Shown here: positions 1 through 64,000 of the stretch, one piece after another
How positions within the stretch are numbered: the first letter of the stretch is position 1
How the letters are laid out: every line of letters starts with the position of its first letter
NCBI GenBank assembly: GCA_020403455.1
Contig: JADBXP010000004.1
Location: 1-64,000, forward strand
Origin: Chitinophagaceae bacterium
Lineage (GTDB): Bacteria; Bacteroidota; Bacteroidia; Chitinophagales; Chitinophagaceae
Reading direction: 5' to 3'
Length of the DNA stretch: 64,000 nt
Notes under the pieces: model-generated
Told to the model about the DNA's origin: nothing
What the model saw: only the letters and a program-made list of their open reading frames with translations
Databases searched by the model: none
Position numbers and translations under genes: made by a program

Positions 1-315
1 ATTGCCGGCCGAAGATTGATTTCCCCATGGCTTATCAGGGGCGACAAGTTTTAAAAAAAAAAGTAATGGCTTCCAATCAAAATCAGGTAAATGATACCAC
101 TTTCCAGACTTTATATCATAGACTGTATCAGAAAAAACTGTAGCTATCGTCAGTTCTTCACCAAGCCGAATCGTGTCCTTCAAAGGAGACACAGTATATG
201 GAATAAGAAAGTCGAAATCTACCTTTTCATCACGGATAGTATTTTTGGAACATTGGCTCCCCCCCAATAAAGTCAATGTCACAAAGCAAAACAGCCCAGT
301 CTTAATAATTCGCAT
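1..315 (-). CDS. Putative lipoprotein, 3' end cut by window edge
   Basis: This gene is absent from the ORF track because it runs off the window. Reading the reverse strand from the ATG at 315 gives 105 open codons with no stop. The product starts with a short basic n-region and a hydrophobic stretch ending in GGSQC, a plausible relaxed lipobox, so it is probably a membrane-anchored lipoprotein. The rest is hydrophilic with no recognised domain. It starts only 22 nt after the stop of the HExxH lipoprotein on the same strand, so the two are probably co-transcribed and may work together at the cell surface. Function unknown. Confidence 0.6.
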   Translation of the reverse strand, partial: MRIIKTGLFCFVTLTLLGGSQCSKNTIRDEKVDFDFLIPYTVSPLKDTIRLGEELTIATVFSDTVYDIKSGKWYHLPDFDWKPLLFFLKLVAPDKPWGNQSSAGN

Positions 316-337
316 AAGTCTTATTATCATTTATTTG

Positions 338-2497
338 TTAATTTCCATAACCAAATTCTCTTGCTAAATTCTCAATCTGCAAAGGTTGAACATTAACAGG
401 TCTTTTGCTAATTAATCTTAACCGGAAATCTCCGGCTGTATTATTCGGAAATTGTAAGCATTTAAAAATACTATTAATGCTGTAACCAGAAAAATTATCA
501 TTAAGATGGAAATTATCAAGCTCTATATCATCATTCAAATCTTGTAAAAGACCTGCAGGTATCCAACCTCGATAAAAGTTATCATCTCGACCTCTTCCTT
601 CCAAAAAAAGAGCATCATCAAGATCAAACTGGTGACGATCAAGGCGACGAATAGCTCTTCCTGCTAATTGTCTTGCTTCTGGACTACTCGCATATGTGCC
701 TTGTAAATATTTACGCTCAAATGCTCTGTCACCAGCAAAAAATCCCCATGCCTCGATTATTCCGGTTCTTTCCGCACCATCCCTGTCCCGCTCACCATAA
801 CCACCGTTTTTTAAAACATATCTTATATTAGATAAATAATAATCTGTTCCTTCTCTGCCATTTTGCAATACTAACCCCCAGTAGTGTGAAGCATGACTGA
901 ACTCGTGCATGAAAGTATTATAAAAATTTTCTGAGGTCAAAGCCCAAGTTTTGTTATTACCAAAAAGACTATATCTTAATGTAATATCAGGTTTATTAGA
1001 TTCGATGATACGCTTGTGTACTGCAAAATATGGGGCTGAAGCTAGTAAAAGTAAATCAGCAACAGCACTAAAAGTTGCTAATGAATGAGCTAAGAAGGTC
1101 CGTGACCCATAATCAGCAGAACTGAAAACATAATTTAACATTGGTGCAGAAGCCCATTGATCTATGCTTAAACCCCCATTACTAAGCCATACTTTCAAAT
1201 GTGGGGGAGTTATAATTCCGTTTTCTCGATTAAATTCATCTGTATCCCAATAAGCATTCATCGTGGTAGCTCCTGTCCATGACCTGGTAGATAGCGATCT
1301 TTCATCCCTATCCATTATAAATGTATGCGTAATATTATTTATGTTATCTTTTGACCATGATCCTAAATTTTGCCTGATTGGAAAAACATATTGCCATGGC
1401 AGTAAAAGTCCTAAATATATTCCTCTGGTAGTAATGCGACTATTCTTAAATTTTACAATCACCGTAGCCTTGTTACGAAACTGTTTTGTCATTTGAAATC
1501 TTCCATTCCGATCAGTCTGCTTTATCTCGAGTTTTAAAAATCTTCGAGCTTTTACAGTTACGCCTTTTACCGGCTCGTCTATAGGCATTTCTGTGTTTCT
1601 AACCAATAACCTACCCGAGGGAACCCCAGGTATAGTATTTACATTACCACCACTGCCGCCGCCGCCACCGCTACCTCCCCCTCCCGGATCATACCAACGA
1701 ATACTTATTAAATCCCGACCACCTGCCAACTCCATTGCAGTATTATATACCTCGGTTGGATTAAACTGATTGTGAAGTAAATAATCTGTCGCCTCAATTA
1801 CGGGATCTCCGTTGCGCAAAACATAATCTTCAATGGTATTCAAAGATGTCAAATTATTTACTTGTCGACTTTGAAGCGACTCAGTATTTGCAGCATTCCC
1901 ATTACTCCCAGACCAGTAATCAGGTAGCTGATATTCCCCGGGTGTCTCATTGAATAAAAAAATCTCGTCGAGAATCACAAATGGGATATTTGAGGGAAGA
2001 GGATAATCATAAGGAACCAGTGTATATTGATATGTTATTTGGTCATCCGGAATGGACGGGTCCTGATAAAATTCACCTTCTTGAATTATCTCAGACATCA
2101 ATGGCACATCGAATAATTCCAATCCGGCATCTAAAAGTTGACTTAACTGCTCCACATCTGCAGGAGCAAACCTTACATATTTATGTGAAGGTGTTATGTC
2201 TTCAAACGATCGCATGATCTGGTTATCTGACATAGTCGCAACCCCTGATTCCTTTTTTTTATTCCGCAATTTTTCTAACGCCTTTTTTACAGTTGCAAAA
2301 GAAAAAGCGTTAGCTGTTTCGCTACCAATGACAGTTTCAGGAACATACGTTTTTTGAATTGGCTGAAAATCAGAATTCTTCTTACATCCCGAAATTATGG
2401 CAACAAAAAAGATTAGATAGATAAAAAAAAGTTGTGACTTTTTAAAAATGAGTTGTATCATATGTAATATTTTGATTAGAAAATTTCTTCTAGCCAA
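338..2497 (-). CDS. Putative zinc-metalloprotease lipoprotein (HExxH)
   Basis: A 719-aa protein with an N-terminal hydrophobic segment ending in the lipobox-like ISGC, so probably a lipoprotein. An alternative start at Met13 would give a more typical signal peptide. A Gly/Ser linker (about residues 270-285) is followed by a segment resembling a carboxypeptidase-regulatory-type beta domain (about 290-355, with the phrase TDRNGRF). Near residues 529-533 lies HEFSH in the context FMHEFSHASHYWG, a classical HExxH zinc-binding motif. The third zinc ligand is not obvious; E or H residues further on are candidates. I infer a surface-anchored zincin-like peptidase of unknown substrate. It precedes a second lipoprotein gene by 22 nt and follows an XRE regulator gene by 32 nt, so the three probably form one transcription unit. 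Confidence 0.7.
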   Translation of the reverse strand: MARRNFLIKILHMIQLIFKKSQLFFIYLIFFVAIISGCKKNSDFQPIQKTYVPETVIGSETANAFSFATVKKALEKLRNKKKESGVATMSDNQIMRSFEDITPSHKYVRFAPADVEQLSQLLDAGLELFDVPLMSEIIQEGEFYQDPSIPDDQITYQYTLVPYDYPLPSNIPFVILDEIFLFNETPGEYQLPDYWSGSNGNAANTESLQSRQVNNLTSLNTIEDYVLRNGDPVIEATDYLLHNQFNPTEVYNTAMELAGGRDLISIRWYDPGGGGSGGGGGSGGNVNTIPGVPSGRLLVRNTEMPIDEPVKGVTVKARRFLKLEIKQTDRNGRFQMTKQFRNKATVIVKFKNSRITTRGIYLGLLLPWQYVFPIRQNLGSWSKDNINNITHTFIMDRDERSLSTRSWTGATTMNAYWDTDEFNRENGIITPPHLKVWLSNGGLSIDQWASAPMLNYVFSSADYGSRTFLAHSLATFSAVADLLLLASAPYFAVHKRIIESNKPDITLRYSLFGNNKTWALTSENFYNTFMHEFSHASHYWGLVLQNGREGTDYYLSNIRYVLKNGGYGERDRDGAERTGIIEAWGFFAGDRAFERKYLQGTYASSPEARQLAGRAIRRLDRHQFDLDDALFLEGRGRDDNFYRGWIPAGLLQDLNDDIELDNFHLNDNFSGYSINSIFKCLQFPNNTAGDFRLRLISKRPVNVQPLQIENLAREFGYGN

Positions 2498-2529
2498 AAT
2501 AAAAACTTGTCCTTTTTTAATCCAACAAG

Positions 2530-2760
2530 CTATAACTTGTTTTTTTGCGCCTCTTCCTCCTCATCAAGGTCAATTAAATACGTAAGAGAAACATTCATAG
2601 CCCTTGCAAGCTTAAACAAAGTCTCAATAGTTGATTTGTGCGCATTCCGCTCTATTTGCCCGTACGCTGAAGGACTAATATCCAGCCGATACGCAACCTC
2701 AGACTGACGCAGACCGGCTGCCTCCCTGATTTTTCTTATTCGTGTTGACAAATGATACAT
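2530..2760 (-). CDS. XRE-family HTH transcriptional regulator
   Basis: A 76-aa protein that is essentially one helix-turn-helix domain of the Cro/C1 type. The stretch LRQSEVAYRLDISPSAYGQI (about residues 17-36) gives helices 2 and 3 of the fold. It ends in an acidic/lysine tail. The small size and lack of a sensor domain resemble phage-like or toxin-antitoxin-associated repressors, but no partner toxin is adjacent. It sits first in a reverse-strand group with two lipoprotein genes. The DNA just 5' of its start carries repeat module A, which also occurs 5' of the bacteriocin precursor at 28.4 kb. Confidence 0.85.
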   Translation of the reverse strand: MYHLSTRIRKIREAAGLRQSEVAYRLDISPSAYGQIERNAHKSTIETLFKLARAMNVSLTYLIDLDEEEEAQKNKL

Positions 2761-3695
2761 TATTTCATTGGTTTAATCTATCAAAAGGTATCGAACCAAC
2801 CAACTTCCTTTTCTCATCCGCGGCCACACACTTATATCTAATTATGGAGTAAAGACCCTAATGCGCAATCAACTATGTGCACCATAATTTCTTCTGTAAA
2901 TTGATATATAAATTCAAACAAAAATCATTTTTCCGCCAATTAAGAAAAATAATTACGGAAAACCGTAATTGCCCACCCCGTTTTTTGACTTAAAACATTG
3001 ATTCTCAATAAACGAATTTTTTTAAATTCCCGAGTATCAATAAAAAATCAATGTCTTTTCCGAAATTATGCTGCAAAATATCGCAGACATTTTTTACGAT
3101 TTATTTATTCAAGCACACTTTTCTCGTTCGTATGGTCTTTCGAATGAAATGAGAAGAATATGCGTGTGGATTTCAAACTAGACAAATTATTTTTTCATTC
3201 GTATATTTTGCTAAAGAATAGTGAAGAGAATGCTGATTAATATCTTGCAAATCACAAAGCCAGATCTCTGGACATTAATTTTTAGCAAAGGAGGAGTAAA
3301 GGTATCTGGTATGTTCCTGCGGAGCAGCGCCGCATGAATAACTTGAGCGTCAACGGAGCAATACTATATGGAGAAAGAATACTGACGAAATGCCCTCGTC
3401 TGTTGTCAGTATTTCTATGCACCAGAAAAAAATTGCACTCATTACCTGAACTTAGTATCCAGTAAAAAAGTTTCAACATATTTTGAAAAAAATGCGGAAA
3501 CTGTAAAATGAAAGAGAAATTTTTATAGAAATCCGTAAATCCTAAACGAAAGAATTTTTTTACCTGATTTTTTTCAAGCAAATCTGTGTTTTATTACCAA
3601 CGTTTTCTCGTACCCCATTTTTTACCCACTTCATTCAATTTAATATAGCCCACACACACCCAAAAAAACAGTATTTTCATTCCTCAAACTTTCGT
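2761..3695. other. Gene-free stretch with degenerate composite repeat
   Basis: No convincing gene is seen in these 935 bases. They hold a diverged copy of the composite repeat. Module A is at about 2785-2885, sharing CCAACCAAC, ATCCGCGGCC and GGAGTAAAG with 28.54-28.64 kb. Module B is at about 2951-3020, with TTTTTTGACTTAAAACATTG. A weak module C is near 3130-3170 and a weak module D near 3310-3390. The rest is AT-rich. The 99-aa reverse ORF at 3282-3581 looks random. Confidence 0.6.
2951..2970. repeat. Perfect 8-bp hairpin at the head of repeat module B
   Basis: AATTACGG-AAAA-CCGTAATT forms an 8-bp perfect stem with a 4-nt loop. The equivalent position in the other two copies also pairs (TGCGG/CCGTA at 22798-22811 and TACGT/ACGTA at 28718-28731). 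The innermost pair changes on both sides in the third copy, which suggests that the fold is maintained. Confidence 0.65.
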
Positions 3696-5282
3696 ATGCC
3701 TATCCGTACCTCACTTACTTTACTCCTACTCATTAGCTTCCTGTGCGATTCCTTCGCTCAAAACAATACCGCCGACCTCATCCTGCGCAATGGGCGCATC
3801 ATCGACGGCACCGGTAACAGCTGGTTCAAAAGCAATATCGCCATCAGCAATGGAAAAATCGTCGCCATCGGTCAGCTGAAAGACTGGTCCGCCACCCGCA
3901 CTATCGACGTGCAAAACCAAATCATCGCACCGGGATTTATCGACGTACATACCCACATCGAAGGCGATGAAAAAAGAAACCCGACCGCCGATAACTTCAT
4001 CCTCGATGGCGTAACCACCGTAGTAACCGGCAACTGCGGCCTCTCCAAAACCAATATCGGCAGCTATTTCGCCATGCTCGATAGTCTGCAAACCAGCATC
4101 AATATCGCTTCCCTCATCGGTCACAACGACGTGCGCAAAGCCGCCATGGGCACCGCCAACCGTACCCCCACCGAATCAGAAATGCAACGCATGGAAGAAA
4201 TCGTTGCCAATGCGATGAAAAATGGCGCAGTAGGTTTTTCTACCGGACTCATCTACATACCCGGCACCTATTCCAACACAGAAGAAGTGGTAAGACTGGC
4301 CAAAGTAGCTGCTCGCTTCAACGGTGTCTATGCCAGCCACATCCGCAGCGAAGGCGACAGCGTTGTTCCCGCCATCCGCGAAGCGATCAACATCGGCATC
4401 GAAGCGAATATACCCGTCGAAATTTCTCACTTCAAAGTAAGCGGTCAGCAAAACTGGGGCAGAAGCAAAGAAACGATTCAACTCGTGGAAGAAGCCCGCA
4501 CCGCCGGTCATGACGTGACCATTGACCAATACCCCTATACCGCCAGCAGCACTTCCCTGAGCACCCTGCTGCCAGATTGGGTGCTGGCAGATGGCAATGA
4601 CTCGATCAACGCCCGTCTCAACCGCCCGGAAATAAAGGAACAGGTGATCCAACACATGATTAAAAACCTAAAAAAACGCTCCCTGAAACATTTTAGCTAT
4701 ACAGTCGTTGCTTCCTACAAAGCCGATACCAGCTTCAATGGTCTCAGCATCGAAGCCATCAACCAGCGTTTGGGCAAACCCCATAAAGTTTACGCAGAAT
4801 CCGAAACCATCATTGAAATGATGCTGAAAGGCGGCGCCAGCATGGTGTTCCATGGCATGAGCGAAAAAGATGTATCGAACATCATGAAAGTGCCTTACAA
4901 CATGATCGCCAGCGATGCCGGTATTCGCGTTTTCGGATCGGGCAACCCGCACCCGCGGGGTTATGGCACCAACGCCCGCGTACTGGGTAAATATGTAAGA
5001 GAAAAAAATATCCTCTCCCTGGAAGAAGCCATTCGCAGAATGACCTCCCTGCCCGCCAGAAAATTCAACATCGAAAACCGAGGCATCCTTCGCGAAGGCG
5101 CCATCGCTGATATCGTGGTATTCGATGAAAAAACAGTAGATGACTTATCAACGTTTGAACAACCGCACCAATACAGCATTGGCTTTTCCTATGTTATCGT
5201 GAACGGTCAACTCACGGTTGACCAAGGAAAACATACCGGCACACGTGCCGGGAAAGTGATTCGCTGGGTTGGTGGAAAATAA
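3696..5282 (+). CDS. N-acyl-D-amino-acid deacylase family amidohydrolase
   Basis: A 528-aa secreted amidohydrolase. A signal peptide ends near SFAQ (residue 22). The metal-binding DVHTHIEGD places an HxH pair at residues 85 and 87, and GNCG puts a Cys at 114, where D-aminoacylases carry a zinc-ligand cysteine. Further ligands are suggested by ASHIRSEGD and the C-terminal SDAGIRVFGSG motif with its catalytic Asp. The family hydrolyses N-acyl-D-amino acids or related imide/dipeptide substrates. The exact substrate cannot be read from the sequence. The gene opens a forward run of exported peptidases and hydrolases, consistent with periplasmic recycling of D-amino-acid-containing peptides. Confidence 0.85.
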   Translation: MPIRTSLTLLLLISFLCDSFAQNNTADLILRNGRIIDGTGNSWFKSNIAISNGKIVAIGQLKDWSATRTIDVQNQIIAPGFIDVHTHIEGDEKRNPTADNFILDGVTTVVTGNCGLSKTNIGSYFAMLDSLQTSINIASLIGHNDVRKAAMGTANRTPTESEMQRMEEIVANAMKNGAVGFSTGLIYIPGTYSNTEEVVRLAKVAARFNGVYASHIRSEGDSVVPAIREAINIGIEANIPVEISHFKVSGQQNWGRSKETIQLVEEARTAGHDVTIDQYPYTASSTSLSTLLPDWVLADGNDSINARLNRPEIKEQVIQHMIKNLKKRSLKHFSYTVVASYKADTSFNGLSIEAINQRLGKPHKVYAESETIIEMMLKGGASMVFHGMSEKDVSNIMKVPYNMIASDAGIRVFGSGNPHPRGYGTNARVLGKYVREKNILSLEEAIRRMTSLPARKFNIENRGILREGAIADIVVFDEKTVDDLSTFEQPHQYSIGFSYVIVNGQLTVDQGKHTGTRAGKVIRWVGGK

Positions 5283-5381
5283 ACCCCTGAAATCAGAATA
5301 TTCGATTACCGATTACAACCCATCACTGCTGAATTATAATTACCTTGGACCGCCATAATTTGTGTCGCTGAAAAGAAATGA

Positions 5382-6428
5382 ATGAATAGTCAACCAACTG
5401 CTCCCTGCGCACTCTGCAAAAGTCCTGCCCGGTTAATGGAACAAAATTTTACCGGCTACAAAGTAGACATGCATTTCAGCATCTACCAGTGTTCGAATTG
5501 TCACACTTCTTTTCCACTGCCCCTCGTGAATGCCGATCAGATCTACGATTTCATCTATAAGAATGGAGAACGGGTGCCTGCTTATGACCGTTACTGGGGA
5601 TACTTTAAACAGGTCAAAAATCAGATTAGTCCCTTAGCGTTCCTAGCCGACAGGGAAGAAGCTTATTGGGGAATCCGCGAAGCGCTGCAAGCAATAACAA
5701 AAAAGGTACAACAACCGAACATCTTAGAAGTGGGTTGCGGACTGGGCTATCTGACCTATGCACTAAAAACAGAGGGTTACCAAATACAGGGATTAGACAT
5801 TTCTACAGAAGCCATAGAGAATGCTCGCCGGCATTTTGGCGATTTTTATATCTGCGATAATTTATTCTCATTTGTCAACGATCACCGGGAGACTTATGAT
5901 GTAATCATTCTAACGGAAGTGATTGAACATGTCAATGACCCTCTTTCCTTCCTGCAAACGATTGCTGCCCTCTTAAAGAAAGGCGGGAAAGCCATCGTCA
6001 CCACACCCAATCGAAGTCTGGTGCCAGATGACATTGCCTGGGATACAGAATTGCCTCCTGTACACCAATGGTGGTTCAGTGAGGAATCGATGCAATACAT
6101 GGCGAACCAGCTTCACCTGAAATTAGATTTTGTTTCCTACCAGTCATTTTACAACCTTCATCCCAAAGAATACATCGTTAAGCGCAACAAGAAAAAATCG
6201 TTTCGGATTCCAATTATTGATGAAAACTGGCAGTTCTACAGTCATGCGTTAAGAAACGCACCGACCCTGCCCGAAATGCCGGCCCAACAATTTCCCGCAC
6301 CTGCGGAAACAGTTTCAGCAAAAAACACTTTCAAGAAGATACTACTGCAAGTAAAAGCATTCTTCCTTCCTTCCACCATCGTTTGTGGTGAAAGGGGTAA
6401 TACCTTGTGTGCCGTTTTTGAGAAGTAG
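5382..6428 (+). CDS. Class I SAM-dependent methyltransferase with N-terminal zinc ribbon
   Basis: A 348-aa cytosolic protein. Four cysteines in two CxxC pairs (C9/C12, C37/C40) form a small zinc-ribbon-like head. Motif I of Rossmann methyltransferases, ILEVGCGLGYL, lies near residues 114-124, followed by the acidic end of strand 2 (GLDIS) and ILTEVIEHVNDP. This arrangement is common among methyltransferases acting on sugars, lipids or cell-surface precursors, but the substrate is not identifiable. It stands alone between hydrolase genes with about 100 bp upstream, so functional linkage is doubtful. Confidence 0.8.
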   Translation: MNSQPTAPCALCKSPARLMEQNFTGYKVDMHFSIYQCSNCHTSFPLPLVNADQIYDFIYKNGERVPAYDRYWGYFKQVKNQISPLAFLADREEAYWGIREALQAITKKVQQPNILEVGCGLGYLTYALKTEGYQIQGLDISTEAIENARRHFGDFYICDNLFSFVNDHRETYDVIILTEVIEHVNDPLSFLQTIAALLKKGGKAIVTTPNRSLVPDDIAWDTELPPVHQWWFSEESMQYMANQLHLKLDFVSYQSFYNLHPKEYIVKRNKKKSFRIPIIDENWQFYSHALRNAPTLPEMPAQQFPAPAETVSAKNTFKKILLQVKAFFLPSTIVCGERGNTLCAVFEK

Positions 6429-6498
6429 ATTTTGACTGTCCCTTGCACGTTGTTATTGCCCGAAAGTTTACCTTTATCATCGTAGTAAAATTGCACAC

Positions 6499-7575
6499 AT
6501 GAGGATTTACTTCTTACTGTTGTTGTTCCCGTTGCTTGCTGTGGGCCAGTCATCCGATCAAGTAGATGCCTCCATTGCACCCTTCCTCGCCAACAACCAA
6601 TTCAGCGGCGTGGTCACCATTGCCCGGGAAGGAAAAATCATTTATCAGAAAACAACCGGCTACCGCGATTTCGCTTCCCGTACCCCGCTGAAAAAGACAG
6701 ACCTGTTCGAACTGGCTTCCGTTAGCAAACAGTTCACCTCCATGGTGATCATGCTTCTGCAGGAAAAAGGGCAACTGCAATTCGATGACCCCGTTGAGCA
6801 GTACCTGGATATTCCCTATAAAAATATCACCATTCGTCATCTCCTTACGCACACTTCCGGATTACCCGATTACCAGGCCATCATGGACCAACATTGGGAC
6901 AAATCGAAGGTGGCGAACAATGATGATATACTCGCTTATCTCAGGCGCTATGCACCTCCTACCCGATTTGTGGCGGGAAGCAAATATGAATACAGCAATA
7001 CCGGCTATGTGCTGCTGGCGAGTATTGCAGAAAAAGCATCGGGAAGAGATTTTACCGAAATCTGCCGCACTGAAATCTTTCAACCCCTGGGGATGAAAGA
7101 TACTGACCTGCGAACGCCAGCCGAAAGATCAGTGATCCCTCATTTTGCAAAAGGACATATCGCTGACCAAACGGGCACCAACTTCCTTCCTGCTGATTCC
7201 TTCCCTTCTTCCAACTATACCATCTGGTTAGGTCACCGGGAAGGCCCGGGCAGAATCAGCTCTACGACCAACGACTTGCTGAAATGGGATGCTGCCCTGC
7301 GGAACAACCGGCTCATAAAAAAAGAAACGCTGAACGAGGCATATACTCCCATGTTGTTGAACGATGGACAAATTTCTTACTATGGTTTTGGCTGGGACAT
7401 TTTCGATAACCAACCCAACCATACCATCGTTGGTCACAACGGAGACAATCCTGGTTACAAAACGCAGATCATTCGCTCCGTTTTCAACGGAAAGACCCTG
7501 ATCGTTCTTTCCAATAATGCTCCCGACAAATTCGACGAATTGGTCAAGACGCTGCAAAAACTGATTACAGAATAA
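6499..7575 (+). CDS. Secreted serine hydrolase, class C beta-lactamase-like
   Basis: A 358-aa protein with a clear signal peptide (cleavage near VGQS). It carries the SxxK motif S74-V-S-K77, the YxN motif YSN near residue 165, and HNGDNPG in place of the KTG box (an HxG variant). These define the beta-lactamase/D-Ala-D-Ala peptidase-like serine hydrolase family, which includes esterases and D-stereospecific amidases as well as lactamases. It lies 10 bp before the M19 dipeptidase gene, so the two are likely co-transcribed and may share peptide or D-amino-acid substrates. True beta-lactam hydrolysis cannot be inferred. Confidence 0.85.
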   Translation: MRIYFLLLLFPLLAVGQSSDQVDASIAPFLANNQFSGVVTIAREGKIIYQKTTGYRDFASRTPLKKTDLFELASVSKQFTSMVIMLLQEKGQLQFDDPVEQYLDIPYKNITIRHLLTHTSGLPDYQAIMDQHWDKSKVANNDDILAYLRRYAPPTRFVAGSKYEYSNTGYVLLASIAEKASGRDFTEICRTEIFQPLGMKDTDLRTPAERSVIPHFAKGHIADQTGTNFLPADSFPSSNYTIWLGHREGPGRISSTTNDLLKWDAALRNNRLIKKETLNEAYTPMLLNDGQISYYGFGWDIFDNQPNHTIVGHNGDNPGYKTQIIRSVFNGKTLIVLSNNAPDKFDELVKTLQKLITE

Positions 7576-7585
7576 CTTCCTTATC

Positions 7586-8767
7586 ATGAAACGAATTCTT
7601 CCCCTGCTGCTGCTTCCTTTACTGGCGCAAACTCAGTCGGTACAAAAGTTGCATAAAAAAGCTATTGTAGTTGATTCCCACAACGACATCATCACTGCTT
7701 GTATTGAGAAAAATGTGCGCATGGACCAGGACCTGAGGGGGAAGACCCATTCAGACCTGCAACGCATGAAGGAAGGCGGACTGGATGTGCAGATATTTTC
7801 TGTGTGGTGCGATGGAGAAAAACCTGCTCCCTTTCAATTTGCCAATAGGGAAATGGATTTGCTCGATGAAGTGATCAAGAACAATCCCGATAAGATCGCT
7901 CTGACACGCACTACTGCCGAGATGGAGCAGGCGGTAAAAGAAAAAAAGATTGCCGCCCTGTTTGGTGTGGAAGGCGGACACATGATTGAGAACAGTCTGG
8001 AAAAATTAGACCAGATCTTTTCTCGCGGAGCACGGTATATGACGCTTACCTGGAACAATTCGACTGACTGGGCGACTTCTGCCTGGGACGAAACCTATAA
8101 GAAAGACAGTCTGGCGAAAACACACAAAGGGCTCACCGATTTTGGCAGGGAGGTGGTGAAAAGAATGAATCGCCTGGGCATGATGGTAGACCTTTCGCAT
8201 GTTGGAGAACAAACTTTTTGGGATGCCATTGCTACGACGCGTAGTCCGGTCATCGTCTCTCACAGCAATGCCTGGAGTATTTGTCCTGTACCCCGCAATT
8301 TAAAAGATGACCAGATCCTGGCGGTAGGAAAAAATGGTGGTGTGATAGCGTTGAATTTTTATTCCGGTTTTGTGGACAGTACCTATAAGAAGAAGGAAGC
8401 GCTTTTTCAAAAAGCCCACCGCAAGGAAATTGATTCACTGATTGCATCCGGTGTACAGACCGAGTATGCCCTTACACTGATAACAGAAAAATATGCTGCG
8501 GAAGCAAATGAAGCGCGCCCATCATTGGAGCAACTATTGGCACACCTCGATCATATTGTTCGGCTGATTGGCCCCGACTATGTTGGCATTGGTTCCGATT
8601 TTGATGGCATCAGTTCTTCCCCGAAGGGATTGGATGATGTGACCAGTTATCCGCTATTGACGGATGCATTGCTCAAAAGAGGTTTCACCAAAAAACAGAT
8701 CACGAACATATTGGGTGGCAATATCATCCGTGTCTGGAAGGCCAATGAGGCGGGTGCAGGGAAGTGA
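7586..8767 (+). CDS. Membrane dipeptidase, peptidase family M19
   Basis: A 393-aa homologue of renal dipeptidase, with an N-terminal signal (LLPLLAQTQS). Zinc-site residues visible are H32 and D34 in DSHNDI, a bridging Glu in FGVEGGHMI, and histidines in DLSHVGE and VSHSNA. GIGSDFDGI near the C-terminus is the usual late motif. The family cleaves dipeptides, often with a D-residue at the C-terminal side. It starts 10 bp after the class-C serine hydrolase gene, which supports a joint transcript and a role in periplasmic dipeptide breakdown. Confidence 0.9.
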   Translation: MKRILPLLLLPLLAQTQSVQKLHKKAIVVDSHNDIITACIEKNVRMDQDLRGKTHSDLQRMKEGGLDVQIFSVWCDGEKPAPFQFANREMDLLDEVIKNNPDKIALTRTTAEMEQAVKEKKIAALFGVEGGHMIENSLEKLDQIFSRGARYMTLTWNNSTDWATSAWDETYKKDSLAKTHKGLTDFGREVVKRMNRLGMMVDLSHVGEQTFWDAIATTRSPVIVSHSNAWSICPVPRNLKDDQILAVGKNGGVIALNFYSGFVDSTYKKKEALFQKAHRKEIDSLIASGVQTEYALTLITEKYAAEANEARPSLEQLLAHLDHIVRLIGPDYVGIGSDFDGISSSPKGLDDVTSYPLLTDALLKRGFTKKQITNILGGNIIRVWKANEAGAGK

Positions 8768-9017
8768 GATGACGCGAAATAATCTACTTCGGGGTGTTGG
8801 AAGAAGAATAGGAATAAGTCCTATTGATTAATGCTATGTGACTGCAGAAAAAAGCAAACACCTGAATTTTATTGCAGGTAGCCGAGTAAGATGAATTGGC
8901 GGTGATATTGTTTTGACATATCAAGAGAATATTTTCGGCAGCTCTCTTTCGAATCTTAACGCCAGATTCTTTTTCTTTTCTGTAAATTGTTAGCTCAATC
9001 AACGAACGCTCATTTAC

Positions 9018-11114
9018 ATGAAAAAAATCTTCCTTCTCCTCTTCTTGCCCCTGCAACTCTGTGCCCAACTGACCATGCATGATTTTAAAAATTATGCCTT
9101 CCCCACCGAACTCAAAGCGGGCCGGGGAAATCGGATCGCCTGGGCAATGGATGAAAAGGGTGTTAGAAATGTGTATGCAGCCGCCGGTCCTGATTTTACC
9201 CCCAGGAAAGTAACCGCTTTCACTCAAAACGATGGACAGGAAATTACTTCTCTGCAATTTTCACCCAATGGAGAATGGATCGTATTCGTGCGGGGCGGTG
9301 ACCATGGCGCTAACTATGATGCCTTGCAACCGATACAGGTAGCCGGTGAACCTCAACCTGCCAAAGTATCGGTCTGGTCGGTGCCTTTTGCAGGCGGAAC
9401 TGCCCGTTTGTTATCTGAAGGTGATGGCCCCACCATCCATCCCAACAACCAACAAGTGAGCTTCATCAAATCGGGACAGGTTTTTCAGGTAGCCATTCAA
9501 GGTTCATCGGCTGCGAAATCACTTTTTACCACAAGGGGCAATGTGGGCGCGCTGGAATGGACTTCCGATTCTTCCAATACCAAATTGTTATTTGTGGCGA
9601 ACAGAAATGATCACTCACTGATCGGAATGTATCGCAGCAAGGAAGACGTTATCCAATGGGTAGCCCCCTCCTTCAGCAGAGATCAATCTCCGCGCTGGTC
9701 ACCCGACGGTAAAAAAATAGTATTCATCAGAAGACCGGGAACCGGGGGTCAACCCGATTCCATGTTAGTGAAACCTGCCACCCCCTGGAAAATTGTCATC
9801 GCAGACCCCGAAGCCGGCACCCATCGTACCGTTTGGGAATCCTCGGGTAAAGGAACGGCTTCCTTTCCCACCACCCACGGTGGTGCCAACCTGCACTGGG
9901 CAGCCGGTGATCAACTTGTTTTTCTTTCCTACCAGGATGGATGGCCGCATTTGTACCGCCTTCCCGCCACAGGCGGAAAAGAAACATTGCTCACACCGGG
10001 CAATTTCATGTGCGAGCACATCAGCCTGAGTGCAGATCGCACCACACTCACGTTCAGTGCCAATGCGGGAAAAGATGCCAACGATATCGAAAGAAGACAT
10101 GCAGCAAGTGTTGCAGTGACCGGTGAACCCATGCAGGTGCTCACACCGGGAACCGATGCAGAATGGATGCCGGTAAGTTTATCGGATGGAAAATCGGTTG
10201 CCCTGATCAGCGCAACCGCCAGCAGACCTCCACTGCCTGCCATACTTCCACTGTCAGATAAAAAAATACAATTGCTGGGTGAGAAAGAATGGCTTTCACC
10301 GGAATTCCCATCAAAAGAATTCGTTACACCCATTCCTGTTACCTTCAAAGCAGCTGATGGCGTTCTTGTGCATGCACAATTGTTTCGGCAACCCGGCATC
10401 ACCGGTAAAAGACCCGCTATCGTTTATGTTCATGGTGGTCCTCCCCGCCAAATGCTGCTGAGCTGGCATTATTCAGATTACTATTCCAATGCCTATGCCA
10501 GCAATCAATACCTTGCCCACCTCGGTTTTGTTGTTTTGTCTGTCAACTATCGGCTGGGCATCGGCTATGGATATGCTTTTCACCAACCTGCTAAAGGTGG
10601 TGCTATGGGGGCATCCGAATACCAGGACATCAAAGCAGCCGGTCAATGGTTGCAGCAACAAAGTTTTGTTGACCCGCAACGCATCGGCATCTATGGCGGA
10701 TCCTATGGCGGCTATCTCACAGCTCTGGCTCTGGCGCGTGATTCAAAAATTTTTGCTGCCGGAGTAGATATACATGGCGTACACGACTGGACCATCCAGG
10801 CATCCATGAACGCACAAAATGATAAATTCGAGAAAGCCCCCGACAGAGAACTGGCATTGAAAATTGCCTGGACATCATCTCCCATCTCCGACCTGAGTAA
10901 ATGGACTTCCCCCGTGATGATCATTCATGCCGATGATGACCGCAACGTTCGATTCAATCAAAGCGTTGACCTCGTGAACCGGCTGACGAAAAGAAAAATT
11001 CCCATGGAAACCATGATGATACCCGATGATACCCATCACTGGATGAACCACAACAATGCCGTAGGCGTTTATCAGTCCGCTGCAGAGTTCTTCGTTAAAA
11101 AACTTAAACCCTGA
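9018..11114 (+). CDS. S9-family prolyl oligopeptidase-type peptidase
   Basis: A 698-aa secreted protein with a signal peptide ending near LCAQ. Residues about 30-400 carry repeated TolB/PD40-like beta-propeller phrases such as SPRWSPDGKKIVFI. The C-terminal alpha/beta-hydrolase domain shows the nucleophile elbow GGSYGGY (Ser near 562), an Asp in HADDDRNV (about 639) and a catalytic His in DDTHHW (about 673). This is the standard S9 layout for an exported dipeptidyl- or acylaminoacyl-type peptidase. The next gene begins 4 bp after its stop, so the two form an operon. Confidence 0.92.
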   Translation: MKKIFLLLFLPLQLCAQLTMHDFKNYAFPTELKAGRGNRIAWAMDEKGVRNVYAAAGPDFTPRKVTAFTQNDGQEITSLQFSPNGEWIVFVRGGDHGANYDALQPIQVAGEPQPAKVSVWSVPFAGGTARLLSEGDGPTIHPNNQQVSFIKSGQVFQVAIQGSSAAKSLFTTRGNVGALEWTSDSSNTKLLFVANRNDHSLIGMYRSKEDVIQWVAPSFSRDQSPRWSPDGKKIVFIRRPGTGGQPDSMLVKPATPWKIVIADPEAGTHRTVWESSGKGTASFPTTHGGANLHWAAGDQLVFLSYQDGWPHLYRLPATGGKETLLTPGNFMCEHISLSADRTTLTFSANAGKDANDIERRHAASVAVTGEPMQVLTPGTDAEWMPVSLSDGKSVALISATASRPPLPAILPLSDKKIQLLGEKEWLSPEFPSKEFVTPIPVTFKAADGVLVHAQLFRQPGITGKRPAIVYVHGGPPRQMLLSWHYSDYYSNAYASNQYLAHLGFVVLSVNYRLGIGYGYAFHQPAKGGAMGASEYQDIKAAGQWLQQQSFVDPQRIGIYGGSYGGYLTALALARDSKIFAAGVDIHGVHDWTIQASMNAQNDKFEKAPDRELALKIAWTSSPISDLSKWTSPVMIIHADDDRNVRFNQSVDLVNRLTKRKIPMETMMIPDDTHHWMNHNNAVGVYQSAAEFFVKKLKP

Positions 11115-11118
11115 TCAC

Positions 11119-13320
11119 ATGATCGCACCGATAAAAAAATGGGGCGGCAGTCTTTTGCTCTCCTCACTGTTTTTCATCTCCCATGCCCAAAGTTTTACTC
11201 CTGCAGAAATCTCCCGCTGGGAGAAAAGAGCTTCTGCCACCAACATCATCAGAGACAAGTGGGGCATTGCCCATGTTATGGGAAAAACGGATGCCGATGC
11301 AGTTTTCGGTTTGTTGTATGCCCAGTGTGAAGATGATTTTCCACGGGTTGAAATGAATTACATCGAAAAGCTGGGAAGAATGGCGGAAGTTACAGGAGAG
11401 AAAGACTTGTATGAAGATCTGCTGATACGACTGATCATCGATACCGCCGATGCCAAAAAAGATTTCCAAACGGCCCCTGTCTGGCTGAAATCATTGCTGC
11501 AAGCCTATGCCGATGGCATCAACTACTATTTGTACAAACACCCCGGTGTTCGTCCCGCCTTATTACAAAAATTCGAACCCTGGTTCCCACTGTTGTGGAC
11601 CGACGGAAGCATTGGTGCCATTGATATTGCAGAGATAACCGTGAACGACCTGAAAAAATTCTATGGCAAGGGAGCAGTTGCGCTGAATACAGACACCAAA
11701 AAAACAGATCCGCCAACAGACGGCTCCAATGGCTTTGCTTTTGCACCTTCCATTACCGAATCGGGCAATGCCATTCTTTACATCAATCCGCACACCACTT
11801 TCTATTTCCGCCCGGAAATTTCCATGCAAAGTGATGAAGGCCTGCATGTATATGGTGCAGTCACCTGGGGACAATTCTTCATCTACCAGGGATTCAATGA
11901 ACACTGCGGTTGGATGCATACATCCAGTTACAGCGATGTGGCAGATACCTATCTAGAGAAGGTCAGCAAAAACGAAAAAGGAGAATGGGTCTATGAATAC
12001 AATGGCAAGACACGCCCCGTAACAAACAGGAACATTACTATTTATTACACAGATAAGGGGGTGAAAAAAGAGAAAACTTTTACCGGTTATTTCACGCACC
12101 ACGGACCGGTGATGTCGGAAAAAAACGGACAGTGGATCAGCGTGAGAGCCAATAACCGCGATATCAAAGGATTGATTCAATCCTGGCAACGCACCAAGGC
12201 CACGAATTTTGCCGCCTTCAACCAGGCCATGTCTTTACTGGCCAATACTTCCAACAACACCGTGTATGCTGATGACAAAGGAAACATCGCCTACTGGCAT
12301 GGAAACTTCATGCCGAAAAGAAATCCTGCTTTCAACTGGCAGCAACCCGTGGATGGTTCAGTAATAGCCACCGAATGGCAGGGATTGCATACACTGAATG
12401 AACTCATCACGATAAAAAATCCTGCCAACGGGTGGATACAAAACTGCAATTCCAGTCCCTTCACCGCTGCAGGTCCTCTTAGTCCGATAAAAGAGCGCTT
12501 CCCAAAATACATGGCACCCAATGGAGATAATTTCAGGGGCATACGGGCTGTACAATTGCTCACCCCTGCCAGGAAATACAATCTAGATAAGGTCATCGAA
12601 ACGGGGTATGATACCCACCTGACTGCTTTTGATCTGTTGATACCGGCACTGGAAAAAGCCTGGCGCAAAGGTGACACGACTGAATACCTGTTAAGAGGGG
12701 TGATGCAAACTTTGCTGAGCTGGGACCGCCGCTCCTCTGTTAATTCGGTAGCAACAACAGTGGCCATTGAATGGGCACAAAAATTATGGCCCGTTATATT
12801 AAAGGGCAATGGAGATCCGGAAGAAGATCCGGATGTGGTGGAGAAAACAAAACGATTCTGCGATAAAGCCGATCCTGCTCAAATGTTGGTGCCTCTTCGT
12901 TCCACCATTGCAGAGTTGATGCGGAAGTTCGGAAGCTGGGAAAAGCCCTGGGGGGAAGTCAATCGCTTTCAGCGACTGACGGGCAATATCCGGGAGAGCT
13001 TCGATGACAACCAGCCATCCATACCCTGTGGCTTTGCTGCTTCCACCTGGGGATCTTTGCCTTCCTATGTAAGCAGATCTTATCCCAATACCCGCTTTAG
13101 ATACGGTAATAGTGGAAATAGTTTTGTTTGTGCGGTTGAATTTGGAAAAAAGGTGAAAGCCCGTTCAGTTTTAGCGGGTGGCGTGAACGGAGTGCCTTCC
13201 TCTCCTTATTTCAATAACCAGGGAGAAATGTACACGAAAGGAGAATTCAAGGAAGTGTTGTTCTACAAGGAAGATATTCTGAACAATGCGGTGAAGCAAT
13301 ATCAACCGGGCAAAGAATAA
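11119..13320 (+). CDS. Penicillin acylase family (Ntn-hydrolase) protein
   Basis: A 733-aa protein with a signal peptide (LFFISHAQS). It has the penicillin/acyl-homoserine-lactone acylase layout: an alpha chain of about 200 residues, then DGSNGFAFAP, where the Ser near residue 203 would become the N-terminal nucleophile of the beta chain after self-cleavage. YINPHT follows at the usual distance. The family removes acyl groups from amides such as AHLs, penicillins or N-acyl amino acids. The substrate here is unknown, and quorum quenching is possible but unproven. It begins 4 bp after the S9 peptidase gene and is followed 11 bp later by a DUF2165 gene. Confidence 0.88.
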   Translation: MIAPIKKWGGSLLLSSLFFISHAQSFTPAEISRWEKRASATNIIRDKWGIAHVMGKTDADAVFGLLYAQCEDDFPRVEMNYIEKLGRMAEVTGEKDLYEDLLIRLIIDTADAKKDFQTAPVWLKSLLQAYADGINYYLYKHPGVRPALLQKFEPWFPLLWTDGSIGAIDIAEITVNDLKKFYGKGAVALNTDTKKTDPPTDGSNGFAFAPSITESGNAILYINPHTTFYFRPEISMQSDEGLHVYGAVTWGQFFIYQGFNEHCGWMHTSSYSDVADTYLEKVSKNEKGEWVYEYNGKTRPVTNRNITIYYTDKGVKKEKTFTGYFTHHGPVMSEKNGQWISVRANNRDIKGLIQSWQRTKATNFAAFNQAMSLLANTSNNTVYADDKGNIAYWHGNFMPKRNPAFNWQQPVDGSVIATEWQGLHTLNELITIKNPANGWIQNCNSSPFTAAGPLSPIKERFPKYMAPNGDNFRGIRAVQLLTPARKYNLDKVIETGYDTHLTAFDLLIPALEKAWRKGDTTEYLLRGVMQTLLSWDRRSSVNSVATTVAIEWAQKLWPVILKGNGDPEEDPDVVEKTKRFCDKADPAQMLVPLRSTIAELMRKFGSWEKPWGEVNRFQRLTGNIRESFDDNQPSIPCGFAASTWGSLPSYVSRSYPNTRFRYGNSGNSFVCAVEFGKKVKARSVLAGGVNGVPSSPYFNNQGEMYTKGEFKEVLFYKEDILNNAVKQYQPGKE

Positions 13321-13331
13321 AATATTCATCA

Positions 13332-13856
13332 ATGAATTCCGCTACCCTGCAAGCTTTTCGGTGGATCAAGATCATTTCGGTGGGCTCACTGGGTCTCATG
13401 AGTATGCTGATCTTTCTCGGGAATACCACCGATTATAATTCCAACTACCAGTTCGTTGAACATGTGATGAAGATGGATACGGTATTTCCCAATAGCAGGT
13501 TACTGTACCGTTCGATACAACAACCCTGGGTATATCATACTGCCTATATTTTTTTGATCGCACTGGAACTCATCATTGCGCTCTTATGTATTCACGGCAG
13601 CAGGCAGATGTTCATCAAAAGACGCGAGCCTGCAGCAGTTTTCTTTGAAGCCAAACACCGGGCAGTCATGGGTCTGGGATTGGGCATCTTACTTTGGTTC
13701 ACCGGCTTTGAAGTGATTGGCGGCGAATGGTTCGCCATGTGGCAAAGCAATACATGGAACGGACTTGATAGTGCGAACCGCATCATTTTATTCAAGATGC
13801 TCACGCTGATCCTGCTCTACCTGAAAGAACCTGAATACAAGACCACCAATATTTAG
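13332..13856 (+). CDS. DUF2165 family small integral membrane protein
   Basis: A 174-aa inner-membrane protein with about four hydrophobic segments (near residues 10-30, 70-90, 108-128 and 148-165). The phrase FLGNTTDYNSNYQFVEHVM and the overall spacing match DUF2165. Function of the family is unknown. It is the last gene of the forward run and its stop overlaps the stop of the convergent serine hydrolase by 4 bp, leaving no room for a separate terminator. Confidence 0.75.
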   Translation: MNSATLQAFRWIKIISVGSLGLMSMLIFLGNTTDYNSNYQFVEHVMKMDTVFPNSRLLYRSIQQPWVYHTAYIFLIALELIIALLCIHGSRQMFIKRREPAAVFFEAKHRAVMGLGLGILLWFTGFEVIGGEWFAMWQSNTWNGLDSANRIILFKMLTLILLYLKEPEYKTTNI

Positions 13857-15412
13857 TTCTTTTGAAGCGTGATATGATATTCCTGTATGCGTGCAGGCGT
13901 TTCGGGTGTTAAGGTAAAGCTGATGCGGATGTTTCCCTTTTCACCCTTTTGTATGAAGTAACCCCGCAACTGATTTTCCGGAACCACCTCGCCGACTTCG
14001 AGTATACGACCTGCTGCTGTATAAATGGCTCTTGCTTCTTCGCGAAGTTTGCTCATGTAATAATCATCGAAAAAATTCTCTGCGAAGAAGCCGGTATTGG
14101 CAGCACCGTCCCACTCCGGTAAAAGGCGAACCAGAGCATCTCTTCTCTCCGTCAACACTTTCGAAGGTGGCAAGGTCATAGGTTGTAATCCGGATAAACG
14201 CAACAAGGTGTCCATCACTGCTACGTTGGCAAGACTGGTAGGGGCATAGGTCACATTCCCAAAGAACATCAATCCGATACCATATTCCGGTAACATGACC
14301 CAGTTGCTGCCAAAACCCGGCAACCCGCCGCTATGACCAACAGTTTTTCTTCCCTCACCATCTTCCGCATAACGAAGTCCATAACCATATGCTGCAGTTA
14401 ACGGAATGGCTCTGCCGGAGGGATAGCGATAATTGGCATTCACAGAAGCCAGTCGCCAGGGTTGGTGCATTTCACGCAAACTGCTGCGCTTGAGTGGCCC
14501 AACTTCCGGGTTATTCCGTACCGGCCATGCCTGCAAATGAAAAGCTACATATTTACTGAGTGATTCGATGGAAGTCAGCATGCCACCCATAGCACCCCAT
14601 ACGCCATCACTGAGCAAGGCCTCTTCTTTCCAGTCATTGTTCACCCAGCGATAACCATGTGCCAACAAAGGCGCTGCCACTTTCTTGTATTCCCAGCTAC
14701 TCTGTGCCATGCCTAATGGTTGCCAGATATTTTTTTCTATAAAAGTACTGTAGGGTTGTCCGCTAACTTTTTGAATGATGTATCCCAACAAAGCAAAACC
14801 GAGGTTGCTGTATTCATAGGCAATGCCGGGAACATTGGAGAAACTGATTTTTTGTCGCAACAACTCCAGTAATTGCTGATCGGTATCGGCCAGTTGCCGA
14901 TCGCCCCAGGGATTGTCTTCGGGAAAGCCCGCGGAATGGGTCATCAGGTGCCGAACGGTAATTTCAGGTGCATCGGCAGTGAGTTGCTGTCCTTTTAATT
15001 CAGGAATATATTTGCTCACAGGATCATCTAATTGCAATTTACCCTGGTCTCTCAGTTGAAGGATGGCCATGGCGGTAAAGCTCTTACTCATAGATGCAAT
15101 GCGAAAAACAGAGCGGGTGGTGGCAGGAACTTTTTTATTGATATCCGCCCAGCCGCCACTGCCTGAGAAGATCAGTTTACCATCGGCGACCACGCCGAAT
15201 GCATAGCCCGGAAAATGATTCTTTTCAGCATACTCCCGGTACATTTTTTCTATCAGTGGAAAATAGGCCGTCAATTTTTTCACCCGGTCCTTATCAGCAA
15301 AGTAGGGCGTTGCATAATTGCCGGACTGAGCAGAAAGCTTTACGGCAGTGGTTGAAATCAAAGCGAAGCTGAAAAGCAGGGGGAGGAATGTTTTCCTAAG
15401 AAGTAGTGCCAT
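13853..15412 (-). CDS. Secreted serine hydrolase, class C beta-lactamase-like
   Basis: The track ORF begins at 15529 inside the upstream nth gene. The Met at 15412 is preferred because it directly precedes a good signal peptide (LLRKTFLPLLFSFA) and leaves a 58-bp gap. The 519-aa product has SMSK (SxxK, near residue 107), YSN (about 199) and an HSGG box (about 357), the beta-lactamase/DD-peptidase-like fold. A C-terminal extension of about 130 residues follows the catalytic domain, as in many Bacteroidota esterase or D-aminopeptidase homologues. It is a distant paralogue of the protein at 6499-7575. Confidence 0.85.
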   Translation of the reverse strand: MALLLRKTFLPLLFSFALISTTAVKLSAQSGNYATPYFADKDRVKKLTAYFPLIEKMYREYAEKNHFPGYAFGVVADGKLIFSGSGGWADINKKVPATTRSVFRIASMSKSFTAMAILQLRDQGKLQLDDPVSKYIPELKGQQLTADAPEITVRHLMTHSAGFPEDNPWGDRQLADTDQQLLELLRQKISFSNVPGIAYEYSNLGFALLGYIIQKVSGQPYSTFIEKNIWQPLGMAQSSWEYKKVAAPLLAHGYRWVNNDWKEEALLSDGVWGAMGGMLTSIESLSKYVAFHLQAWPVRNNPEVGPLKRSSLREMHQPWRLASVNANYRYPSGRAIPLTAAYGYGLRYAEDGEGRKTVGHSGGLPGFGSNWVMLPEYGIGLMFFGNVTYAPTSLANVAVMDTLLRLSGLQPMTLPPSKVLTERRDALVRLLPEWDGAANTGFFAENFFDDYYMSKLREEARAIYTAAGRILEVGEVVPENQLRGYFIQKGEKGNIRISFTLTPETPARIQEYHITLQKN

Positions 15413-15470
15413 ACAAATAGAGTTGCTTAAAGCTACTCGTTTTTTTGTTGGCGGAAAAAAGGTATTGAGG

Positions 15471-16268
15471 TTACCCTTTATTAGAGTTGTTTTTAGGTCT
15501 TGATTTTTTTGAAACCGCCTTTTGGGCACTTGCTCTTGGTAGAGTTGCTTTTTTTACAGCAGCTTTTTTTGTAGCATTTCTTTGTGGTGTAGGTTTTTGG
15601 GAAGCGGTTTTTTTGGCTGTAGCTTTTTTGGCGGCAGCCTGATAAAACTTACAGGTATCTTGTAATCCACATGCAGCACATTTCGGATTGCGTGCCGTAC
15701 ACAAATAGCGACCATGGAGGATGAGCCAGTGATGTGCTTTGTGTACGAGGTGACGGGGAATGTGTTGAATCAGTTGTTTTTCTACTGCGAGGGGGGTGGT
15801 TGCTTTTGTGCTGACCAGGCCGATGCGCTTGCTCACGCGAAATACATGGGTATCTACCGCCATGTTGGGTTGCTGGTCGATGACGCTGGTAATAACGTTG
15901 GCGGTTTTTCTTCCCACCCCGGGCAGTTGTACCAATTCCTCGACAGTCAGAGGAACTTCGCCCTTGAATTTCTCCATCAGCAATTCAGCCATCCCGATCA
16001 GGTGTTTGCTTTTGTTGTTGGGGTAGGAAATGCTTCTGATCAGGGCAAAGACATCATCAAATGTGCCGGCGGCCAGTTTTTCCGGGGTAGGATATTTTTT
16101 AAATATAGCCGGTGTTACCATGTTCACCCGCTTGTCGGTGCATTGAGCGGAAAGAATAACTGCTACCAGCAATTCGTAGGGATTGCCGTAAGACAATTCG
16201 GTTTCAGCGATGGGGAATTGTTCATCGAGCCAGGAAAGGGCTTTCGCATATCGGTCTGCCAGCTTCAT
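15471..16268 (-). CDS. nth: Endonuclease III with Lys/Ala-rich C-terminal tail
   Basis: A base-excision-repair DNA glycosylase/AP lyase. The helix-hairpin-helix LPGVGRKTANVI carries the catalytic Lys, and the AVDTHVFRV segment the catalytic Asp. The [4Fe-4S] loop is complete (C-x6-C-x2-C-x5-C in CTARNPKCAACGLQDTC). At 265 aa it exceeds the usual length of about 210-220 because of a 50-residue tail of AKKA/TKKA-type repeats rich in Lys, Ala, Ser and Thr, reminiscent of histone-H1-like tails. I infer that the tail adds non-specific DNA binding. Confidence 0.93.
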   Translation of the reverse strand: MKLADRYAKALSWLDEQFPIAETELSYGNPYELLVAVILSAQCTDKRVNMVTPAIFKKYPTPEKLAAGTFDDVFALIRSISYPNNKSKHLIGMAELLMEKFKGEVPLTVEELVQLPGVGRKTANVITSVIDQQPNMAVDTHVFRVSKRIGLVSTKATTPLAVEKQLIQHIPRHLVHKAHHWLILHGRYLCTARNPKCAACGLQDTCKFYQAAAKKATAKKTASQKPTPQRNATKKAAVKKATLPRASAQKAVSKKSRPKNNSNKG

Positions 16269-16315
16269 GCAGCAAAAATAGCCGATTCGAAGGAGGAATG
16301 ATCAGTGGCCAACTA

Positions 16316-16561
16316 CTACTTACCTGTTTTACGCGATGTGGACTTAATCCCTGCTTTTTGCAATAATTGTTGAATTGATGCCGGGGAAGGAGAGGGCAAT
16401 TTCTTTAGTTCCAATTGATGGAGTGTTCCTTTGAGTTGATTCATGCGTTGAACTATGACCCCTTTCTTTTGGTTCAGCTCTTTTTCTATCAACGCTTTGA
16501 GCACGGGAGGTGCCTCGTTGTAGATATACAGTATAAGATCTTCATCCGTTATTTCCTTCAT
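16316..16561 (-). CDS. Hypothetical 81-aa protein
   Basis: A short, charged, mostly helical protein with no signal peptide or membrane segment. The start (DEDLILYIYNEAPPVLKALI) resembles the N-termini of short Bacteroidota proteins related to anti-sigma-type regulators, and it ends in a basic, Ser/Lys-rich tail. It lies between nth and a FtsB-like gene on the same strand. I do not recognise the family. The orientation and coherent amino-acid composition argue that it is real. Confidence 0.55.
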   Translation of the reverse strand: MKEITDEDLILYIYNEAPPVLKALIEKELNQKKGVIVQRMNQLKGTLHQLELKKLPSPSPASIQQLLQKAGIKSTSRKTGK

Positions 16562-16668
16562 AGTTGCCCGACAATAATCAATGCCGTCGGGTTAGAACGG
16601 AGAATCTGCCCATGATATTGCAGAAAAGGGTTGTAAGGACTTCTTAAAACTGCGAACGAATTTTGGCC

Positions 16669-16974
16669 TTATTTAGTATTCAGAGCAGTAGAATCATCCA
16701 GAATGAACAAGTCTTCTCCCTCCCGCTTCATCATATAACGTTCCCGCGCATACTTTTCTATGGCAGCCGGATTGCTTTGTAAATCGGAGAGGGCACGGCC
16801 GGATTGCTCGATTTCTTTTTGATAAAAAGCTTTTTTGGCTTCCAGTTCCTTCAGCTCTTTTCGGCGCTGTAGTTGCTGAAAGATATCACGCTGGTCGAAG
16901 AACAACAGCCATACCAGGAAAAGGGTAACCGCCAGCAGGTATTTATTGGTAAGAAGTCGGGTATAGCGCTGCAT
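16669..16974 (-). CDS. FtsB/DivIC-like septum formation initiator protein
   Basis: A 101-aa bitopic membrane protein. A single TM helix (about residues 10-28, YLLAVTLFLVWLLFF) is followed by a coiled coil rich in Lys/Glu/Leu, then AIEKYARERYMMKREGEDLF, the conserved C-terminal phrase of the FtsB/DivIC family. In the divisome this protein links FtsL and FtsQ in the periplasm. It is downstream of eno on the same strand, a pairing also seen in other bacteria, which supports the call. Confidence 0.85.
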   Translation of the reverse strand: MQRYTRLLTNKYLLAVTLFLVWLLFFDQRDIFQQLQRRKELKELEAKKAFYQKEIEQSGRALSDLQSNPAAIEKYARERYMMKREGEDLFILDDSTALNTK

Positions 16975-17081
16975 GGTGGAATAGAATATTCAAAGTTAGT
17001 ACAAACCAATTGCCACTACCCTGCAAAAAAATACACAGGTGTTAAAAAGCCCGCAATAAAAAACTTCTCGCAATAGTTCGC

Positions 17082-18377
<1,296 letters not shown>

Positions 18378-18495
18378 TCATTTTTAGTTGGTCAGAATAA
18401 ATTTTATTTGTGCCGCAAGGTAATTAATTGAAACTGGTTAGCGAAAAATACGGCCATTTTCATTGCAAAATGCGGATTTTGTTAGCTTGTAACGT

Positions 18496-19410
18496 CTACG
18501 GCTGCTGTGAAGTCAGCTGTCGAAATACATCTTCGAGTGATGATTCTTCCCGTTGGAAGGACAACAGTGTATATCCTTTTTGAACAGTCCATTGCATCAA
18601 AGCCCTGCTGAGCTGTTCTGCATCTTGCGTGCTGATGCGGTAACGGCCTCCGCCCATAGCAATTAACTGATGAACGCCGGGTACTTCCCTCCATTCCTGC
18701 TCTGCCACTTCCTCTCGCAATTGAACTTCCAGGACCTGTCCGGAGTTCTCTTCCTGCTGCAATTGGCGAATTCTGTTATCGGCCACTACTTTCCCCTGGT
18801 GGAGAATGATCACCCGATCACAGATGGCCTCCACTTCCTGCAAAATATGAGAAGAAAATAAAATGGTTTTGTCAGCACCCTGCTTTCGAATCACCTCCCT
18901 GATTTCTACAATCTGGTTGGGGTCTAGACCACTGGTAGGTTCATCTAATATCAATACCGGCGGATTATGCACCAGTGCTGCTGCCAGTCCGACCCGTTGC
19001 TTGTACCCTTTGGACAATTGTCCGCATTTTTTGTGTGCCTCGCGGGTAAGTCCGGTCATTTCGATGACCTGGTTGATCGCTTTCTCCGGAGCCGGCAGGT
19101 GATGAACACCGGCGATGAATTGCAGATATTCCCGAACATACATGTCGTAATACAGGGGGTTGGCTTCGGGTAAATACCCTATTTTTTTTCGCACTTCCAG
19201 CGGATGCTCTGCCACCGACAAGCCTTCTACCTGAATGGTGCCCGCATCGGGTTGAACGTACCCTGTGATCATTTTGAGTGTGGTGCTTTTTCCGGCACCG
19301 TTGGGACCTAAAAATCCGACGATCTCACCGCGTTGCAGTTCAAAGGACACGCCTCCAACAGCCAGTTGGTTACCATAGCGTTTTTGAATACCTGCAACAA
19401 TAATGGACAT
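18496..19410 (-). CDS. gldA: ABC transporter ATP-binding protein, GldA-like
   Basis: A 304-aa ATPase subunit. Walker A GPNGAGKSTT (about residues 34-43), signature LSKGYKQRV, Walker B VLILDEPTSGLD and the H-loop region SSHILQEVEAI are all intact. A C-terminal domain of about 80 residues follows. Length and wording match GldA, the ATPase partner of GldF/GldG in Bacteroidota gliding motility. No gldF or gldG lies next to it, so the symbol is tentative and a role in another ABC-2-type exporter is possible. Confidence 0.8.
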   Translation of the reverse strand: MSIIVAGIQKRYGNQLAVGGVSFELQRGEIVGFLGPNGAGKSTTLKMITGYVQPDAGTIQVEGLSVAEHPLEVRKKIGYLPEANPLYYDMYVREYLQFIAGVHHLPAPEKAINQVIEMTGLTREAHKKCGQLSKGYKQRVGLAAALVHNPPVLILDEPTSGLDPNQIVEIREVIRKQGADKTILFSSHILQEVEAICDRVIILHQGKVVADNRIRQLQQEENSGQVLEVQLREEVAEQEWREVPGVHQLIAMGGGRYRISTQDAEQLSRALMQWTVQKGYTLLSFQREESSLEDVFRQLTSQQP

Positions 19411-19493
19411 GAAGTTGAATTATTGCCAAAAATACCGCAGAACCGTTGATTCATCGCTGATGAAAACAGATTCAGGGATAAAATAATGTGAAA

Positions 19494-19748
19494 TTATCGA
19501 TCGCCTGAACCAGGAGCATCCGATTCTTCGGGCAGGTGATCATAGGCACCCCGCAGTGCCAAAATGCCGAAGAAAACCATGCCTGCAGCGATGGGTAGCG
19601 CCACCAGCGTAAATATTCCCCATTGGATCCAGGTGTCTGCGACGGGTTTTTCGTGTATTTCAGCAGCTGCGGTTCGGAGGAGAAAATACATGGCAACCGG
19701 TCCCAGTGCTATCCAAAGAATGCCGGCATATCGCTTTACTAAATTCAT
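19494..19748 (-). CDS. Small membrane protein linked to the MHS transporter (DUF6814-like)
   Basis: The track ORF at 19494-20015 starts inside the transporter gene in another frame. The likely start is the ATG at 19748, giving 84 aa. The protein has two TM helices (YAGILWIALGPVAMYFLLR and IFTLVALPIAAGMVFFGILAL) and an acidic tail. It begins 16 bp after the stop of the MFS transporter. Small two-TM partners of this kind follow MFS genes in other Bacteroidota, so an accessory role is plausible. The family name is from memory and moderately sure. Confidence 0.65.
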   Translation of the reverse strand: MNLVKRYAGILWIALGPVAMYFLLRTAAAEIHEKPVADTWIQWGIFTLVALPIAAGMVFFGILALRGAYDHLPEESDAPGSGDR

Positions 19749-19764
19749 AGAATAGTTGTTAGGG

Positions 19765-21291
19765 TTAGGAAGTAGCGTGCTGAGGGGCTTTATTGGAAAG
19801 ATAGAGTGCGCCAATGACAAAGCATACACCGGAAATAATGATGGGATATTGAAGTCCGGCGAGTTTGTCATCGGTTTGTATGGTAGTGAGTAAAGTGGCA
19901 ATAAAGGGGGTGAGACCGCCAAAGACACCATTGCCGATGTGATAGGGCAATGACATGGAAGTGTAGCGGATGCGGGTAGGGAAGAGTTCAACCAGGAAGG
20001 CAGCGATGGGTCCATATACCATGGTTACATAGAGAATCATGATGAACACCAAGAGTACCATTTTCCAATAGGCTTCATTGCCCAGTTTGATGGTATATTT
20101 TTTTTCGGGATGCAGTGTTGTTTTCAGTCCGCCACTGTACGCTGTGTCTTTGATCACTTCCGTGCGAACGGCTCCGGATGCAAAAAAATACTGGTGTGTT
20201 ACTGTTCTTACAGTGTCACCTGTTGTGGGCAATGGCACGAGGTTTCTCTTGATTTGTTTCAGGTCTGCCAATTCAATTTGACCCTTGAGATCGGATAATT
20301 GTAGGAGTCCCTTGAACAACACAGGATAGGTAAGTACTGCCAGCAACATGCCTGTCAGCATGATCCATTTTCTGCCGATGCGGTCACTCCAGGCACCGAA
20401 GACGACGAAGAAGGGGGTGGCGAACAGGATGGCCCAGATGAGGAGGGTACGGGATTGGTCGAAATCTATTTTACAGACATTTTCTATGAAGGACTGCGCA
20501 TAAAACTGACCGGTGTACCATACAACGCCTTGACCCATGGTTGCTCCGAACAGTGCCAGCAGTACCATTTTCAGGTTGGTGGTGTGACCGAAGCTTTCTT
20601 TGAGTGGGTTGACCGAGAGTTGACCGGCATCTTTGATTTGTTGAAAGAGGGGTGACTCTTTCATTTTAAGACGGATGTAAACAGAGACGATGACAAGGAA
20701 GATGGAGAGGAGGAAGGGGATGCGCCAGCCCCACTCATTGAATTTAGCGATGGAGCGGGTTTCGTTGGTATCGAGGGAGTGACGGGTAAGGAGAACAACG
20801 CCCAGAGAAACAAAGAGTCCGAGGGTAGCGGTGGTCTGAATCCAGGAGGTATAAAAACCCCGTTGGTGATCGGGTGCGTGTTCGGCGACATAGGTAGCGG
20901 CGCCGCCGTATTCACCACCCAGTGCGAGTCCTTGCAGCAAACGCAGCAATAGTACCAGCAAGGGTGCCAGGAAGCCGATGGATTCGAATGAGGGGATGAG
21001 ACCGATCGCGAAGGTAGCGCCTCCCATGATGATGAGGGTGAGCAGGAAGGTATGTTTGCGACCGATGATGTCACCGAGTCTGCCGAATACGATGGCGCCG
21101 AAGGGACGTACGAGGAAGCCGGCAGCGAAGGTAGCGAGGGTGGAAAGCAGGGCAGCGGTGGGATTGGTTTTCGGGAAGAACTGACCTGCGAGTACGGTGG
21201 CGAGACTACCAAAGATGTAAAAATCGTACCATTCGATGAGGGTACCCAGGCTGGAGGCGCCGATTACTTTCCAAATTCCTTTTTGCTGCAT
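19765..21291 (-). CDS. MFS transporter, metabolite:H+ symporter (MHS) family
   Basis: A 12-TM secondary transporter of about 508 aa from the Met at 21291. The track start 27 nt upstream is less likely, because homologues begin close to the IEWYDFYIFGSLA segment. The MFS motif GRLGDIIGRKHTF and MHS-type phrases (LALGGEYGGAATYVAEHAP) point to the ProP/KgtP-type group that imports carboxylates or compatible solutes with protons. Unusual is a hydrophilic insertion of roughly 80 residues in the second half (from about LSDLKGQIELADLKQ to KLGNEAYWK), far longer than normal inter-helix loops. Substrate unknown. Confidence 0.85.
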   Translation of the reverse strand: MQQKGIWKVIGASSLGTLIEWYDFYIFGSLATVLAGQFFPKTNPTAALLSTLATFAAGFLVRPFGAIVFGRLGDIIGRKHTFLLTLIIMGGATFAIGLIPSFESIGFLAPLLVLLLRLLQGLALGGEYGGAATYVAEHAPDHQRGFYTSWIQTTATLGLFVSLGVVLLTRHSLDTNETRSIAKFNEWGWRIPFLLSIFLVIVSVYIRLKMKESPLFQQIKDAGQLSVNPLKESFGHTTNLKMVLLALFGATMGQGVVWYTGQFYAQSFIENVCKIDFDQSRTLLIWAILFATPFFVVFGAWSDRIGRKWIMLTGMLLAVLTYPVLFKGLLQLSDLKGQIELADLKQIKRNLVPLPTTGDTVRTVTHQYFFASGAVRTEVIKDTAYSGGLKTTLHPEKKYTIKLGNEAYWKMVLLVFIMILYVTMVYGPIAAFLVELFPTRIRYTSMSLPYHIGNGVFGGLTPFIATLLTTIQTDDKLAGLQYPIIISGVCFVIGALYLSNKAPQHATS

Positions 21292-21409
21292 GGTGTTGTT
21301 TGAATGAACGAAAGTCAACTTACGGCTTTTGTGTCATTTGGCAAAATACAGCTATCAATGAGGAGTGGAATGTGAAGTGAGTTTTTGATTTTCTCCTCCT
21401 CTTTTTCTC

Positions 21410-21451
21410 CGCAGGGTCTTTCTTACGGCTTGCGCGGAAGAAGACCCTGCG
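21410..21451. repeat. Perfect 11-bp inverted repeat with 20-nt loop
   Basis: CGCAGGGTCTT pairs with AAGACCCTGCG across a 20-nt GC-rich loop. It lies about 120 bp 5' of the reverse-strand MFS gene and about 100 bp before the tandem repeat array. There is no clean T-run, so it is not a classical terminator. It may be a mobile-element scar or an mRNA hairpin. Confidence 0.6.
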
Positions 21452-21552
21452 GCATGAAAGAGAATTAAGTATAACCTAGTATATCATTGATAATAATGAT
21501 CTGCTTTTCCTTTGAAAATTTACAAATGTTTTTAAGAATATTCAAAGTAAAG

Positions 21553-21906
21553 GCATAGTCTTTCGAATGAAATGAGAAGACTGTGCGGGTGGATTCCATA
21601 TACACCAACTAAAAAAGTTTCTGTAAATGATGTCTTGACAAAGCAATTGAAAAGTATCCCGCATAGTCCTCCAGCGCTGCGCTGCAGGAAGTGCGTGTGC
21701 GCCTATGGAGCAAGACTGTGCAGAGAAAGAAATTTCTCCTCCGCATAGTCTTTCGAATGAAATGAGAAGACTGTGCGGGTGGATTCCATATACACCAACT
21801 AAAAAAGTTTCTGTAAATGATGTCTTGACAAAGCAATTGAAAAGTATCCCGCATAGTCCTCCAGAGTTGCGCTGCAGGAAGAACTTGTGCGCCTATGGAG
21901 CAAGAC
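21553..21906. repeat. Tandem duplication, period 190 bp, of dispersed repeat modules C and D
   Basis: The unit starting GCATAGTCTTTCGAATGAAA at 21553 recurs at 21743. The second copy is traceable to about 21906, where it reaches the shared phrase GTGCGCCTATGGAGCAAGAC. Within each unit CCGCATAGTCTT can pair with AAGACTGTGCGG (one G-T wobble). Related copies occur at 22.8-23.0, 28.7-29.0 and 30.7-31.15 kb. The rest of the 659-bp gap between 21292 and 21950 is AT-rich and gene-free. The 110-aa reverse ORF here is repeat-derived. Confidence 0.85.
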
Positions 21907-21950
21907 CATCCGGAGGAAGTAGTATTAATGAACTCTCCCAACTATTATTT

Positions 21951-22556
21951 TCAAAACCGTTTCCCGATTGTAAACATAAGCTGAGAAATAGTATCGCCCT
22001 GCGTATCAAACTGAAGACCTGCTAAAACACCCAGACAAATATTACTTTTTAATGTGTAATTATAAACCAATTGTCCGCTCCCACCCAATGCCAGGGTTCT
22101 TAAAGGACTTAAATTTTGAAGTACAACAACTGGAAATGGCACGCCAGGGATATATTCGAGACTGACCGCATCCGGCAAAGAAGTAGATTGGTATCTTATC
22201 ACGCTACCCAGGCGAAGCTGAAAGTCATGTTTTTGTGAGGCAATAAAACTATAGCCAATATGTGAAGCTGCCTGAAAACCCGCAGTTGCATAACGAATTG
22301 AACCATCACTTAGTTGACCTGAGGGTGTAGGGTAAAAAATTGAATAAAGTGTGCCATCATTAATAGTTCCTCCCAGTGAGTTAGACCAAGTAAGTTTCTT
22401 CTTAAATTTTTTACTGTACTCTGTAAAAAAACTAAACCCAAAGCTATCTCCTGTGCCATTAAAATTTGTCCCCGCTGAAAACTGTAAAAGTTTTGTCTGG
22501 GCATTGGTTTGACTGAGCAGGATGATTGCGACGAAAAGACTAGAAAAATATTTCAT
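21951..22556 (-). CDS. Hypothetical exported protein, possible outer-membrane beta-barrel
   Basis: A 201-aa protein with a signal peptide (FVAIILLSQTNAQ). The mature part alternates polar and hydrophobic residues and has Gly/aromatic turns (SAGTNFNGTGDSFGFSFF). It ends in GKRF with a terminal aromatic residue, as outer-membrane barrels do. No named family is recognised. It lies between two copies of the dispersed repeat in the accessory region and has no operon partners. Confidence 0.6.
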   Translation of the reverse strand: MKYFSSLFVAIILLSQTNAQTKLLQFSAGTNFNGTGDSFGFSFFTEYSKKFKKKLTWSNSLGGTINDGTLYSIFYPTPSGQLSDGSIRYATAGFQAASHIGYSFIASQKHDFQLRLGSVIRYQSTSLPDAVSLEYIPGVPFPVVVLQNLSPLRTLALGGSGQLVYNYTLKSNICLGVLAGLQFDTQGDTISQLMFTIGKRF

Positions 22557-22797
22557 GAATTGTATTTAAAACCATTTTATGCCAGGGATCCTTCAGGCGA
22601 AAACAAAAACAGCAAATTGCTTGCCAAAGACAACATACACACTATCAGCTTCATTTATATTCCCTAGTAATTTTAGCTCTAATAATGAAACGATACTCCC
22701 TACTTGCCTTTCCAGAATCAAGCTTTAAAACCTTTACTGTAAATTCTTGATTTAGTCTCAATAAATAATCAATCTATGCTCTGTTTGAATAAATAAA

Positions 22798-23006
22798 TGC
22801 GGAAAACCGTAATTACCTATCCCATTTTTTGACTTAAAACATTGATTTTCAATAAAGCGATTTTTGTGTTTTCTCCTCCGCATAGTCTTTCGAATGAAGT
22901 GAGAAGACTGTGTGGGTGGATTGTAAATCAACCAAATGAGTAGGTATCTGCATCGAGGGACAGAGCAATTGAAAAGCATGGCGCAAAGTCTCCGCCAAAG
23001 GCGGAA
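22798..23006. repeat. 199-bp direct repeat, left copy flanking the bacteriocin locus (R3)
   Basis: Bases 22808-23006 match 28728-28926 with about three substitutions by eye, at a constant offset of 5,920 bp. The element begins with a TGCGG/CCGTA hairpin (22798-22811), then module B (TTTTTTGACTTAAAACATTG, with ATTGA-TTT-TCAAT pairing), then module C. It ends in the GCGGAA of the hairpin TCCGCC-AAA-GGCGGA. Both copies are in the same orientation and enclose the whole exporter/precursor cluster. Confidence 0.85.
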
Positions 23007-23081
23007 AGAAACGCACAGGCATACATGTATCTGCGGAGATCATTGAATTTTTTGTTCATTGCACGCCCTGCAGAGAAAAAA

Positions 23082-23173
23082 ATGATCACGGAGTTTTTTA
23101 CCGCCGCCTGACGGAAGCAGATTTACGGTCTTTCATGGAATTGATTAGCCCGGAGAAAACGGTGAGGGCTTGA
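23082..23173 (+). pseudogene. Short frameshifted coding-like remnant
   Basis: From the ATG at 23082 the sequence reads MITEFF, then meets a stop. Shifting frame at the T6 run (23094-23099) gives YRRLTEADLRSFMELISPEK before a TGA at 23171. The composition is clearly protein-like and the GC is higher than the AT-rich surroundings. It faintly resembles the start of FAD-linked oxidases, but that is a guess. It may be the scar of a gene broken when the flanked cassette arrived. Confidence 0.3.
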
Positions 23174-23461
23174 TTGGGCGGGTAAATAGAACAAGAGTTT
23201 ATCTCTTTTTTAGAACTCTTATAAAGATGTTTTTTTAGTACATTTTTCTGGTTAAAGTATGAGACAGAATTCGAATATGAATACTATTATAAACAAAGTA
23301 TCCTATGAGATTACGTCGTAACTACTTTAACGTAGTTTTATATTTAAAAAATATTAAACCAAGCAGACAGATTAATTATAAACTACTTGAAGTTGACTCT
23401 GTGTACCAAACAAGAAACATACTCCCCATTTTAAACCATACAACATTGATCGTAAAAGTGC

Positions 23462-25621
23462 TTAAATGGTTTCTGTATGATAGTTCCATAAACCCTTATA
23501 GTGTCCGTTACTTTGCATTAATTGATGATGAGACCCCTGCTCTACTAGCTTACCATGGCTCAATACCAATATATTGTCACAATTTCTAATGGTAGTTAGT
23601 CTGTGAGCTATAATAATAACAGTTTTGCCCTGAGCCTTAAACCAATTCATCGAATCCTGCACTTTTTGTTCACTTGCAGGGTCAAGACTACTGGTGGCTT
23701 CATCTAGAATTAGAATCTCCGGATTTCGGTATAAAGCTCTTACAATAGCGATGCGTTGTCGCTGTCCTCCAGATAAATTTACACCTTGCTCACTAACAAT
23801 GCTATTATAAGTATTGGGAAGCTTTTCAATAAAATCATCAATACCAATCATTTTAGAAAGGGACAAAACTCTTTGCATATCCGGTTCATTGTCGCCAATG
23901 GCAATATTATCAATTATTGTACCAGTGAATAGATCAATATTTTGTGGTACCACACCCACCATTTGCCGCAAGCTGCGGTTGCTGATGTGTTGCAAATCCA
24001 GTCCACCAATGGTGATATTTCCCTCTTTTAACGGGTACATATTCTGTAGTAGTGAAAGCAGGGTAGATTTACCACTGCCGCTTTCACCTACAATGGCTGT
24101 ACTTTGCCCTTTTGATATAGCAAGGTTCAATCCTTCGAATACGGTAGTTCTTGAACCGTAACGAAATGTTACGTTATTGAAATAAATATCGCCAATCTGT
24201 TCGGGTGTGAGCTCAATTTTATTTTCGTTGGATGATTCGGTCTCAAGATCAATGATTTCAAATAAACGGTCGGCGGCAATCAAGGCATCCTGAATGTTTT
24301 TGTTGGCTCCAATGAGTGATGAAGCAGGGCCGGTAAAATAACCCACTAATGCATAAAAAGAAAGTAGCTCACCCGGTGATAACTCTCTTTGTATGACAAA
24401 ATAAGACCCGGCCCATAGCAGGATAATCGTAAAAAGTCTTGTGAAAAACTCTGACCCGGTACCAATGTATAAGGAATAAATACTTGTTTTATAAATAGTG
24501 CGGAGCAATGTTACAAACCTGACCTCTGTTTTATCATTGGCAAATGTTTCTAAGCCAAACCGCTTAATGGTGCCTACTGCATTTAAACTTTCCACCAACT
24601 GACTTTCTAATTCTGCACTTTCTTCCATTAAGCGACGCTGCCATTTCTTGTTAACCTTATTGCTTATCCAGTAAATAAGCAGGTAAACAGGAATAATGGC
24701 AAGCATGATTAACGCTAATTTCCAGTAGTAAAAAAACATGAGTACGATACTGAAAATCACAATTAGGCCGTTTACAATAAAGTTTAGTGCTACGTTGTTG
24801 ATAAACTCCCGAATATTTACCGCATCATTTACCCTGCTGATGATTTCGCCCACCCGCATGGTGTCAAAAAAACGCTGGGGTAGTTTGAGCAAGTGCTTGT
24901 AATAACCCAGTATCAAACGGGCATCAATCATTTGTCCAGTTTGTAATCCAAATACTGTTTTATACCCGCCAATAATGAGTTGAAAAATAAGAATCACAAT
25001 CATTGCTACACTCAGCAGGTTGAGTAGACGTATATTTCCTTCCACCAAAACAAAATCAATAATCTTTTGCATGTAGATGGAAGTGGATAAGCCAAGAATG
25101 GTATAAACTAAAGCACCGACCAATGCCTGAACCATGATAGCTGAATGTGGACGTATCAACTGCCAAAAGCGAGCCGCATTGCTGATTTTTTGTTTGCCGG
25201 TTACAAAACCATCATCGGGCAGTAAGAGCACGATGACGCCGCTCCATATCTCTTGAAACTTAGCCAATGAAACCGTATGAAAATCACCATCACCCGGATC
25301 CATATAGGCTAGTTTCTTCTTAGTAAACTTATAGATAACTACATAGTGATGTAAGCCATTTTTCAATACCACATGGGCAATAGCTGGCAATGGTACTTTG
25401 GCTAAACTTTCTAACTGGCCTTTAGCACCCTTAGCCTGAAAGCCCAAACGTTCAGCAGCCCCTATTAAACCCAATACATTGGTACCCCGCTTATCGGTAC
25501 CGGCATATTGCCGAATGCGACTTACAGGCAACTGTAAGTTATAGTGCATAGCTATTGAGGCTAAGCAAGTTGCACCACAATCGGTGATATCTCTTTGCTT
25601 TATCCGTACACGTTTATTCAT
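23462..25621 (-). CDS. Peptidase-containing ABC exporter (C39 peptidase, bacteriocin type)
   Basis: A 719-aa bifunctional exporter. Residues about 1-130 are a C39 cysteine peptidase: Q9, the catalytic C15 in ITDCGATC, a His in GLHHYVVIY and an Asp in YMDPGDG complete the active site. This domain cuts after double-glycine leaders during export. A six-TM ABC domain follows (about 160-440). The nucleotide-binding domain has Walker A GESGSGKST, signature NLSGGQRQR, Walker B ILILDEATSSLD and H-loop IIIAHRLTT. The ATG overlaps the end of the HlyD gene by 4 bp. Three double-glycine precursors lie upstream in the same direction and are the presumed cargo. Function is as in class II bacteriocin exporters. 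Confidence 0.95.
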   Translation of the reverse strand: MNKRVRIKQRDITDCGATCLASIAMHYNLQLPVSRIRQYAGTDKRGTNVLGLIGAAERLGFQAKGAKGQLESLAKVPLPAIAHVVLKNGLHHYVVIYKFTKKKLAYMDPGDGDFHTVSLAKFQEIWSGVIVLLLPDDGFVTGKQKISNAARFWQLIRPHSAIMVQALVGALVYTILGLSTSIYMQKIIDFVLVEGNIRLLNLLSVAMIVILIFQLIIGGYKTVFGLQTGQMIDARLILGYYKHLLKLPQRFFDTMRVGEIISRVNDAVNIREFINNVALNFIVNGLIVIFSIVLMFFYYWKLALIMLAIIPVYLLIYWISNKVNKKWQRRLMEESAELESQLVESLNAVGTIKRFGLETFANDKTEVRFVTLLRTIYKTSIYSLYIGTGSEFFTRLFTIILLWAGSYFVIQRELSPGELLSFYALVGYFTGPASSLIGANKNIQDALIAADRLFEIIDLETESSNENKIELTPEQIGDIYFNNVTFRYGSRTTVFEGLNLAISKGQSTAIVGESGSGKSTLLSLLQNMYPLKEGNITIGGLDLQHISNRSLRQMVGVVPQNIDLFTGTIIDNIAIGDNEPDMQRVLSLSKMIGIDDFIEKLPNTYNSIVSEQGVNLSGGQRQRIAIVRALYRNPEILILDEATSSLDPASEQKVQDSMNWFKAQGKTVIIIAHRLTTIRNCDNILVLSHGKLVEQGSHHQLMQSNGHYKGLWNYHTETI

Positions 25622-26769
25622 GGTTGCTTAGCTGTTCGGTGTGCAGGTGGCGCTGTGGGGTTGAGCCAATCATCTACTTTATCAAACAGTAATTGCCATA
25701 GTGTACGCTCTGCCACTACGAAACGTGCTTGAAAAGTAAGCCCCTTTTTTAATTCTCCTTTGTAGCCGTTTTTAAGTAAAAGCTGTGTGCTGTCGAAACT
25801 ACAACGTACTTTAAAAACCAGCTTATTTTCTGCCATCGTAAAATCATTGTCAATAGCAATCACCTTACCGGTAAGTATGCCAAAATAATTATAATCAAAA
25901 GCATCTATCTGGAAGCGTACTGGCTGATGAAGTTTGAGTAAGCCTACATCCCTCGTGCTTACGTAACATTCTCCTATTAAATTGCTTTGCGGCGAAATGA
26001 TGCAAAGTGTTTCTCCGGCTGAAATAAAACCACCCGCATAACGAGTGTTGATATTCTGTATTATACCAGAAACGGGTGCATAGATAAAATGATTTTTTTT
26101 ATCGGTTTCAATTTGGTTGCGCTGCGCCGTAAATTGCGATATTTCTAGTTTATAACGTTGTAAATCATTTTGCCAATTGGTGATTTGTTCATTCTTAAAT
26201 GCATTGAAAGAAGCCTGTAAGCGTTCAGCTTCTATTTCTTTATCAAAATGCTCCTTGGGTGCAATTACTTTGTCCTTGATTAATTGATTATTGATCTCCC
26301 GCTCTCTGTTTACCTTTTTAATTGCAGCCAGTTGATCGTTAAGTTGAAACAAAAACTTACTAAGTTGCTGGCGATAAAGTGGTGTCTGCAGTACTAGCGA
26401 CTCGTAATTAATATTACTGGTAAGCTTTTCCAAATCGCTAATAAAGCCAAGCCGCTGGGTAAGCTCAAATTCATTAAGAATAAAGCGAGGTTCAGTGTTA
26501 TTGTCTTTGATAGTTGCTATCAGTTGCCCTTGTAGTATCGTGTCGCCCTCTTTTACAAGCAAGGTGGCAATTATACCGGAAAGCACCGGTTTGAGCTCAG
26601 TGCGTTCATGATGTGGGCGGGTTAGGCCGGTGGATTTGACTGAGATATTAGTTTTTATTATTGGTAGTATGGAAACACTTAAAAGCACTAAGAATAAACT
26701 AAGAAGATATATACTATTACTCTGCTTAGGTTTTAAAAAATGAGTCTCTTTCAAATCGTAGTCAAACAT
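25618..26769 (-). CDS. HlyD-family periplasmic adaptor of the bacteriocin exporter
   Basis: A 383-aa membrane-fusion protein. A single N-terminal TM helix (SIYLLSLFLVLLSVSILPII) is followed by a split lipoyl half-motif (SGIIATLLVKEGDTILQGQL), a long coiled-coil hairpin (about residues 95-215), the second lipoyl half (YAPVSGIIQNINTRYAGGFI) and a beta-barrel domain. It would join the ABC exporter to an outer-membrane channel. No TolC homologue is encoded nearby, so one elsewhere in the genome is probably shared. It is translationally coupled to the exporter by an ATGA overlap. Confidence 0.93.
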   Translation of the reverse strand: MFDYDLKETHFLKPKQSNSIYLLSLFLVLLSVSILPIIKTNISVKSTGLTRPHHERTELKPVLSGIIATLLVKEGDTILQGQLIATIKDNNTEPRFILNEFELTQRLGFISDLEKLTSNINYESLVLQTPLYRQQLSKFLFQLNDQLAAIKKVNREREINNQLIKDKVIAPKEHFDKEIEAERLQASFNAFKNEQITNWQNDLQRYKLEISQFTAQRNQIETDKKNHFIYAPVSGIIQNINTRYAGGFISAGETLCIISPQSNLIGECYVSTRDVGLLKLHQPVRFQIDAFDYNYFGILTGKVIAIDNDFTMAENKLVFKVRCSFDSTQLLLKNGYKGELKKGLTFQARFVVAERTLWQLLFDKVDDWLNPTAPPAHRTAKQP

Positions 26770-26853
26770 TTCCTTCCTTTAAAAAATACCTTTTATGAAT
26801 AATAAAAAGTAGCCCGATTTAATTAAAAACAGGGTACTTTCAAAGATTCTCTG

Positions 26854-26982
26854 CTATTTCTCATATAATGCTTTAGTATGAGCAACGCAAGCTCCAATAA
26901 GCATTCCTATTCCGAAAATGAAGGGCCAATATTTTCGTAAGCCAGAGAAACCTTCCTGAAAGAAATTTTCCATATTGTTCAT
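26854..26982 (-). CDS. 42-aa single-TM protein, candidate bacteriocin immunity peptide
   Basis: The track ORF 26854-27051 starts within the neighbouring precursor. The ATG at 26982 is preferred because it overlaps the precursor's stop in an ATGA arrangement, the classic sign of translational coupling. The 42-aa product has a charged head (MNNMENFFQEGFSGLRK), one hydrophobic helix (WPFIFGIGMLIGACVAH) and a short basic tail. It has no double-glycine leader, so it is unlikely to be exported by the C39 route. Position and topology fit an immunity peptide guarding against the adjacent precursor's product. A small structural accessory protein is the alternative. Confidence 0.6.
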   Translation of the reverse strand: MNNMENFFQEGFSGLRKYWPFIFGIGMLIGACVAHTKALYEK

Positions 26983-27203
26983 TTTGTAGCCCACTGAACC
27001 ATTTTGTAACAACCATAGCCAACAGCTGCCCCAACTAAAGGAATTCCGCAAACTGCAGCGCCTACTAATAATACTTTACCTGCAACTGCCCCAGATGTTA
27101 CTATTGCTGGTGGTATAGCGCCTCCGTTTATTTCCTTCTCCTCTTCTACCGATAAAGAGGCCATTTTAATTTCACTTAAGGAAAATGAGTTATTTGTTTT
27201 CAT
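26979..27203 (-). CDS. Double-glycine leader bacteriocin-like precursor 1
   Basis: A 74-aa precursor. The leader ends in LSVEEEKEINGG, with L-12, E-8, I-4, G-2 and G-1 as in class II bacteriocin leaders, so the C39 domain should cut after Gly28. The 46-aa core (AIPPAIVTSGAVAG onward) is hydrophobic and Gly/Ala/Val-rich, with two cysteines (C52, C65) that could form a disulfide. It has GxxxG motifs at G38-G42 (GAVAG) and G58-G62 (GAAVG) and a basic amphipathic end (YKMVQWATK). This resembles membrane-permeabilising unmodified bacteriocins. It overlaps the 42-aa TM gene by 4 bp and lies upstream of the hlyD-like and exporter genes. Confidence 0.85.
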   Translation of the reverse strand: MKTNNSFSLSEIKMASLSVEEEKEINGGAIPPAIVTSGAVAGKVLLVGAAVCGIPLVGAAVGYGCYKMVQWATK

Positions 27204-27333
27204 TTTGCTTGTTAATAATAGGGATACAGAATATTCTTACTTCTTTATGACAAAATATTCACGTGGTAACTTTACTAACTGAATAACCAAAAGCCAGATA
27301 TTAATTTATCAAATTCAAATAGTAATATCAAAA

Positions 27334-27819
27334 TCAGGCTAACTTTAGCACATCATCTAGTATAAATGCATATGTATTGTAAATAGCATGTATAAAAAAT
27401 GTATAAAAAAATCCTGATTTGCCTCGATTTATAAAATAAACATATACCCTACAAAAAATTATTCCGGCAAAAGTTGAATCAATAATTGTTAGAACATTAT
27501 AGTTGTGAGTTATACCAAACAATAAAGAAGCAGAAAAAATCAATATGTACAGTTTTGAATTAGATTTCTTTCTAACAAACTTGTAAAAAAGGACTATTGG
27601 TAATGCTTGAAAAACTGCCGTTTCAATCAATGGTCCCCAAACCGAACCTATTAGGAATATTTTAAATAAAGTATCAGTATTTGTAAAATATTCTACTTTG
27701 CATTCACCGTTAGACAAAATATAAGGGCAAATAATTGAGAATAAATGCCCTAACATAATTAGGATTGCCAAATTTGAAAGAAAAAAAAGGGAGTCTGAAT
27801 GATTATTCCATTTTGACAT
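27334..27819 (-). CDS. CPBP (Abi) family intramembrane protease-like protein
   Basis: A 161-aa protein with about five TM segments. Motif 2 FGITH (FxxxH) and motif 3 HAIYN (HxxxN) of the CPBP/Rce1-like family are present. Motif 1, normally EExxxR, reads ETAVFQ, so the second Glu and the Arg are replaced. In lactic acid bacteria, family members encoded in bacteriocin loci act as self-immunity proteins, sometimes needing the catalytic motifs. It lies between precursors 1 and 2 on the same strand, so immunity is the best inference. Leader processing is less likely because the exporter already carries a C39 peptidase. It is shorter than typical members. Confidence 0.75.
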   Translation of the reverse strand: MSKWNNHSDSLFFLSNLAILIMLGHLFSIICPYILSNGECKVEYFTNTDTLFKIFLIGSVWGPLIETAVFQALPIVLFYKFVRKKSNSKLYILIFSASLLFGITHNYNVLTIIDSTFAGIIFCRVYVYFINRGKSGFFYTFFIHAIYNTYAFILDDVLKLA

Positions 27820-27897
27820 AAAATGAAAAAAAATGATTGCAATATCTAACTAAGATTATTGCAATCATATTTTTAAAAATTTTAACGATGTTGCCCT

Positions 27898-28110
27898 CTA
27901 TTTTTTTAAATTTGGAGGTAAAGAGGCTTGAAATTCTGCAGCCATGGTGCAAACTTTGAAAAACCCTTCTGCAAAGTCTACACAATAACCAGCTAGCTTT
28001 CCGACGGCCTTACCAAGTTGTTTCCCAACGTCACCTCCATTAATATTTACAATTTCGTCTTTATTCAAATCACTTAGATTGAAGCTTTTCAAATTCAGGT
28101 TTTTGTTCAT
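27898..28110 (-). CDS. Double-glycine leader bacteriocin-like precursor 2
   Basis: A 70-aa precursor with leader end LNKDEIVNINGG (cut after Gly26). The 44-aa core begins DVGKQLGKAVGKLAG, which places glycines at 29, 33, 37 and 41: three overlapping GxxxG motifs on one helix face with lysines between. Cysteines at 43 and 54 could form a disulfide. The phrase DFAEGF (45-50) recurs as DFCEGF in precursor 3. GxxxG-mediated helix pairing is a hallmark of two-peptide (class IIb) bacteriocins, so this peptide may act with one of its neighbours. It is 58 bp downstream of precursor 3. Confidence 0.85.
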   Translation of the reverse strand: MNKNLNLKSFNLSDLNKDEIVNINGGDVGKQLGKAVGKLAGYCVDFAEGFFKVCTMAAEFQASLPPNLKK

Positions 28111-28168
28111 TTTTTAATTTTTTTACATAAATAATTAGATAGGATCTTTAGCATAAATTTTTTTTCAA

Positions 28169-28399
28169 CTACCATGAACCAGTTGCACCATGGCCACGAC
28201 TACCCCCACGAACTTCGTAATAACCCTCCTTGAAACCTTCACAAAAATCCATGAAAAAATCAACTATTCCAGCCTTTTCGACTACCCATTTCGTGCCATC
28301 CCAAATTTTTTTAAAGGGTATTCTTCCACCTTCAATGAATATAATTTCATCGTTTGCTAAAGGAATCAATCCCATTCTATTTAATTCCAAAGTTTGCAT
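28169..28399 (-). CDS. Double-glycine leader bacteriocin-like precursor 3
   Basis: A 76-aa precursor with leader end LANDEIIFIEGG (cut after Gly25). The 51-aa core (RIPFKKIWDGTKW onward) is amphipathic with aromatic and basic residues. It contains DFCEGFKEGYYEV, matching DFAEGF in precursor 2, and finishes in a Gly/Arg-rich tail (RGGSRGHGATGSW). Its single cysteine (C53) cannot make an internal disulfide. It is the first gene of the presumed operon. The tail contains a second GG, but it lacks the leader consensus and is probably not a processing site. Confidence 0.8.
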   Translation of the reverse strand: MQTLELNRMGLIPLANDEIIFIEGGRIPFKKIWDGTKWVVEKAGIVDFFMDFCEGFKEGYYEVRGGSRGHGATGSW

Positions 28400-28416
28400 A
28401 AATTAAAGTTTTTTCA

Positions 28417-28566
28417 TCACCTCTCTTTCGCTGTGGTGTAGATTATTTTTAATTCAGCGTCACGCAGAATTCCCGCTACCGTGAACTCGGTTTTTCCAGT
28501 TTTGCTTTTGGCCGGACTGTCTAATGTTAAACCCCGGGTTGTATCGTGCCAACCAACGTCCTTTTT
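28417..28566 (-). other. Open frame without start codon 5' of precursor 3
   Basis: Reading the reverse strand after the TAA at about 28567-28569, 49 codons stay open to a TGA at 28417-28419, only 17 nt before precursor 3. The translation (…LTLDSPAKSKTGKTEFTVAG…) looks protein-like but has no ATG near its beginning, and its 5' part lies in repeat module A. It may be the truncated 3' end of a lost gene. No family recognised. Confidence 0.3.
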
Positions 28567-29045
28567 TTATCCGCGGCCGCAGACATATGGCTAATGAAGG
28601 AGTAAAGCCCTGATTGCGCAATCAATCATGATCATAAGAATTCCTATCGCAATTTTTACATCTTTCATTACATACCAAAAAAATCAATCAATTATTTTTA
28701 AAATCTTGAAAAATAAATACGTAAAGACGTAATTACCTATCCCATTTTTTGACTTAAAACATTGATTTTCAATAAAGCGATTTTTGTGTTTTCTCCTCCG
28801 CATAGTCTTTCGAATGAAGTGAGATCACTGTGCGGGTGGATTGTAAATCAACCAAATGAGTAGGTATCTGCATCGAGGGACAGAGCAATTGAAAAGCATG
28901 GCGCAAAGTCTCCGCCAAAGGCGGAATACTTCGCGGAGGAAAAAAGAGGAGAAATTGAAAAATTATCCCGCATAGTCCTCCAGCGCTGCGCTGCAGGAAG
29001 AGCGTGTGCGCCTATGGAGCAAGACTGTGCAGAGAAAGAAATTAC
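28538..29045. repeat. Composite dispersed repeat R4 (modules A, B, C, D) incl. right 199-bp copy
   Basis: Four modules lie in order. A (about 28538-28640) includes the perfect palindrome TGATTGCGCAATCA at 28611-28624. B starts with the TACGT/ACGTA hairpin (28718-28731). C runs to the TCCGCC/GGCGGA hairpin. D (about 28970-29045) has CAGCGCTGCGCTGCAGGAAG and GTGCGCCTATGGAGCAAGAC. Bases 28728-28926 are the right-hand partner of the direct repeat at 22808-23006. Together with the open frame above, this accounts for the gene-free interval 28400-29082. Confidence 0.8.
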
Positions 29046-29082
29046 AATCTCCACAAGTGCAACTATTATTCTTTTCTTGCCT

Positions 29083-29958
29083 TCAGTTTCGCTCATGTAA
29101 TGTAACTGAAAAATAAAGATTCGCTTTTTGATTTTTGCCAAACGAAAAAGGTCGAAAGGTCTTGGTAAAATACCTTGTCATAATTAATCCGTCTTCAAAA
29201 TCAGAAGACAACCAACCTAGCAGAGATAAAGTGCTAACATCATTACTTTCATCAGTTGTACCAAGAAATTCAAAACCAATGAAACATCCACTTTCAGGTA
29301 TATCAAATTCGAATTTTTTTAAATCAACATATGCAAGGTTTTCTCTAATTTCATTTAGAATAAATATATCTGTGGCATTTAATATTTCTTCGCCTATTGT
29401 CTTATCATCTTTTGCGGCAAATATCCTAATTCGAAATTTGCTGGCATTGTATTTTAATTTTGGCAGACTAACTCTCACAACTAATTCAGATAAAACATAT
29501 GTTTTTTGCAGGTTAGGGTGAGAAAAATATTTTACTATCGTTAGACCAGACTCTGGTACATTCAAACGAAATTTTGAAGGCCCCGCCAATCTTCCGATTT
29601 CAATTTTTTTATTTTTTAACCAATCATAGTCCCCAACCACTACCGGACGTAGTGTTTTAAAAAAAGGAGATAGAAGTATTGTGTCTGGCCTATCCCTGTT
29701 GATAACAATTTTTTTGTCCGCATACCCAACACATGAAATATAGGCTGTATCATCTAAAATATCTTTAAACGAAAAAAAGCCTAGTGAATCAGTATAAGAA
29801 CCAAATGAAAAACTACGGACAATGGCATATGGTACCGGCTTCTTTGTTATAGAGTCAAGTATTATCCCCTGAAAAGTATTTTGACCATATACAGAATGTG
29901 AAATTATTATAACAATGAAGAAGAAAATCTTTATAAAATATATTGTAACTCGTCGCAT
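29083..29958 (-). CDS. Exported protein with carboxypeptidase-regulatory-like domain
   Basis: A 291-aa protein with a signal peptide (IIISHSVYGQ). Residues about 28-90 form a CarboxypepD_reg-like beta sandwich (FQGIILDSITKKPVPYAIV … TDSLGFFSF), a module common in Bacteroidota surface proteins. The remaining 200 residues are beta-rich with no recognised family. It stands alone in the repeat-rich region with AT-rich codon use, so it may be accessory. No functional link to the bacteriocin genes is visible beyond proximity. Confidence 0.65.
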   Translation of the reverse strand: MRRVTIYFIKIFFFIVIIISHSVYGQNTFQGIILDSITKKPVPYAIVRSFSFGSYTDSLGFFSFKDILDDTAYISCVGYADKKIVINRDRPDTILLSPFFKTLRPVVVGDYDWLKNKKIEIGRLAGPSKFRLNVPESGLTIVKYFSHPNLQKTYVLSELVVRVSLPKLKYNASKFRIRIFAAKDDKTIGEEILNATDIFILNEIRENLAYVDLKKFEFDIPESGCFIGFEFLGTTDESNDVSTLSLLGWLSSDFEDGLIMTRYFTKTFRPFSFGKNQKANLYFSVTLHERN

Positions 29959-30268
29959 AATCGTAAAGATTAATTTGAAATCTTATGGTAAACATAAGGT
30001 TGATTTAAATCAATCAGCCCTGTCTTTTTAAAAGGAGAATTGTTTTATTAACTTACTCATTCAAAGTTTGTTGCACCAACAATATTAATAAAGTCTTTAC
30101 AATTAATTGTAGTGAAGAGTTCGCATTAAACTTTGGATAAAATAATTCTGTTGCGTTTTCTACTGATGGGACACGTGCCATAGAAAAAAAGGAGGAATAC
30201 TGACAAACCACATTCTTCGCAGCTGGAGCTTGTGCGCCTATGGAGTAATACTATTCGGAGTAAGAAAA
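29959..30268. other. Gene-free stretch ending in a partial repeat module D
   Basis: AT-rich sequence with no gene. Bases about 30229-30268 carry a fragment of module D (TTGTGCGCCTATGGAGTAAT, compare GTGCGCCTATGGAGCAAGAC elsewhere), directly abutting the stop codon of the following reverse-strand gene. The match continues into the gene's end through AAATTACAATCTC. Confidence 0.5.
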
Positions 30269-30568
30269 TTACAATCTCTGCAAACTTTCAACCATACTGG
30301 TGGTCAGATAATACACAGTTGCTATCACTAATAATTCTAAGATGATAATTCCTGCTAACCGCCAGTACCGATATGTATCATTCATGAACTTATCATCGCT
30401 TTTTTCTTTATCTCTTTCAGCATTGTAAATGTGCATAAACTCTTGGATAATAATGGCATTCAACACCATATATAACGAAAGTTGTAAAGCCACATTACCC
30501 GTTCTTTTAAACGTAACAAAACAAAGAATAACAATGATGAGCTGAATCGCATCTCTGGTTTTTTTCAT
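30269..30568 (-). CDS. Small three-TM membrane protein, unknown
   Basis: A 99-aa protein with three likely TM helices (about residues 8-22, 27-45 and 71-90) separated by a charged loop (NAERDKEKSDDKFMNDTYRYW). No family recognised. Coherent hydrophobic segments with charged, Lys-rich boundaries support a real gene. It lies alone between dispersed repeat copies, and its stop codon sits at the edge of a module D fragment. Confidence 0.55.
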   Translation of the reverse strand: MKKTRDAIQLIIVILCFVTFKRTGNVALQLSLYMVLNAIIIQEFMHIYNAERDKEKSDDKFMNDTYRYWRLAGIIILELLVIATVYYLTTSMVESLQRL

Positions 30569-30671
30569 AGATTTTTCTTTTTAAAGAATCAAACACCCAG
30601 CGAGTCCCACTGCCACGCCATAGGCGCCCCTGCAATGTCTCTATTTTTTTCAGATTTCCAATCAAAAATTG

Positions 30672-31150
30672 AATGACATCTTCGAAGTAACCTAACTACA
30701 ATTTTATTTCTTTTCTCCTCCGCATAGTCTTTCGAATAAAATGAGAAGACTGTGCGGGTGAATTGCATACCAACCAAATGAGTAGGTATCTGCATCAATG
30801 TATGGACAGAGCAATTGAAAAGCATGCCGCAAAGTCTCCGCCAAAGGCGGAAGACTTCGCGGAGGAAAAATGACATCTTCGAAGTAACCTAACTACAATT
30901 TCATTTCTTCTTTCTCCTCCGCATAGTTTTTCGAATGAAATGAGAAGACTGTGCGGGTGGATTGTAAATGAACCAAATGAGTAGGTACCTGCATCGAGGG
31001 ACAGAGCAATTGAAAAGCATGCCGCAAAGTCTCCGCCAAAGGCGGAAGACTTCGCGGAGGAAAAATCAGATATTCTCCTCCACACACGCCTCCGGCGCTG
31101 TGCCACAGAAAGAGCGTGTGCGCCTATGGAGCAAGACGATGCGGAAAACA
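30672..31150. repeat. Tandem repeat array, period 197 bp, modules C and D
   Basis: AATGACATCTTCGAAGTAAC at 30672 recurs at 30869, followed in each unit by CTCCTCCGCATAG and the rest of module C. The last unit runs into a module D-like end (GTGCGCCTATGGAGCAAGAC near 31109-31138). Each C unit contains AAGTCTCCGCC-AAA-GGCGGAAGACTT, a strong hairpin with a one-base bulge. This fills most of the 720-bp gene-free interval 30569-31288. Track ORFs here are repeat-derived. Confidence 0.85.
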
Positions 31151-31288
31151 TAAAATGAACGAATGTCACCTTACATCATTTGTATGAATTGACCAAACGA
31201 TGCGAAAGAGATAAATACAATTTTATGAATGAATTCGTATTCTTTTTTTATCCTTCCGTTTGTACCTTTAACCTCTTATCGCATTGCC

Positions 31289-33226
31289 ATGTCTTACCCC
31301 TACCAGATCAAAAGTTTTGAAGTCTATCAAAGCACCTACCAACAAAGCATCGAAGACCCTGCCGGATTCTGGGCCGGCATCGCCGAACATTTTACCTGGA
31401 GAAAAAAATGGCATACCGCCCTGGAATGGAATTTCACCGAACCCAACGTCAAATGGTTCCAGGGTGGAAAAATGAACATCACCGAAAATTGTCTGGACCG
31501 CCACCTGGCAGAACGAGGCGAACAAGCCGCCATCATCTGGGAACCCAATCAACCCAATGAAGCGGCAAGAACACTTACCTACCGGGAACTGCATGAACAG
31601 GTATGTCAATTCGCACAGGTACTGCGCAACAACGGTGTTAGAAAAGGAGACCGTGTTTGTATTTACATGGGCATGATCCCCGAATTGGCCATCGCCGTAC
31701 TCGCCTGTGCCCGCATCGGCGCCATCCACAGCGTAGTATTCGGCGGCTTCTCAGCACAAAGCATCTCCGACCGATTACAAGATGCGCAAGCAGCTTTCAT
31801 CGTTACTTGTGACGGCGCATTCCGCGGAGCAAAAGACATCCCACTGAAAAATATCATCGACGACGCACTCATCGGCTACGATGGTATCGAACGTGTTATC
31901 GTATGCGCGCGCACCAATACCCCCGTATCAATGCTCAAAGGAAGAGACGTCTGGTGGGAAGAGGAAATGAACAAGGTTGCCGAATCAGGCACAACCGTCA
32001 ACTTCGCCGAAGAAATGGATGCAGAAGATCCCCTTTTCATCCTCTACACCTCCGGCTCTACCGGTAAGCCCAAGGGTGTTGTGCATGCCTGCGGCGGATA
32101 CATGGTCTATGCGAACTATACTTTTGTGAATGTCTTCCAATACCAGACCGGTCAGATACATTTCTGTACCGCCGACATCGGATGGATCACCGGCCACAGC
32201 TATATCCTGTACGGCCCACTGAGTGCCGGCGCCACCACACTGATGTTCGAAGGCATTCCTACCTGGCCTGATGCCGGTAGGTTCTGGGACATCATCGACA
32301 AATACCGTGTCAACATATTTTATACTGCACCCACCGCCATCAGAAGCCTCATGGGATTTGGTAAAGAACCCCTGCAAGGAAAAGACCTTTCATCACTGCA
32401 AGTATTGGGTACCGTTGGCGAGCCCATCAACGAAGAAGCCTGGCATTGGTACGATGAAAATGTAGGCAAGAAAAAATGTCCCATCGTCGATACCTGGTGG
32501 CAAACTGAAACAGGTGGCTGTCTCATCAGCAACTTGGCAGGCATTACTCCCGCCAAACCGAGCTGGGCCACCCTGCCACTGCCGGGCGTGCAATTGCTGT
32601 TGGTAGATGAAAACGGAAATGAAAAAACTGCTGTAGGCGATGAAACGATTGCAGGCAACCTCTGCATCAAAGCTCCCTGGCCATCCATACTTCGCACTAC
32701 CTATGGCGACCATGAACGTTGCCGGCAAAATTACTTCGCCACCTATCCCGGACTTTATTTCACCGGCGATGGAGCATTGCGGGACAAAGATGGTTTCTAT
32801 CGCATCACAGGCAGAGTTGATGACGTACTCAACGTGAGTGGTCACCGCATCGGAACAGCCGAAGTAGAGAATGCCATCAACATGCATGCAGGGGTGGTGG
32901 AGAGTGCCGTAGTTGGCTTCCCCCATGCCATCAAAGGACAGGGCATCTATGCCTTCGTCATTTATCAGGGATCACATGATCCACATGCGCATGGCTCAGA
33001 TGACCTGATCCGCAACGACATCCTGCAAACAGTAACACGCGTAATCGGTCCCATCGCAAAACCCGATAAGATACAACTGGTATCAGGACTGCCCAAAACA
33101 CGCAGTGGCAAAATCATGCGGCGCATTCTGCGGAAGATAGCCGAGGGGGAAACCGAGAACCTCGGTGATACCACCACCCTGCTTGATCCGGGTGTTGTGG
33201 AAGAAATCATGAAAGGAAAACTATGA
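31289..33226 (+). CDS. acs: Acetyl-CoA synthetase
   Basis: An AMP-forming acetate-CoA ligase of 645 aa from the ATG at 31289. The upstream track start adds 20 non-conserved residues. The ACS N-terminus is present (KWFQGG … LDRHL), as are the P-loop ILYTSGSTGKPKGVVH, TWWQTETGG, YFTGDGALRDKDGFY and the C-terminal RSGKIMRRILR with the acetylatable Lys. Size and motifs separate it from propionyl- or acetoacetyl-CoA synthetases only moderately well. It activates acetate for the TCA/glyoxylate route or for acetyl-CoA supply. Its stop overlaps the convergent alkB-like stop by 6 bp. Confidence 0.93.
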   Translation: MSYPYQIKSFEVYQSTYQQSIEDPAGFWAGIAEHFTWRKKWHTALEWNFTEPNVKWFQGGKMNITENCLDRHLAERGEQAAIIWEPNQPNEAARTLTYRELHEQVCQFAQVLRNNGVRKGDRVCIYMGMIPELAIAVLACARIGAIHSVVFGGFSAQSISDRLQDAQAAFIVTCDGAFRGAKDIPLKNIIDDALIGYDGIERVIVCARTNTPVSMLKGRDVWWEEEMNKVAESGTTVNFAEEMDAEDPLFILYTSGSTGKPKGVVHACGGYMVYANYTFVNVFQYQTGQIHFCTADIGWITGHSYILYGPLSAGATTLMFEGIPTWPDAGRFWDIIDKYRVNIFYTAPTAIRSLMGFGKEPLQGKDLSSLQVLGTVGEPINEEAWHWYDENVGKKKCPIVDTWWQTETGGCLISNLAGITPAKPSWATLPLPGVQLLLVDENGNEKTAVGDETIAGNLCIKAPWPSILRTTYGDHERCRQNYFATYPGLYFTGDGALRDKDGFYRITGRVDDVLNVSGHRIGTAEVENAINMHAGVVESAVVGFPHAIKGQGIYAFVIYQGSHDPHAHGSDDLIRNDILQTVTRVIGPIAKPDKIQLVSGLPKTRSGKIMRRILRKIAEGETENLGDTTTLLDPGVVEEIMKGKL

Positions 33227-34279
33227 TACTGCCCGCTGCGCTTCCAGCTTGCTGATGGCAGGATGCATCACTTTAAAGAACAGTGGCGGGAAATGTGCCA
33301 GTATCAACATGCCGGGATAACCTGTCGGCATCTGTGGCGCCCCTTCCATGTGCCGCAATACCTGAAATTTTCTGCTGGCCATATAGTGGTGGTCGCTGTG
33401 GCGACTGAGTTCAAACAACATGATTCTGCCAATCACATGGTTGCTGTTCCAGCTGTGCCAGGGTTGCGGTCTTTCGAAACTTCCGGCAGCAGTGGGTTTT
33501 CTTTGTAACCCATAATGCTCGATGTAGTTAACTGATTCAAGCAACAAAATGCCGATGAGCGCTGCTACCGCATAACAGAGCAATATCTTTCCGCCGAAAA
33601 AATATCCGATGGCTACAACGAACAGCAATTGTACCAGGGTATATTGTATCATCTCATTGTGCCAGCTCAATACTTTTTTTCCCTTTTTCTTACAGGCCTC
33701 GCCGGCAATGTGCCAGGCACTGAGATAAGAACCTATAATGGTGCGAGGATAAAAGGCATAGAGTGATTCGCCATATCGCGCCGATGCAGGATCAAAAGGG
33801 GTCGCGACATTTTTGTGGTGCCCCTTGTTGTGTTCTACAAAGAAATGCATGTACTGAGAAGTAAGCAAGAGCATCTTGGCCATGAACTGCTCAATGCGGT
33901 CGTGGCGATGTCCTAATTCGTGGGCTACATTGATGCCAAACACACCGCAGAGCAGTCCCATCGCTATCACTCTTCCCGTCAGTGTCACCCAATCGAGTCC
34001 GGGTTCCTTCAAAGAGAAGAGAAAAGTTAGCAAGGCAACACAATGCATAACCACCGTGTCGTACAACAAGAAATCATAGGCCTTGTCTGCCCGCGCAATC
34101 TCTTCCTCTGCAGCCGATAAATTTTTATCGGAGGGACGGAAGAACAATTCTAACAGGGGTATGCAACCAAAAGTAAATAGCAGTGGAAGAAAACAGATCC
34201 AGCCCCGGCTGCTGAAAGCAACAAAAGACAAAATGAATACAATGAAGGGAGATAAATATTTGATGGACCGCCAGCGCAT
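33221..34279 (-). CDS. alkB: AlkB-type membrane alkane 1-monooxygenase / fatty-acid-desaturase-fold hydroxylase
   Basis: A 352-aa integral membrane di-iron protein with TM helices near the N-terminus and centre. The eight-histidine set is visible in HELGHRHD, EHNKGHHKN and RHSDHHY, with the AlkB signature NYIEHYGLQR. The family hydroxylates terminal carbons of alkanes or related chains using a rubredoxin. No rubredoxin gene lies nearby. The next gene on the strand is acs in opposite orientation, so no operon context helps define substrate. Related lipid-modifying enzymes share the fold. Confidence 0.85.
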   Translation of the reverse strand: MRWRSIKYLSPFIVFILSFVAFSSRGWICFLPLLFTFGCIPLLELFFRPSDKNLSAAEEEIARADKAYDFLLYDTVVMHCVALLTFLFSLKEPGLDWVTLTGRVIAMGLLCGVFGINVAHELGHRHDRIEQFMAKMLLLTSQYMHFFVEHNKGHHKNVATPFDPASARYGESLYAFYPRTIIGSYLSAWHIAGEACKKKGKKVLSWHNEMIQYTLVQLLFVVAIGYFFGGKILLCYAVAALIGILLLESVNYIEHYGLQRKPTAAGSFERPQPWHSWNSNHVIGRIMLFELSRHSDHHYMASRKFQVLRHMEGAPQMPTGYPGMLILAHFPPLFFKVMHPAISKLEAQRAVS

Positions 34280-34334
34280 AATGATATTTTCTGTCTTAAA
34301 AATACAGAAAAGACAGCAGCTGAGTTCATTCTGT

Positions 34335-35606
34335 TTAACTCCGCATGATATTCAAGGGCTTACCCTCCCATCCGGGGAATAAACCCTCCGCCGATTTGAG
34401 GGAGAGATGTCCGGCAGCCACCGCGCTGAAAACAGACCGGAAATCGGTGGTGACGGGCACATCTCTTCCATCTTCCAGGTTCTCTTTGCTGAGCGATTTC
34501 ATCTGGTGATACACCTGTCCGCCTTTTACATCATTCCCCAATACCCACAAACAACTGGCGCGTCCATGGTCTGTTCCTCCGGTTCCGTTCTGGTGTACTG
34601 TTCTGCCAAATTCTGTCATGGTCATAACAGTAACCTGTTCCTGATACGCTGCCAGGTCTTGCCAGAAAGCAGCAATGCTGTCACTGAAGTCTTTGAGGTT
34701 GCGGGCAAATGCTCCATTGAGTGTACCCTGATTGAAGTGCGTGTCCCAGCCTCCGCTTTCAGCAAATGCCAGTTCGAGGCCGATATTCATTTTTATCAAT
34801 ACTGCGATCTGGCGCAATGAATTCCCCAATGCAGTATTGGGATAGACAACACCTGCCGTTACCGGATAACTGTTTTTTCCTGCTTCACGCAACTGGCGCA
34901 TGGCATCAAAGCTTTCTTTCGCTGTTTTATTCAGCAACTCACTGGTCGTTACATCGTACAGTTGTTCAAAGGAACCGGCAGTCATTTTCGTAGCCATGGG
35001 ATTACCCCGTACTTGCAGCGCAAACTCCTGCAAATTATTGATGGCAAGTGCTTCCTGATCTCCATACATGCTGCGGGGCAATGCCGATGTGAGACTAACG
35101 GCTCTGAAAGGCGAAGGAGTTGCTGTTAGTTGTGCTGCCGTTCTGTTCAGCCAACCACTGGAAGTACTCTTGCTAAAAGGAGTACCCGATTCCATGTAAT
35201 CCTGTGCATCAAAATGGCTGCGGGTATTGTTCGGACTTCCCACACCGTGAACTACAGCGAGTCGACCATCCGTGAAAAAAGGATGTAAAGACTGTAGAGA
35301 AGGATGCATGCCAAAACTTCCATTCATGTCAATGATTTTTCCTTCGTTCTCTGCGGGACTCATGAATAATCCCGGACGAAGGGCTTTCAATGCAGGATCC
35401 GTGAAAGGTGTAACGGCCATCAATCCGTCCATCGCCCCACGCTGAAAAATACATACCAGGGTTTTCTTTTTACCGGTGTAAGAGGAAAGGGTGGGCGTTG
35501 CTGCAGCCCGCATCAAAAATCCGGGAATGCCGCCCTGCAAGCCGGCAGCAAAGAGTGCCAGGGTACCGGACTTAATAAACGCTCTTCTCTTATTCATGTA
35601 ATTCAT
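34335..35606 (-). CDS. DUF1501 domain-containing exported protein
   Basis: A 423-aa protein with a twin-arginine-like N-terminus (NKRRAFIKSGTLALFAAGL), so probably Tat-exported. The phrases LVCIFQRGAMDGL, GGWDTHFNQG and TEFGRTVHQNGTGGTDHGRA are characteristic of DUF1501, a sulfatase/alkaline-phosphatase-fold family of unknown activity. It follows the DUF1800 gene by 19 bp on the same strand. This pairing is widespread, so the two proteins probably work together outside the cytoplasm. The start could also be Met4. Confidence 0.88.
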   Translation of the reverse strand: MNYMNKRRAFIKSGTLALFAAGLQGGIPGFLMRAAATPTLSSYTGKKKTLVCIFQRGAMDGLMAVTPFTDPALKALRPGLFMSPAENEGKIIDMNGSFGMHPSLQSLHPFFTDGRLAVVHGVGSPNNTRSHFDAQDYMESGTPFSKSTSSGWLNRTAAQLTATPSPFRAVSLTSALPRSMYGDQEALAINNLQEFALQVRGNPMATKMTAGSFEQLYDVTTSELLNKTAKESFDAMRQLREAGKNSYPVTAGVVYPNTALGNSLRQIAVLIKMNIGLELAFAESGGWDTHFNQGTLNGAFARNLKDFSDSIAAFWQDLAAYQEQVTVMTMTEFGRTVHQNGTGGTDHGRASCLWVLGNDVKGGQVYHQMKSLSKENLEDGRDVPVTTDFRSVFSAVAAGHLSLKSAEGLFPGWEGKPLNIMRS

Positions 35607-35625
35607 TTAAAATTCGGTGATGGGA

Positions 35626-37614
35626 TCAGCGCCGTTGAAATTCAGGAGAACCGATGATAATTCCGGCAACCTGTTGTAAAGTATTTTGTTGCACCGGCAT
35701 TCCGGTAGAAGTGCGATTTTCTGCCATTGCTTCCTGTTGCCGTCTTCTTCTGCGCTCGGGCATTTCCTTCATTTCATTCGAAGCTTTGGCCATGCTATCT
35801 TCCATTGCAGGTGCCGGGTTATTCATGTCGGAGGCCTGCTTGATTTTTTCTTCCAACTGCTGCTCTTTGAGCAGAGCAGTGAGGCGGCGGATATTTTCTT
35901 CCTGGTTTCTTTCAGGCAGCAAGAGCTGACTATACACACGCAATGCATCTTCCGCACTCTCCGGTTCATGGTTGTCATTCAAAGCCAGCCAATTCATTTT
36001 TGCCCCCGGAATTCTTCCCGCAGCAAATGCGATTCCAAAATTCATGCGGTTCAACAATGAACCTGTATTGATCCAGAAATTGGCCCTGTCGGGATATCCT
36101 GTGGGAGCTGCATAACTGTAGAGTCGCTGCCCCATGCGGGTAATCCAGTTACTGATCTGCAAAGGTTGCTGTACATCTGCCTGAGAGGCACGGATGGCAC
36201 TGATGGCAAGTTCGAAGGGAGATTTTACTTTTTCCCTGAGAGCAGTTGCTTCCCAAAAAGCAGGGTGATTCACCATAGTGATGAGCACAGAGCGAATATT
36301 GCCCTTGGTTTTTTGGAAAGTAGTGGCCATGGCCTGCACCAGATTCAGGGAGGGAGAATCACAGACAAAGCGAATCGCAATTTTTTTACAAATAAAGGTT
36401 GCAGTGGAAGGATGTTCTGCCAGGTGCTGTAAAACTTCCACCCCTTCCCGGTAGCCGGCTTTGCCGTCGAACGCTTTTCCTAATATTGTTTTCTCCCCCT
36501 CATCGTGTCTGTTGGCACGAAATAAAAAGTCACCCACTTCTACATTGTCTTTTTCAGCCAACGCAGCAGCACGTCCTGCCATTTCCCTTACCTGGTTCAT
36601 GGGATTATCTGAGTTCAGCGGTCGGATGGTCCATCCTGTCAACGCACGTGCTACCTGGGTTACATCTTCCTGCGTATATCCGCCATCAACACCGAGGGTA
36701 TGCAATTCCATTACCTCGCGGGCATAGTTTTCATTCAAGCCCTGCATGCGTGCACGATTGGCCAACTGCTGCATGGCTGCCTGATTGGGATTACTGGTGT
36801 CTTGTAATTTTTTTTCCAACTGCCTCCGCAATCGTTGCGCAGCTGCAGATTGTTCCCTGCGCCTGGAGAATTCGTTGTTGTTGCTCACACTACTAACATT
36901 ATCTAGGTATTCGAGCATGGCGGGATGACGCGCGGTGGACAACAAAAGCTCTGTAAAATTTCCAACCACATTGGGTCGGATGGCATCGCGTTCATAGGTA
37001 AGGACATAACGCTGACTGGCACCCTTGGTGAGTGACACATTGAAATGATTGAACCAAAAGTCGGTCATCACTTCGTGCAGTTGATTCGATCCATAGGCGG
37101 CACGTACAATTTTCTGGTTCAGCAACTGGCGATTGAGATCCTGCTGATTTTCCAGTCCCTGCTCCTTCATCAATCGCTGTAACTGCTGTCGGTATTCAGG
37201 TTTCCCCAACTGGGCCACTGAATCTGCAGTGATGAGTTTGTTTTTCACTGCCAACCGTATGGCCTGTCCTGCATTTACATATTTAGCAACGATGGCTTCA
37301 TTGCTCATGGTAAGGGCAGGATAATTGTCGGTGGGTAACCGACGGGCTACTTCTTCATCAGGTAGTGTGCCATCGAGCTGTTCAATGAACCATTTGTTCA
37401 ATCCCTGGTCAACGACTGCCTTTACCTGATGTGGGGTGGCACCAAGGGTGAAGCGACTGAGCAAGTGTGCCGCTGCCTGTTCGTGTGAAAGTCCGGCTTT
37501 GCGGTAGGGCATCTTAACAGATTCGCGGCTGCCGGAATTCCCGGAATCGGTGAATCCGTAGATCACCAGGGGAACCAGCGCCGTCAGCAAAGCTTTTTTC
37601 GGAACAAAGCGCAT
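35626..37614 (-). CDS. DUF1800 domain-containing exported protein
   Basis: About 662 aa from the ATG at 37614. The track ORF begins 57 nt earlier without a good signal, whereas MRFVPKKALLTALVPLVIYG is a plausible signal sequence. DUF1800 phrases include HLLSRFTLGATP near the N-terminus, MTDFWFNHFNV and LQHLAEHPSTATFICKKIAI. A Gln/Glu/Arg-rich, Met-rich insertion (about EMPERRRRRQQEAMAEN) near the C-terminus is unusual. It is the first gene of the DUF1800-DUF1501 operon. Biochemical role unknown. Confidence 0.88.
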   Translation of the reverse strand: MRFVPKKALLTALVPLVIYGFTDSGNSGSRESVKMPYRKAGLSHEQAAAHLLSRFTLGATPHQVKAVVDQGLNKWFIEQLDGTLPDEEVARRLPTDNYPALTMSNEAIVAKYVNAGQAIRLAVKNKLITADSVAQLGKPEYRQQLQRLMKEQGLENQQDLNRQLLNQKIVRAAYGSNQLHEVMTDFWFNHFNVSLTKGASQRYVLTYERDAIRPNVVGNFTELLLSTARHPAMLEYLDNVSSVSNNNEFSRRREQSAAAQRLRRQLEKKLQDTSNPNQAAMQQLANRARMQGLNENYAREVMELHTLGVDGGYTQEDVTQVARALTGWTIRPLNSDNPMNQVREMAGRAAALAEKDNVEVGDFLFRANRHDEGEKTILGKAFDGKAGYREGVEVLQHLAEHPSTATFICKKIAIRFVCDSPSLNLVQAMATTFQKTKGNIRSVLITMVNHPAFWEATALREKVKSPFELAISAIRASQADVQQPLQISNWITRMGQRLYSYAAPTGYPDRANFWINTGSLLNRMNFGIAFAAGRIPGAKMNWLALNDNHEPESAEDALRVYSQLLLPERNQEENIRRLTALLKEQQLEEKIKQASDMNNPAPAMEDSMAKASNEMKEMPERRRRRQQEAMAENRTSTGMPVQQNTLQQVAGIIIGSPEFQRR

Positions 37615-37719
37615 AGAACTTGTTTTATCAATAGACCTCCACAATGAATGAACGTTTAATAACGATTGCATTCAAAACTGTTAAAGCCGGTAGCAAATCT
37701 TGCTCCCACCATTGTTCCT

Positions 37720-39765
37720 CTATTTTTTGGTAGCCACCCGGTAGAGAATCCATCCCATTAGGGCAAAAAATACAGTGCCGAGTAAGAAATAGCCTCCCTC
37801 ACCAATCGATGACATGATTTTGTGTTCTGTATTCACGGCACCCAGCAATTTTTCACCACTGGCGGAGCCGGCCAAAAAGGCAATCAACACCCCGGCTACT
37901 GCACCTCCGGCAACCAGTCCTGTTGCAAACAAATTACCCCGGCCCAGTTCTTCTTCCTCCGGATTTACTTCTTGCTGGTCTTTTTTCTGGCGGCTTTCTA
38001 CCAATCCACGAATCGCGCCACCGATGAAGATCGGTAATGTGGTAGCCAGGGGAAGGTAAACGCCAATAGCAAAGCTGAGGGCCTTGATGCCACAGAGTTC
38101 CATGGTCACTGCGAGGAATACGCCTACTACCACATATTGCCAATCGAGGTTTTGTGAAAGTATCCCTTTGATCAGTGTTGCCATCAGTGTGGCTTGTGGG
38201 GCAGGAAATTTTTCTGTGCCGATGGCATGTTGGATGCCTTGTTCCACCATTTCAGAAGAGGGCTTATCCAGAAATTTCACGGTGATGCCGATAACAATGG
38301 AAGAAACAATAGCACCCACGAACAATGCTATCTGTTGATTTCTGGGTGTCGCACCCACGATGAATCCACTTTTCAAATCCTGTGAGGTGGCGCCTGCATT
38401 GGCAGCAGCAATACAGATCATACCGCCGACAACCAACACCAGTGGCTCAAATGCTTGCCCCGTCCAACCCACTGCTAAGAAAATCAGACTGGTTCCCATC
38501 ACAGTGGCGATGGTCATGCCGCTGATCGGACTATTAGAAGATCCGATCAATCCTACAATGCGGCTGGCAACTGTAACGAATAAGGCGCCGAATAAAAGTA
38601 CAAGCACGCCCACGAGTAATTTTTGTACAAGACTGTCCCCGGGTATTTGTGGCAACAAGGTGATGAGTGCTACCAGTCCGAGACTTCCGAAGCCCACTAT
38701 TTTTAAACTCAGGTCTTTTTCTGTTCTCAATACTGAAGCGGCAGAGGTTTCGCCTTCTGCTTTGAGCGATGCCATACTTCCTTTAACGGATTGGATGATG
38801 GTGGGGATGGTTTTGATCAGGGTAATGATACCTCCTGCTGCCACAGCACCGGCACCTATCTGACGAACATATGCATAGTAGATCGCACTGGAATAATCTC
38901 CAAAAGTCTTCGTAACAGGGTCCCATCCGCCCTTGCCACCGGCACGGGCGACATCCGCCAGATAACCCAGTTTTACCAACTGTGTAGCGATGACTTCTCC
39001 CGGCACGAGAGTACTCAGCAAGGGAATCAATACGAGCCAACTCAACACACTACCTGCTACCAGTACTCCGGCAATGCGCCAGCCGATGATATAACCCACA
39101 CCGAGGTATTCGGGTGTGATCTCTCCGGAGATTTTGGCTGAAGGAAAAAATTTATTGATTTGTCGAGTAGCGTAATAAGGTGTTTCTGCAATCACGTGCA
39201 GTACTTTTTGCAGCAGTGCATAGAGGAAGGCCACGCCCAGTCCCCAGAAAGCCGTTCTGGCAAAATCCCCGCCCTTCTCTCCGGCTTTCAGTACGTCGCC
39301 ACAGGCAGTACCTTCCGGATAAGGCAGGGTTTCGTGCTCATTAACGATAAGGGCTTTGCGCAGGGGAACCATTAACAAGGTACCCAACAATCCACCGACA
39401 ATGGCGAGGATAAGAATGGTGAGGTAATTAAAATATTCCGCACTGGTGGGCGATGACAAAAACAGGAAGCCGGGCAGGGTGAAAGCAACACCGGCAGCGA
39501 TGCTTTCTCCGGCTGAACCGGTGGTTTGAATAATATTGTTCTCGAGGATAGTAGTCTTCAGCAATTTTCTTCCCAGTGTGATAGCAATAACTGCAATAGG
39601 AATGGAAGCTGATACGGTCAATCCGGCTTTCAATGCCAGGTAAACAGTGGAAGCACCAAAGATGACGCCGAATAAACTACCTACTAAGATTGACTTAACG
39701 GTCAGTTCTTTCATGTTCGATTCAGGAGCCACATAGGGGCGGAAGGATTTTTTTGTAGCAGACAT
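37720..39765 (-). CDS. OPT-family oligopeptide transporter
   Basis: About 681 aa from the ATG at 39765. The ORF track extends 51 codons further into the region of the divergent POT gene. The protein has some 14-16 TM helices. The opening VGSLFGVIFGASTVYLALKA and NIIQTTGSAGESIAAGV are typical of the bacterial OPT group, which takes up small peptides or metal-peptide complexes with protons. It diverges from the POT peptide transporter gene across a 91-bp intergenic region, suggesting shared control of peptide uptake. Confidence 0.9.
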   Translation of the reverse strand: MSATKKSFRPYVAPESNMKELTVKSILVGSLFGVIFGASTVYLALKAGLTVSASIPIAVIAITLGRKLLKTTILENNIIQTTGSAGESIAAGVAFTLPGFLFLSSPTSAEYFNYLTILILAIVGGLLGTLLMVPLRKALIVNEHETLPYPEGTACGDVLKAGEKGGDFARTAFWGLGVAFLYALLQKVLHVIAETPYYATRQINKFFPSAKISGEITPEYLGVGYIIGWRIAGVLVAGSVLSWLVLIPLLSTLVPGEVIATQLVKLGYLADVARAGGKGGWDPVTKTFGDYSSAIYYAYVRQIGAGAVAAGGIITLIKTIPTIIQSVKGSMASLKAEGETSAASVLRTEKDLSLKIVGFGSLGLVALITLLPQIPGDSLVQKLLVGVLVLLFGALFVTVASRIVGLIGSSNSPISGMTIATVMGTSLIFLAVGWTGQAFEPLVLVVGGMICIAAANAGATSQDLKSGFIVGATPRNQQIALFVGAIVSSIVIGITVKFLDKPSSEMVEQGIQHAIGTEKFPAPQATLMATLIKGILSQNLDWQYVVVGVFLAVTMELCGIKALSFAIGVYLPLATTLPIFIGGAIRGLVESRQKKDQQEVNPEEEELGRGNLFATGLVAGGAVAGVLIAFLAGSASGEKLLGAVNTEHKIMSSIGEGGYFLLGTVFFALMGWILYRVATKK

Positions 39766-39856
39766 GGCAAGTATTTTTATGGTAGGGAAAACTGCAGCGG
39801 ATAAATTCAGTTTCCGCTGTATCTTTCCAATATCTTTAAGTCCCAAAATACGACAT

Positions 39857-41323
39857 ATGAGTGAATTGCAGCAAGAAGTGAAGAAAACGGGTATGCCGCC
39901 GGCGGTTCCATACATCATTGGTAATGAGGCAGCAGAACGTTTCAGCTTTTATGGCATCCGTGCTATCATGACCACTTTTCTGGTAACACAGTTTTACAAT
40001 CCTACCGCAGACCCGGCCTTACAGACTGTGGCAGAAGCAAAATCGAATGAGTTAACACACATTTTTGTATCTGTGGCTTATTTCATGCCGATGGTGGGAG
40101 GAATTCTGGCTGATTGGTTTTTTGGTAAGTACAAGGTAATACTCTACGTTTCTATATTGTATGCTTGCGGCAATCTGATGCTGGCGATGAACACCAATAA
40201 TCTGACTTTGTTCTCCTGGGGACTGGTCATCATTGCCGTTGCTGCCGGAGGCATTAAGTCCTGCGTTTCTGCCAACGTAGGTGACCAGTTTGACAAATCG
40301 AATGAGCACTTGTTGAGTAAGATGTATGGCTGGTTTTATTTTACCATCAATTCGGGTTCTATTGTATCAACCGCCCTGATTCCGCTGGTCTATAAACATT
40401 GGGGGCCCAAGCTGGCTTTTGGAATTCCCGGTATTTTGATGGTGCTGGCAACTTTTATTTTCTGGCTGGGCAGAAAAAAGTATGTGCGGGTTCCGCCCTC
40501 CGGATATAAGCGGGAGAATTTCATGTCCATTACCTGGGCAGCACTGGTAGAGAGTTACAGAAGTCTTTTCCGATCGAAGGCAGCCAATGCGAATGAAGGG
40601 AGTTTTTGGGTTCGTATCCAAAACAGGCATCATTTTTCAGAGCAGGCAATAGAAGGTGTTCAGGCGGTTTACCGCATTTTAATGGTCTTTGCCTTTACGC
40701 CGGTTTTCTGGGCTTTGTGGGACCAAAACCTGGCGGAGTGGGTTTTACAATCCGCCAAGCTGGACCGCCATATTTTTGGCATTGAGCTACTGACAGAACA
40801 GGTACAAATCTTCAATCCAATCTTTTTGCTGAGCCTGATTCCGGTTTTCACTTACTGGATATTTCCGGCCATGGAGAAGGCAGGGTTCACCATTACTCCA
40901 CTCAAGAAAATAGGTGCCGGTTTGTTTTTAACAGCCGCATCCTTTGTGATCATTGCCCTTATACAGCAAGAAATTGACCTCGGTAATAAGCCATCCGTAT
41001 GGTGGCAGATCCTGGCATACCTCCTGCTAGCTGCAGCGGAAGTGTTGGTGTCGATTACCTGTCTGGAATATGCCTATACCCATTCGCCCAAGTCGATGAA
41101 AAGTACCATGAGTGCCCTCTATTTGCTGGGTATTTCATTGGGGAACATCTTCGTTAGTTTGGTCAACAACAGCATTGCCAATGGCGGATTTTTCGCTCAA
41201 TACACGGGGGCAAGTTATTTCTGGTTGTTCACGGGTATCATGGTAGTGAATGCAGTATTGTTCCTGCTGGTTGCACGTCACCTTCCGGAAAAAAGATACG
41301 TGGGAGTGGAAGAAACTGCATAA
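39857..41323 (+). CDS. POT/PTR2-family proton-dependent peptide transporter
   Basis: A 488-aa MFS transporter from the ATG at 39857. The track start lies within the divergent OPT promoter region. The N-terminal helix carries NEAAERFSFYGIRAI, the ExxER motif for proton coupling in POT transporters. GGIKSCVSANVGDQF and KMYGWFYFTINSGS are the PTR2 signatures. It imports di- and tripeptides. Its position next to an OPT transporter, and the hydrolase run at 3.7-13.8 kb, fit a peptide-consuming lifestyle. It is followed 52 bp later by purD. Confidence 0.92.
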   Translation: MSELQQEVKKTGMPPAVPYIIGNEAAERFSFYGIRAIMTTFLVTQFYNPTADPALQTVAEAKSNELTHIFVSVAYFMPMVGGILADWFFGKYKVILYVSILYACGNLMLAMNTNNLTLFSWGLVIIAVAAGGIKSCVSANVGDQFDKSNEHLLSKMYGWFYFTINSGSIVSTALIPLVYKHWGPKLAFGIPGILMVLATFIFWLGRKKYVRVPPSGYKRENFMSITWAALVESYRSLFRSKAANANEGSFWVRIQNRHHFSEQAIEGVQAVYRILMVFAFTPVFWALWDQNLAEWVLQSAKLDRHIFGIELLTEQVQIFNPIFLLSLIPVFTYWIFPAMEKAGFTITPLKKIGAGLFLTAASFVIIALIQQEIDLGNKPSVWWQILAYLLLAAAEVLVSITCLEYAYTHSPKSMKSTMSALYLLGISLGNIFVSLVNNSIANGGFFAQYTGASYFWLFTGIMVVNAVLFLLVARHLPEKRYVGVEETA

Positions 41324-41375
41324 ACAGGGCTTCAATCCATCATCCCTTATTACCTTCGCCGCAAATAGATTTGGA

Positions 41376-42668
41376 ATGAATATTTTGTTACTAGGATCCG
41401 GTGGACGAGAGCATGCGTTGGCCTGGAAAATAGCTGCCAGTCCGCACTGCAGCGGTTTATGGATAGCACCCGGTAATCCAGGTACGGCCCAACTGGGCAC
41501 CAATTTACCGCTGGGGGTGAATGATTTTCCTGCCCTCAGGCAGGCATGCATCGAACAGCAGATAGACATGGTAGTGGTAGGACCGGAAGATCCGCTGGTG
41601 AATGGCATCTATGATTTTTTCAAGGCGGATGAAGCTACCAGCCATATCATTGTAGTTGGTCCTTCCCGCGCAGCGGCCCAATTGGAAGGAAGTAAATTCT
41701 TCAGCAAGCAATTCATGCATCGCCACGGCATTCCTACCGCCTCTTATGCCAGCTTTACTGCCGAAAATTATGAGGAAGGAAGGAAATATATCAGCAATCA
41801 CCCGCTACCCGTGGTCATCAAGGCCGACGGACTCGCAGCCGGGAAGGGTGTGGTCGTGGCTGCCACCCACGAGGAAGCGCTCAGGGCTTATGAGCAGATG
41901 ATCAAGGAAGAACAGTTCGGAGCTGCGGGAAACACGGTAGTGGTAGAGTCCTTTTTAACGGGTATTGAAGTCAGTGTTTTTGTCCTCACCGACGGGGAAA
42001 GTTATCAGATCATCGGGCATGCCAAGGATTATAAGCGGGTGGGGGAAGGAGATACCGGTCCCAACACCGGTGGTATGGGCTGTATCAGTCCGGTACCCTT
42101 TGTAGATGATGCCTTCATGCAAAAGGTTACTGAACGCATCATTGAGCCCACCATCGCGGGTATCAGGGCGGAAGAGTTGGTGTACAAGGGTTTTATCTTT
42201 TTCGGATTGATGAATGTGGGGGGAGAACCCTGGGTGATAGAATACAACTGTCGCATGGGTGACCCGGAAACAGAGATTGTGATGCCCCTGCTGCAGACCG
42301 ATCTGGTGGCATTGCTCGCAGCGATGGACAATGGTACGTTGGGAGATGCCAATATCTCCTTTTATGATAAGAAGGGTGCTACCATTGTGGCGGTAAGTGA
42401 GGGTTATCCCGGTAACTATCCAAAAAATCGGGTGATCACCGGACTAGATACCATTGCAGCGGGTGGAGATACCCTGGTATTTCAGGCAGGAACAACCAAC
42501 AAAGGAGAAGCAATAGTCACCTCCGGTGGAAGAGTGTTGGCAGTGACTGCTTTTGGTGATACACTGACATCGGCTGTACAACATGCCAGAACAACCTTAG
42601 ATCGGATACATTTCGAGGGCATGTACTTCCGCAGCGATATCGGGTATGAATTTCCCGATCAGAAATGA
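41376..42668 (+). CDS. purD: Phosphoribosylamine-glycine ligase
   Basis: A 430-aa ATP-grasp enzyme of purine synthesis joining glycine to phosphoribosylamine. The start at 41376 ([19 protein letters not shown]) is the conserved N-terminus. The track ORF's 42 extra residues overlap the POT gene in another frame. ATP-grasp hallmarks are [14 protein letters not shown] and [13 protein letters not shown], and [18 protein letters not shown] is the metal-binding segment. A TACCTTCG sequence lies about 18-25 bp upstream and resembles a Bacteroidota -7 element. Confidence 0.97.
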
Positions 42669-42703
42669 ATTGCCTGAAAGCCCTGAAAAATAAGGTGTTC
42701 CAC

Positions 42704-42734
42704 TTTGTGATTCCGTTATTTTCAATCACCTTTG
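42704..42734 (+). promoter_or_regulatory. Bacteroidota-type promoter upstream of mreB
   Basis: TTTG (42704-42707), a 19-bp spacer and CACCTTTG (42727-42734) match the Bacteroidota sigma consensus TTTG-N19-TAnnTTTG except at the first base of the -7 box. The mreB start follows 39 bp later. It would drive the shape operon. Confidence 0.5.
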
Positions 42735-42773
42735 TATTGATTCTACAATAGAACAGAGAATACTAAAAAGAAC

Positions 42774-43799
42774 ATGTCGATTTTTAATTTTTTTACACAG
42801 GAAATAGCTATGGACCTGGGTACTGCCAATACCCTGATCATACACAACGATGAAGTAGTGGTGAATGAGCCTTCTATCATTGCCCTTAACCGCAACAACA
42901 TGAAAGAGGTATTGGCGGTAGGAAGGAAGGCATTGTTGATGCATGAAAAGACACACGAAAGCATAAGAACTGTTCGACCGTTGAAAGATGGTGTTATTGC
43001 CGACTTCAATGCTGCCGAGTTGATGATTCGTGAGTTGATCAAAATGATCTATCCCAAGAAACCCTTGTTTCCTCCTGCCTGGAGAATGGTCATCTGTATT
43101 CCATCTTCCATCACCGAGGTAGAAAAAAGAGCAGTGCGCGATAGTGCAGAGCAAGCAGGTGCCAAAGAAGTGTACATGATCCATGAACCAATGGCTGCTG
43201 CGCTGGGTATTGGAATAGATGTGGAAGAGCCTGTAGGAAATATGATCATTGATATTGGTGGTGGTACTACCGGTATCACTGTTATTGCACTCGCAGGTAT
43301 TGTATGTGATCAAAGTATCAGAATTGCAGGTGATGAATTCACGGCAGATATCATGGAAGCATTGCGCCGCTACCACAGTCTGCTGATCGGTGAACGTACT
43401 GCCGAGCAAATTAAAATCAATGTAGGTGCTGCGATGAAAGACCTCGACAATCCACCGGATGATATTCCTGTGAATGGAAGAGACCTGGTAACAGGCATTC
43501 CCAAACAAATCATGGTCAGCTACCAGGAAATTGCAGAAGCACTCGATAAAAGTATTTTCAAAATTGAGGAGGCGATTCTCAAAGCACTGGAAACTACACC
43601 CCCGGAACTGGCATCTGATATTTACAGAAGAGGACTTTATCTCACTGGCGGTGGTGCGCTGCTGCGCGGACTGGACAAGCGACTGAGTGCAAAAATCAAA
43701 TTACCGGTACATGTGGCAGATGATCCGCTGAAGAGCGTGGTGCGCGGAACAGGATTGGCTTTGAAAAATTATCAGCGCTTCCCATTCATCATGCGCTAA
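42774..43799 (+). CDS. mreB: Rod shape-determining protein MreB
   Basis: A 341-aa actin-like ATPase that organises lateral cell-wall synthesis. Actin-fold phosphate motifs are visible: DLGTANTLI (phosphate 1), DIGGGTTGITVIAL (phosphate 2) and LTGGGALLRGLD (adenosine). Length is standard. It heads the mreB-mreC-mreD-mrdA-rodA cluster, with a 99-bp gap before mreC, and works with these products on the inner membrane. Confidence 0.97.
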   Translation: MSIFNFFTQEIAMDLGTANTLIIHNDEVVVNEPSIIALNRNNMKEVLAVGRKALLMHEKTHESIRTVRPLKDGVIADFNAAELMIRELIKMIYPKKPLFPPAWRMVICIPSSITEVEKRAVRDSAEQAGAKEVYMIHEPMAAALGIGIDVEEPVGNMIIDIGGGTTGITVIALAGIVCDQSIRIAGDEFTADIMEALRRYHSLLIGERTAEQIKINVGAAMKDLDNPPDDIPVNGRDLVTGIPKQIMVSYQEIAEALDKSIFKIEEAILKALETTPPELASDIYRRGLYLTGGGALLRGLDKRLSAKIKLPVHVADDPLKSVVRGTGLALKNYQRFPFIMR

Positions 43800-43898
43800 T
43801 GCAAGACTCGCCATGCATTCATGCATCCAAAACTGATTTTACCGGTCATTTCATTCACCATTTCTTTTTCTACATAGTATCTTAATTGGTAAAGGGCC

Positions 43899-44750
43899 TT
43901 GAGAAATATTTTTCTGTTCATACAACGTTACTTTACCTTCATCAGCTTTCTGGTGTTGCAGATAATCTGCATCATTTTATTGAGCAGGAGCAGTGAGAGC
44001 CACAATAGCTTCTTCTCCACAGCTGCTAATGAGGTTACCGGAAGGATTAATCGGCAGTACAGTGGCGTTACCCAATATTTCGCACTCAGAGAAACCAACA
44101 GACTGCTGGCAGAAGAAAATGCACAACTGCGCAACTTGCTAAAAGATAACTTCATCGATACGGTTGCGAAGTCCATCAATGTGACTGATAGCACGACAAG
44201 AGATTCCTCCGGAAGAACGAGGAAGTTTCGCTTTTTGCCGGCACATGTTATCGGCAACACTGTGACACTTCAAAATAATTATCTAACAATCGAAAGAGGC
44301 ACCCTGCAAGGCGTGAAAAAAGGCATGGCTGTTACTTCCCCGCAAGGAATTGTGGGTGTTGTGGTGGATGCAGGACCCAATATCAGTCGAATCATGAGTT
44401 TGTTGCACCGCAAGAGCAAGGTAAGTGCCATGCTGAAAAAAGATGGGGTGGCAGGAAGTCTGGAATGGGATGGGGCTGATCCGAGTTACCTCCTTCTCAC
44501 AGATATACCTAAGAGTTCGGTAATTAAAACCGGCGATACTGTTCTTACCAGTACTTATTCCTCTAATTTCCCTTCCAGGTTACCGATTGGTACGGTAAGT
44601 AAGATCAATTCAGACACTGAAAGTAATTTCTATACCCTACGCATCAAAACTGCCGTGAATTTCTTCAGTATCCAATATGTTTATCTGATTGACAATGCTT
44701 TTTACCAGGAACAATTCAACCTGGAACAATCAACCCCCAACAAACAATGA
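43899..44750 (+). CDS. mreC: Rod shape-determining protein MreC (TTG start)
   Basis: A 283-aa bitopic protein with an N-terminal TM helix (FISFLVLQIICIILL), a coiled coil, and the periplasmic beta-barrel MreC domain (VTSPQGIVGVVVDAG). The reading frame starts with TTG at 43899. An in-frame TAA 9 bp upstream excludes an earlier start, and RNIFLFIQRYF is the conserved N-terminus, so the rare start codon seems real. Its stop overlaps the mreD start by 4 bp (ATGA). Confidence 0.93.
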   Translation: MRNIFLFIQRYFTFISFLVLQIICIILLSRSSESHNSFFSTAANEVTGRINRQYSGVTQYFALRETNRLLAEENAQLRNLLKDNFIDTVAKSINVTDSTTRDSSGRTRKFRFLPAHVIGNTVTLQNNYLTIERGTLQGVKKGMAVTSPQGIVGVVVDAGPNISRIMSLLHRKSKVSAMLKKDGVAGSLEWDGADPSYLLLTDIPKSSVIKTGDTVLTSTYSSNFPSRLPIGTVSKINSDTESNFYTLRIKTAVNFFSIQYVYLIDNAFYQEQFNLEQSTPNKQ

Positions 44751-45277
44751 ACCCGGTCATCAAACATATTTTCCGGTTTATCTTATTCATCCTCATTCAG
44801 GTATTTGTTTTGAATACCATTCCCCCGCTGCACCAGTTCATTGTTCCTTACCTCTATTTCCTCTTTATTTTATGGCTACCCATCGGCATCAACAGGGTGG
44901 CTTTGCTGCTAGTGGCGTTCCTGTTCGGTCTCTCGCTGGATTATTTTACAGGAACACCCGGACTGCATGCGTCACCCTGCGTGCTGATCGCCTACCTCAG
45001 GCCCTTCCTACTGCAATTGCTGCTGGCACAGGAAACGGCTGAAGCCGGATACAAGGAGCCGGGCCATGCAACCATGGGCTGGGTACCCTATATTACCTAT
45101 GCCGGTATTCTTTCCCTGATTCACCATATCTGCCTCGTATTGATCGAATGGCTACAATTCGGAGACTTCTTTTATTTCATAGGAAAAGTAACGGGTACCA
45201 CAGCAATCAGTCTGCTAATGATTCTGATAGCCGAGTTACTCATTCCCAGGAAAGAAGCCTCCCGTGCCGGAAAATAA
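44747..45277 (+). CDS. mreD: Rod shape-determining protein MreD
   Basis: A 176-aa polytopic membrane protein with about five TM helices, starting within the end of mreC (4-bp overlap). Sequence conservation in MreD is low, so the call rests mainly on topology, the GLSLDYFTGTPGLHAS segment and its fixed place between mreC and mrdA. It is a component of the elongasome. Confidence 0.85.
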   Translation: MNPVIKHIFRFILFILIQVFVLNTIPPLHQFIVPYLYFLFILWLPIGINRVALLLVAFLFGLSLDYFTGTPGLHASPCVLIAYLRPFLLQLLLAQETAEAGYKEPGHATMGWVPYITYAGILSLIHHICLVLIEWLQFGDFFYFIGKVTGTTAISLLMILIAELLIPRKEASRAGK

Positions 45278-45378
45278 AAAAGAGGCGAAGGAAAAATATT
45301 TCACCGAACTGACAAAAGATGTGCTGCATTTCATCAAATTTGCATCACAAGGATTACAGTTTACACCAATGAGGCGAC

Positions 45379-47487
45379 ATGTCGGTATTTAACCAAAGCA
45401 GGGGAAAAATTATTCAATTCATTTTTGCAGTTGTGGTGCTGGTGATATTGATCCAGTTGGCCAATCTTCAGATTTTTTCTGCCAAGTATAAACTGGCAGC
45501 AGAAAGCAACGCAGTGTATCGTAAGATCATTTATCCCGATCGGGGAATTATTTTCGACAGGAACCGAAAACCCATCCTGGAAAACATAATCATTTACGAC
45601 CTGATGGTTGTTCCGGCAGATGCGAGGGGAAATGATACTGCCGGTCTTTGTGCCTTGCTGCAAATTGATACCACCGAGTACAAGAAAAGAATGCGCGACC
45701 TGATTTTTAAAACCGGGATGGTTCGTCCGGGAATCTTTGAGCCCATGCTCTCCCCGGAAATGTTCGCACGCCTCAATGAAAATCTCTATAAATTCAGCGG
45801 TTTCTCACTCAGTGAACGTTCTGTTCGCAATTATCCCTACCATGCAGCCGGACACCTGCTGGGATACATCGACGAGGTTGACACTACCTTTCTACGCGTT
45901 CACAAAGACGAGGGTTATCTAATGGGAGATTATGCAGGAAGAACCGGTTTGGAGCGTACGTATGAGAAAGTGCTGATGGGCCGCAGAGGAGTAAAAAACT
46001 ATATCCGCGACAATAAGAGCCGCCTGCAAGGAGAATATGAGAAAGGCATGTATGATACGGCCGCAGTCGCGGGAAATAACATGTTCTCTTCACTGGATGT
46101 GGAGCTCCAAAAAATGGCGGAAGAATTGATGACCAATAAAGTGGGCAGCGTGGTAGCCATCGATCCGCAGACAGGAGGAATTCTGTGTATGGTGAGTGCA
46201 CCTACTTTTGATCCGAACTATTTAACAGGCAATCAGCGAAGAAAGCATTTCGCTGAATTACTGAATGATCCCCGCAAACCTTTCAACAACCGGGCCATTC
46301 AAAATAACTATTCACCCGGCTCTACGTTTAAAACAATCGTTGGCATCATTGGTTTGTCGGAAGGAGTAATCGATGAAAAATTCACAGTAACCTGTCCGGG
46401 CTTCTTCACCGGCTGTGGAACGGGCAAACCAAAATGTTTGGATAAGGGTACTTTCGCTTTCAAAGAAGCAGTAGCCCACAGTGACAACAGTTATTTCTCC
46501 ACTGTTTACAAAAGACTGCTTGACCAACCCAGGTACAAAACGACTGACAGTGCATTGAATGTATTCAATACCTATGCCGGTTCATTCGGGTTAGGCAAGC
46601 GCCTGGGCATTGATCTTCCATCTGAGAGGGGCGGACTTTTGCCCACTTCCGACTATTATAAAAAGATCTATGGCAATCGCTTCTTCCCCTGCAACATCAT
46701 TTCCAATGCGATCGGACAGGGCGAGGTAAACACAACTATGTTACAGATGGCCAATGTAATGGCCATCATCGCCAACAAAGGGTGGTATTATACGCCCCAC
46801 TTGATCGATTCTATTGAGGGAGGTGACGAAAACGGTTTGCTGGAATCATTCAAGGTAAAGAGGTGGGTAGACAAGCGAATTCCTGCCCAGGTGTTTGAGG
46901 CAGAACAAAACGCCATGCAGGCTGTAATGGAAATCGGAACTGCAGCAGCCTCTGCCGTTCCGGGCATCGTTGTCTGTGGAAAAACAGGTACGGTTGAGAA
47001 TTACGCCCGCGTAAATGGCCGGGTAGAAAAACAACAGGACCACTCTTTCTTTAGTGCCTTTGCCCCGAAAGACAATCCGAAAATTGCCATTGCAGTGATC
47101 TGCGAAAACGCCGGACAGGGTGCCTGGGCGGCTGCGCCGATAGCGAGTTTGCTGATGGAAAAATACCTGAAAGATTCTATTACCGGCAAAGCCAGAAAAG
47201 ACAAATATGACCTGATGGTCAACAAGAATCTCATTCCAAAACTAATGCGCCAGGAAATGATCAAAAATGATTCTCTGCGCAAAAAAAGAGAAGGGGAAAT
47301 ACAGAAAGCAAAAGAAGAGAAACTAAAAGCAAATCAACAAAACGCGGCCGGAAAAGTAACCACCGGAGTAGAAATGACTCCACCCAAAAACAACAGAAAG
47401 CCGGCTAACCCCTTCTCAACGCATGCAAAAAGTGAAGGAATTTTATCATCAACAGTAGAAAAAAGAAAAAAGACATACAATAGCTGA
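45379..47487 (+). CDS. mrdA: Penicillin-binding protein 2 (elongasome transpeptidase)
   Basis: A 702-aa class B PBP. An N-terminal TM anchor (IIQFIFAVVVLVILIQLANL) and a dimerisation domain (YPDRGIIFDRNRKPIL) precede the transpeptidase domain with its SxxK motif (SPGSTFK, catalytic Ser), SxN (SDN) and KTGT box. A C-terminal Lys/Glu- and Asn-rich tail of about 70 residues is cytosol-like in composition but should be periplasmic. It cross-links peptidoglycan during rod elongation with RodA, whose gene starts just after its stop. Confidence 0.95.
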   Translation: MSVFNQSRGKIIQFIFAVVVLVILIQLANLQIFSAKYKLAAESNAVYRKIIYPDRGIIFDRNRKPILENIIIYDLMVVPADARGNDTAGLCALLQIDTTEYKKRMRDLIFKTGMVRPGIFEPMLSPEMFARLNENLYKFSGFSLSERSVRNYPYHAAGHLLGYIDEVDTTFLRVHKDEGYLMGDYAGRTGLERTYEKVLMGRRGVKNYIRDNKSRLQGEYEKGMYDTAAVAGNNMFSSLDVELQKMAEELMTNKVGSVVAIDPQTGGILCMVSAPTFDPNYLTGNQRRKHFAELLNDPRKPFNNRAIQNNYSPGSTFKTIVGIIGLSEGVIDEKFTVTCPGFFTGCGTGKPKCLDKGTFAFKEAVAHSDNSYFSTVYKRLLDQPRYKTTDSALNVFNTYAGSFGLGKRLGIDLPSERGGLLPTSDYYKKIYGNRFFPCNIISNAIGQGEVNTTMLQMANVMAIIANKGWYYTPHLIDSIEGGDENGLLESFKVKRWVDKRIPAQVFEAEQNAMQAVMEIGTAAASAVPGIVVCGKTGTVENYARVNGRVEKQQDHSFFSAFAPKDNPKIAIAVICENAGQGAWAAAPIASLLMEKYLKDSITGKARKDKYDLMVNKNLIPKLMRQEMIKNDSLRKKREGEIQKAKEEKLKANQQNAAGKVTTGVEMTPPKNNRKPANPFSTHAKSEGILSSTVEKRKKTYNS

Positions 47488-47488
47488 T

Positions 47489-48832
47489 ATGGCAAGTTCC
47501 CGCAACAATACATTGGCGAAAGGCATCGACTGGACAGTTGTCTGGTTATACGGAGCACTTGTAGCGGTGGGCGTATTGTGCATATTCATGGTGGAATACC
47601 AAACAGGAGATAGTCTGGCAGGAACCATCTTCAAAGGAAAGACCAACTATAGCAAACAGATCTTGTTTGCCGCCTTTTGTGCAGTAGTAGGAATGTTCAT
47701 TGTCTTGACCGATAGCAAATTGTTCACAGCCCTGGCCAACCTTTCTTATGTAACAGGCATCTTACTGATGCTCGCGACCTTTGTAATAGGCAAGAACATC
47801 AATGGCTCTAAAAGCTGGATACCACTGGGAGGTGGCTTCAATCTGCAACCGGCAGAGTTGTGTAAAATTTTTGCAGCACTGGCATTGGCGAAATATTTGT
47901 CCCAACCCGAAACCATCTTTAAGAAGATACAATCACAATTACTGGCAGCTGCAATTGCTTTATTGCCGGCTGTATTATCCATCCTGCAGCATGAGTTGGG
48001 ACTAGCACTTGTGTATACCGCATTTCTGATACCCATGTACCGGGAGGGTATGCCTGCTCAGATATTGGTAATCGCCATTTCATTTGGTGTATTGGTGATT
48101 GCATCCCTGATCATTGAACCCAATTTACTGGCAGGATTACTCACCCTGATAGCCATGATCATTTTATATGCTTTGAGAAAAGCCATTCGCAGGAATAAAA
48201 GGATCATTACAATTGTAATCGCAGCCTGGGTGTTGAGTGTCGGAACACAAAGAATTCTGGTGCCTTATATTTTCAATAATGTACTGGAATGTTATCAGAG
48301 TACGCGTATCTATAGCATGGTGGGAAAAGATTACGATTGCAGCCTGAATAAAAAATCTGCCAAGAAAGCCAAAGATAAAACAGTAAAAAAACCCGATGAT
48401 TACAATGTAAGACAAAGTAAGATCGCTATTGGTTCAGGTGGAATTTTTGGCAAGGGTTTTCTAAAAGGAACTCAAACAAGGGGAAAATATGTACCGGCAC
48501 AACACACCGACTTTATCTTTACTTCCCTGGGGGAGGCTTTTGGTTTTGCCGGATGCTGTCTTTTGCTGGGTCTGTATCTGTTTCTTTTGTTTCGAATGAT
48601 ACAAATGGGAGAGCGACAGCGAAGTACTTTCAGCAGGGTGTATGCCTATTCTGTTGCCAGCATTTTTTTCTTCCACATTGCCGTGAATGTGAGTATGACC
48701 ATCGGATTGTTTCCGATTGTGGGTATTCCACTGCCACTGATCAGTTATGGAGGTTCTTCCCTACTGACTTTTACCATTTTACTTTTCATTTTACTGCGAC
48801 TGGATGCCGACAGACAGATGGTTTTGCGTTAA
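47489..48832 (+). CDS. rodA: Rod shape-determining protein RodA (SEDS glycosyltransferase)
   Basis: A 447-aa SEDS-family peptidoglycan polymerase with about ten TM helices. Conserved phrases are GSKSWIPLGGGFNLQPAE, LQHELGLALVYTAFLIP (carrying the usual pre-catalytic acidic region) and GIPLPLISYGGSSLL at the end. A long loop (about residues 270-310, Lys-rich SAKKAKDKTVKKPDD) is larger than in proteobacterial homologues. It begins 1 bp after the mrdA stop, so the pair is surely co-transcribed. Confidence 0.95.
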   Translation: MASSRNNTLAKGIDWTVVWLYGALVAVGVLCIFMVEYQTGDSLAGTIFKGKTNYSKQILFAAFCAVVGMFIVLTDSKLFTALANLSYVTGILLMLATFVIGKNINGSKSWIPLGGGFNLQPAELCKIFAALALAKYLSQPETIFKKIQSQLLAAAIALLPAVLSILQHELGLALVYTAFLIPMYREGMPAQILVIAISFGVLVIASLIIEPNLLAGLLTLIAMIILYALRKAIRRNKRIITIVIAAWVLSVGTQRILVPYIFNNVLECYQSTRIYSMVGKDYDCSLNKKSAKKAKDKTVKKPDDYNVRQSKIAIGSGGIFGKGFLKGTQTRGKYVPAQHTDFIFTSLGEAFGFAGCCLLLGLYLFLLFRMIQMGERQRSTFSRVYAYSVASIFFFHIAVNVSMTIGLFPIVGIPLPLISYGGSSLLTFTILLFILLRLDADRQMVLR

Positions 48833-48854
48833 AGAGGGTGAAGCATTAGCTTTG
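48823..48854 (+). promoter_or_regulatory. Bacteroidota-type promoter for the MBL-fold gene
   Basis: TTTG (48823-48826), a 20-bp spacer and a perfect TAGCTTTG (-7 box, 48847-48854) match the TTTG-N19/20-TAnnTTTG consensus. The -33 box overlaps the last codons of rodA and the ATG lies 4 bp after the -7 box, suggesting a leaderless or very short 5' end. Confidence 0.55.
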
Positions 48855-48858
48855 CACC

Positions 48859-49605
48859 ATGCAAATCATACCCCTGTCGGAAGGCAGCTTTACCATTGAT
48901 GCCACCAAACAATTTATACCATTTACGGTTGGAGAAGATGAGATGAAAGAGCGCAGCCGAGGCAGTCTTTTGGTTGAAATACAACCCTTCGCCATCGTTA
49001 CAGAAAAAGATGTGGTACTGTTGGATACCGGACTGGGATTTTGTGATGAAGAAGGGGTGCCTGCCATCCACCGCAACTTGCAAAAAGCCGGCATTGAACC
49101 CTATCGAGTGACCAAAGTTTTGCTGAGTCATTTGCACCGCGACCATGCAGGAGGGATCAGTTTTCTCTCAAAAGATGAAAGCGAACGATTCATCAGTTTT
49201 CCTTACGCCACCTATTATTGCCAACGCAGAGAGTTCGAGTTGGCGATGAGCAAACAATCAGCCTCCTACCAACCGGAATATGTTCAATTGTTGGAGGAAT
49301 ACAGCCGTGTGAGCTGGCTGGAACAAGATGAGGGATGGATAGACGATTCCATTCATTACCAGTTAAGTGGTGGGCATAGCCGGTACCACCAGGTATTCAG
49401 CATACACGAAGGGGGTAAAATGATTTTTTTTGGAGGCGATGAAACACCTCAATTGCACCAACTGAAAAATAAATTCATTGCTAAATATGATGTCGACGGA
49501 AGAAAGGCGATGGAACTAAGAAAAAAATGGTGGGAGCAAGGAGCGAGCGACCATAGAACCTTCCTGTTCTATCATGACATACAAACTCCCTTATTCGCCC
49601 GGTAA
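48859..49605 (+). CDS. MBL-fold metallo-hydrolase
   Basis: A 248-aa metallo-beta-lactamase-fold enzyme. The zinc motif SHLHRDHAGG (HxHxDH) lies near residues 92-100, with further ligands at GGHSRYH and in FGGDETPQ. There is no signal peptide, so it should be cytosolic. The architecture fits small-molecule hydrolases such as lactonases or glyoxalase II-like proteins, but the substrate is unknown. It converges with the Spy-like gene, leaving 2 bp between their stops. Confidence 0.8.
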   Translation: MQIIPLSEGSFTIDATKQFIPFTVGEDEMKERSRGSLLVEIQPFAIVTEKDVVLLDTGLGFCDEEGVPAIHRNLQKAGIEPYRVTKVLLSHLHRDHAGGISFLSKDESERFISFPYATYYCQRREFELAMSKQSASYQPEYVQLLEEYSRVSWLEQDEGWIDDSIHYQLSGGHSRYHQVFSIHEGGKMIFFGGDETPQLHQLKNKFIAKYDVDGRKAMELRKKWWEQGASDHRTFLFYHDIQTPLFAR

Positions 49606-49607
49606 AT

Positions 49608-50030
49608 TTATTCCTGCTGCAAACGGCGGCCGGCTCTTTTCTGCATTTCCTCCCGAACCAGTTTAGCAAATTCCCGATCGATGGTATAGACTTTCTGTGC
49701 TCTTTCTTCCGAGCCCAGTATTCTCCTGAATTCAGGTTGGTACTTTTTACGGATGGCAAGAATTTTTTCTTCTGCCTCGATCACATCATCGGTATTATTC
49801 AACTTTGCTCGCTTGATTTCAGCAACATAGGGATAATAAACACGCCAAAAACCGGAGTCGGCTTGTGTGAGTTTTAAGTATCGATTAATGAATTCGATTT
49901 TCAACCCTTGTATTTGAGCCATTCTCTCTCCGGGCTGTAAACGCTGCGCCACAGCAGTAGATGAAATCCCCACTACAAAAAACAGTAGTAAGCACCCCAT
50001 AACAAAATATCGTAGAGGTTTCCTTTGCAT
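49608..50030 (-). CDS. Periplasmic Spy/CpxP-like stress protein
   Basis: A 140-aa protein with a signal peptide (LLLFFVVGISSTAVAQ). The mature helical part has the phrase RYLKLTQADSGFW, akin to the LTxxQ motif of Spy/CpxP chaperones, and many charged residues (EEKILAIRKKYQPEFRRIL). It is the third gene of an operon with an ECF sigma factor and a putative anti-sigma protein, starting 4 bp after the latter ends. I infer an envelope-stress sensing or buffering role. Confidence 0.7.
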   Translation of the reverse strand: MQRKPLRYFVMGCLLLFFVVGISSTAVAQRLQPGERMAQIQGLKIEFINRYLKLTQADSGFWRVYYPYVAEIKRAKLNNTDDVIEAEEKILAIRKKYQPEFRRILGSEERAQKVYTIDREFAKLVREEMQKRAGRRLQQE

Positions 50031-50034
50031 ATAC

Positions 50035-50619
50035 TTAATTTATTTCCTCCGGCTGCCATTCCACTGTTTCAGTAGATGTGTTTTCTTCCAGATAACGGTT
50101 GATCTCATCATCTGAAAGGGATTGCATTTTAAAAGAAATATCCTTGTACAGTTCATTATCGGGTGACAATATTGTGTGTGAAGCAGTAAGATTACCGGCC
50201 GAAAAACTTTCGCGGTTGATTCCTGCACGCTGGTCAGTAAATAAAAATGCGCCGGTAACCAAGATTCCCCCGAGCAGGGCAGCCGCTGCATAGGGCATTG
50301 CTTTTCTAAAAAAGAGACTGATTATTTTTCCGGAACTGCCTTCTTGGGAACTATTGTTGGAAGTATTGTTTTGCTCACCCTCTGCTGCAGAAAGTGCACG
50401 ATTAACGATTTGTGAGGACAACTGATCAAAATAACCGTCAGGCACCTCATAAGGAACATCGATGGGCTTATTCAACGACAGGAGTGCATCTTCAGATATT
50501 CGGGCAGGCAGATTCTCAAAATAGCCGGCCGGAACATGGAAAGGCATTTCCCTGCCGGGCCATACCATACCCGGTGTCAACTCGTTCAATTCCTTTTCTA
50601 TTTCAGTTGAATGTCTCAT
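50035..50619 (-). CDS. Putative membrane anti-sigma factor
   Basis: A 194-aa protein with one TM helix (AMPYAAAALLGGILVTGAFLF). The cytosolic part carries two related repeats, PFHVPAGYFENLPARI and PYEVPDGYFDQLSSQI, a pattern common in Bacteroidota proteins encoded next to ECF sigma factors. The C-terminal periplasmic part is acidic. It follows the sigma factor gene by 34 bp. The anti-sigma role is inferred from position and topology, not from a known zinc-anti-sigma motif. Confidence 0.65.
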   Translation of the reverse strand: MRHSTEIEKELNELTPGMVWPGREMPFHVPAGYFENLPARISEDALLSLNKPIDVPYEVPDGYFDQLSSQIVNRALSAAEGEQNNTSNNSSQEGSSGKIISLFFRKAMPYAAAALLGGILVTGAFLFTDQRAGINRESFSAGNLTASHTILSPDNELYKDISFKMQSLSDDEINRYLEENTSTETVEWQPEEIN

Positions 50620-50653
50620 TTCATGTTATTAGATAGTCCGGCGCCTGCAAAGT

Positions 50654-51205
50654 TTAAGATTCACGGAGCATTTCCTCCAATTTTTTTACTGCATGGTGGT
50701 AGCTGGCCTTGAGCGCACCCTCGCTTGTCTGTAAAACCTCGCTCATTTCCCGGTACCCCATTTCATCAAAATACCGCAAATTAAATACAACCCGCTGTTT
50801 TTCAGGCAATTGCTGAATAGCCAGTTGTAGTTTCCATTCCAGCTTTTTCTCATCAAAATGAGGGTCTGCTTTCATTTGTTGCTGTGCCGTAGTGCCGACA
50901 ACCTCCTCATCTAAATTCACCAAGCCCCTTCTTTTTTCTTTTTCGATAAAGCTTAGTGATTCATTGGTAGCAATCCGGTAGAGCCAGGTATAGAGGTTGC
51001 TTTCTTCCCTGAAATTCGCCAGCCCCTTCCACACTTTGAGGAAAACATTTTGCAAAACATCATCCGCATCGGCATGGTTGATGACCATTCTTCTGATGTG
51101 CCAATACAAGGGTTGCTGGTATTTAGATACCAATGCCGTAAAGCCCTTTTCCCGCGAAGCGGAAGTATTGTACCACTGCAATAAAACGGAATCTTCAGGA
51201 TGCAT
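50654..51205 (-). CDS. ECF-type RNA polymerase sigma factor
   Basis: A 183-aa sigma-70-family protein with region 2 (HADDVLQNVFLKVWKGLANF) and region 4 (LPEKQRVVFNLRYFDEMGYREMSEVL, with an HTH). Regions 1 and 3 are missing, as in ECF sigmas. It heads a three-gene operon with a TM partner and a Spy-like periplasmic protein, which suggests control of an envelope response. The operon probably autoregulates. Confidence 0.92.
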   Translation of the reverse strand: MHPEDSVLLQWYNTSASREKGFTALVSKYQQPLYWHIRRMVINHADADDVLQNVFLKVWKGLANFREESNLYTWLYRIATNESLSFIEKEKRRGLVNLDEEVVGTTAQQQMKADPHFDEKKLEWKLQLAIQQLPEKQRVVFNLRYFDEMGYREMSEVLQTSEGALKASYHHAVKKLEEMLRES

Positions 51206-51307
51206 GGATTTCAGTTAAAACGGCACTACTGTAAATGTAGACCGAACTTTTTACTATAAGTTTAATCACATTGACCCGTAAAAATTTCTTTAACAAGCTT
51301 CCAACAT

Positions 51308-51904
51308 TTATTTTCCATCTTTCCAATCCCACAAGTGCAGGCAGGCATAGGTGCGAAAGGGTCGCCATTGCTCAGCGATTAGTTCCATTTCACGCAATAG
51401 AGCTTTTTTATTCAGGTGGTGCAGGTCATAGAGACGAACCATGGCGGACTGGATGCCACCGTCACCGGGAGCAAAAACATCGGGTCTGGCCAGGCCAAAC
51501 ATTAAAAACATCTGTACAGTCCAGGTACCTACCCCTTTGATGGCCGTCAACTGCGATAATAATTGTTCGTCTGATTGACGGGTGGCCTGTGCAGGGGTCA
51601 ATGGGTGTTCCATAAAATACCGGGCTACCTCCTTGAGATACAAGGTTTTCGAATTGCTTAGTCCGGCAGCACGTAAAATGGCATCGGGTGTTGATACGAT
51701 TTCTTCCGGTCGGGGAATTCTGCCGCTATAGATGTCCCGGATGCGTTGCCAGATGACGGCTGCCACACGGGTGCTCAGTTGCTGACTTACAATCGCAGAC
51801 ATTAAATAGGCAGGGATATTCCGCTTAATGGGTGTCAGTTCTTTTTGACCCCGCAACAGCGGTGCCAGTATAGGATCCTTTTTCAAGTGAAGGAGGTAGG
51901 ACAT
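51308..51904 (-). CDS. DNA-3-methyladenine glycosylase II-like (AlkA/HhH-GPD)
   Basis: A 198-aa base-excision glycosylase. The helix-hairpin-helix LTAIKGVGTWTVQMFLMF is followed by APGDGGIQ, which supplies the catalytic Asp in the HhH-GPD family. There is no FeS cluster. It removes alkylated purines from DNA in the cytosol. It is shorter than E. coli AlkA because the N-terminal domain is absent, as in many Bacteroidota homologues. Confidence 0.85.
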   Translation of the reverse strand: MSYLLHLKKDPILAPLLRGQKELTPIKRNIPAYLMSAIVSQQLSTRVAAVIWQRIRDIYSGRIPRPEEIVSTPDAILRAAGLSNSKTLYLKEVARYFMEHPLTPAQATRQSDEQLLSQLTAIKGVGTWTVQMFLMFGLARPDVFAPGDGGIQSAMVRLYDLHHLNKKALLREMELIAEQWRPFRTYACLHLWDWKDGK

Positions 51905-52023
51905 ATAATTTAGATCCTTGAAGGTAAGAACCGGTTATGAAATTCGTAGGCAAATTCATGTTTTGGCCTAAGGTCGGAGATTACACGCCAAAATTGCTGT
52001 ACTTTAAGGGTACAAATCTATGT

Positions 52024-52446
52024 ATGAAAAAAATATTCGTCTTCCTCTTTCTGAGCGCATATCTGCCAATCTGCGCGCAGGAATCTTTTGAGCAAGCCGC
52101 CAGGCGCATCCTGCAGCAGCAGGAAAAGGACTGGAACAATGGGAACATCGATGCATTTATGCAAAGCTATTGGAACAGTGATAGCTTGTTGTTTGTAGGC
52201 AGGAATGGCCCGGTCTATGGCTATACCGCCACGCTCAAAAACTACCACAAAAATTATCCTGATACCATTGCGATGGGTAAGCTACATTTCAACCTCATAT
52301 CGATGAAAAGTGTAGGCGCAGAAGATGGATTCGTTTTGGGACAATTTATTCTTACGCGGAGGAATGACCGTCCAACCGGCTATTTTACCCTCTGGTTCAG
52401 AAAAATCAATGGCTCGTGGAAGATCGTGTCTGATCACACCAGCTAA
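52024..52446 (+). CDS. Exported SnoaL/DUF4440-like protein
   Basis: About 140 aa from the ATG at 52024 (MKKIFVFLFLSAYLPICAQ signal). The track ORF starts 29 codons earlier without a signal. The mature part (QEKDWNNGNIDAFMQSYWNSDSLLFVGRNG … WKIVSDHTS) has the NTF2-like cone fold pattern of DUF4440/SnoaL proteins, which bind or transform small ligands. Function unknown. The following SPFH gene starts 32 bp later. Confidence 0.75.
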   Translation: MKKIFVFLFLSAYLPICAQESFEQAARRILQQQEKDWNNGNIDAFMQSYWNSDSLLFVGRNGPVYGYTATLKNYHKNYPDTIAMGKLHFNLISMKSVGAEDGFVLGQFILTRRNDRPTGYFTLWFRKINGSWKIVSDHTS

Positions 52447-52478
52447 TGTATCTTTACATCGTATAATCAATTAAAAAA

Positions 52479-53384
52479 ATGATACTTCTTATTATCGGAC
52501 TTATTCTTGCAGTAGTTGGCAGAACTTTGAAAAACAAAAATGAAGACCTGAGCAGTGCCGGGAATGGCTTGTTTTGGGGCGGACTTGTGCTGGGTCTGTT
52601 CGGATTGCTCTGGTCAAGTGTGAAGCAAATTGACGCCGGAAAGATCGGGGTACAGTCATTGTTTGGAAAAGTGCAGAGCCAGGTGCTTCCCAGCGGACTC
52701 AACCTGATCAATCCTTTGATGGATGTATTGGAATTGGACATCAAAACACAGAACTATACCATGAGTGGGGTACATGATGAAGGGAACAAAGATGGAGATG
52801 ACGCCATTCGTGTATTGACTGCCGATGGGTTGGAAGTAACCATTGACCTGACCGTTTTATATTCTTTGATACCTTCTGAAGCTCCACGATTGGTGAGAGA
52901 AACGGGGGTTGACTACCAGAATAAGATCATTCGTCCGCTCACCCGCACCAAGATGCGGGACAATGCTGTTTATTTTACAGCTGTTGACCTGTATTCTACC
53001 AAACGGGATATTTTTCAGTCTAAAATATTCAAAAGCATTGAGGAAGATTTTAAGAAGCGTGGACTCATCCTTGAACAACTATTGGTAAGAAATATCACCT
53101 TGCCTGCAACGGTAAAAAGCTCTATTGAAGAAAAAATCAAAGCCGAGCAGGAAGCACAGAAGATGGAATTTGTGTTACAAAAGGAAAAACAGGAAGCTGA
53201 CAGAAAGCGGGTAGAGGCCCAGGGCATTGCAGACTACCAGCGCATCATCAGTTCCGGACTGGGTGATAAGCAATTACAGTATGAGCAGATACAGGCACTG
53301 AAAGGATTGATGACTTCACCCAATTCAAAGGTGATCATCATGAACGGAGGTAAGACGCCGGTGATACTGGATGGGAAGAATTAA
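52479..53384 (+). CDS. SPFH/prohibitin-family membrane protein
   Basis: A 301-aa protein with two hydrophobic N-terminal segments, then an SPFH domain (VKQIDAGKIGVQSLFGKVQSQVLPSGLNLINP in parts, residues about 47-200) and a coiled coil (EEKIKAEQEAQKMEFVLQKEKQEADRK). Such proteins form large membrane-bound rings that organise microdomains or protect proteases such as FtsH. The wording is closest to prohibitin. No FtsH gene is adjacent. Confidence 0.85.
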   Translation: MILLIIGLILAVVGRTLKNKNEDLSSAGNGLFWGGLVLGLFGLLWSSVKQIDAGKIGVQSLFGKVQSQVLPSGLNLINPLMDVLELDIKTQNYTMSGVHDEGNKDGDDAIRVLTADGLEVTIDLTVLYSLIPSEAPRLVRETGVDYQNKIIRPLTRTKMRDNAVYFTAVDLYSTKRDIFQSKIFKSIEEDFKKRGLILEQLLVRNITLPATVKSSIEEKIKAEQEAQKMEFVLQKEKQEADRKRVEAQGIADYQRIISSGLGDKQLQYEQIQALKGLMTSPNSKVIIMNGGKTPVILDGKN

Positions 53385-53488
53385 TGAGGTAAGGATGCCC
53401 AATAAAGTTCATACATTCTTCAGCGCTCAATTCAATGATACATTTCAATTAACTACTGTCAGTATTTAGGTGCTCAAAGTGATTATAT

Positions 53489-54232
53489 ATGATCAGAAAA
53501 TCTAACAACAAACAGTTCAGTTATTGTAGCGCCGCACTGTTATTCCCATTATTACTCTGTAGTTTTTTCTTTTTGTCATTGTCTACACATGCGCATGGAA
53601 GAATGGGTGCAAAAATCTATTCATTATCAGAGCGTATTTTTTCACAAGGAATAGACACCACAAAACCACCCCCTCCACTCAGCATCAATGAACTGTTGGC
53701 AAATAAAGAACAAATAGTTTTTATTGATGGCCAGGAGACAGCTAATCAAAAAATCGTCAAGTCACTTAGGTACAGAGATATAGATGAAATGAAAATTTTA
53801 ACCCCGGAAGAGGCAACCACAAAGTATGGGAGAAAAGGAAAAAAGGGGGTTATTGAAATTGCCACGAAAATAGACTCTGCATCATCGTTCCTCAATGACC
53901 CCAGAGATACGGCACACACAATTGTTGAGACGCCGGCAAGTTTTCCGGGTGGTTTGGAAGGTTGGATAAGATACCTGGAGCGCAACCTCGATAGCAATGT
54001 ACCAGTGAGAAACAAAGCCGTTCCCGGAAAGTATACAGTAACTGTTTCATTTACAATCAATAAAGACGGAATTGTTAATGATATAATAGCCGACAATGAT
54101 CCGGGGTATGGAACTGCTGAAGAAGCAAAAAGGATGTTTACAGACGGACCAAATTGGATTCCTGCTCTTAAAGGTGGGGTGAAAGTAAAAACATGGCAAA
54201 AACAGTCCATCACGTTTGTTGTTGTATATTAA
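53489..54232 (+). CDS. Exported protein with TonB-like C-terminal domain
   Basis: A 247-aa protein. A long N-terminal hydrophobic signal/anchor (LLFPLLLCSFFFLSLSTHA) and a proline-rich bit (TTKPPPPLS) come first. A plug-like phrase (EEATTKYGRKGKKGVIEIAT) follows, then a TonB C-terminal-type domain (YTVTVSFTINKDGIVNDIIA … WIPALKGGVKV). This layout occurs in Bacteroidota energy-transducer-like proteins. No ExbB/ExbD genes are nearby, so it is probably not a canonical TonB. Confidence 0.7.
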   Translation: MIRKSNNKQFSYCSAALLFPLLLCSFFFLSLSTHAHGRMGAKIYSLSERIFSQGIDTTKPPPPLSINELLANKEQIVFIDGQETANQKIVKSLRYRDIDEMKILTPEEATTKYGRKGKKGVIEIATKIDSASSFLNDPRDTAHTIVETPASFPGGLEGWIRYLERNLDSNVPVRNKAVPGKYTVTVSFTINKDGIVNDIIADNDPGYGTAEEAKRMFTDGPNWIPALKGGVKVKTWQKQSITFVVVY

Positions 54233-54423
54233 AGATATTTTTGGAGATTCGCTAACCCTTAACTGTAGGATCAACAAGCAGTACGTTCATTTTCTTTTTC
54301 TACACCCGGCCATTCTCCCTCCGATTATTTATAGCACTTTTTAAAACAACTAGTTTTTTGTGGCAGCCCCGCATTTTATCTGGCAGGGGTTTTGTATTAT
54401 TCTACATATTGCCAATAGTATGA

Positions 54424-54600
54424 CCGGTAGAGATTCATCGATACCGGGAAGTGTGGTTGATTGCTGATATCTACCGGGTTAAGAAAAAAGATGGCAGTTA
54501 TAGCTGTATTTTAACCCTTCAAAATATCATAGTTTATGTGCCAGAATTCATTGATGATTACAGCGGTAATCATTGCATTACAGCATATTGGAATTATTGA
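54424..54600 (+). other. Open frame without ATG, coding-like
   Basis: After an in-frame TGA at 54421-54423, 58 codons stay open to a TGA at 54598-54600 (…VWLIADIYRVKKDGSYSC…VYVPEFIDDYSGN…). A GTG at 54451 could start a 49-aa protein. The residues look protein-like but no family is recognised. It may be a gene remnant. The rest of the gene-free interval 54233-54876 is AT-rich with only weak hairpins. Confidence 0.3.
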
Positions 54601-54876
54601 AAAAAATTCCGAAAAAATGAATGAAAAGTTAACTCCAGGCAAGAGGTAAAATCTATTTACGACTTACATTGACAAGAAAGACGATTACTTAACCTACATA
54701 GCCCGGCTTCGTTGGCGTTGTAATAATGCAAAGAAGGAGGTACTGATTTTTTAGACCAACCTATATTTTTAAATAAACTTATTTGAATTTTTTTGACAAT
54801 TTCGGTAAAAATATAATGCCATTTATGGAAGTTAAATAATGCCAAATAAAGAAGTATTCTTATTCTGGACAGGCAA

Positions 54877-55107
54877 TTATTCTTCATAGCTAATAGGATT
54901 CCGCCAAATGCGATAGATCCACCAGGAGAACAGGACCATACTGAAGAAAAACCAACTGTAAAAAATGATGTTGCTCAATTGGAAGGTGCCTTCCACCAAT
55001 CCATAGCCGAACATGATGCCGGCTGTAGAGTTGATGGTCATCCACAACAAGCCGATACCGATGGTATTCAAAATGCGGAGCAGGTATTTTCTGATGCCGG
55101 GTTCCAA
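54877..55107 (-). CDS. Small two-TM membrane protein, unknown
   Basis: A 76-aa protein with two TM helices (NTIGIGLLWMTINSTAGIMF and IIFYSWFFFSMVLFSWWIY) and charged ends. It resembles short conserved Bacteroidota membrane proteins of unknown function. It lies 51 bp after the M23 peptidase gene on the same strand and may share its transcript. Confidence 0.65.
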   Translation of the reverse strand: MEPGIRKYLLRILNTIGIGLLWMTINSTAGIMFGYGLVEGTFQLSNIIFYSWFFFSMVLFSWWIYRIWRNPISYEE

Positions 55108-55158
55108 TGTGCTAGTTTCAGATATTACAAATCGACATGCCTTTTGTTCGCAACCGGC

Positions 55159-56130
55159 CTAATCCATGCTCTGGTTGCTGGTCGCAGCTAACTTAAGTAT
55201 GCGGTCGAACTGGGCCGGACTCAAATCATTGTAGAAAAAGTAGATGGGATCAACTTCGTTTCCGTTGTGAATTACCTCATAGTGCACATGGGGGCCTGTG
55301 CTTTTTCCTGTACTGCCTACATAACCAATGACTTCTCCTCTCTTCACCTGATCACCAACCCTGGCTTTGATGCGGTACATGTGACCATATAATGTTTGAT
55401 AGCCAAAACCATGGTTAATAATAACCCTGTTTCCGTGCCCCCCTGTACTAAAGCCGGCATCCACCACTCTTCCATTTCCGGTCGCATAAATAGGTGTTCC
55501 GATAGGAGCAGCAAAATCTATCCCCTTGTGCTGACGGCGGTCTTTATAGACCGGATCAATGCGATAACCAAAGCCAGATCCTATGCGTGTGAGATTTTTG
55601 TTGCTGATCGGCTGAATGGAGGGCATAGATGCGAGCCATATTTCCTTGTTTTTTGCCAAGCGGCTGATCTCATCAAAAGACTTGATCTGATAGGCTTCCA
55701 ACAAAGCCAGTCGATTCAATTGATTGTTGATACTCTCAATTAGTGCCGGTTCACCCATACTCTGCACGAGTTTCACCTCATTGCGACGCTCCATCTCTTT
55801 TACCCGGGCACTATCGGGAATAGGCGTGGCACCAAAGATGGTGCGGTAAACATTGTTGTCGCGGTTTTCAATTTCTTCCATCTGCAACTCAAGCTGGTTC
55901 ACCCTTTCCATCAACAAGGTATAGTTTTCCTGCAGAGACTCATTTTGTTGTTTCAATACCTTTTCCCGTGGTGAAGCAAAATACCGGAAAGCAATGGTAT
56001 AAATGAGAAGTCCCGTAACAATGGAGGCAGCAATGAAGCCAATTACCTGCAACAATCGAACACGAAGGGGCACTTCCAGTTTTTCATACCGAAGTGTGTG
56101 GGTATTGAAAAAATACTTGACCTTTTTCAT
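55159..56130 (-). CDS. M23-family metallopeptidase (LytM domain)
   Basis: A 323-aa envelope protein. A TM helix (LLQVIGFIAASIVTGLLIYTI) anchors it, a coiled coil (about residues 70-115) follows, and the C-terminal LytM domain has HKGIDFAAPIGTPIYATG and the HVHYEV motif. All zinc-ligand positions appear intact, so it is probably an active peptidoglycan endopeptidase, or an amidase activator if inactive. It is divergent from alaS across 161 bp. Confidence 0.9.
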   Translation of the reverse strand: MKKVKYFFNTHTLRYEKLEVPLRVRLLQVIGFIAASIVTGLLIYTIAFRYFASPREKVLKQQNESLQENYTLLMERVNQLELQMEEIENRDNNVYRTIFGATPIPDSARVKEMERRNEVKLVQSMGEPALIESINNQLNRLALLEAYQIKSFDEISRLAKNKEIWLASMPSIQPISNKNLTRIGSGFGYRIDPVYKDRRQHKGIDFAAPIGTPIYATGNGRVVDAGFSTGGHGNRVIINHGFGYQTLYGHMYRIKARVGDQVKRGEVIGYVGSTGKSTGPHVHYEVIHNGNEVDPIYFFYNDLSPAQFDRILKLAATSNQSMD

Positions 56131-56219
56131 GTTGTCACCTAAGAATTGAAACGGGTATTGTTGGGGAAGGCGATGCAGGACTTCCCGCTTTCAGGCTCCT
56201 TTCTCCCACATCAATTCCT

Positions 56220-56227
56220 TACCTTTG
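56220..56227 (+). promoter_or_regulatory. Putative -7 element upstream of alaS
   Basis: TACCTTTG matches the Bacteroidota -7 consensus TAnnTTTG. It lies 64 bp before the alaS start in the divergent M23/alaS gap. No clear TTTG -33 box is found at the normal spacing, so confidence is limited. Confidence 0.35.
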
Positions 56228-56291
56228 CCTACCCAAAACAGGCCCAAATATAGTTTCAAACGGGCTAAAAGGAATCGTAAACTTTTCTCGG

Positions 56292-58913
56292 ATGATGACC
56301 AGTGCCCAGATCAGACAGCATTTTTTAGACTTTTTTAAGTCCAAACAGCACCATATCGTTCCATCTGCACCCATAGTAGTGAAAGATGACCCTACCCTGC
56401 TTTTCACCAATGCAGGAATGAATCAATTCAAAGACTATTTCCTGGGCAACAAAAAACCTGTGTACACCCGGGTGGCCGACACACAAAAATGTCTTCGCGT
56501 AAGTGGTAAACACAATGACCTAGAAGAAGTGGGGGTAGATACTTACCACCATACCATGTTTGAAATGCTGGGCAACTGGAGTTTTGGTGATTATTTCAAA
56601 GCCGAAGCCATTACCTGGAGCTGGGAACTGCTGACGGATGTATATAAGCTCGATAAGGACAGACTGTACATTACCGTATTCGAAGGAGATCCTTCGGAAG
56701 GATTACCGGCCTCCACCATCGCATTGGAAGAATGGAAAAAACTAGTGCCGGAAGACCGCATCCTCTTCGGAAACAAAAAAGATAATTTCTGGGAAATGGG
56801 CGACACCGGACCCTGCGGACCCTGTTCGGAAATTCATGTGGATTGCAGATCGGACGAAGAGAGAAAAAAAATTCCCGGAAAAGACCTAGTCAACAAAGAT
56901 CATCCCCAGGTCATTGAAATCTGGAACAATGTTTTTATACAATACAACAGACTCAAAGATGGTTCTCTGCAGCCCTTACCCATGCGACATGTTGATACCG
57001 GCATGGGCTTCGAACGACTGGTGCGGGTGATCCAGGGCAAACAAAGCAACTATGATACCGATGTTTTCTCCGGCACCATCGCCGCTGTTGAAAAAATAAC
57101 AGGCAAATCCTATGATGCCAGCGATAGCAAACAAGCCATCTCATTCAGGGTGTTGGCCGACCACATTCGGGCGATCTCATTCACCATTGCAGATGGACAA
57201 TTACCATCGAACACCGGGGCAGGATATGTGATCAGACGAATCCTAAGAAGAGCAGTTAGATATTATTACTCCTGCCTGGATTATCATCAACCCTTGCTTT
57301 ATCAACTGGTTCCATTGCTGGCCCGGCAATTTGAGTCGGTATTTCCTGAATTGATCCAACAACAAGATTTTGTATCGAAGGTTATTCGGGAAGAGGAGGA
57401 AGCTTTCTTGCGAACCCTCGAAAAGGGCCTGAAGAGAATGGATGATATTCTTGCCGGCAATACCACACAGATACCCGGTAAACAGGTTTTTGAATTATTC
57501 GATACCTATGGCTTTCCTCCCGACCTCACCCGATTGATTGCAGCTGAACAAGGCCGTACCATCGATGAGCAAGAATTCGAGCAGGAAATGCAACAACAGA
57601 AAAACAGAAGCCGGGCTGCCACTCAGATGGACACAGAGGACTGGGTTGTTTTGCAGAAAGATGCTGTTGCAGCCTTTGTTGGTTATGATTCTCTGAGCAT
57701 TCCTACCCAATTGGTGCGCTACCGCAAAGTAAAAGCGAAAGGCAAAGAAAATTATCAACTCGTACTGGAAGCTACTCCATTCTATGCCGAGAGCGGTGGA
57801 CAAGTAGGGGACAGGGGCACACTTACTTTCGGAGAAGATCAAATCATTCGGGTAATTGATACCAAGAAGGAGAACAATCTTATTCTTCATATCACCGAAG
57901 AACTTCCCAACCACCCCGATGCCCCGGTACTGGCAACAGTAGATGCAACAACTCGTCAATTAACCACAGTGCACCATAGCGCTACCCACCTCCTGCATGC
58001 AGCCCTTCGGCAAGTGCTGGGTACCCATGTGGCTCAAAAGGGAAGCTTGGTGAACGAGACACAATTGCGGTTCGATTTTTCTCATTTCAGTAAAATTGGA
58101 GATGAGGAAATACAGCGAATTGAAACAATTGTCAATGAAAAAATTCGGCACAACATCCCTGTTCAGATTCAAGAAATGGACAAGGAGCATGCAATGGCTG
58201 CAGGTGCAATGGCATTGTTTGGAGAAAAATATGGTGACCGTGTGCGCGTGGTAACCATGGACCCCCATTTTTCCATAGAACTCTGCGGAGGTACGCACGT
58301 GAATAACACAGGTGAAATGGGACTTTTCAAAATCAAACACGAATCTGCCATCGCTGCAGGTGTGAGAAGAATTGAAGCAGTGGGCGGGTCTGCAGCACTT
58401 GAGGCCATCAACACGGAAGTGGCAACTCTCGAACAAATCAGAACCGCATTGAAAAACCCCGCAGAAGTGCTACGAGCTGTACAACAACTGCAACTGGAGA
58501 ACACAGAACTTAAAAAGAAACTCGAGGGATATGAAGCCAAACTGCTGCATCAACTCATTCCGGTATTGCTGCAACAAACGGAAAGTATAGGTAGCACCTC
58601 TTTCCTCGGGGCAGTAGTCGAAGTAAGCCAGGCAGATGCGCTGAAAAAAATATGCTTCCAATTAAAGGGTCATTTAAGTGATTACCTGGTAGTGCTCACT
58701 GCCAATATCGACGGTAAGGCACAGGTTGCCATCATGATCGATGAAACTACCGCAGCAGCAAAAAATTTAGACGCCGGGAAACTCATCAAGCAAGAAGTAG
58801 CCCCCCTGATCAAGGGTGGCGGTGGCGGGGCTCCCACACTCGCGACTGCCGGCGGTCAAGACAGCAGCCGATTGCAGGATGTGATAACTGCCATTCGGTC
58901 GAAATTGAGCTGA
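56292..58913 (+). CDS. alaS: Alanine-tRNA ligase
   Basis: An 873-aa class II synthetase of normal length. The N-terminal catalytic domain (FFKSKQHHIVPSAPIV … NAGMNQFKDYFLG) activates alanine. The editing domain has HHSATHLLHAALR and the CGGTHV zinc motif, and the C-terminal DHHA1-type domain ends with GGGGGAPTLATAGGQD. It charges tRNA-Ala and clears mischarged Ser/Gly. Start choice is between two adjacent ATGs (56292 or 56295). Confidence 0.98.
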   Translation: MMTSAQIRQHFLDFFKSKQHHIVPSAPIVVKDDPTLLFTNAGMNQFKDYFLGNKKPVYTRVADTQKCLRVSGKHNDLEEVGVDTYHHTMFEMLGNWSFGDYFKAEAITWSWELLTDVYKLDKDRLYITVFEGDPSEGLPASTIALEEWKKLVPEDRILFGNKKDNFWEMGDTGPCGPCSEIHVDCRSDEERKKIPGKDLVNKDHPQVIEIWNNVFIQYNRLKDGSLQPLPMRHVDTGMGFERLVRVIQGKQSNYDTDVFSGTIAAVEKITGKSYDASDSKQAISFRVLADHIRAISFTIADGQLPSNTGAGYVIRRILRRAVRYYYSCLDYHQPLLYQLVPLLARQFESVFPELIQQQDFVSKVIREEEEAFLRTLEKGLKRMDDILAGNTTQIPGKQVFELFDTYGFPPDLTRLIAAEQGRTIDEQEFEQEMQQQKNRSRAATQMDTEDWVVLQKDAVAAFVGYDSLSIPTQLVRYRKVKAKGKENYQLVLEATPFYAESGGQVGDRGTLTFGEDQIIRVIDTKKENNLILHITEELPNHPDAPVLATVDATTRQLTTVHHSATHLLHAALRQVLGTHVAQKGSLVNETQLRFDFSHFSKIGDEEIQRIETIVNEKIRHNIPVQIQEMDKEHAMAAGAMALFGEKYGDRVRVVTMDPHFSIELCGGTHVNNTGEMGLFKIKHESAIAAGVRRIEAVGGSAALEAINTEVATLEQIRTALKNPAEVLRAVQQLQLENTELKKKLEGYEAKLLHQLIPVLLQQTESIGSTSFLGAVVEVSQADALKKICFQLKGHLSDYLVVLTANIDGKAQVAIMIDETTAAAKNLDAGKLIKQEVAPLIKGGGGGAPTLATAGGQDSSRLQDVITAIRSKLS

Positions 58914-58942
58914 TTGCCAAAATTTTAACAAATCCGAACAAA

Positions 58943-58993
58943 TTCGTACATTGTAAATGCCCTAGTTTTGATGTACTAAACATTTCGTACATT
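58943..58993. promoter_or_regulatory. Paired TTCGTACATT direct repeats upstream of the PDZ gene
   Basis: TTCGTACATT occurs at 58943-58952 and again at 58984-58993, a spacing of 41 bp (about four helical turns), with a third GTAC between them. A TAGTTTTG at 58963-58970 fits the -7 consensus and lies between the two copies. The arrangement looks like an operator overlapping a promoter. The regulator is unknown. Confidence 0.35.
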
Positions 58994-59007
58994 AAAAACT
59001 GATCATT

Positions 59008-59925
59008 ATGCGACTTCTTGTATTAACTACCCTCTGCATGCTGGGTCTGACTTCCTCGGCACAGCCACCGATACCGGCACAACCACCGGTACCACCCCTC
59101 CCCCCAAAAGGACCCTCCAAAATCATTGTGATTCGTGACGGCGACACCACCATAACTATGATGGAGCCTGGTCAAATGAGAATCAAACGCGAGATGTTTC
59201 GCAAAGAAGCACCCGATGAGCAGCTTAGACAGCTCGGAGAAGGCAGGATGTTATACATGATGCCCAATTTTGAGATGCCGGAAGAAAACAAGGCATTGCT
59301 GGGTGTAGCAACTGAAAAAGATGAAAAAGGAGCGCTCATTGTGGATGTCAATGCCGGTACACCCGCTGAAAAATGCGGTCTCCAAAAAGATGACATCATT
59401 ACTGCGATCAATGGGTACAAAATCAGCGATCCGGAAAATCTCTATAAAGAAGTAGGTAAATACCTGCCCGAAGATAAAATCAAGATCGACTATCTCCGGA
59501 ATGGTGAAGCCAAAACGACTACTGCAAAGTTGGCCCCCAATTTTCCCGTCGAGGGAAGAATGCCCGAAAGATTACAAGATTTAAATCTGCGATTATTTGG
59601 CGACGGAAATAACGCATGGGATTTATTGAATCGGATGGGCGGTCCAAAACCCAACCTGGGTCTGACCCTAACGGATACTGAAAAAGGACGGGGGGTTGAG
59701 GTTACCTCGGTGAAAGAAAATACGCCTGCAGCCAAGGCGGGTCTGCAAAAAACAGATCTCTTGCTCAGCATCAACGGGAAAGAATTAAAAGATGTAAATG
59801 ATGTAAAAAAACTGAAATCTACCCTCAAAGAAGGCGACACCTGGAAGTTGGTCTACGAAAGATACGGCAAGAAAATGGAAACGGATATAAAGTTCCCCAA
59901 AAAACTAATGACGGCAGAGCTTTAA
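59008..59925 (+). CDS. Exported protein with two PDZ domains
   Basis: A 305-aa protein with a signal peptide (TLCMLGLTSSAQ) and a Pro-rich segment. Two PDZ domains are visible: about residues 90-165 (VDVNAGTPAEKCGLQKDDII) and about 210-290 (SVKENTPAAKAGLQKTDLLL). No protease catalytic triad is present, so it probably binds protein C-termini in the periplasm as a scaffold or adaptor. A strong terminator follows, so it is monocistronic. The paired GTAC repeats upstream may regulate it. Confidence 0.88.
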   Translation: MRLLVLTTLCMLGLTSSAQPPIPAQPPVPPLPPKGPSKIIVIRDGDTTITMMEPGQMRIKREMFRKEAPDEQLRQLGEGRMLYMMPNFEMPEENKALLGVATEKDEKGALIVDVNAGTPAEKCGLQKDDIITAINGYKISDPENLYKEVGKYLPEDKIKIDYLRNGEAKTTTAKLAPNFPVEGRMPERLQDLNLRLFGDGNNAWDLLNRMGGPKPNLGLTLTDTEKGRGVEVTSVKENTPAAKAGLQKTDLLLSINGKELKDVNDVKKLKSTLKEGDTWKLVYERYGKKMETDIKFPKKLMTAEL

Positions 59926-59954
59926 CACATCACCGGTCTTTTTTAAAAATCTAT

Positions 59955-59993
59955 GGAAGGGTATGTCTGAACGGCATGCCCTTCCTTTTTTTT
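59955..59993 (+). terminator. Rho-independent terminator after the PDZ gene
   Basis: GGAAGGGTATG pairs with CATGCCCTTCC (11 bp, one G-T wobble) around a 9-nt loop, followed directly by a run of eight Ts. It lies 29 bp after the PDZ gene stop and is the best intrinsic terminator seen in the window. Confidence 0.85.
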
Positions 59994-60068
59994 AACCATA
60001 CAATGTAGACAGAGATGCAACGTTTATAGAGTGAACCCCTTTTGACAATCAAATAAATCCAGCCTTGT

Positions 60069-61088
60069 ATGAAAAAAAACATCGGTCTGCTTCTCCTGAT
60101 ACTGGCAGCAGCGTGCTCAAACGTTTCTGCCCAGGTATACCTGAAAAAAGAACCATTGGCACATACTTACTCCATCGTTGCCAGGGATGAGAAAACAGGT
60201 GATATGGCCGTTGCCGTACAAAGCCACTGGTTCAGTGTAGGCACCCTGGTTCCCTGGGTGGAAGCAGGCGTGGGTGTCGTTGCCACCCAGTCTTTCGTGA
60301 ATAAATCGTATGGTCCTCAGGCTCTATCCATGCTGCGCAAAGGATATACACCTCAACAAGCACTCGACAGTCTCCTCAAAATAGATAGCTCCCGTGAAAT
60401 GAGACAGGTAGCAATACTGGATATTAAGGGAAATATTGCAGTACACACGGGGTCTAAATGTATTCAGGTAGCCAAACACATCAAGGGAAGAAATTTCAGT
60501 GTACAGAGTAATATGATGCTGGGTGACTCGGTGTGCGAATACATGAAAAAGGCCTTTGAGTTAAGCCATCAACTGCCCTTTGTAGAACGTATATTATTAG
60601 CTCTGGAAGCCGCTGAAGCCGCCGGAGGTGATATCCGCGGCATGCAATCCGCTGCTCTCCTGGTAGTTCCTGGGCGCATCATGCTACCCTGGGATAAAAC
60701 CCTCGTTGATTTGAGGGTAGATGATGCCAAAAAGCCATTGGAGGAATTGCGTCGACTTTATACTATGCAGTTGGCTTATGACCACATGAACAGCGGTGAC
60801 CTGGCATACGAAAAAATGAATAACCTAAATCTCGCCCCTGAAAAGCAAGATATTACCGAAGCAATGAACGAATACAATGCTGCGATGCAACTATTCCCCG
60901 ACAATTTGGAGATGCAGTTCTGGACAGCCGTAACACTTTGCAATAACAAGCAGTTGGCAAAAGCCCTTCCCATGTTCAAAAAAATATTCGTACGGGATAA
61001 AAAATGGAAGGAGCTTTTTCGTCGCCTGCAGCCGGTTGGAATGATCAACATTTCAAAAGAGGATATGCAGAAAGTACTGGCCCTCTGA
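60069..61088 (+). CDS. DUF1028 exported Ntn-type protein with TPR-like C-terminus
   Basis: A 339-aa protein with a signal peptide (LLLILAAACSNVSAQ, in which a Cys makes a lipoprotein possible). The DUF1028 domain (YSIVARDEKTGDMAVAVQSHWFSVG, residues about 35-230) has the Ntn-hydrolase-like start. The C-terminal 110 residues are helical and TPR-like (EYNAAMQLFPDNLEMQFWTA). DUF1028 activity is unknown. The extension suggests protein binding. It has about 140 bp upstream and is followed by gatB. Confidence 0.85.
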   Translation: MKKNIGLLLLILAAACSNVSAQVYLKKEPLAHTYSIVARDEKTGDMAVAVQSHWFSVGTLVPWVEAGVGVVATQSFVNKSYGPQALSMLRKGYTPQQALDSLLKIDSSREMRQVAILDIKGNIAVHTGSKCIQVAKHIKGRNFSVQSNMMLGDSVCEYMKKAFELSHQLPFVERILLALEAAEAAGGDIRGMQSAALLVVPGRIMLPWDKTLVDLRVDDAKKPLEELRRLYTMQLAYDHMNSGDLAYEKMNNLNLAPEKQDITEAMNEYNAAMQLFPDNLEMQFWTAVTLCNNKQLAKALPMFKKIFVRDKKWKELFRRLQPVGMINISKEDMQKVLAL

Positions 61089-61136
61089 TTGTTGAGTTGT
61101 TTTAATTGTTTTTCCCTGCGAGTGGGGAAGGATGGC

Positions 61137-61144
61137 TAATTTTG
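61137..61144 (+). promoter_or_regulatory. Putative -7 element upstream of gatB
   Basis: TAATTTTG fits the Bacteroidota -7 consensus TAnnTTTG and sits just 6 bp before the gatB start codon, so the mRNA would be nearly leaderless. No obvious -33 TTTG at normal spacing. Confidence 0.35.
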
Positions 61145-61150
61145 TGCCAA

Positions 61151-62596
61151 ATGAATGAATCCCCTGTATATGAGGTGGTAATTGGGCTGGAAATACATGC
61201 CCAGTTAGCGACTAAGTCGAAGCTTTTTTGCGGGGATAGTATTTCCTTCGGTGCTTCCCCCAATAGTCAGGTAAGTGCTATTTCTCTCGCCCATCCGGGT
61301 ACCTTACCCAAAACCAACCGACAGGCGGTAGCATTGGCAGTTCAACTCGGACTTGCCTGTAACTGCGAGATTGAAGAAGAAAATTATTTTGCTCGAAAAA
61401 ATTACTTCTATCCCGACCTTCCCAAAGGATACCAGATCTCACAACACACGAGTCCTATCTGTAAGGGCGGCTACCTTACCATTACAACCTCAACAGGTAC
61501 GCGCAACATACAACTGAACCGCATCCATCTTGAAGAAGATGCCGGTAAAAGTTTACATGACCAGGATCCGCGCCGCAGTTTCATCGATTTGAACCGTGCC
61601 GGAACTCCTCTAGTAGAAATTGTTACCGAACCTACTATTTACTCTGCAGAAGAGGCTGCCCAGTTGGTAACAGAGATCCGAAAACTGGTTCGCTGGCTGG
61701 GTGTTTCTGATGGCAATATGGAGGAAGGCAGTCTTCGATGTGATGCCAATATTTCACTTCGCCCCAAAGGCACGACCCAACTTGGTACCAAAGTAGAAGT
61801 GAAAAATCTTAACTCCATCAGGCATCTGAAAAAAGCAATTGAGCATGAAGTGTCCAGAATGACAACTTTATTGTTGCAGGGTCAATCGATTCAGCAACAA
61901 ACCAGAAGTTTCGATGCAACCACTGATACCACATTCTCGTTGCGCAACAAGGAGGCAGCCAACGACTACCGCTATTTCCCCGACCCTGATCTGGCACCCT
62001 TTACCATTACAAAAGCGTACCTGGCCCAGGTGCGCGCCAACATGCCCGAACTTCCCCAACAGCTGCTGGAAAGACTTTTACAAATAGACGGACTCACACC
62101 CTATGATGCAAGGCAGTTGAGCGAAGATATTACCACGGCAGGTTTTTTCGAGGCCACTGCAAAAATCTGTCACCAACCCAAATCGATAGCCAATTGGATA
62201 TTGGGACCGATCAAGCAATGGATGAATGAACATCCTACTGATGATGTTTCCTTCCCTATAAGCCCCGATGAATTAGCTGTTCTGATTGAATTGGTTGAGA
62301 CGGGACAAGTAAATTTTTCTGTTGCTTCCGGAAAATTATTGCCCGCCATCATCAGCACGCACAGGAATGCCCGGCAACTTGCTGTTGAAATGAACCTTTT
62401 GCAGACCAATGAAGCCGACGAACTTACAAGCTGGATCGAACAAGTTCTTCAACGTATGCCGGAAAAAGTACTGGAGTATAAAAAAGGAAAGAAAGGCCTG
62501 ATTGGTTTATTTGTGGGAGAAGTGAAAAAAATAAGTGCCGGCAAGGCCAATCCCCAGGAAGTTACCCGTTTACTAGAAGAACAACTCAACCAATAA
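61151..62596 (+). CDS. gatB: Asp-tRNA(Asn)/Glu-tRNA(Gln) amidotransferase subunit B
   Basis: A 481-aa protein from the ATG at 61151 (MNESPVYEVVIGLEIHAQL). The track start lies 15 codons upstream. GatB signatures include GLEIHAQLATKSKLFC, YFYPDLPKGYQISQ, LEEDAGKSLHD and NRAGTPLVEIVTEP, and the C-terminal YqeY-like helical domain is present (GLFVGEVKKISAGKANP). It is the tRNA-binding kinase subunit converting mischarged Glu-tRNA(Gln) or Asp-tRNA(Asn). GatA and GatC genes are not adjacent, as is common in this phylum. Confidence 0.97.
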   Translation: MNESPVYEVVIGLEIHAQLATKSKLFCGDSISFGASPNSQVSAISLAHPGTLPKTNRQAVALAVQLGLACNCEIEEENYFARKNYFYPDLPKGYQISQHTSPICKGGYLTITTSTGTRNIQLNRIHLEEDAGKSLHDQDPRRSFIDLNRAGTPLVEIVTEPTIYSAEEAAQLVTEIRKLVRWLGVSDGNMEEGSLRCDANISLRPKGTTQLGTKVEVKNLNSIRHLKKAIEHEVSRMTTLLLQGQSIQQQTRSFDATTDTTFSLRNKEAANDYRYFPDPDLAPFTITKAYLAQVRANMPELPQQLLERLLQIDGLTPYDARQLSEDITTAGFFEATAKICHQPKSIANWILGPIKQWMNEHPTDDVSFPISPDELAVLIELVETGQVNFSVASGKLLPAIISTHRNARQLAVEMNLLQTNEADELTSWIEQVLQRMPEKVLEYKKGKKGLIGLFVGEVKKISAGKANPQEVTRLLEEQLNQ

Positions 62597-62622
62597 ATCA
62601 TCATTTACCACATTCTCCTGTT

Positions 62623-63747
62623 ATGAAAAAAATCATCTTCATTGCGCTGGTCGCAATCATCTCCCAAAGCTGTACAGAAAAAAAGTTTGGCGCCTTCACT
62701 ATTAGTGGACAAATAAAAAATGCCAATGAACAAAGGATTTTTCTGCAGGAATTGAGTCTTACCGACAAAGAGCCACTCAACCTTGATACCGCTACGATTG
62801 ATAAAAAGGGAAATTTTATTTTAAGAGGTGTAGGAAAAGAAGAGGGGCTGTACCGGGTTTCTACAGAAAAAGGTACAGACTTCATCATCATCAATGACAA
62901 TAATAACATCAAATTAATTGCCGATTTGAATGATTATGTTCATTATAAAGTAGAAGGCTCCGTTGCCAGCGCACAATTACATGCTTTTTTTGAAAACTAT
63001 CGCCAGCAGGATTCAGCCATGGCTTCCTGTTTTATTCGACTGGATTCCCTGCAAAAAACAAACGCCTCTGATAGTATCTTGTTGCCCTGCCGCCAGGAAA
63101 GAGACCGCCGCATGGGGGACTTGAATGCATTGGTTACCAATTTCATCAATAAATCCGAAAGTCCGGCAGCCCGTATCTATGCTATAGGAATAGCATCAAG
63201 AACCTTGAAAAAAGAAGAGTTGCAACAATTAGTAAAAGCATCAGTGAATAAATTTCCGGAACACAGCAGCTTGCAAAAAGTTTCAACTATTTTGTCCGGA
63301 GCCACTCAACCTGAACCTGAAGAAATTTCAAAGGTTAATATGGAAGCACCGGATTTCACATTACCCGATCCCAATGGAAAAATGATTTCGCTAAAAAGTT
63401 TCCGGGGTAAGTATGTGCTGGTAGATTTTTGGGCGAGTTGGTGTGGTCCCTGCAGACAGGAAAATCCAACGGTAGTTGCTGCATTCAACCGGTTCAAAGA
63501 CAAAAACTTCACTGTATTGGGGGTTTCGCTGGACGATAATAAAGCCAAGTGGCTTAAAGCAATTCAGGATGACAAATTAACCTGGACACATGTCAGTGAC
63601 TTAAAGCAATGGGAAAGTATAGTAGTGCCTATGTACCAGATACAGGGAATCCCTTTCAATGTATTGGTTGATCCCAATGGAAAGGTAATTGCTTCAGAAC
63701 TGAGAGGTGAGGATCTGGAGAAAACCCTCAGTAGCGTTCTGAAATAA
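62623..63747 (+). CDS. TlpA-like thioredoxin-fold lipoprotein with DUF4369-type N-terminus
   Basis: A 374-aa protein whose signal ends in SQSC (lipobox), so it is membrane-tethered. Residues about 22-115 resemble DUF4369 (FTISGQIKNANEQRIFLQEL), a helical segment follows, and the C-terminal thioredoxin domain (about 245-374) has WASWCGPCRQENP with the CxxC active site and a cis-Pro in IQGIPFNV. It probably reduces periplasmic disulfides, for example in cytochrome c assembly. It starts 26 bp after gatB on the same strand. Confidence 0.93.
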   Translation: MKKIIFIALVAIISQSCTEKKFGAFTISGQIKNANEQRIFLQELSLTDKEPLNLDTATIDKKGNFILRGVGKEEGLYRVSTEKGTDFIIINDNNNIKLIADLNDYVHYKVEGSVASAQLHAFFENYRQQDSAMASCFIRLDSLQKTNASDSILLPCRQERDRRMGDLNALVTNFINKSESPAARIYAIGIASRTLKKEELQQLVKASVNKFPEHSSLQKVSTILSGATQPEPEEISKVNMEAPDFTLPDPNGKMISLKSFRGKYVLVDFWASWCGPCRQENPTVVAAFNRFKDKNFTVLGVSLDDNKAKWLKAIQDDKLTWTHVSDLKQWESIVVPMYQIQGIPFNVLVDPNGKVIASELRGEDLEKTLSSVLK

Positions 63748-63761
63748 CTATTTCAACCTGC

Positions 63762-64000
63762 CTACTTCTTTTTTCCTCCGGGGGCAATACTAAGTATCAG
63801 TACCGGCAACAACACCAGATTGGTAAGTGTGCCCACGACTAGTGTCAAAGAAGTGAGCCAGCCCAGTGCCTTGGTGCCACCGAAGTCGCTCCAGCAGAAA
63901 ATAATGAAGCCGGCGATCAACACCAATGAGGTATACAAAATACTGATGCCGGTATGTCGGATGGTCTGAACCAATGTTGCAGATACACTGTGGTCATGGT
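63762..64000 (-). CDS. RND/MMPL-family transporter, C-terminal part
   Basis: The track ORF uses an internal TTG, but the frame stays open through the window end (HDHSVSATLVQTIRHTGISI…), so the gene's 5' part lies beyond 64000. The 78 visible residues hold the last TM helices of an RND-superfamily (MMPL-type) exporter (ILYTSLVLIAGFIIF, FGGTKALGWLTSLTLVVG, LTNLVLLPVLI) and a basic end GGKKK. Members move lipids, hydrophobic compounds or drugs across the membrane. The stop is 14 bp from the convergent tlpA-like gene's stop. Confidence 0.8.
   Translation of the reverse strand, partial: HDHSVSATLVQTIRHTGISILYTSLVLIAGFIIFCWSDFGGTKALGWLTSLTLVVGTLTNLVLLPVLILSIAPGGKKK

What the first reader, a model, noticed from the sequence alone, without database searches (positions are those of the whole stretch)
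27898..28399. Precursors 2 and 3 may form a two-peptide system: GxxxG ladder and shared DFxEGF
Precursor 2's core has glycines at 29, 33, 37 and 41, giving three overlapping GxxxG motifs. DFAEGF in precursor 2 and DFCEGF in precursor 3 lie at similar core positions. Class IIb bacteriocins pair through GxxxG helices, and the genes are adjacent (58 bp apart). The single Cys of precursor 3 against two in precursor 2 leaves intermolecular disulfides possible.
Basis: partly seen in the sequence, partly recalled or inferred. Interest (0 to 1): 0.75.

Follow-up and report, generated by a model that had tools for sequence, protein, structure and literature searches.

The report
Paired-peptide bacteriocin cassette in Sediminibacterium
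Two small neighbouring genes in a Bacteroidota genome very probably make the two halves of one secreted bacteria-killing peptide pair, because relatives keep both halves together with the same presumed protective gene and swap all three as one block; this would be a two-peptide bacteriocin, a kind known from Gram-positive bacteria, in a Gram-negative phylum.

Summary
P3 (28399-28169, -) and P2 (28110-27898, -) are double-glycine precursors in a unit P3-P2-CPBP protease-HlyD-PCAT. Eighteen loci from Sediminibacterium, Hydrotalea, Flavihumibacter and other Chitinophagales carry adjacent P3-P2. Among 101 genus genomes, 15 have strong hits for both, one P2 only, none P3 only. P3 core, P2 core and CPBP co-diverge (r 0.67-0.77) but hardly follow PCAT (0.22-0.25). 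Two near-identical loci differ in one ~1-kb block holding P3 core + P2 + CPBP, with its left edge at P3's Gly-Gly codons. This fits a class IIb-type bacteriocin pair with a cognate CPBP immunity protein.

The motifs fare worse. The P2 glycine ladder is non-random (p = 0.0012) but conserved only in a four-member subgroup. DFxEGF occurs in no relative, and cysteines are not conserved, so an intermolecular disulfide is not supported. AlphaFold was uninformative. Activity, synergy and immunity are untested.

The parts
28169..28399 (-). P3 ('precursor 3'): 76-aa peptide, 25-aa leader ending ...IFIEGG, 51-aa predicted core RIPFKK...; beta-like partner; conserved G55xxxG59
   Evidence: ORF; P3-family HMM E=3e-29, though it is in the training set; GxxxG kept in 17 of 18 family cores
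27898..28110 (-). P2 ('precursor 2'): 70-aa peptide, 26-aa leader ending ...VNINGG, 44-aa predicted core with glycine ladder; alpha-like partner; conserved C-terminus [YF]QxSLPPNLKK
   Evidence: ORF; sub-threshold NCBIfam lactococcin G-alpha 17.1 bits; P2-family HMM; ladder conserved in closest subgroup
27334..27819 (-). CPBP/CAAX-type intramembrane protease homologue, 161 aa; presumed cognate immunity protein. E66, H105, H144 and N148 kept; motif 1 is ET...Q instead of the usual EE...R
   Evidence: Pfam PF02517 E=8e-6, above gathering score; motifs; co-diverges with P2 and P3 cores
25618..26769 (-). HlyD-family membrane-fusion protein of the exporter
   Evidence: Pfam PF13437 E=1e-18, TIGR01843 E=8e-36
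23462..25621 (-). PCAT: C39 peptidase + ABC exporter expected to cut after Gly-Gly and export the cores
   Evidence: TIGR01193 533 bits, above cut-off; PF03412 + PF00664 + PF00005
28453..28490 (-). Conserved upstream element of P3 (CCGAGTTCACGGTAGCGGGAATTYTGCGTGACGCTGAA), part of a ~120-nt conserved stretch 28440-28570; possible operator or 5' leader
   Evidence: Alignment of 10 upstream regions; pattern in 8 of 101 genus genomes, each with one copy just upstream of P3
26979..27203 (-). P1: third double-glycine peptide, 74 aa, inserted between CPBP and HlyD; not part of the conserved pair
   Evidence: ORF; absent from the other 100 genus genomes and from the Hydrotalea cassette
26854..26982 (-). 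42-aa single-TM ORF after P1, possible immunity peptide for P1 (inference)
   Evidence: ORF; no family hit

Best explanation
P3 and P2 are the two halves of an unmodified class IIb-type (two-peptide) bacteriocin. Both precursors would be cut after Gly-Gly and exported by the PCAT-HlyD machine (inferred from the families). The two helical cores would then combine, probably in a target cell's membrane, and permeabilise it (inferred). The CPBP-family membrane protein encoded next to them is the cognate immunity protein that protects the producer (inferred from co-divergence and from the Abi/CPBP immunity proteins of plantaricins). Shown here: the genes, the conserved order, near-obligate co-occurrence, co-divergence of P3 core, P2 core and CPBP independent of the exporter, and replacement of these three as one block. 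Not shown: cleavage, activity, synergy, contact between the peptides, target, immunity.
For: (1) Same order and strand P3-P2-CPBP-HlyD-PCAT in window, Hydrotalea, Flavihumibacter and many Sediminibacterium-group genomes, and P3-P2-CPBP in a different family of the order (G356). (2) In 101 genus genomes strong P3 hits in 15, strong P2 hits in 16, 15 shared; Fisher p = 5e-17, a figure that ignores relatedness and linkage. (3) Distance matrices over 14 loci: P3core~P2core r=0.67, P3core~CPBP 0.77, P2core~CPBP 0.74, HlyD~PCAT 0.92, but cores~PCAT only 0.22-0.25; P3core~P2core given PCAT still 0.65. (4) G444 vs G860: 98.7% identity up to the Gly-Gly codons of P3, then ~1 kb at 35-75% covering P3 core, P2, CPBP and the HlyD start, then about 92%. 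(5) No modification enzyme seen in the unit. (6) Sub-threshold matches to the two halves of lactococcin G: P3 (Flavihumibacter) to G-beta 22.9 bits, falling to 12.9 when the core is replaced; window P2 to G-alpha 17.1 bits, lost when the core is replaced. (7) Known class IIb pairs have GxxxG or GxxxG-like motifs, and some immunity proteins are of the Abi/CPBP family (PMC8538875).
Against: No activity data. Partial correlation of P3core and P2core given CPBP is only 0.23 (p = 0.09), so direct P2-P3 co-evolution is not separated from co-evolution with the immunity gene. The P2 ladder is missing outside its subgroup. P3's GxxxG recurs in leaderless membrane proteins with no P2 partner, so it need not be a pairing motif. 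G340 has P2 + CPBP without P3, G829 has CPBP + one divergent P3-like peptide, and G122 has P3 + CPBP with a second peptide that barely matches P2. Cores are only weakly cationic (own +1 and +2). NCBIfam cut-offs are not reached. AlphaFold on the fused pair had pLDDT 45-49.
Confidence: 0.7

Rival explanations
1. P3 and P2 are two independent one-peptide bacteriocins that share an exporter and one immunity protein and are kept together only by linkage.
For: P1 shows that extra, unrelated leader peptides do join this operon. One cassette has CPBP with a single divergent peptide (G829) and one has P2 without P3 (G340). Direct P2-P3 co-divergence is weak once CPBP is accounted for.
Against: Near-perfect pairing and fixed order across genera and into another family; a single CPBP for the pair almost everywhere; joint replacement with CPBP.
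Confidence: 0.15
2. The CPBP protein is a maturation protease for the peptides rather than an immunity protein; the pair may still be a bacteriocin.
For: CPBP proteins include processing proteases; catalytic-type E, H, H, N are kept in the window and its close relatives; weak MroQ similarity (E=0.013).
Against: Cleavage is already explained by the C39 domain; CPBP diverges with the cores and not with the exporter and was replaced together with them, as expected for immunity specificity.
Confidence: 0.12
3. The peptides are secreted signals (pheromones), not toxins.
For: Leader-type similarity to BlpC, ComC and EntF signals in some members; a LuxR-type response regulator lies divergently next to the G385 cassette.
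Against: No sensor kinase or receptor gene in the conserved unit; two peptides plus a co-varying membrane protein and allelic block swapping are typical of bacteriocins; leader similarity is shared by bacteriocins and signals.
Confidence: 0.06

Closest known systems
Lactococcin G / enterocin 1071 (class IIb, NCBIfam NF038035 and NF038034)
   Same: Two adjacent Gly-Gly precursors of similar size, GxxxG in both partners of the window's subgroup, C39 ABC exporter, one immunity gene. Some P2 and P3 members weakly match the alpha and beta models.
   Different: Gram-negative producer, scores far below the family cut-offs (17.1 and 22.9 bits against 37), CPBP-type protein instead of LagC.
Plantaricin EF and JK with Abi/CPBP-type immunity proteins PlnI and PlnL
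   Same: Two-peptide bacteriocin with a CPBP-family membrane protein as immunity (reviewed in PMC8538875).
   Different: No match of the peptides to a plantaricin family model was found; CPBP motif 1 here is ET...Q rather than EE...R.
Bacteroidetocins (PMC6671954)
   Same: Gly-Gly leader peptides of Bacteroidota with a PCAT exporter.
   Different: Single peptide with four cysteines and a thiol oxidoreductase; that paper found no immunity gene. Here: two peptides, no conserved cysteine, CPBP gene.
Class II bacteriocin predictions in Bacteroidota by IIBacFinder (commentary PMC12648078)
   Same: Unmodified class II bacteriocins predicted in Gram-negative phyla including Bacteroidota.
   Different: The commentary describes no paired cassette of this type; the primary paper and its tables were not read.

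Membership tests
Class IIb (two-peptide) bacteriocins | Two different structural peptides encoded next to each other in one unit | tested here: met
   P3-P2 same strand, 58 bp apart; conserved in 18 loci
Class IIb (two-peptide) bacteriocins | Double-glycine leaders and C39 ABC exporter | tested here: met
   Leaders by inspection; PCAT above TIGR01193 cut-off; cleavage itself not tested
Class IIb (two-peptide) bacteriocins | GxxxG or GxxxG-like motif in both peptides | tested here: inconclusive
   Met in window, Hydrotalea and G385; family-wide P3 keeps GxxxG (17 of 18 cores) but most P2 have only small-xxx-small; P3 motif also in non-partnered membrane proteins
Class IIb (two-peptide) bacteriocins | One cognate immunity gene in the unit | tested here: inconclusive
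   CPBP gene present and co-diverging; protection not testable here
Class IIb (two-peptide) bacteriocins | Optimal activity only with both peptides at about 1:1 | not testable with these tools
   needs peptides and sensitive strains
Class IIb (two-peptide) bacteriocins | Cationic, amphipathic or helical cores | tested here: inconclusive
   Own cores +1 and +2; P2 ladder segment amphipathic p=0.04; P3 p=0.13; helices in low-confidence models only
Lactococcin G / enterocin 1071 family (NF038035, NF038034) | Score above the NCBIfam cut-off (37 bits) | tested here: not met
   17.1 bits (P2), 22.9 bits (best P3 reported), window P3 no hit
Bacteroidetocins | Single peptide with four cysteines plus thiol oxidoreductase gene | tested here: not met
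   Two peptides, no conserved Cys, no such gene seen in the unit
TIGR04149 rSAM-modified Gly-Gly RiPPs | Score above cut-off and radical-SAM maturase nearby | tested here: not met
   Best E=0.13, below cut-off; no maturase among the genes of the unit

The most novel reading that the evidence does not exclude
A family of genuine two-peptide bacteriocins native to Gram-negative Chitinophagales, distantly related or convergent to lactococcin G, whose specificity evolves by swapping a 'beta core - alpha peptide - immunity' block with one edge at the Gly-Gly cleavage codons, under a shared upstream element.
Probability: 0.5. Interest if true: 0.65.

Novelty: new variant of a known kind. Interest (0 to 1): 0.52.

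Why it matters
Two-peptide unmodified bacteriocins are known from Gram-positive bacteria. In the papers I could search I found none described from Bacteroidota; that search was limited to an open-licence library. If confirmed, this genus group would offer natural matched sets of peptide pairs and immunity proteins. The block-swapped pair G444/G860 allows a direct test of which partner combinations work and what the immunity protein recognises.

Tried and rejected
DFxEGF as a shared signature: absent from all relatives of both peptides, so rejected. Intermolecular disulfide: cysteines not conserved, so not supported. Ladder as a general family trait: only in the closest subgroup. G183 as a lone P2: a P3-like ORF lies upstream, so rejected as a counter-example. 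Class-wide search with the P2 profile: only weak, mainly leader-type hits. NCBIfam with cores alone: no bacteriocin family found, so the lactococcin G resemblance is treated as suggestive only. Solved structures: no relevant hit. Rfam on 26000-29300: nothing. AlphaFold of P3core-stop-P2 read through in frame (Hydrotalea, G444): pLDDT 49 and 46, pTM 0.39 and 0.34, uninformative.

Full report
What is there. On the minus strand, from 28399 down to 23462, lie P3, P2, a CPBP-family membrane protein, an extra leader peptide P1 with a 42-aa TM ORF, HlyD and a C39-peptidase ABC exporter. The ladder is unlikely by chance (0.12% of shuffled cores) and the shared word is also uncommon (0.8%).

Relatives. 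A family-level search found a Hydrotalea genome with adjacent orthologues of P3 (67% identity) and P2 (49%) followed by an orthologous CPBP. Profile searches at order and genus level gave many more. HMM annotation of about 40 loci shows P3-P2-CPBP-HlyD-PCAT in the same order and strand. In 101 genomes of the genus, 15 have strong hits for both, G340 has P2 only, and none has P3 only; in each of the 15 the two are adjacent. Weaker hits (for example G455, G829) are left out of that count, and G889 is a decayed copy. The Fisher p of 5e-17 ignores relatedness and linkage and is only descriptive. The apparent lone P2 of G183 has a P3-like ORF just upstream. G122 has P3 with a second peptide that is at best a very distant P2, and G829 has CPBP with one divergent P3-like peptide.

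What is conserved in each peptide. Among 18 P3 cores the conserved part is the C-terminal half, roughly [DNH][WF]xx[IVF][KD]xG[FLI]x[DE]G[WY]; 17 of 18 keep the GxxxG that in the window is G55-G59. In P2 the conserved part is the C-terminus, [YF]QxSLPPNLKK. The four-step glycine ladder is in the window, Hydrotalea and G385, and in the decayed G889 copy, which has in-frame stops in both genes. DFxEGF occurs in none of the relatives. In P3 the aligned segments read DVKNGF, DMYDGI or, further off, EIKKGL, so DFCEGF is one variant of the P3 motif, while DFAEGF in P2 aligns with unrelated residues. Cysteines come and go.

Two modules. For 14 complete loci I compared distance matrices. P3 core, P2 core and CPBP follow one another (r 0.67 to 0.77). 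HlyD and PCAT follow each other (0.92). The cores follow PCAT weakly (0.22 to 0.25). Controlling for PCAT leaves P3core~P2core at 0.65; controlling for CPBP leaves 0.23 (p = 0.09). The peptides and CPBP therefore form one evolving unit, but the data do not separate direct peptide-peptide co-evolution from joint co-evolution with CPBP. Distances are not independent observations, cores are short, and shared recombination history could produce part of this.

A natural block swap. G444 and G860 are near-identical upstream (98.7%) up to L057 position 6393, which lies in the Gly-Gly codons of P3. From there to about 7384 identity falls to 35-75% across P3 core, P2, CPBP and the HlyD start, then returns to about 92%. 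The G860 block resembles that of G814 (P3 94%, P2 91%, CPBP 88% amino-acid identity). G444 and G860 are draft metagenome assemblies, but each block sits in a continuous contig, and a near-identical version of the G860 block is in another record (L081).

Mechanism. The best-supported reading is a class IIb-type bacteriocin: leader removal and export by PCAT-HlyD, joint action of two helical cores on a membrane, protection by CPBP. Only the genetic organisation and its evolution are shown here; cleavage, activity, synergy, target and immunity are inferred. Precedents are the general GxxxG feature of class IIb peptides and the Abi/CPBP immunity proteins of plantaricins (PMC8538875), and mutational evidence on GxxxG-type motifs in lactococcin G and acidicin P (PMC10434283). 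A role of the window's own glycine ladder in pairing is plausible but unproven. P3's GxxxG is also present in leaderless small membrane proteins outside such cassettes (core-only profile E 7e-10 to 2.5e-7), so it may serve membrane interaction rather than pairing.

Relation to lactococcin G. Some P3 members match the NCBIfam lactococcin G-beta model (best 22.9 bits, E 7e-5), and some P2 members the G-alpha model (best E 0.004, 17.1 bits); both are below the 37-bit cut-offs. The assignment is not exclusive: three P2 members also touch the G-beta model weakly (best E 0.019). Grafting an unrelated core on the same leader lowers the first score to 12.9 bits and removes the second match, so the cores contribute, but cores alone find no bacteriocin family and the window P3 itself has no hit. 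Membership in that family is not claimed.

Limits. The library of papers is partial, so absence of earlier reports is weak evidence. AlphaFold with six sequences and a read-through linker gave low confidence. Searches sampled genomes rather than exhausting them.

Noticed in passing
window 28440-28570 (-), L028 5625-5745, G000:C17:203749-203960, L158 1501-1535: An upstream element with a highly conserved ~38-nt core precedes P3 in many cassettes. It is in 8 of 101 genus genomes, each with one copy just upstream of P3. A second copy in the own genome (94% over 212 nt) precedes an unrelated 98-aa secreted-type protein, and one in G860 lies near a response regulator gene. No Rfam match. Possibly a shared operator or 5' leader.
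   Followed up: partly
L055 4669-5319 (-): A LuxR-type response regulator (PF00072 + PF00196) is encoded divergently from the G385 cassette; it is a candidate regulator of the element.
   Followed up: partly
L120 594-755, L122 4781-4945, L124 4567-4716, L121 4610-4990, L029 9804-9920: Leaderless small membrane proteins, and one HTH-TM protein, end in the same motif as P3 (for example NYNDVVKGFNDGYNS). Their role is unknown; the one in L029 sits inside a cassette.
   Followed up: partly
window 26979-27203 and 26854-26982 (-): P1, a third Gly-Gly peptide rich in Gly and Ala, with a 42-aa single-TM ORF behind it; P1 was found in no other of 101 genus genomes.
   Followed up: partly
L056 7276-7368 (-), L059 6436-6573 (+): Short single-TM ORFs (30 and 45 aa) between P2 and CPBP in some cassettes; possible extra immunity peptides.
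   Followed up: no
window 22791-23006 and 28711-28926: A 216-nt direct repeat, 97% identical, brackets the whole cluster at 5920-bp spacing; another copy (73%) lies at 30832-31047 and related repeats at 21534-21925. May favour recombination of the cluster.
   Followed up: partly
window 28169-28210 (-): The window P3 has a C-terminal extension GGSRGHGATGSW; its closest relatives end about where it begins.
   Followed up: no
L112 4521-4960 (+): Decayed P3-P2 copy in G889 with in-frame stops in both genes; the glycine ladder is still recognisable.
   Followed up: yes
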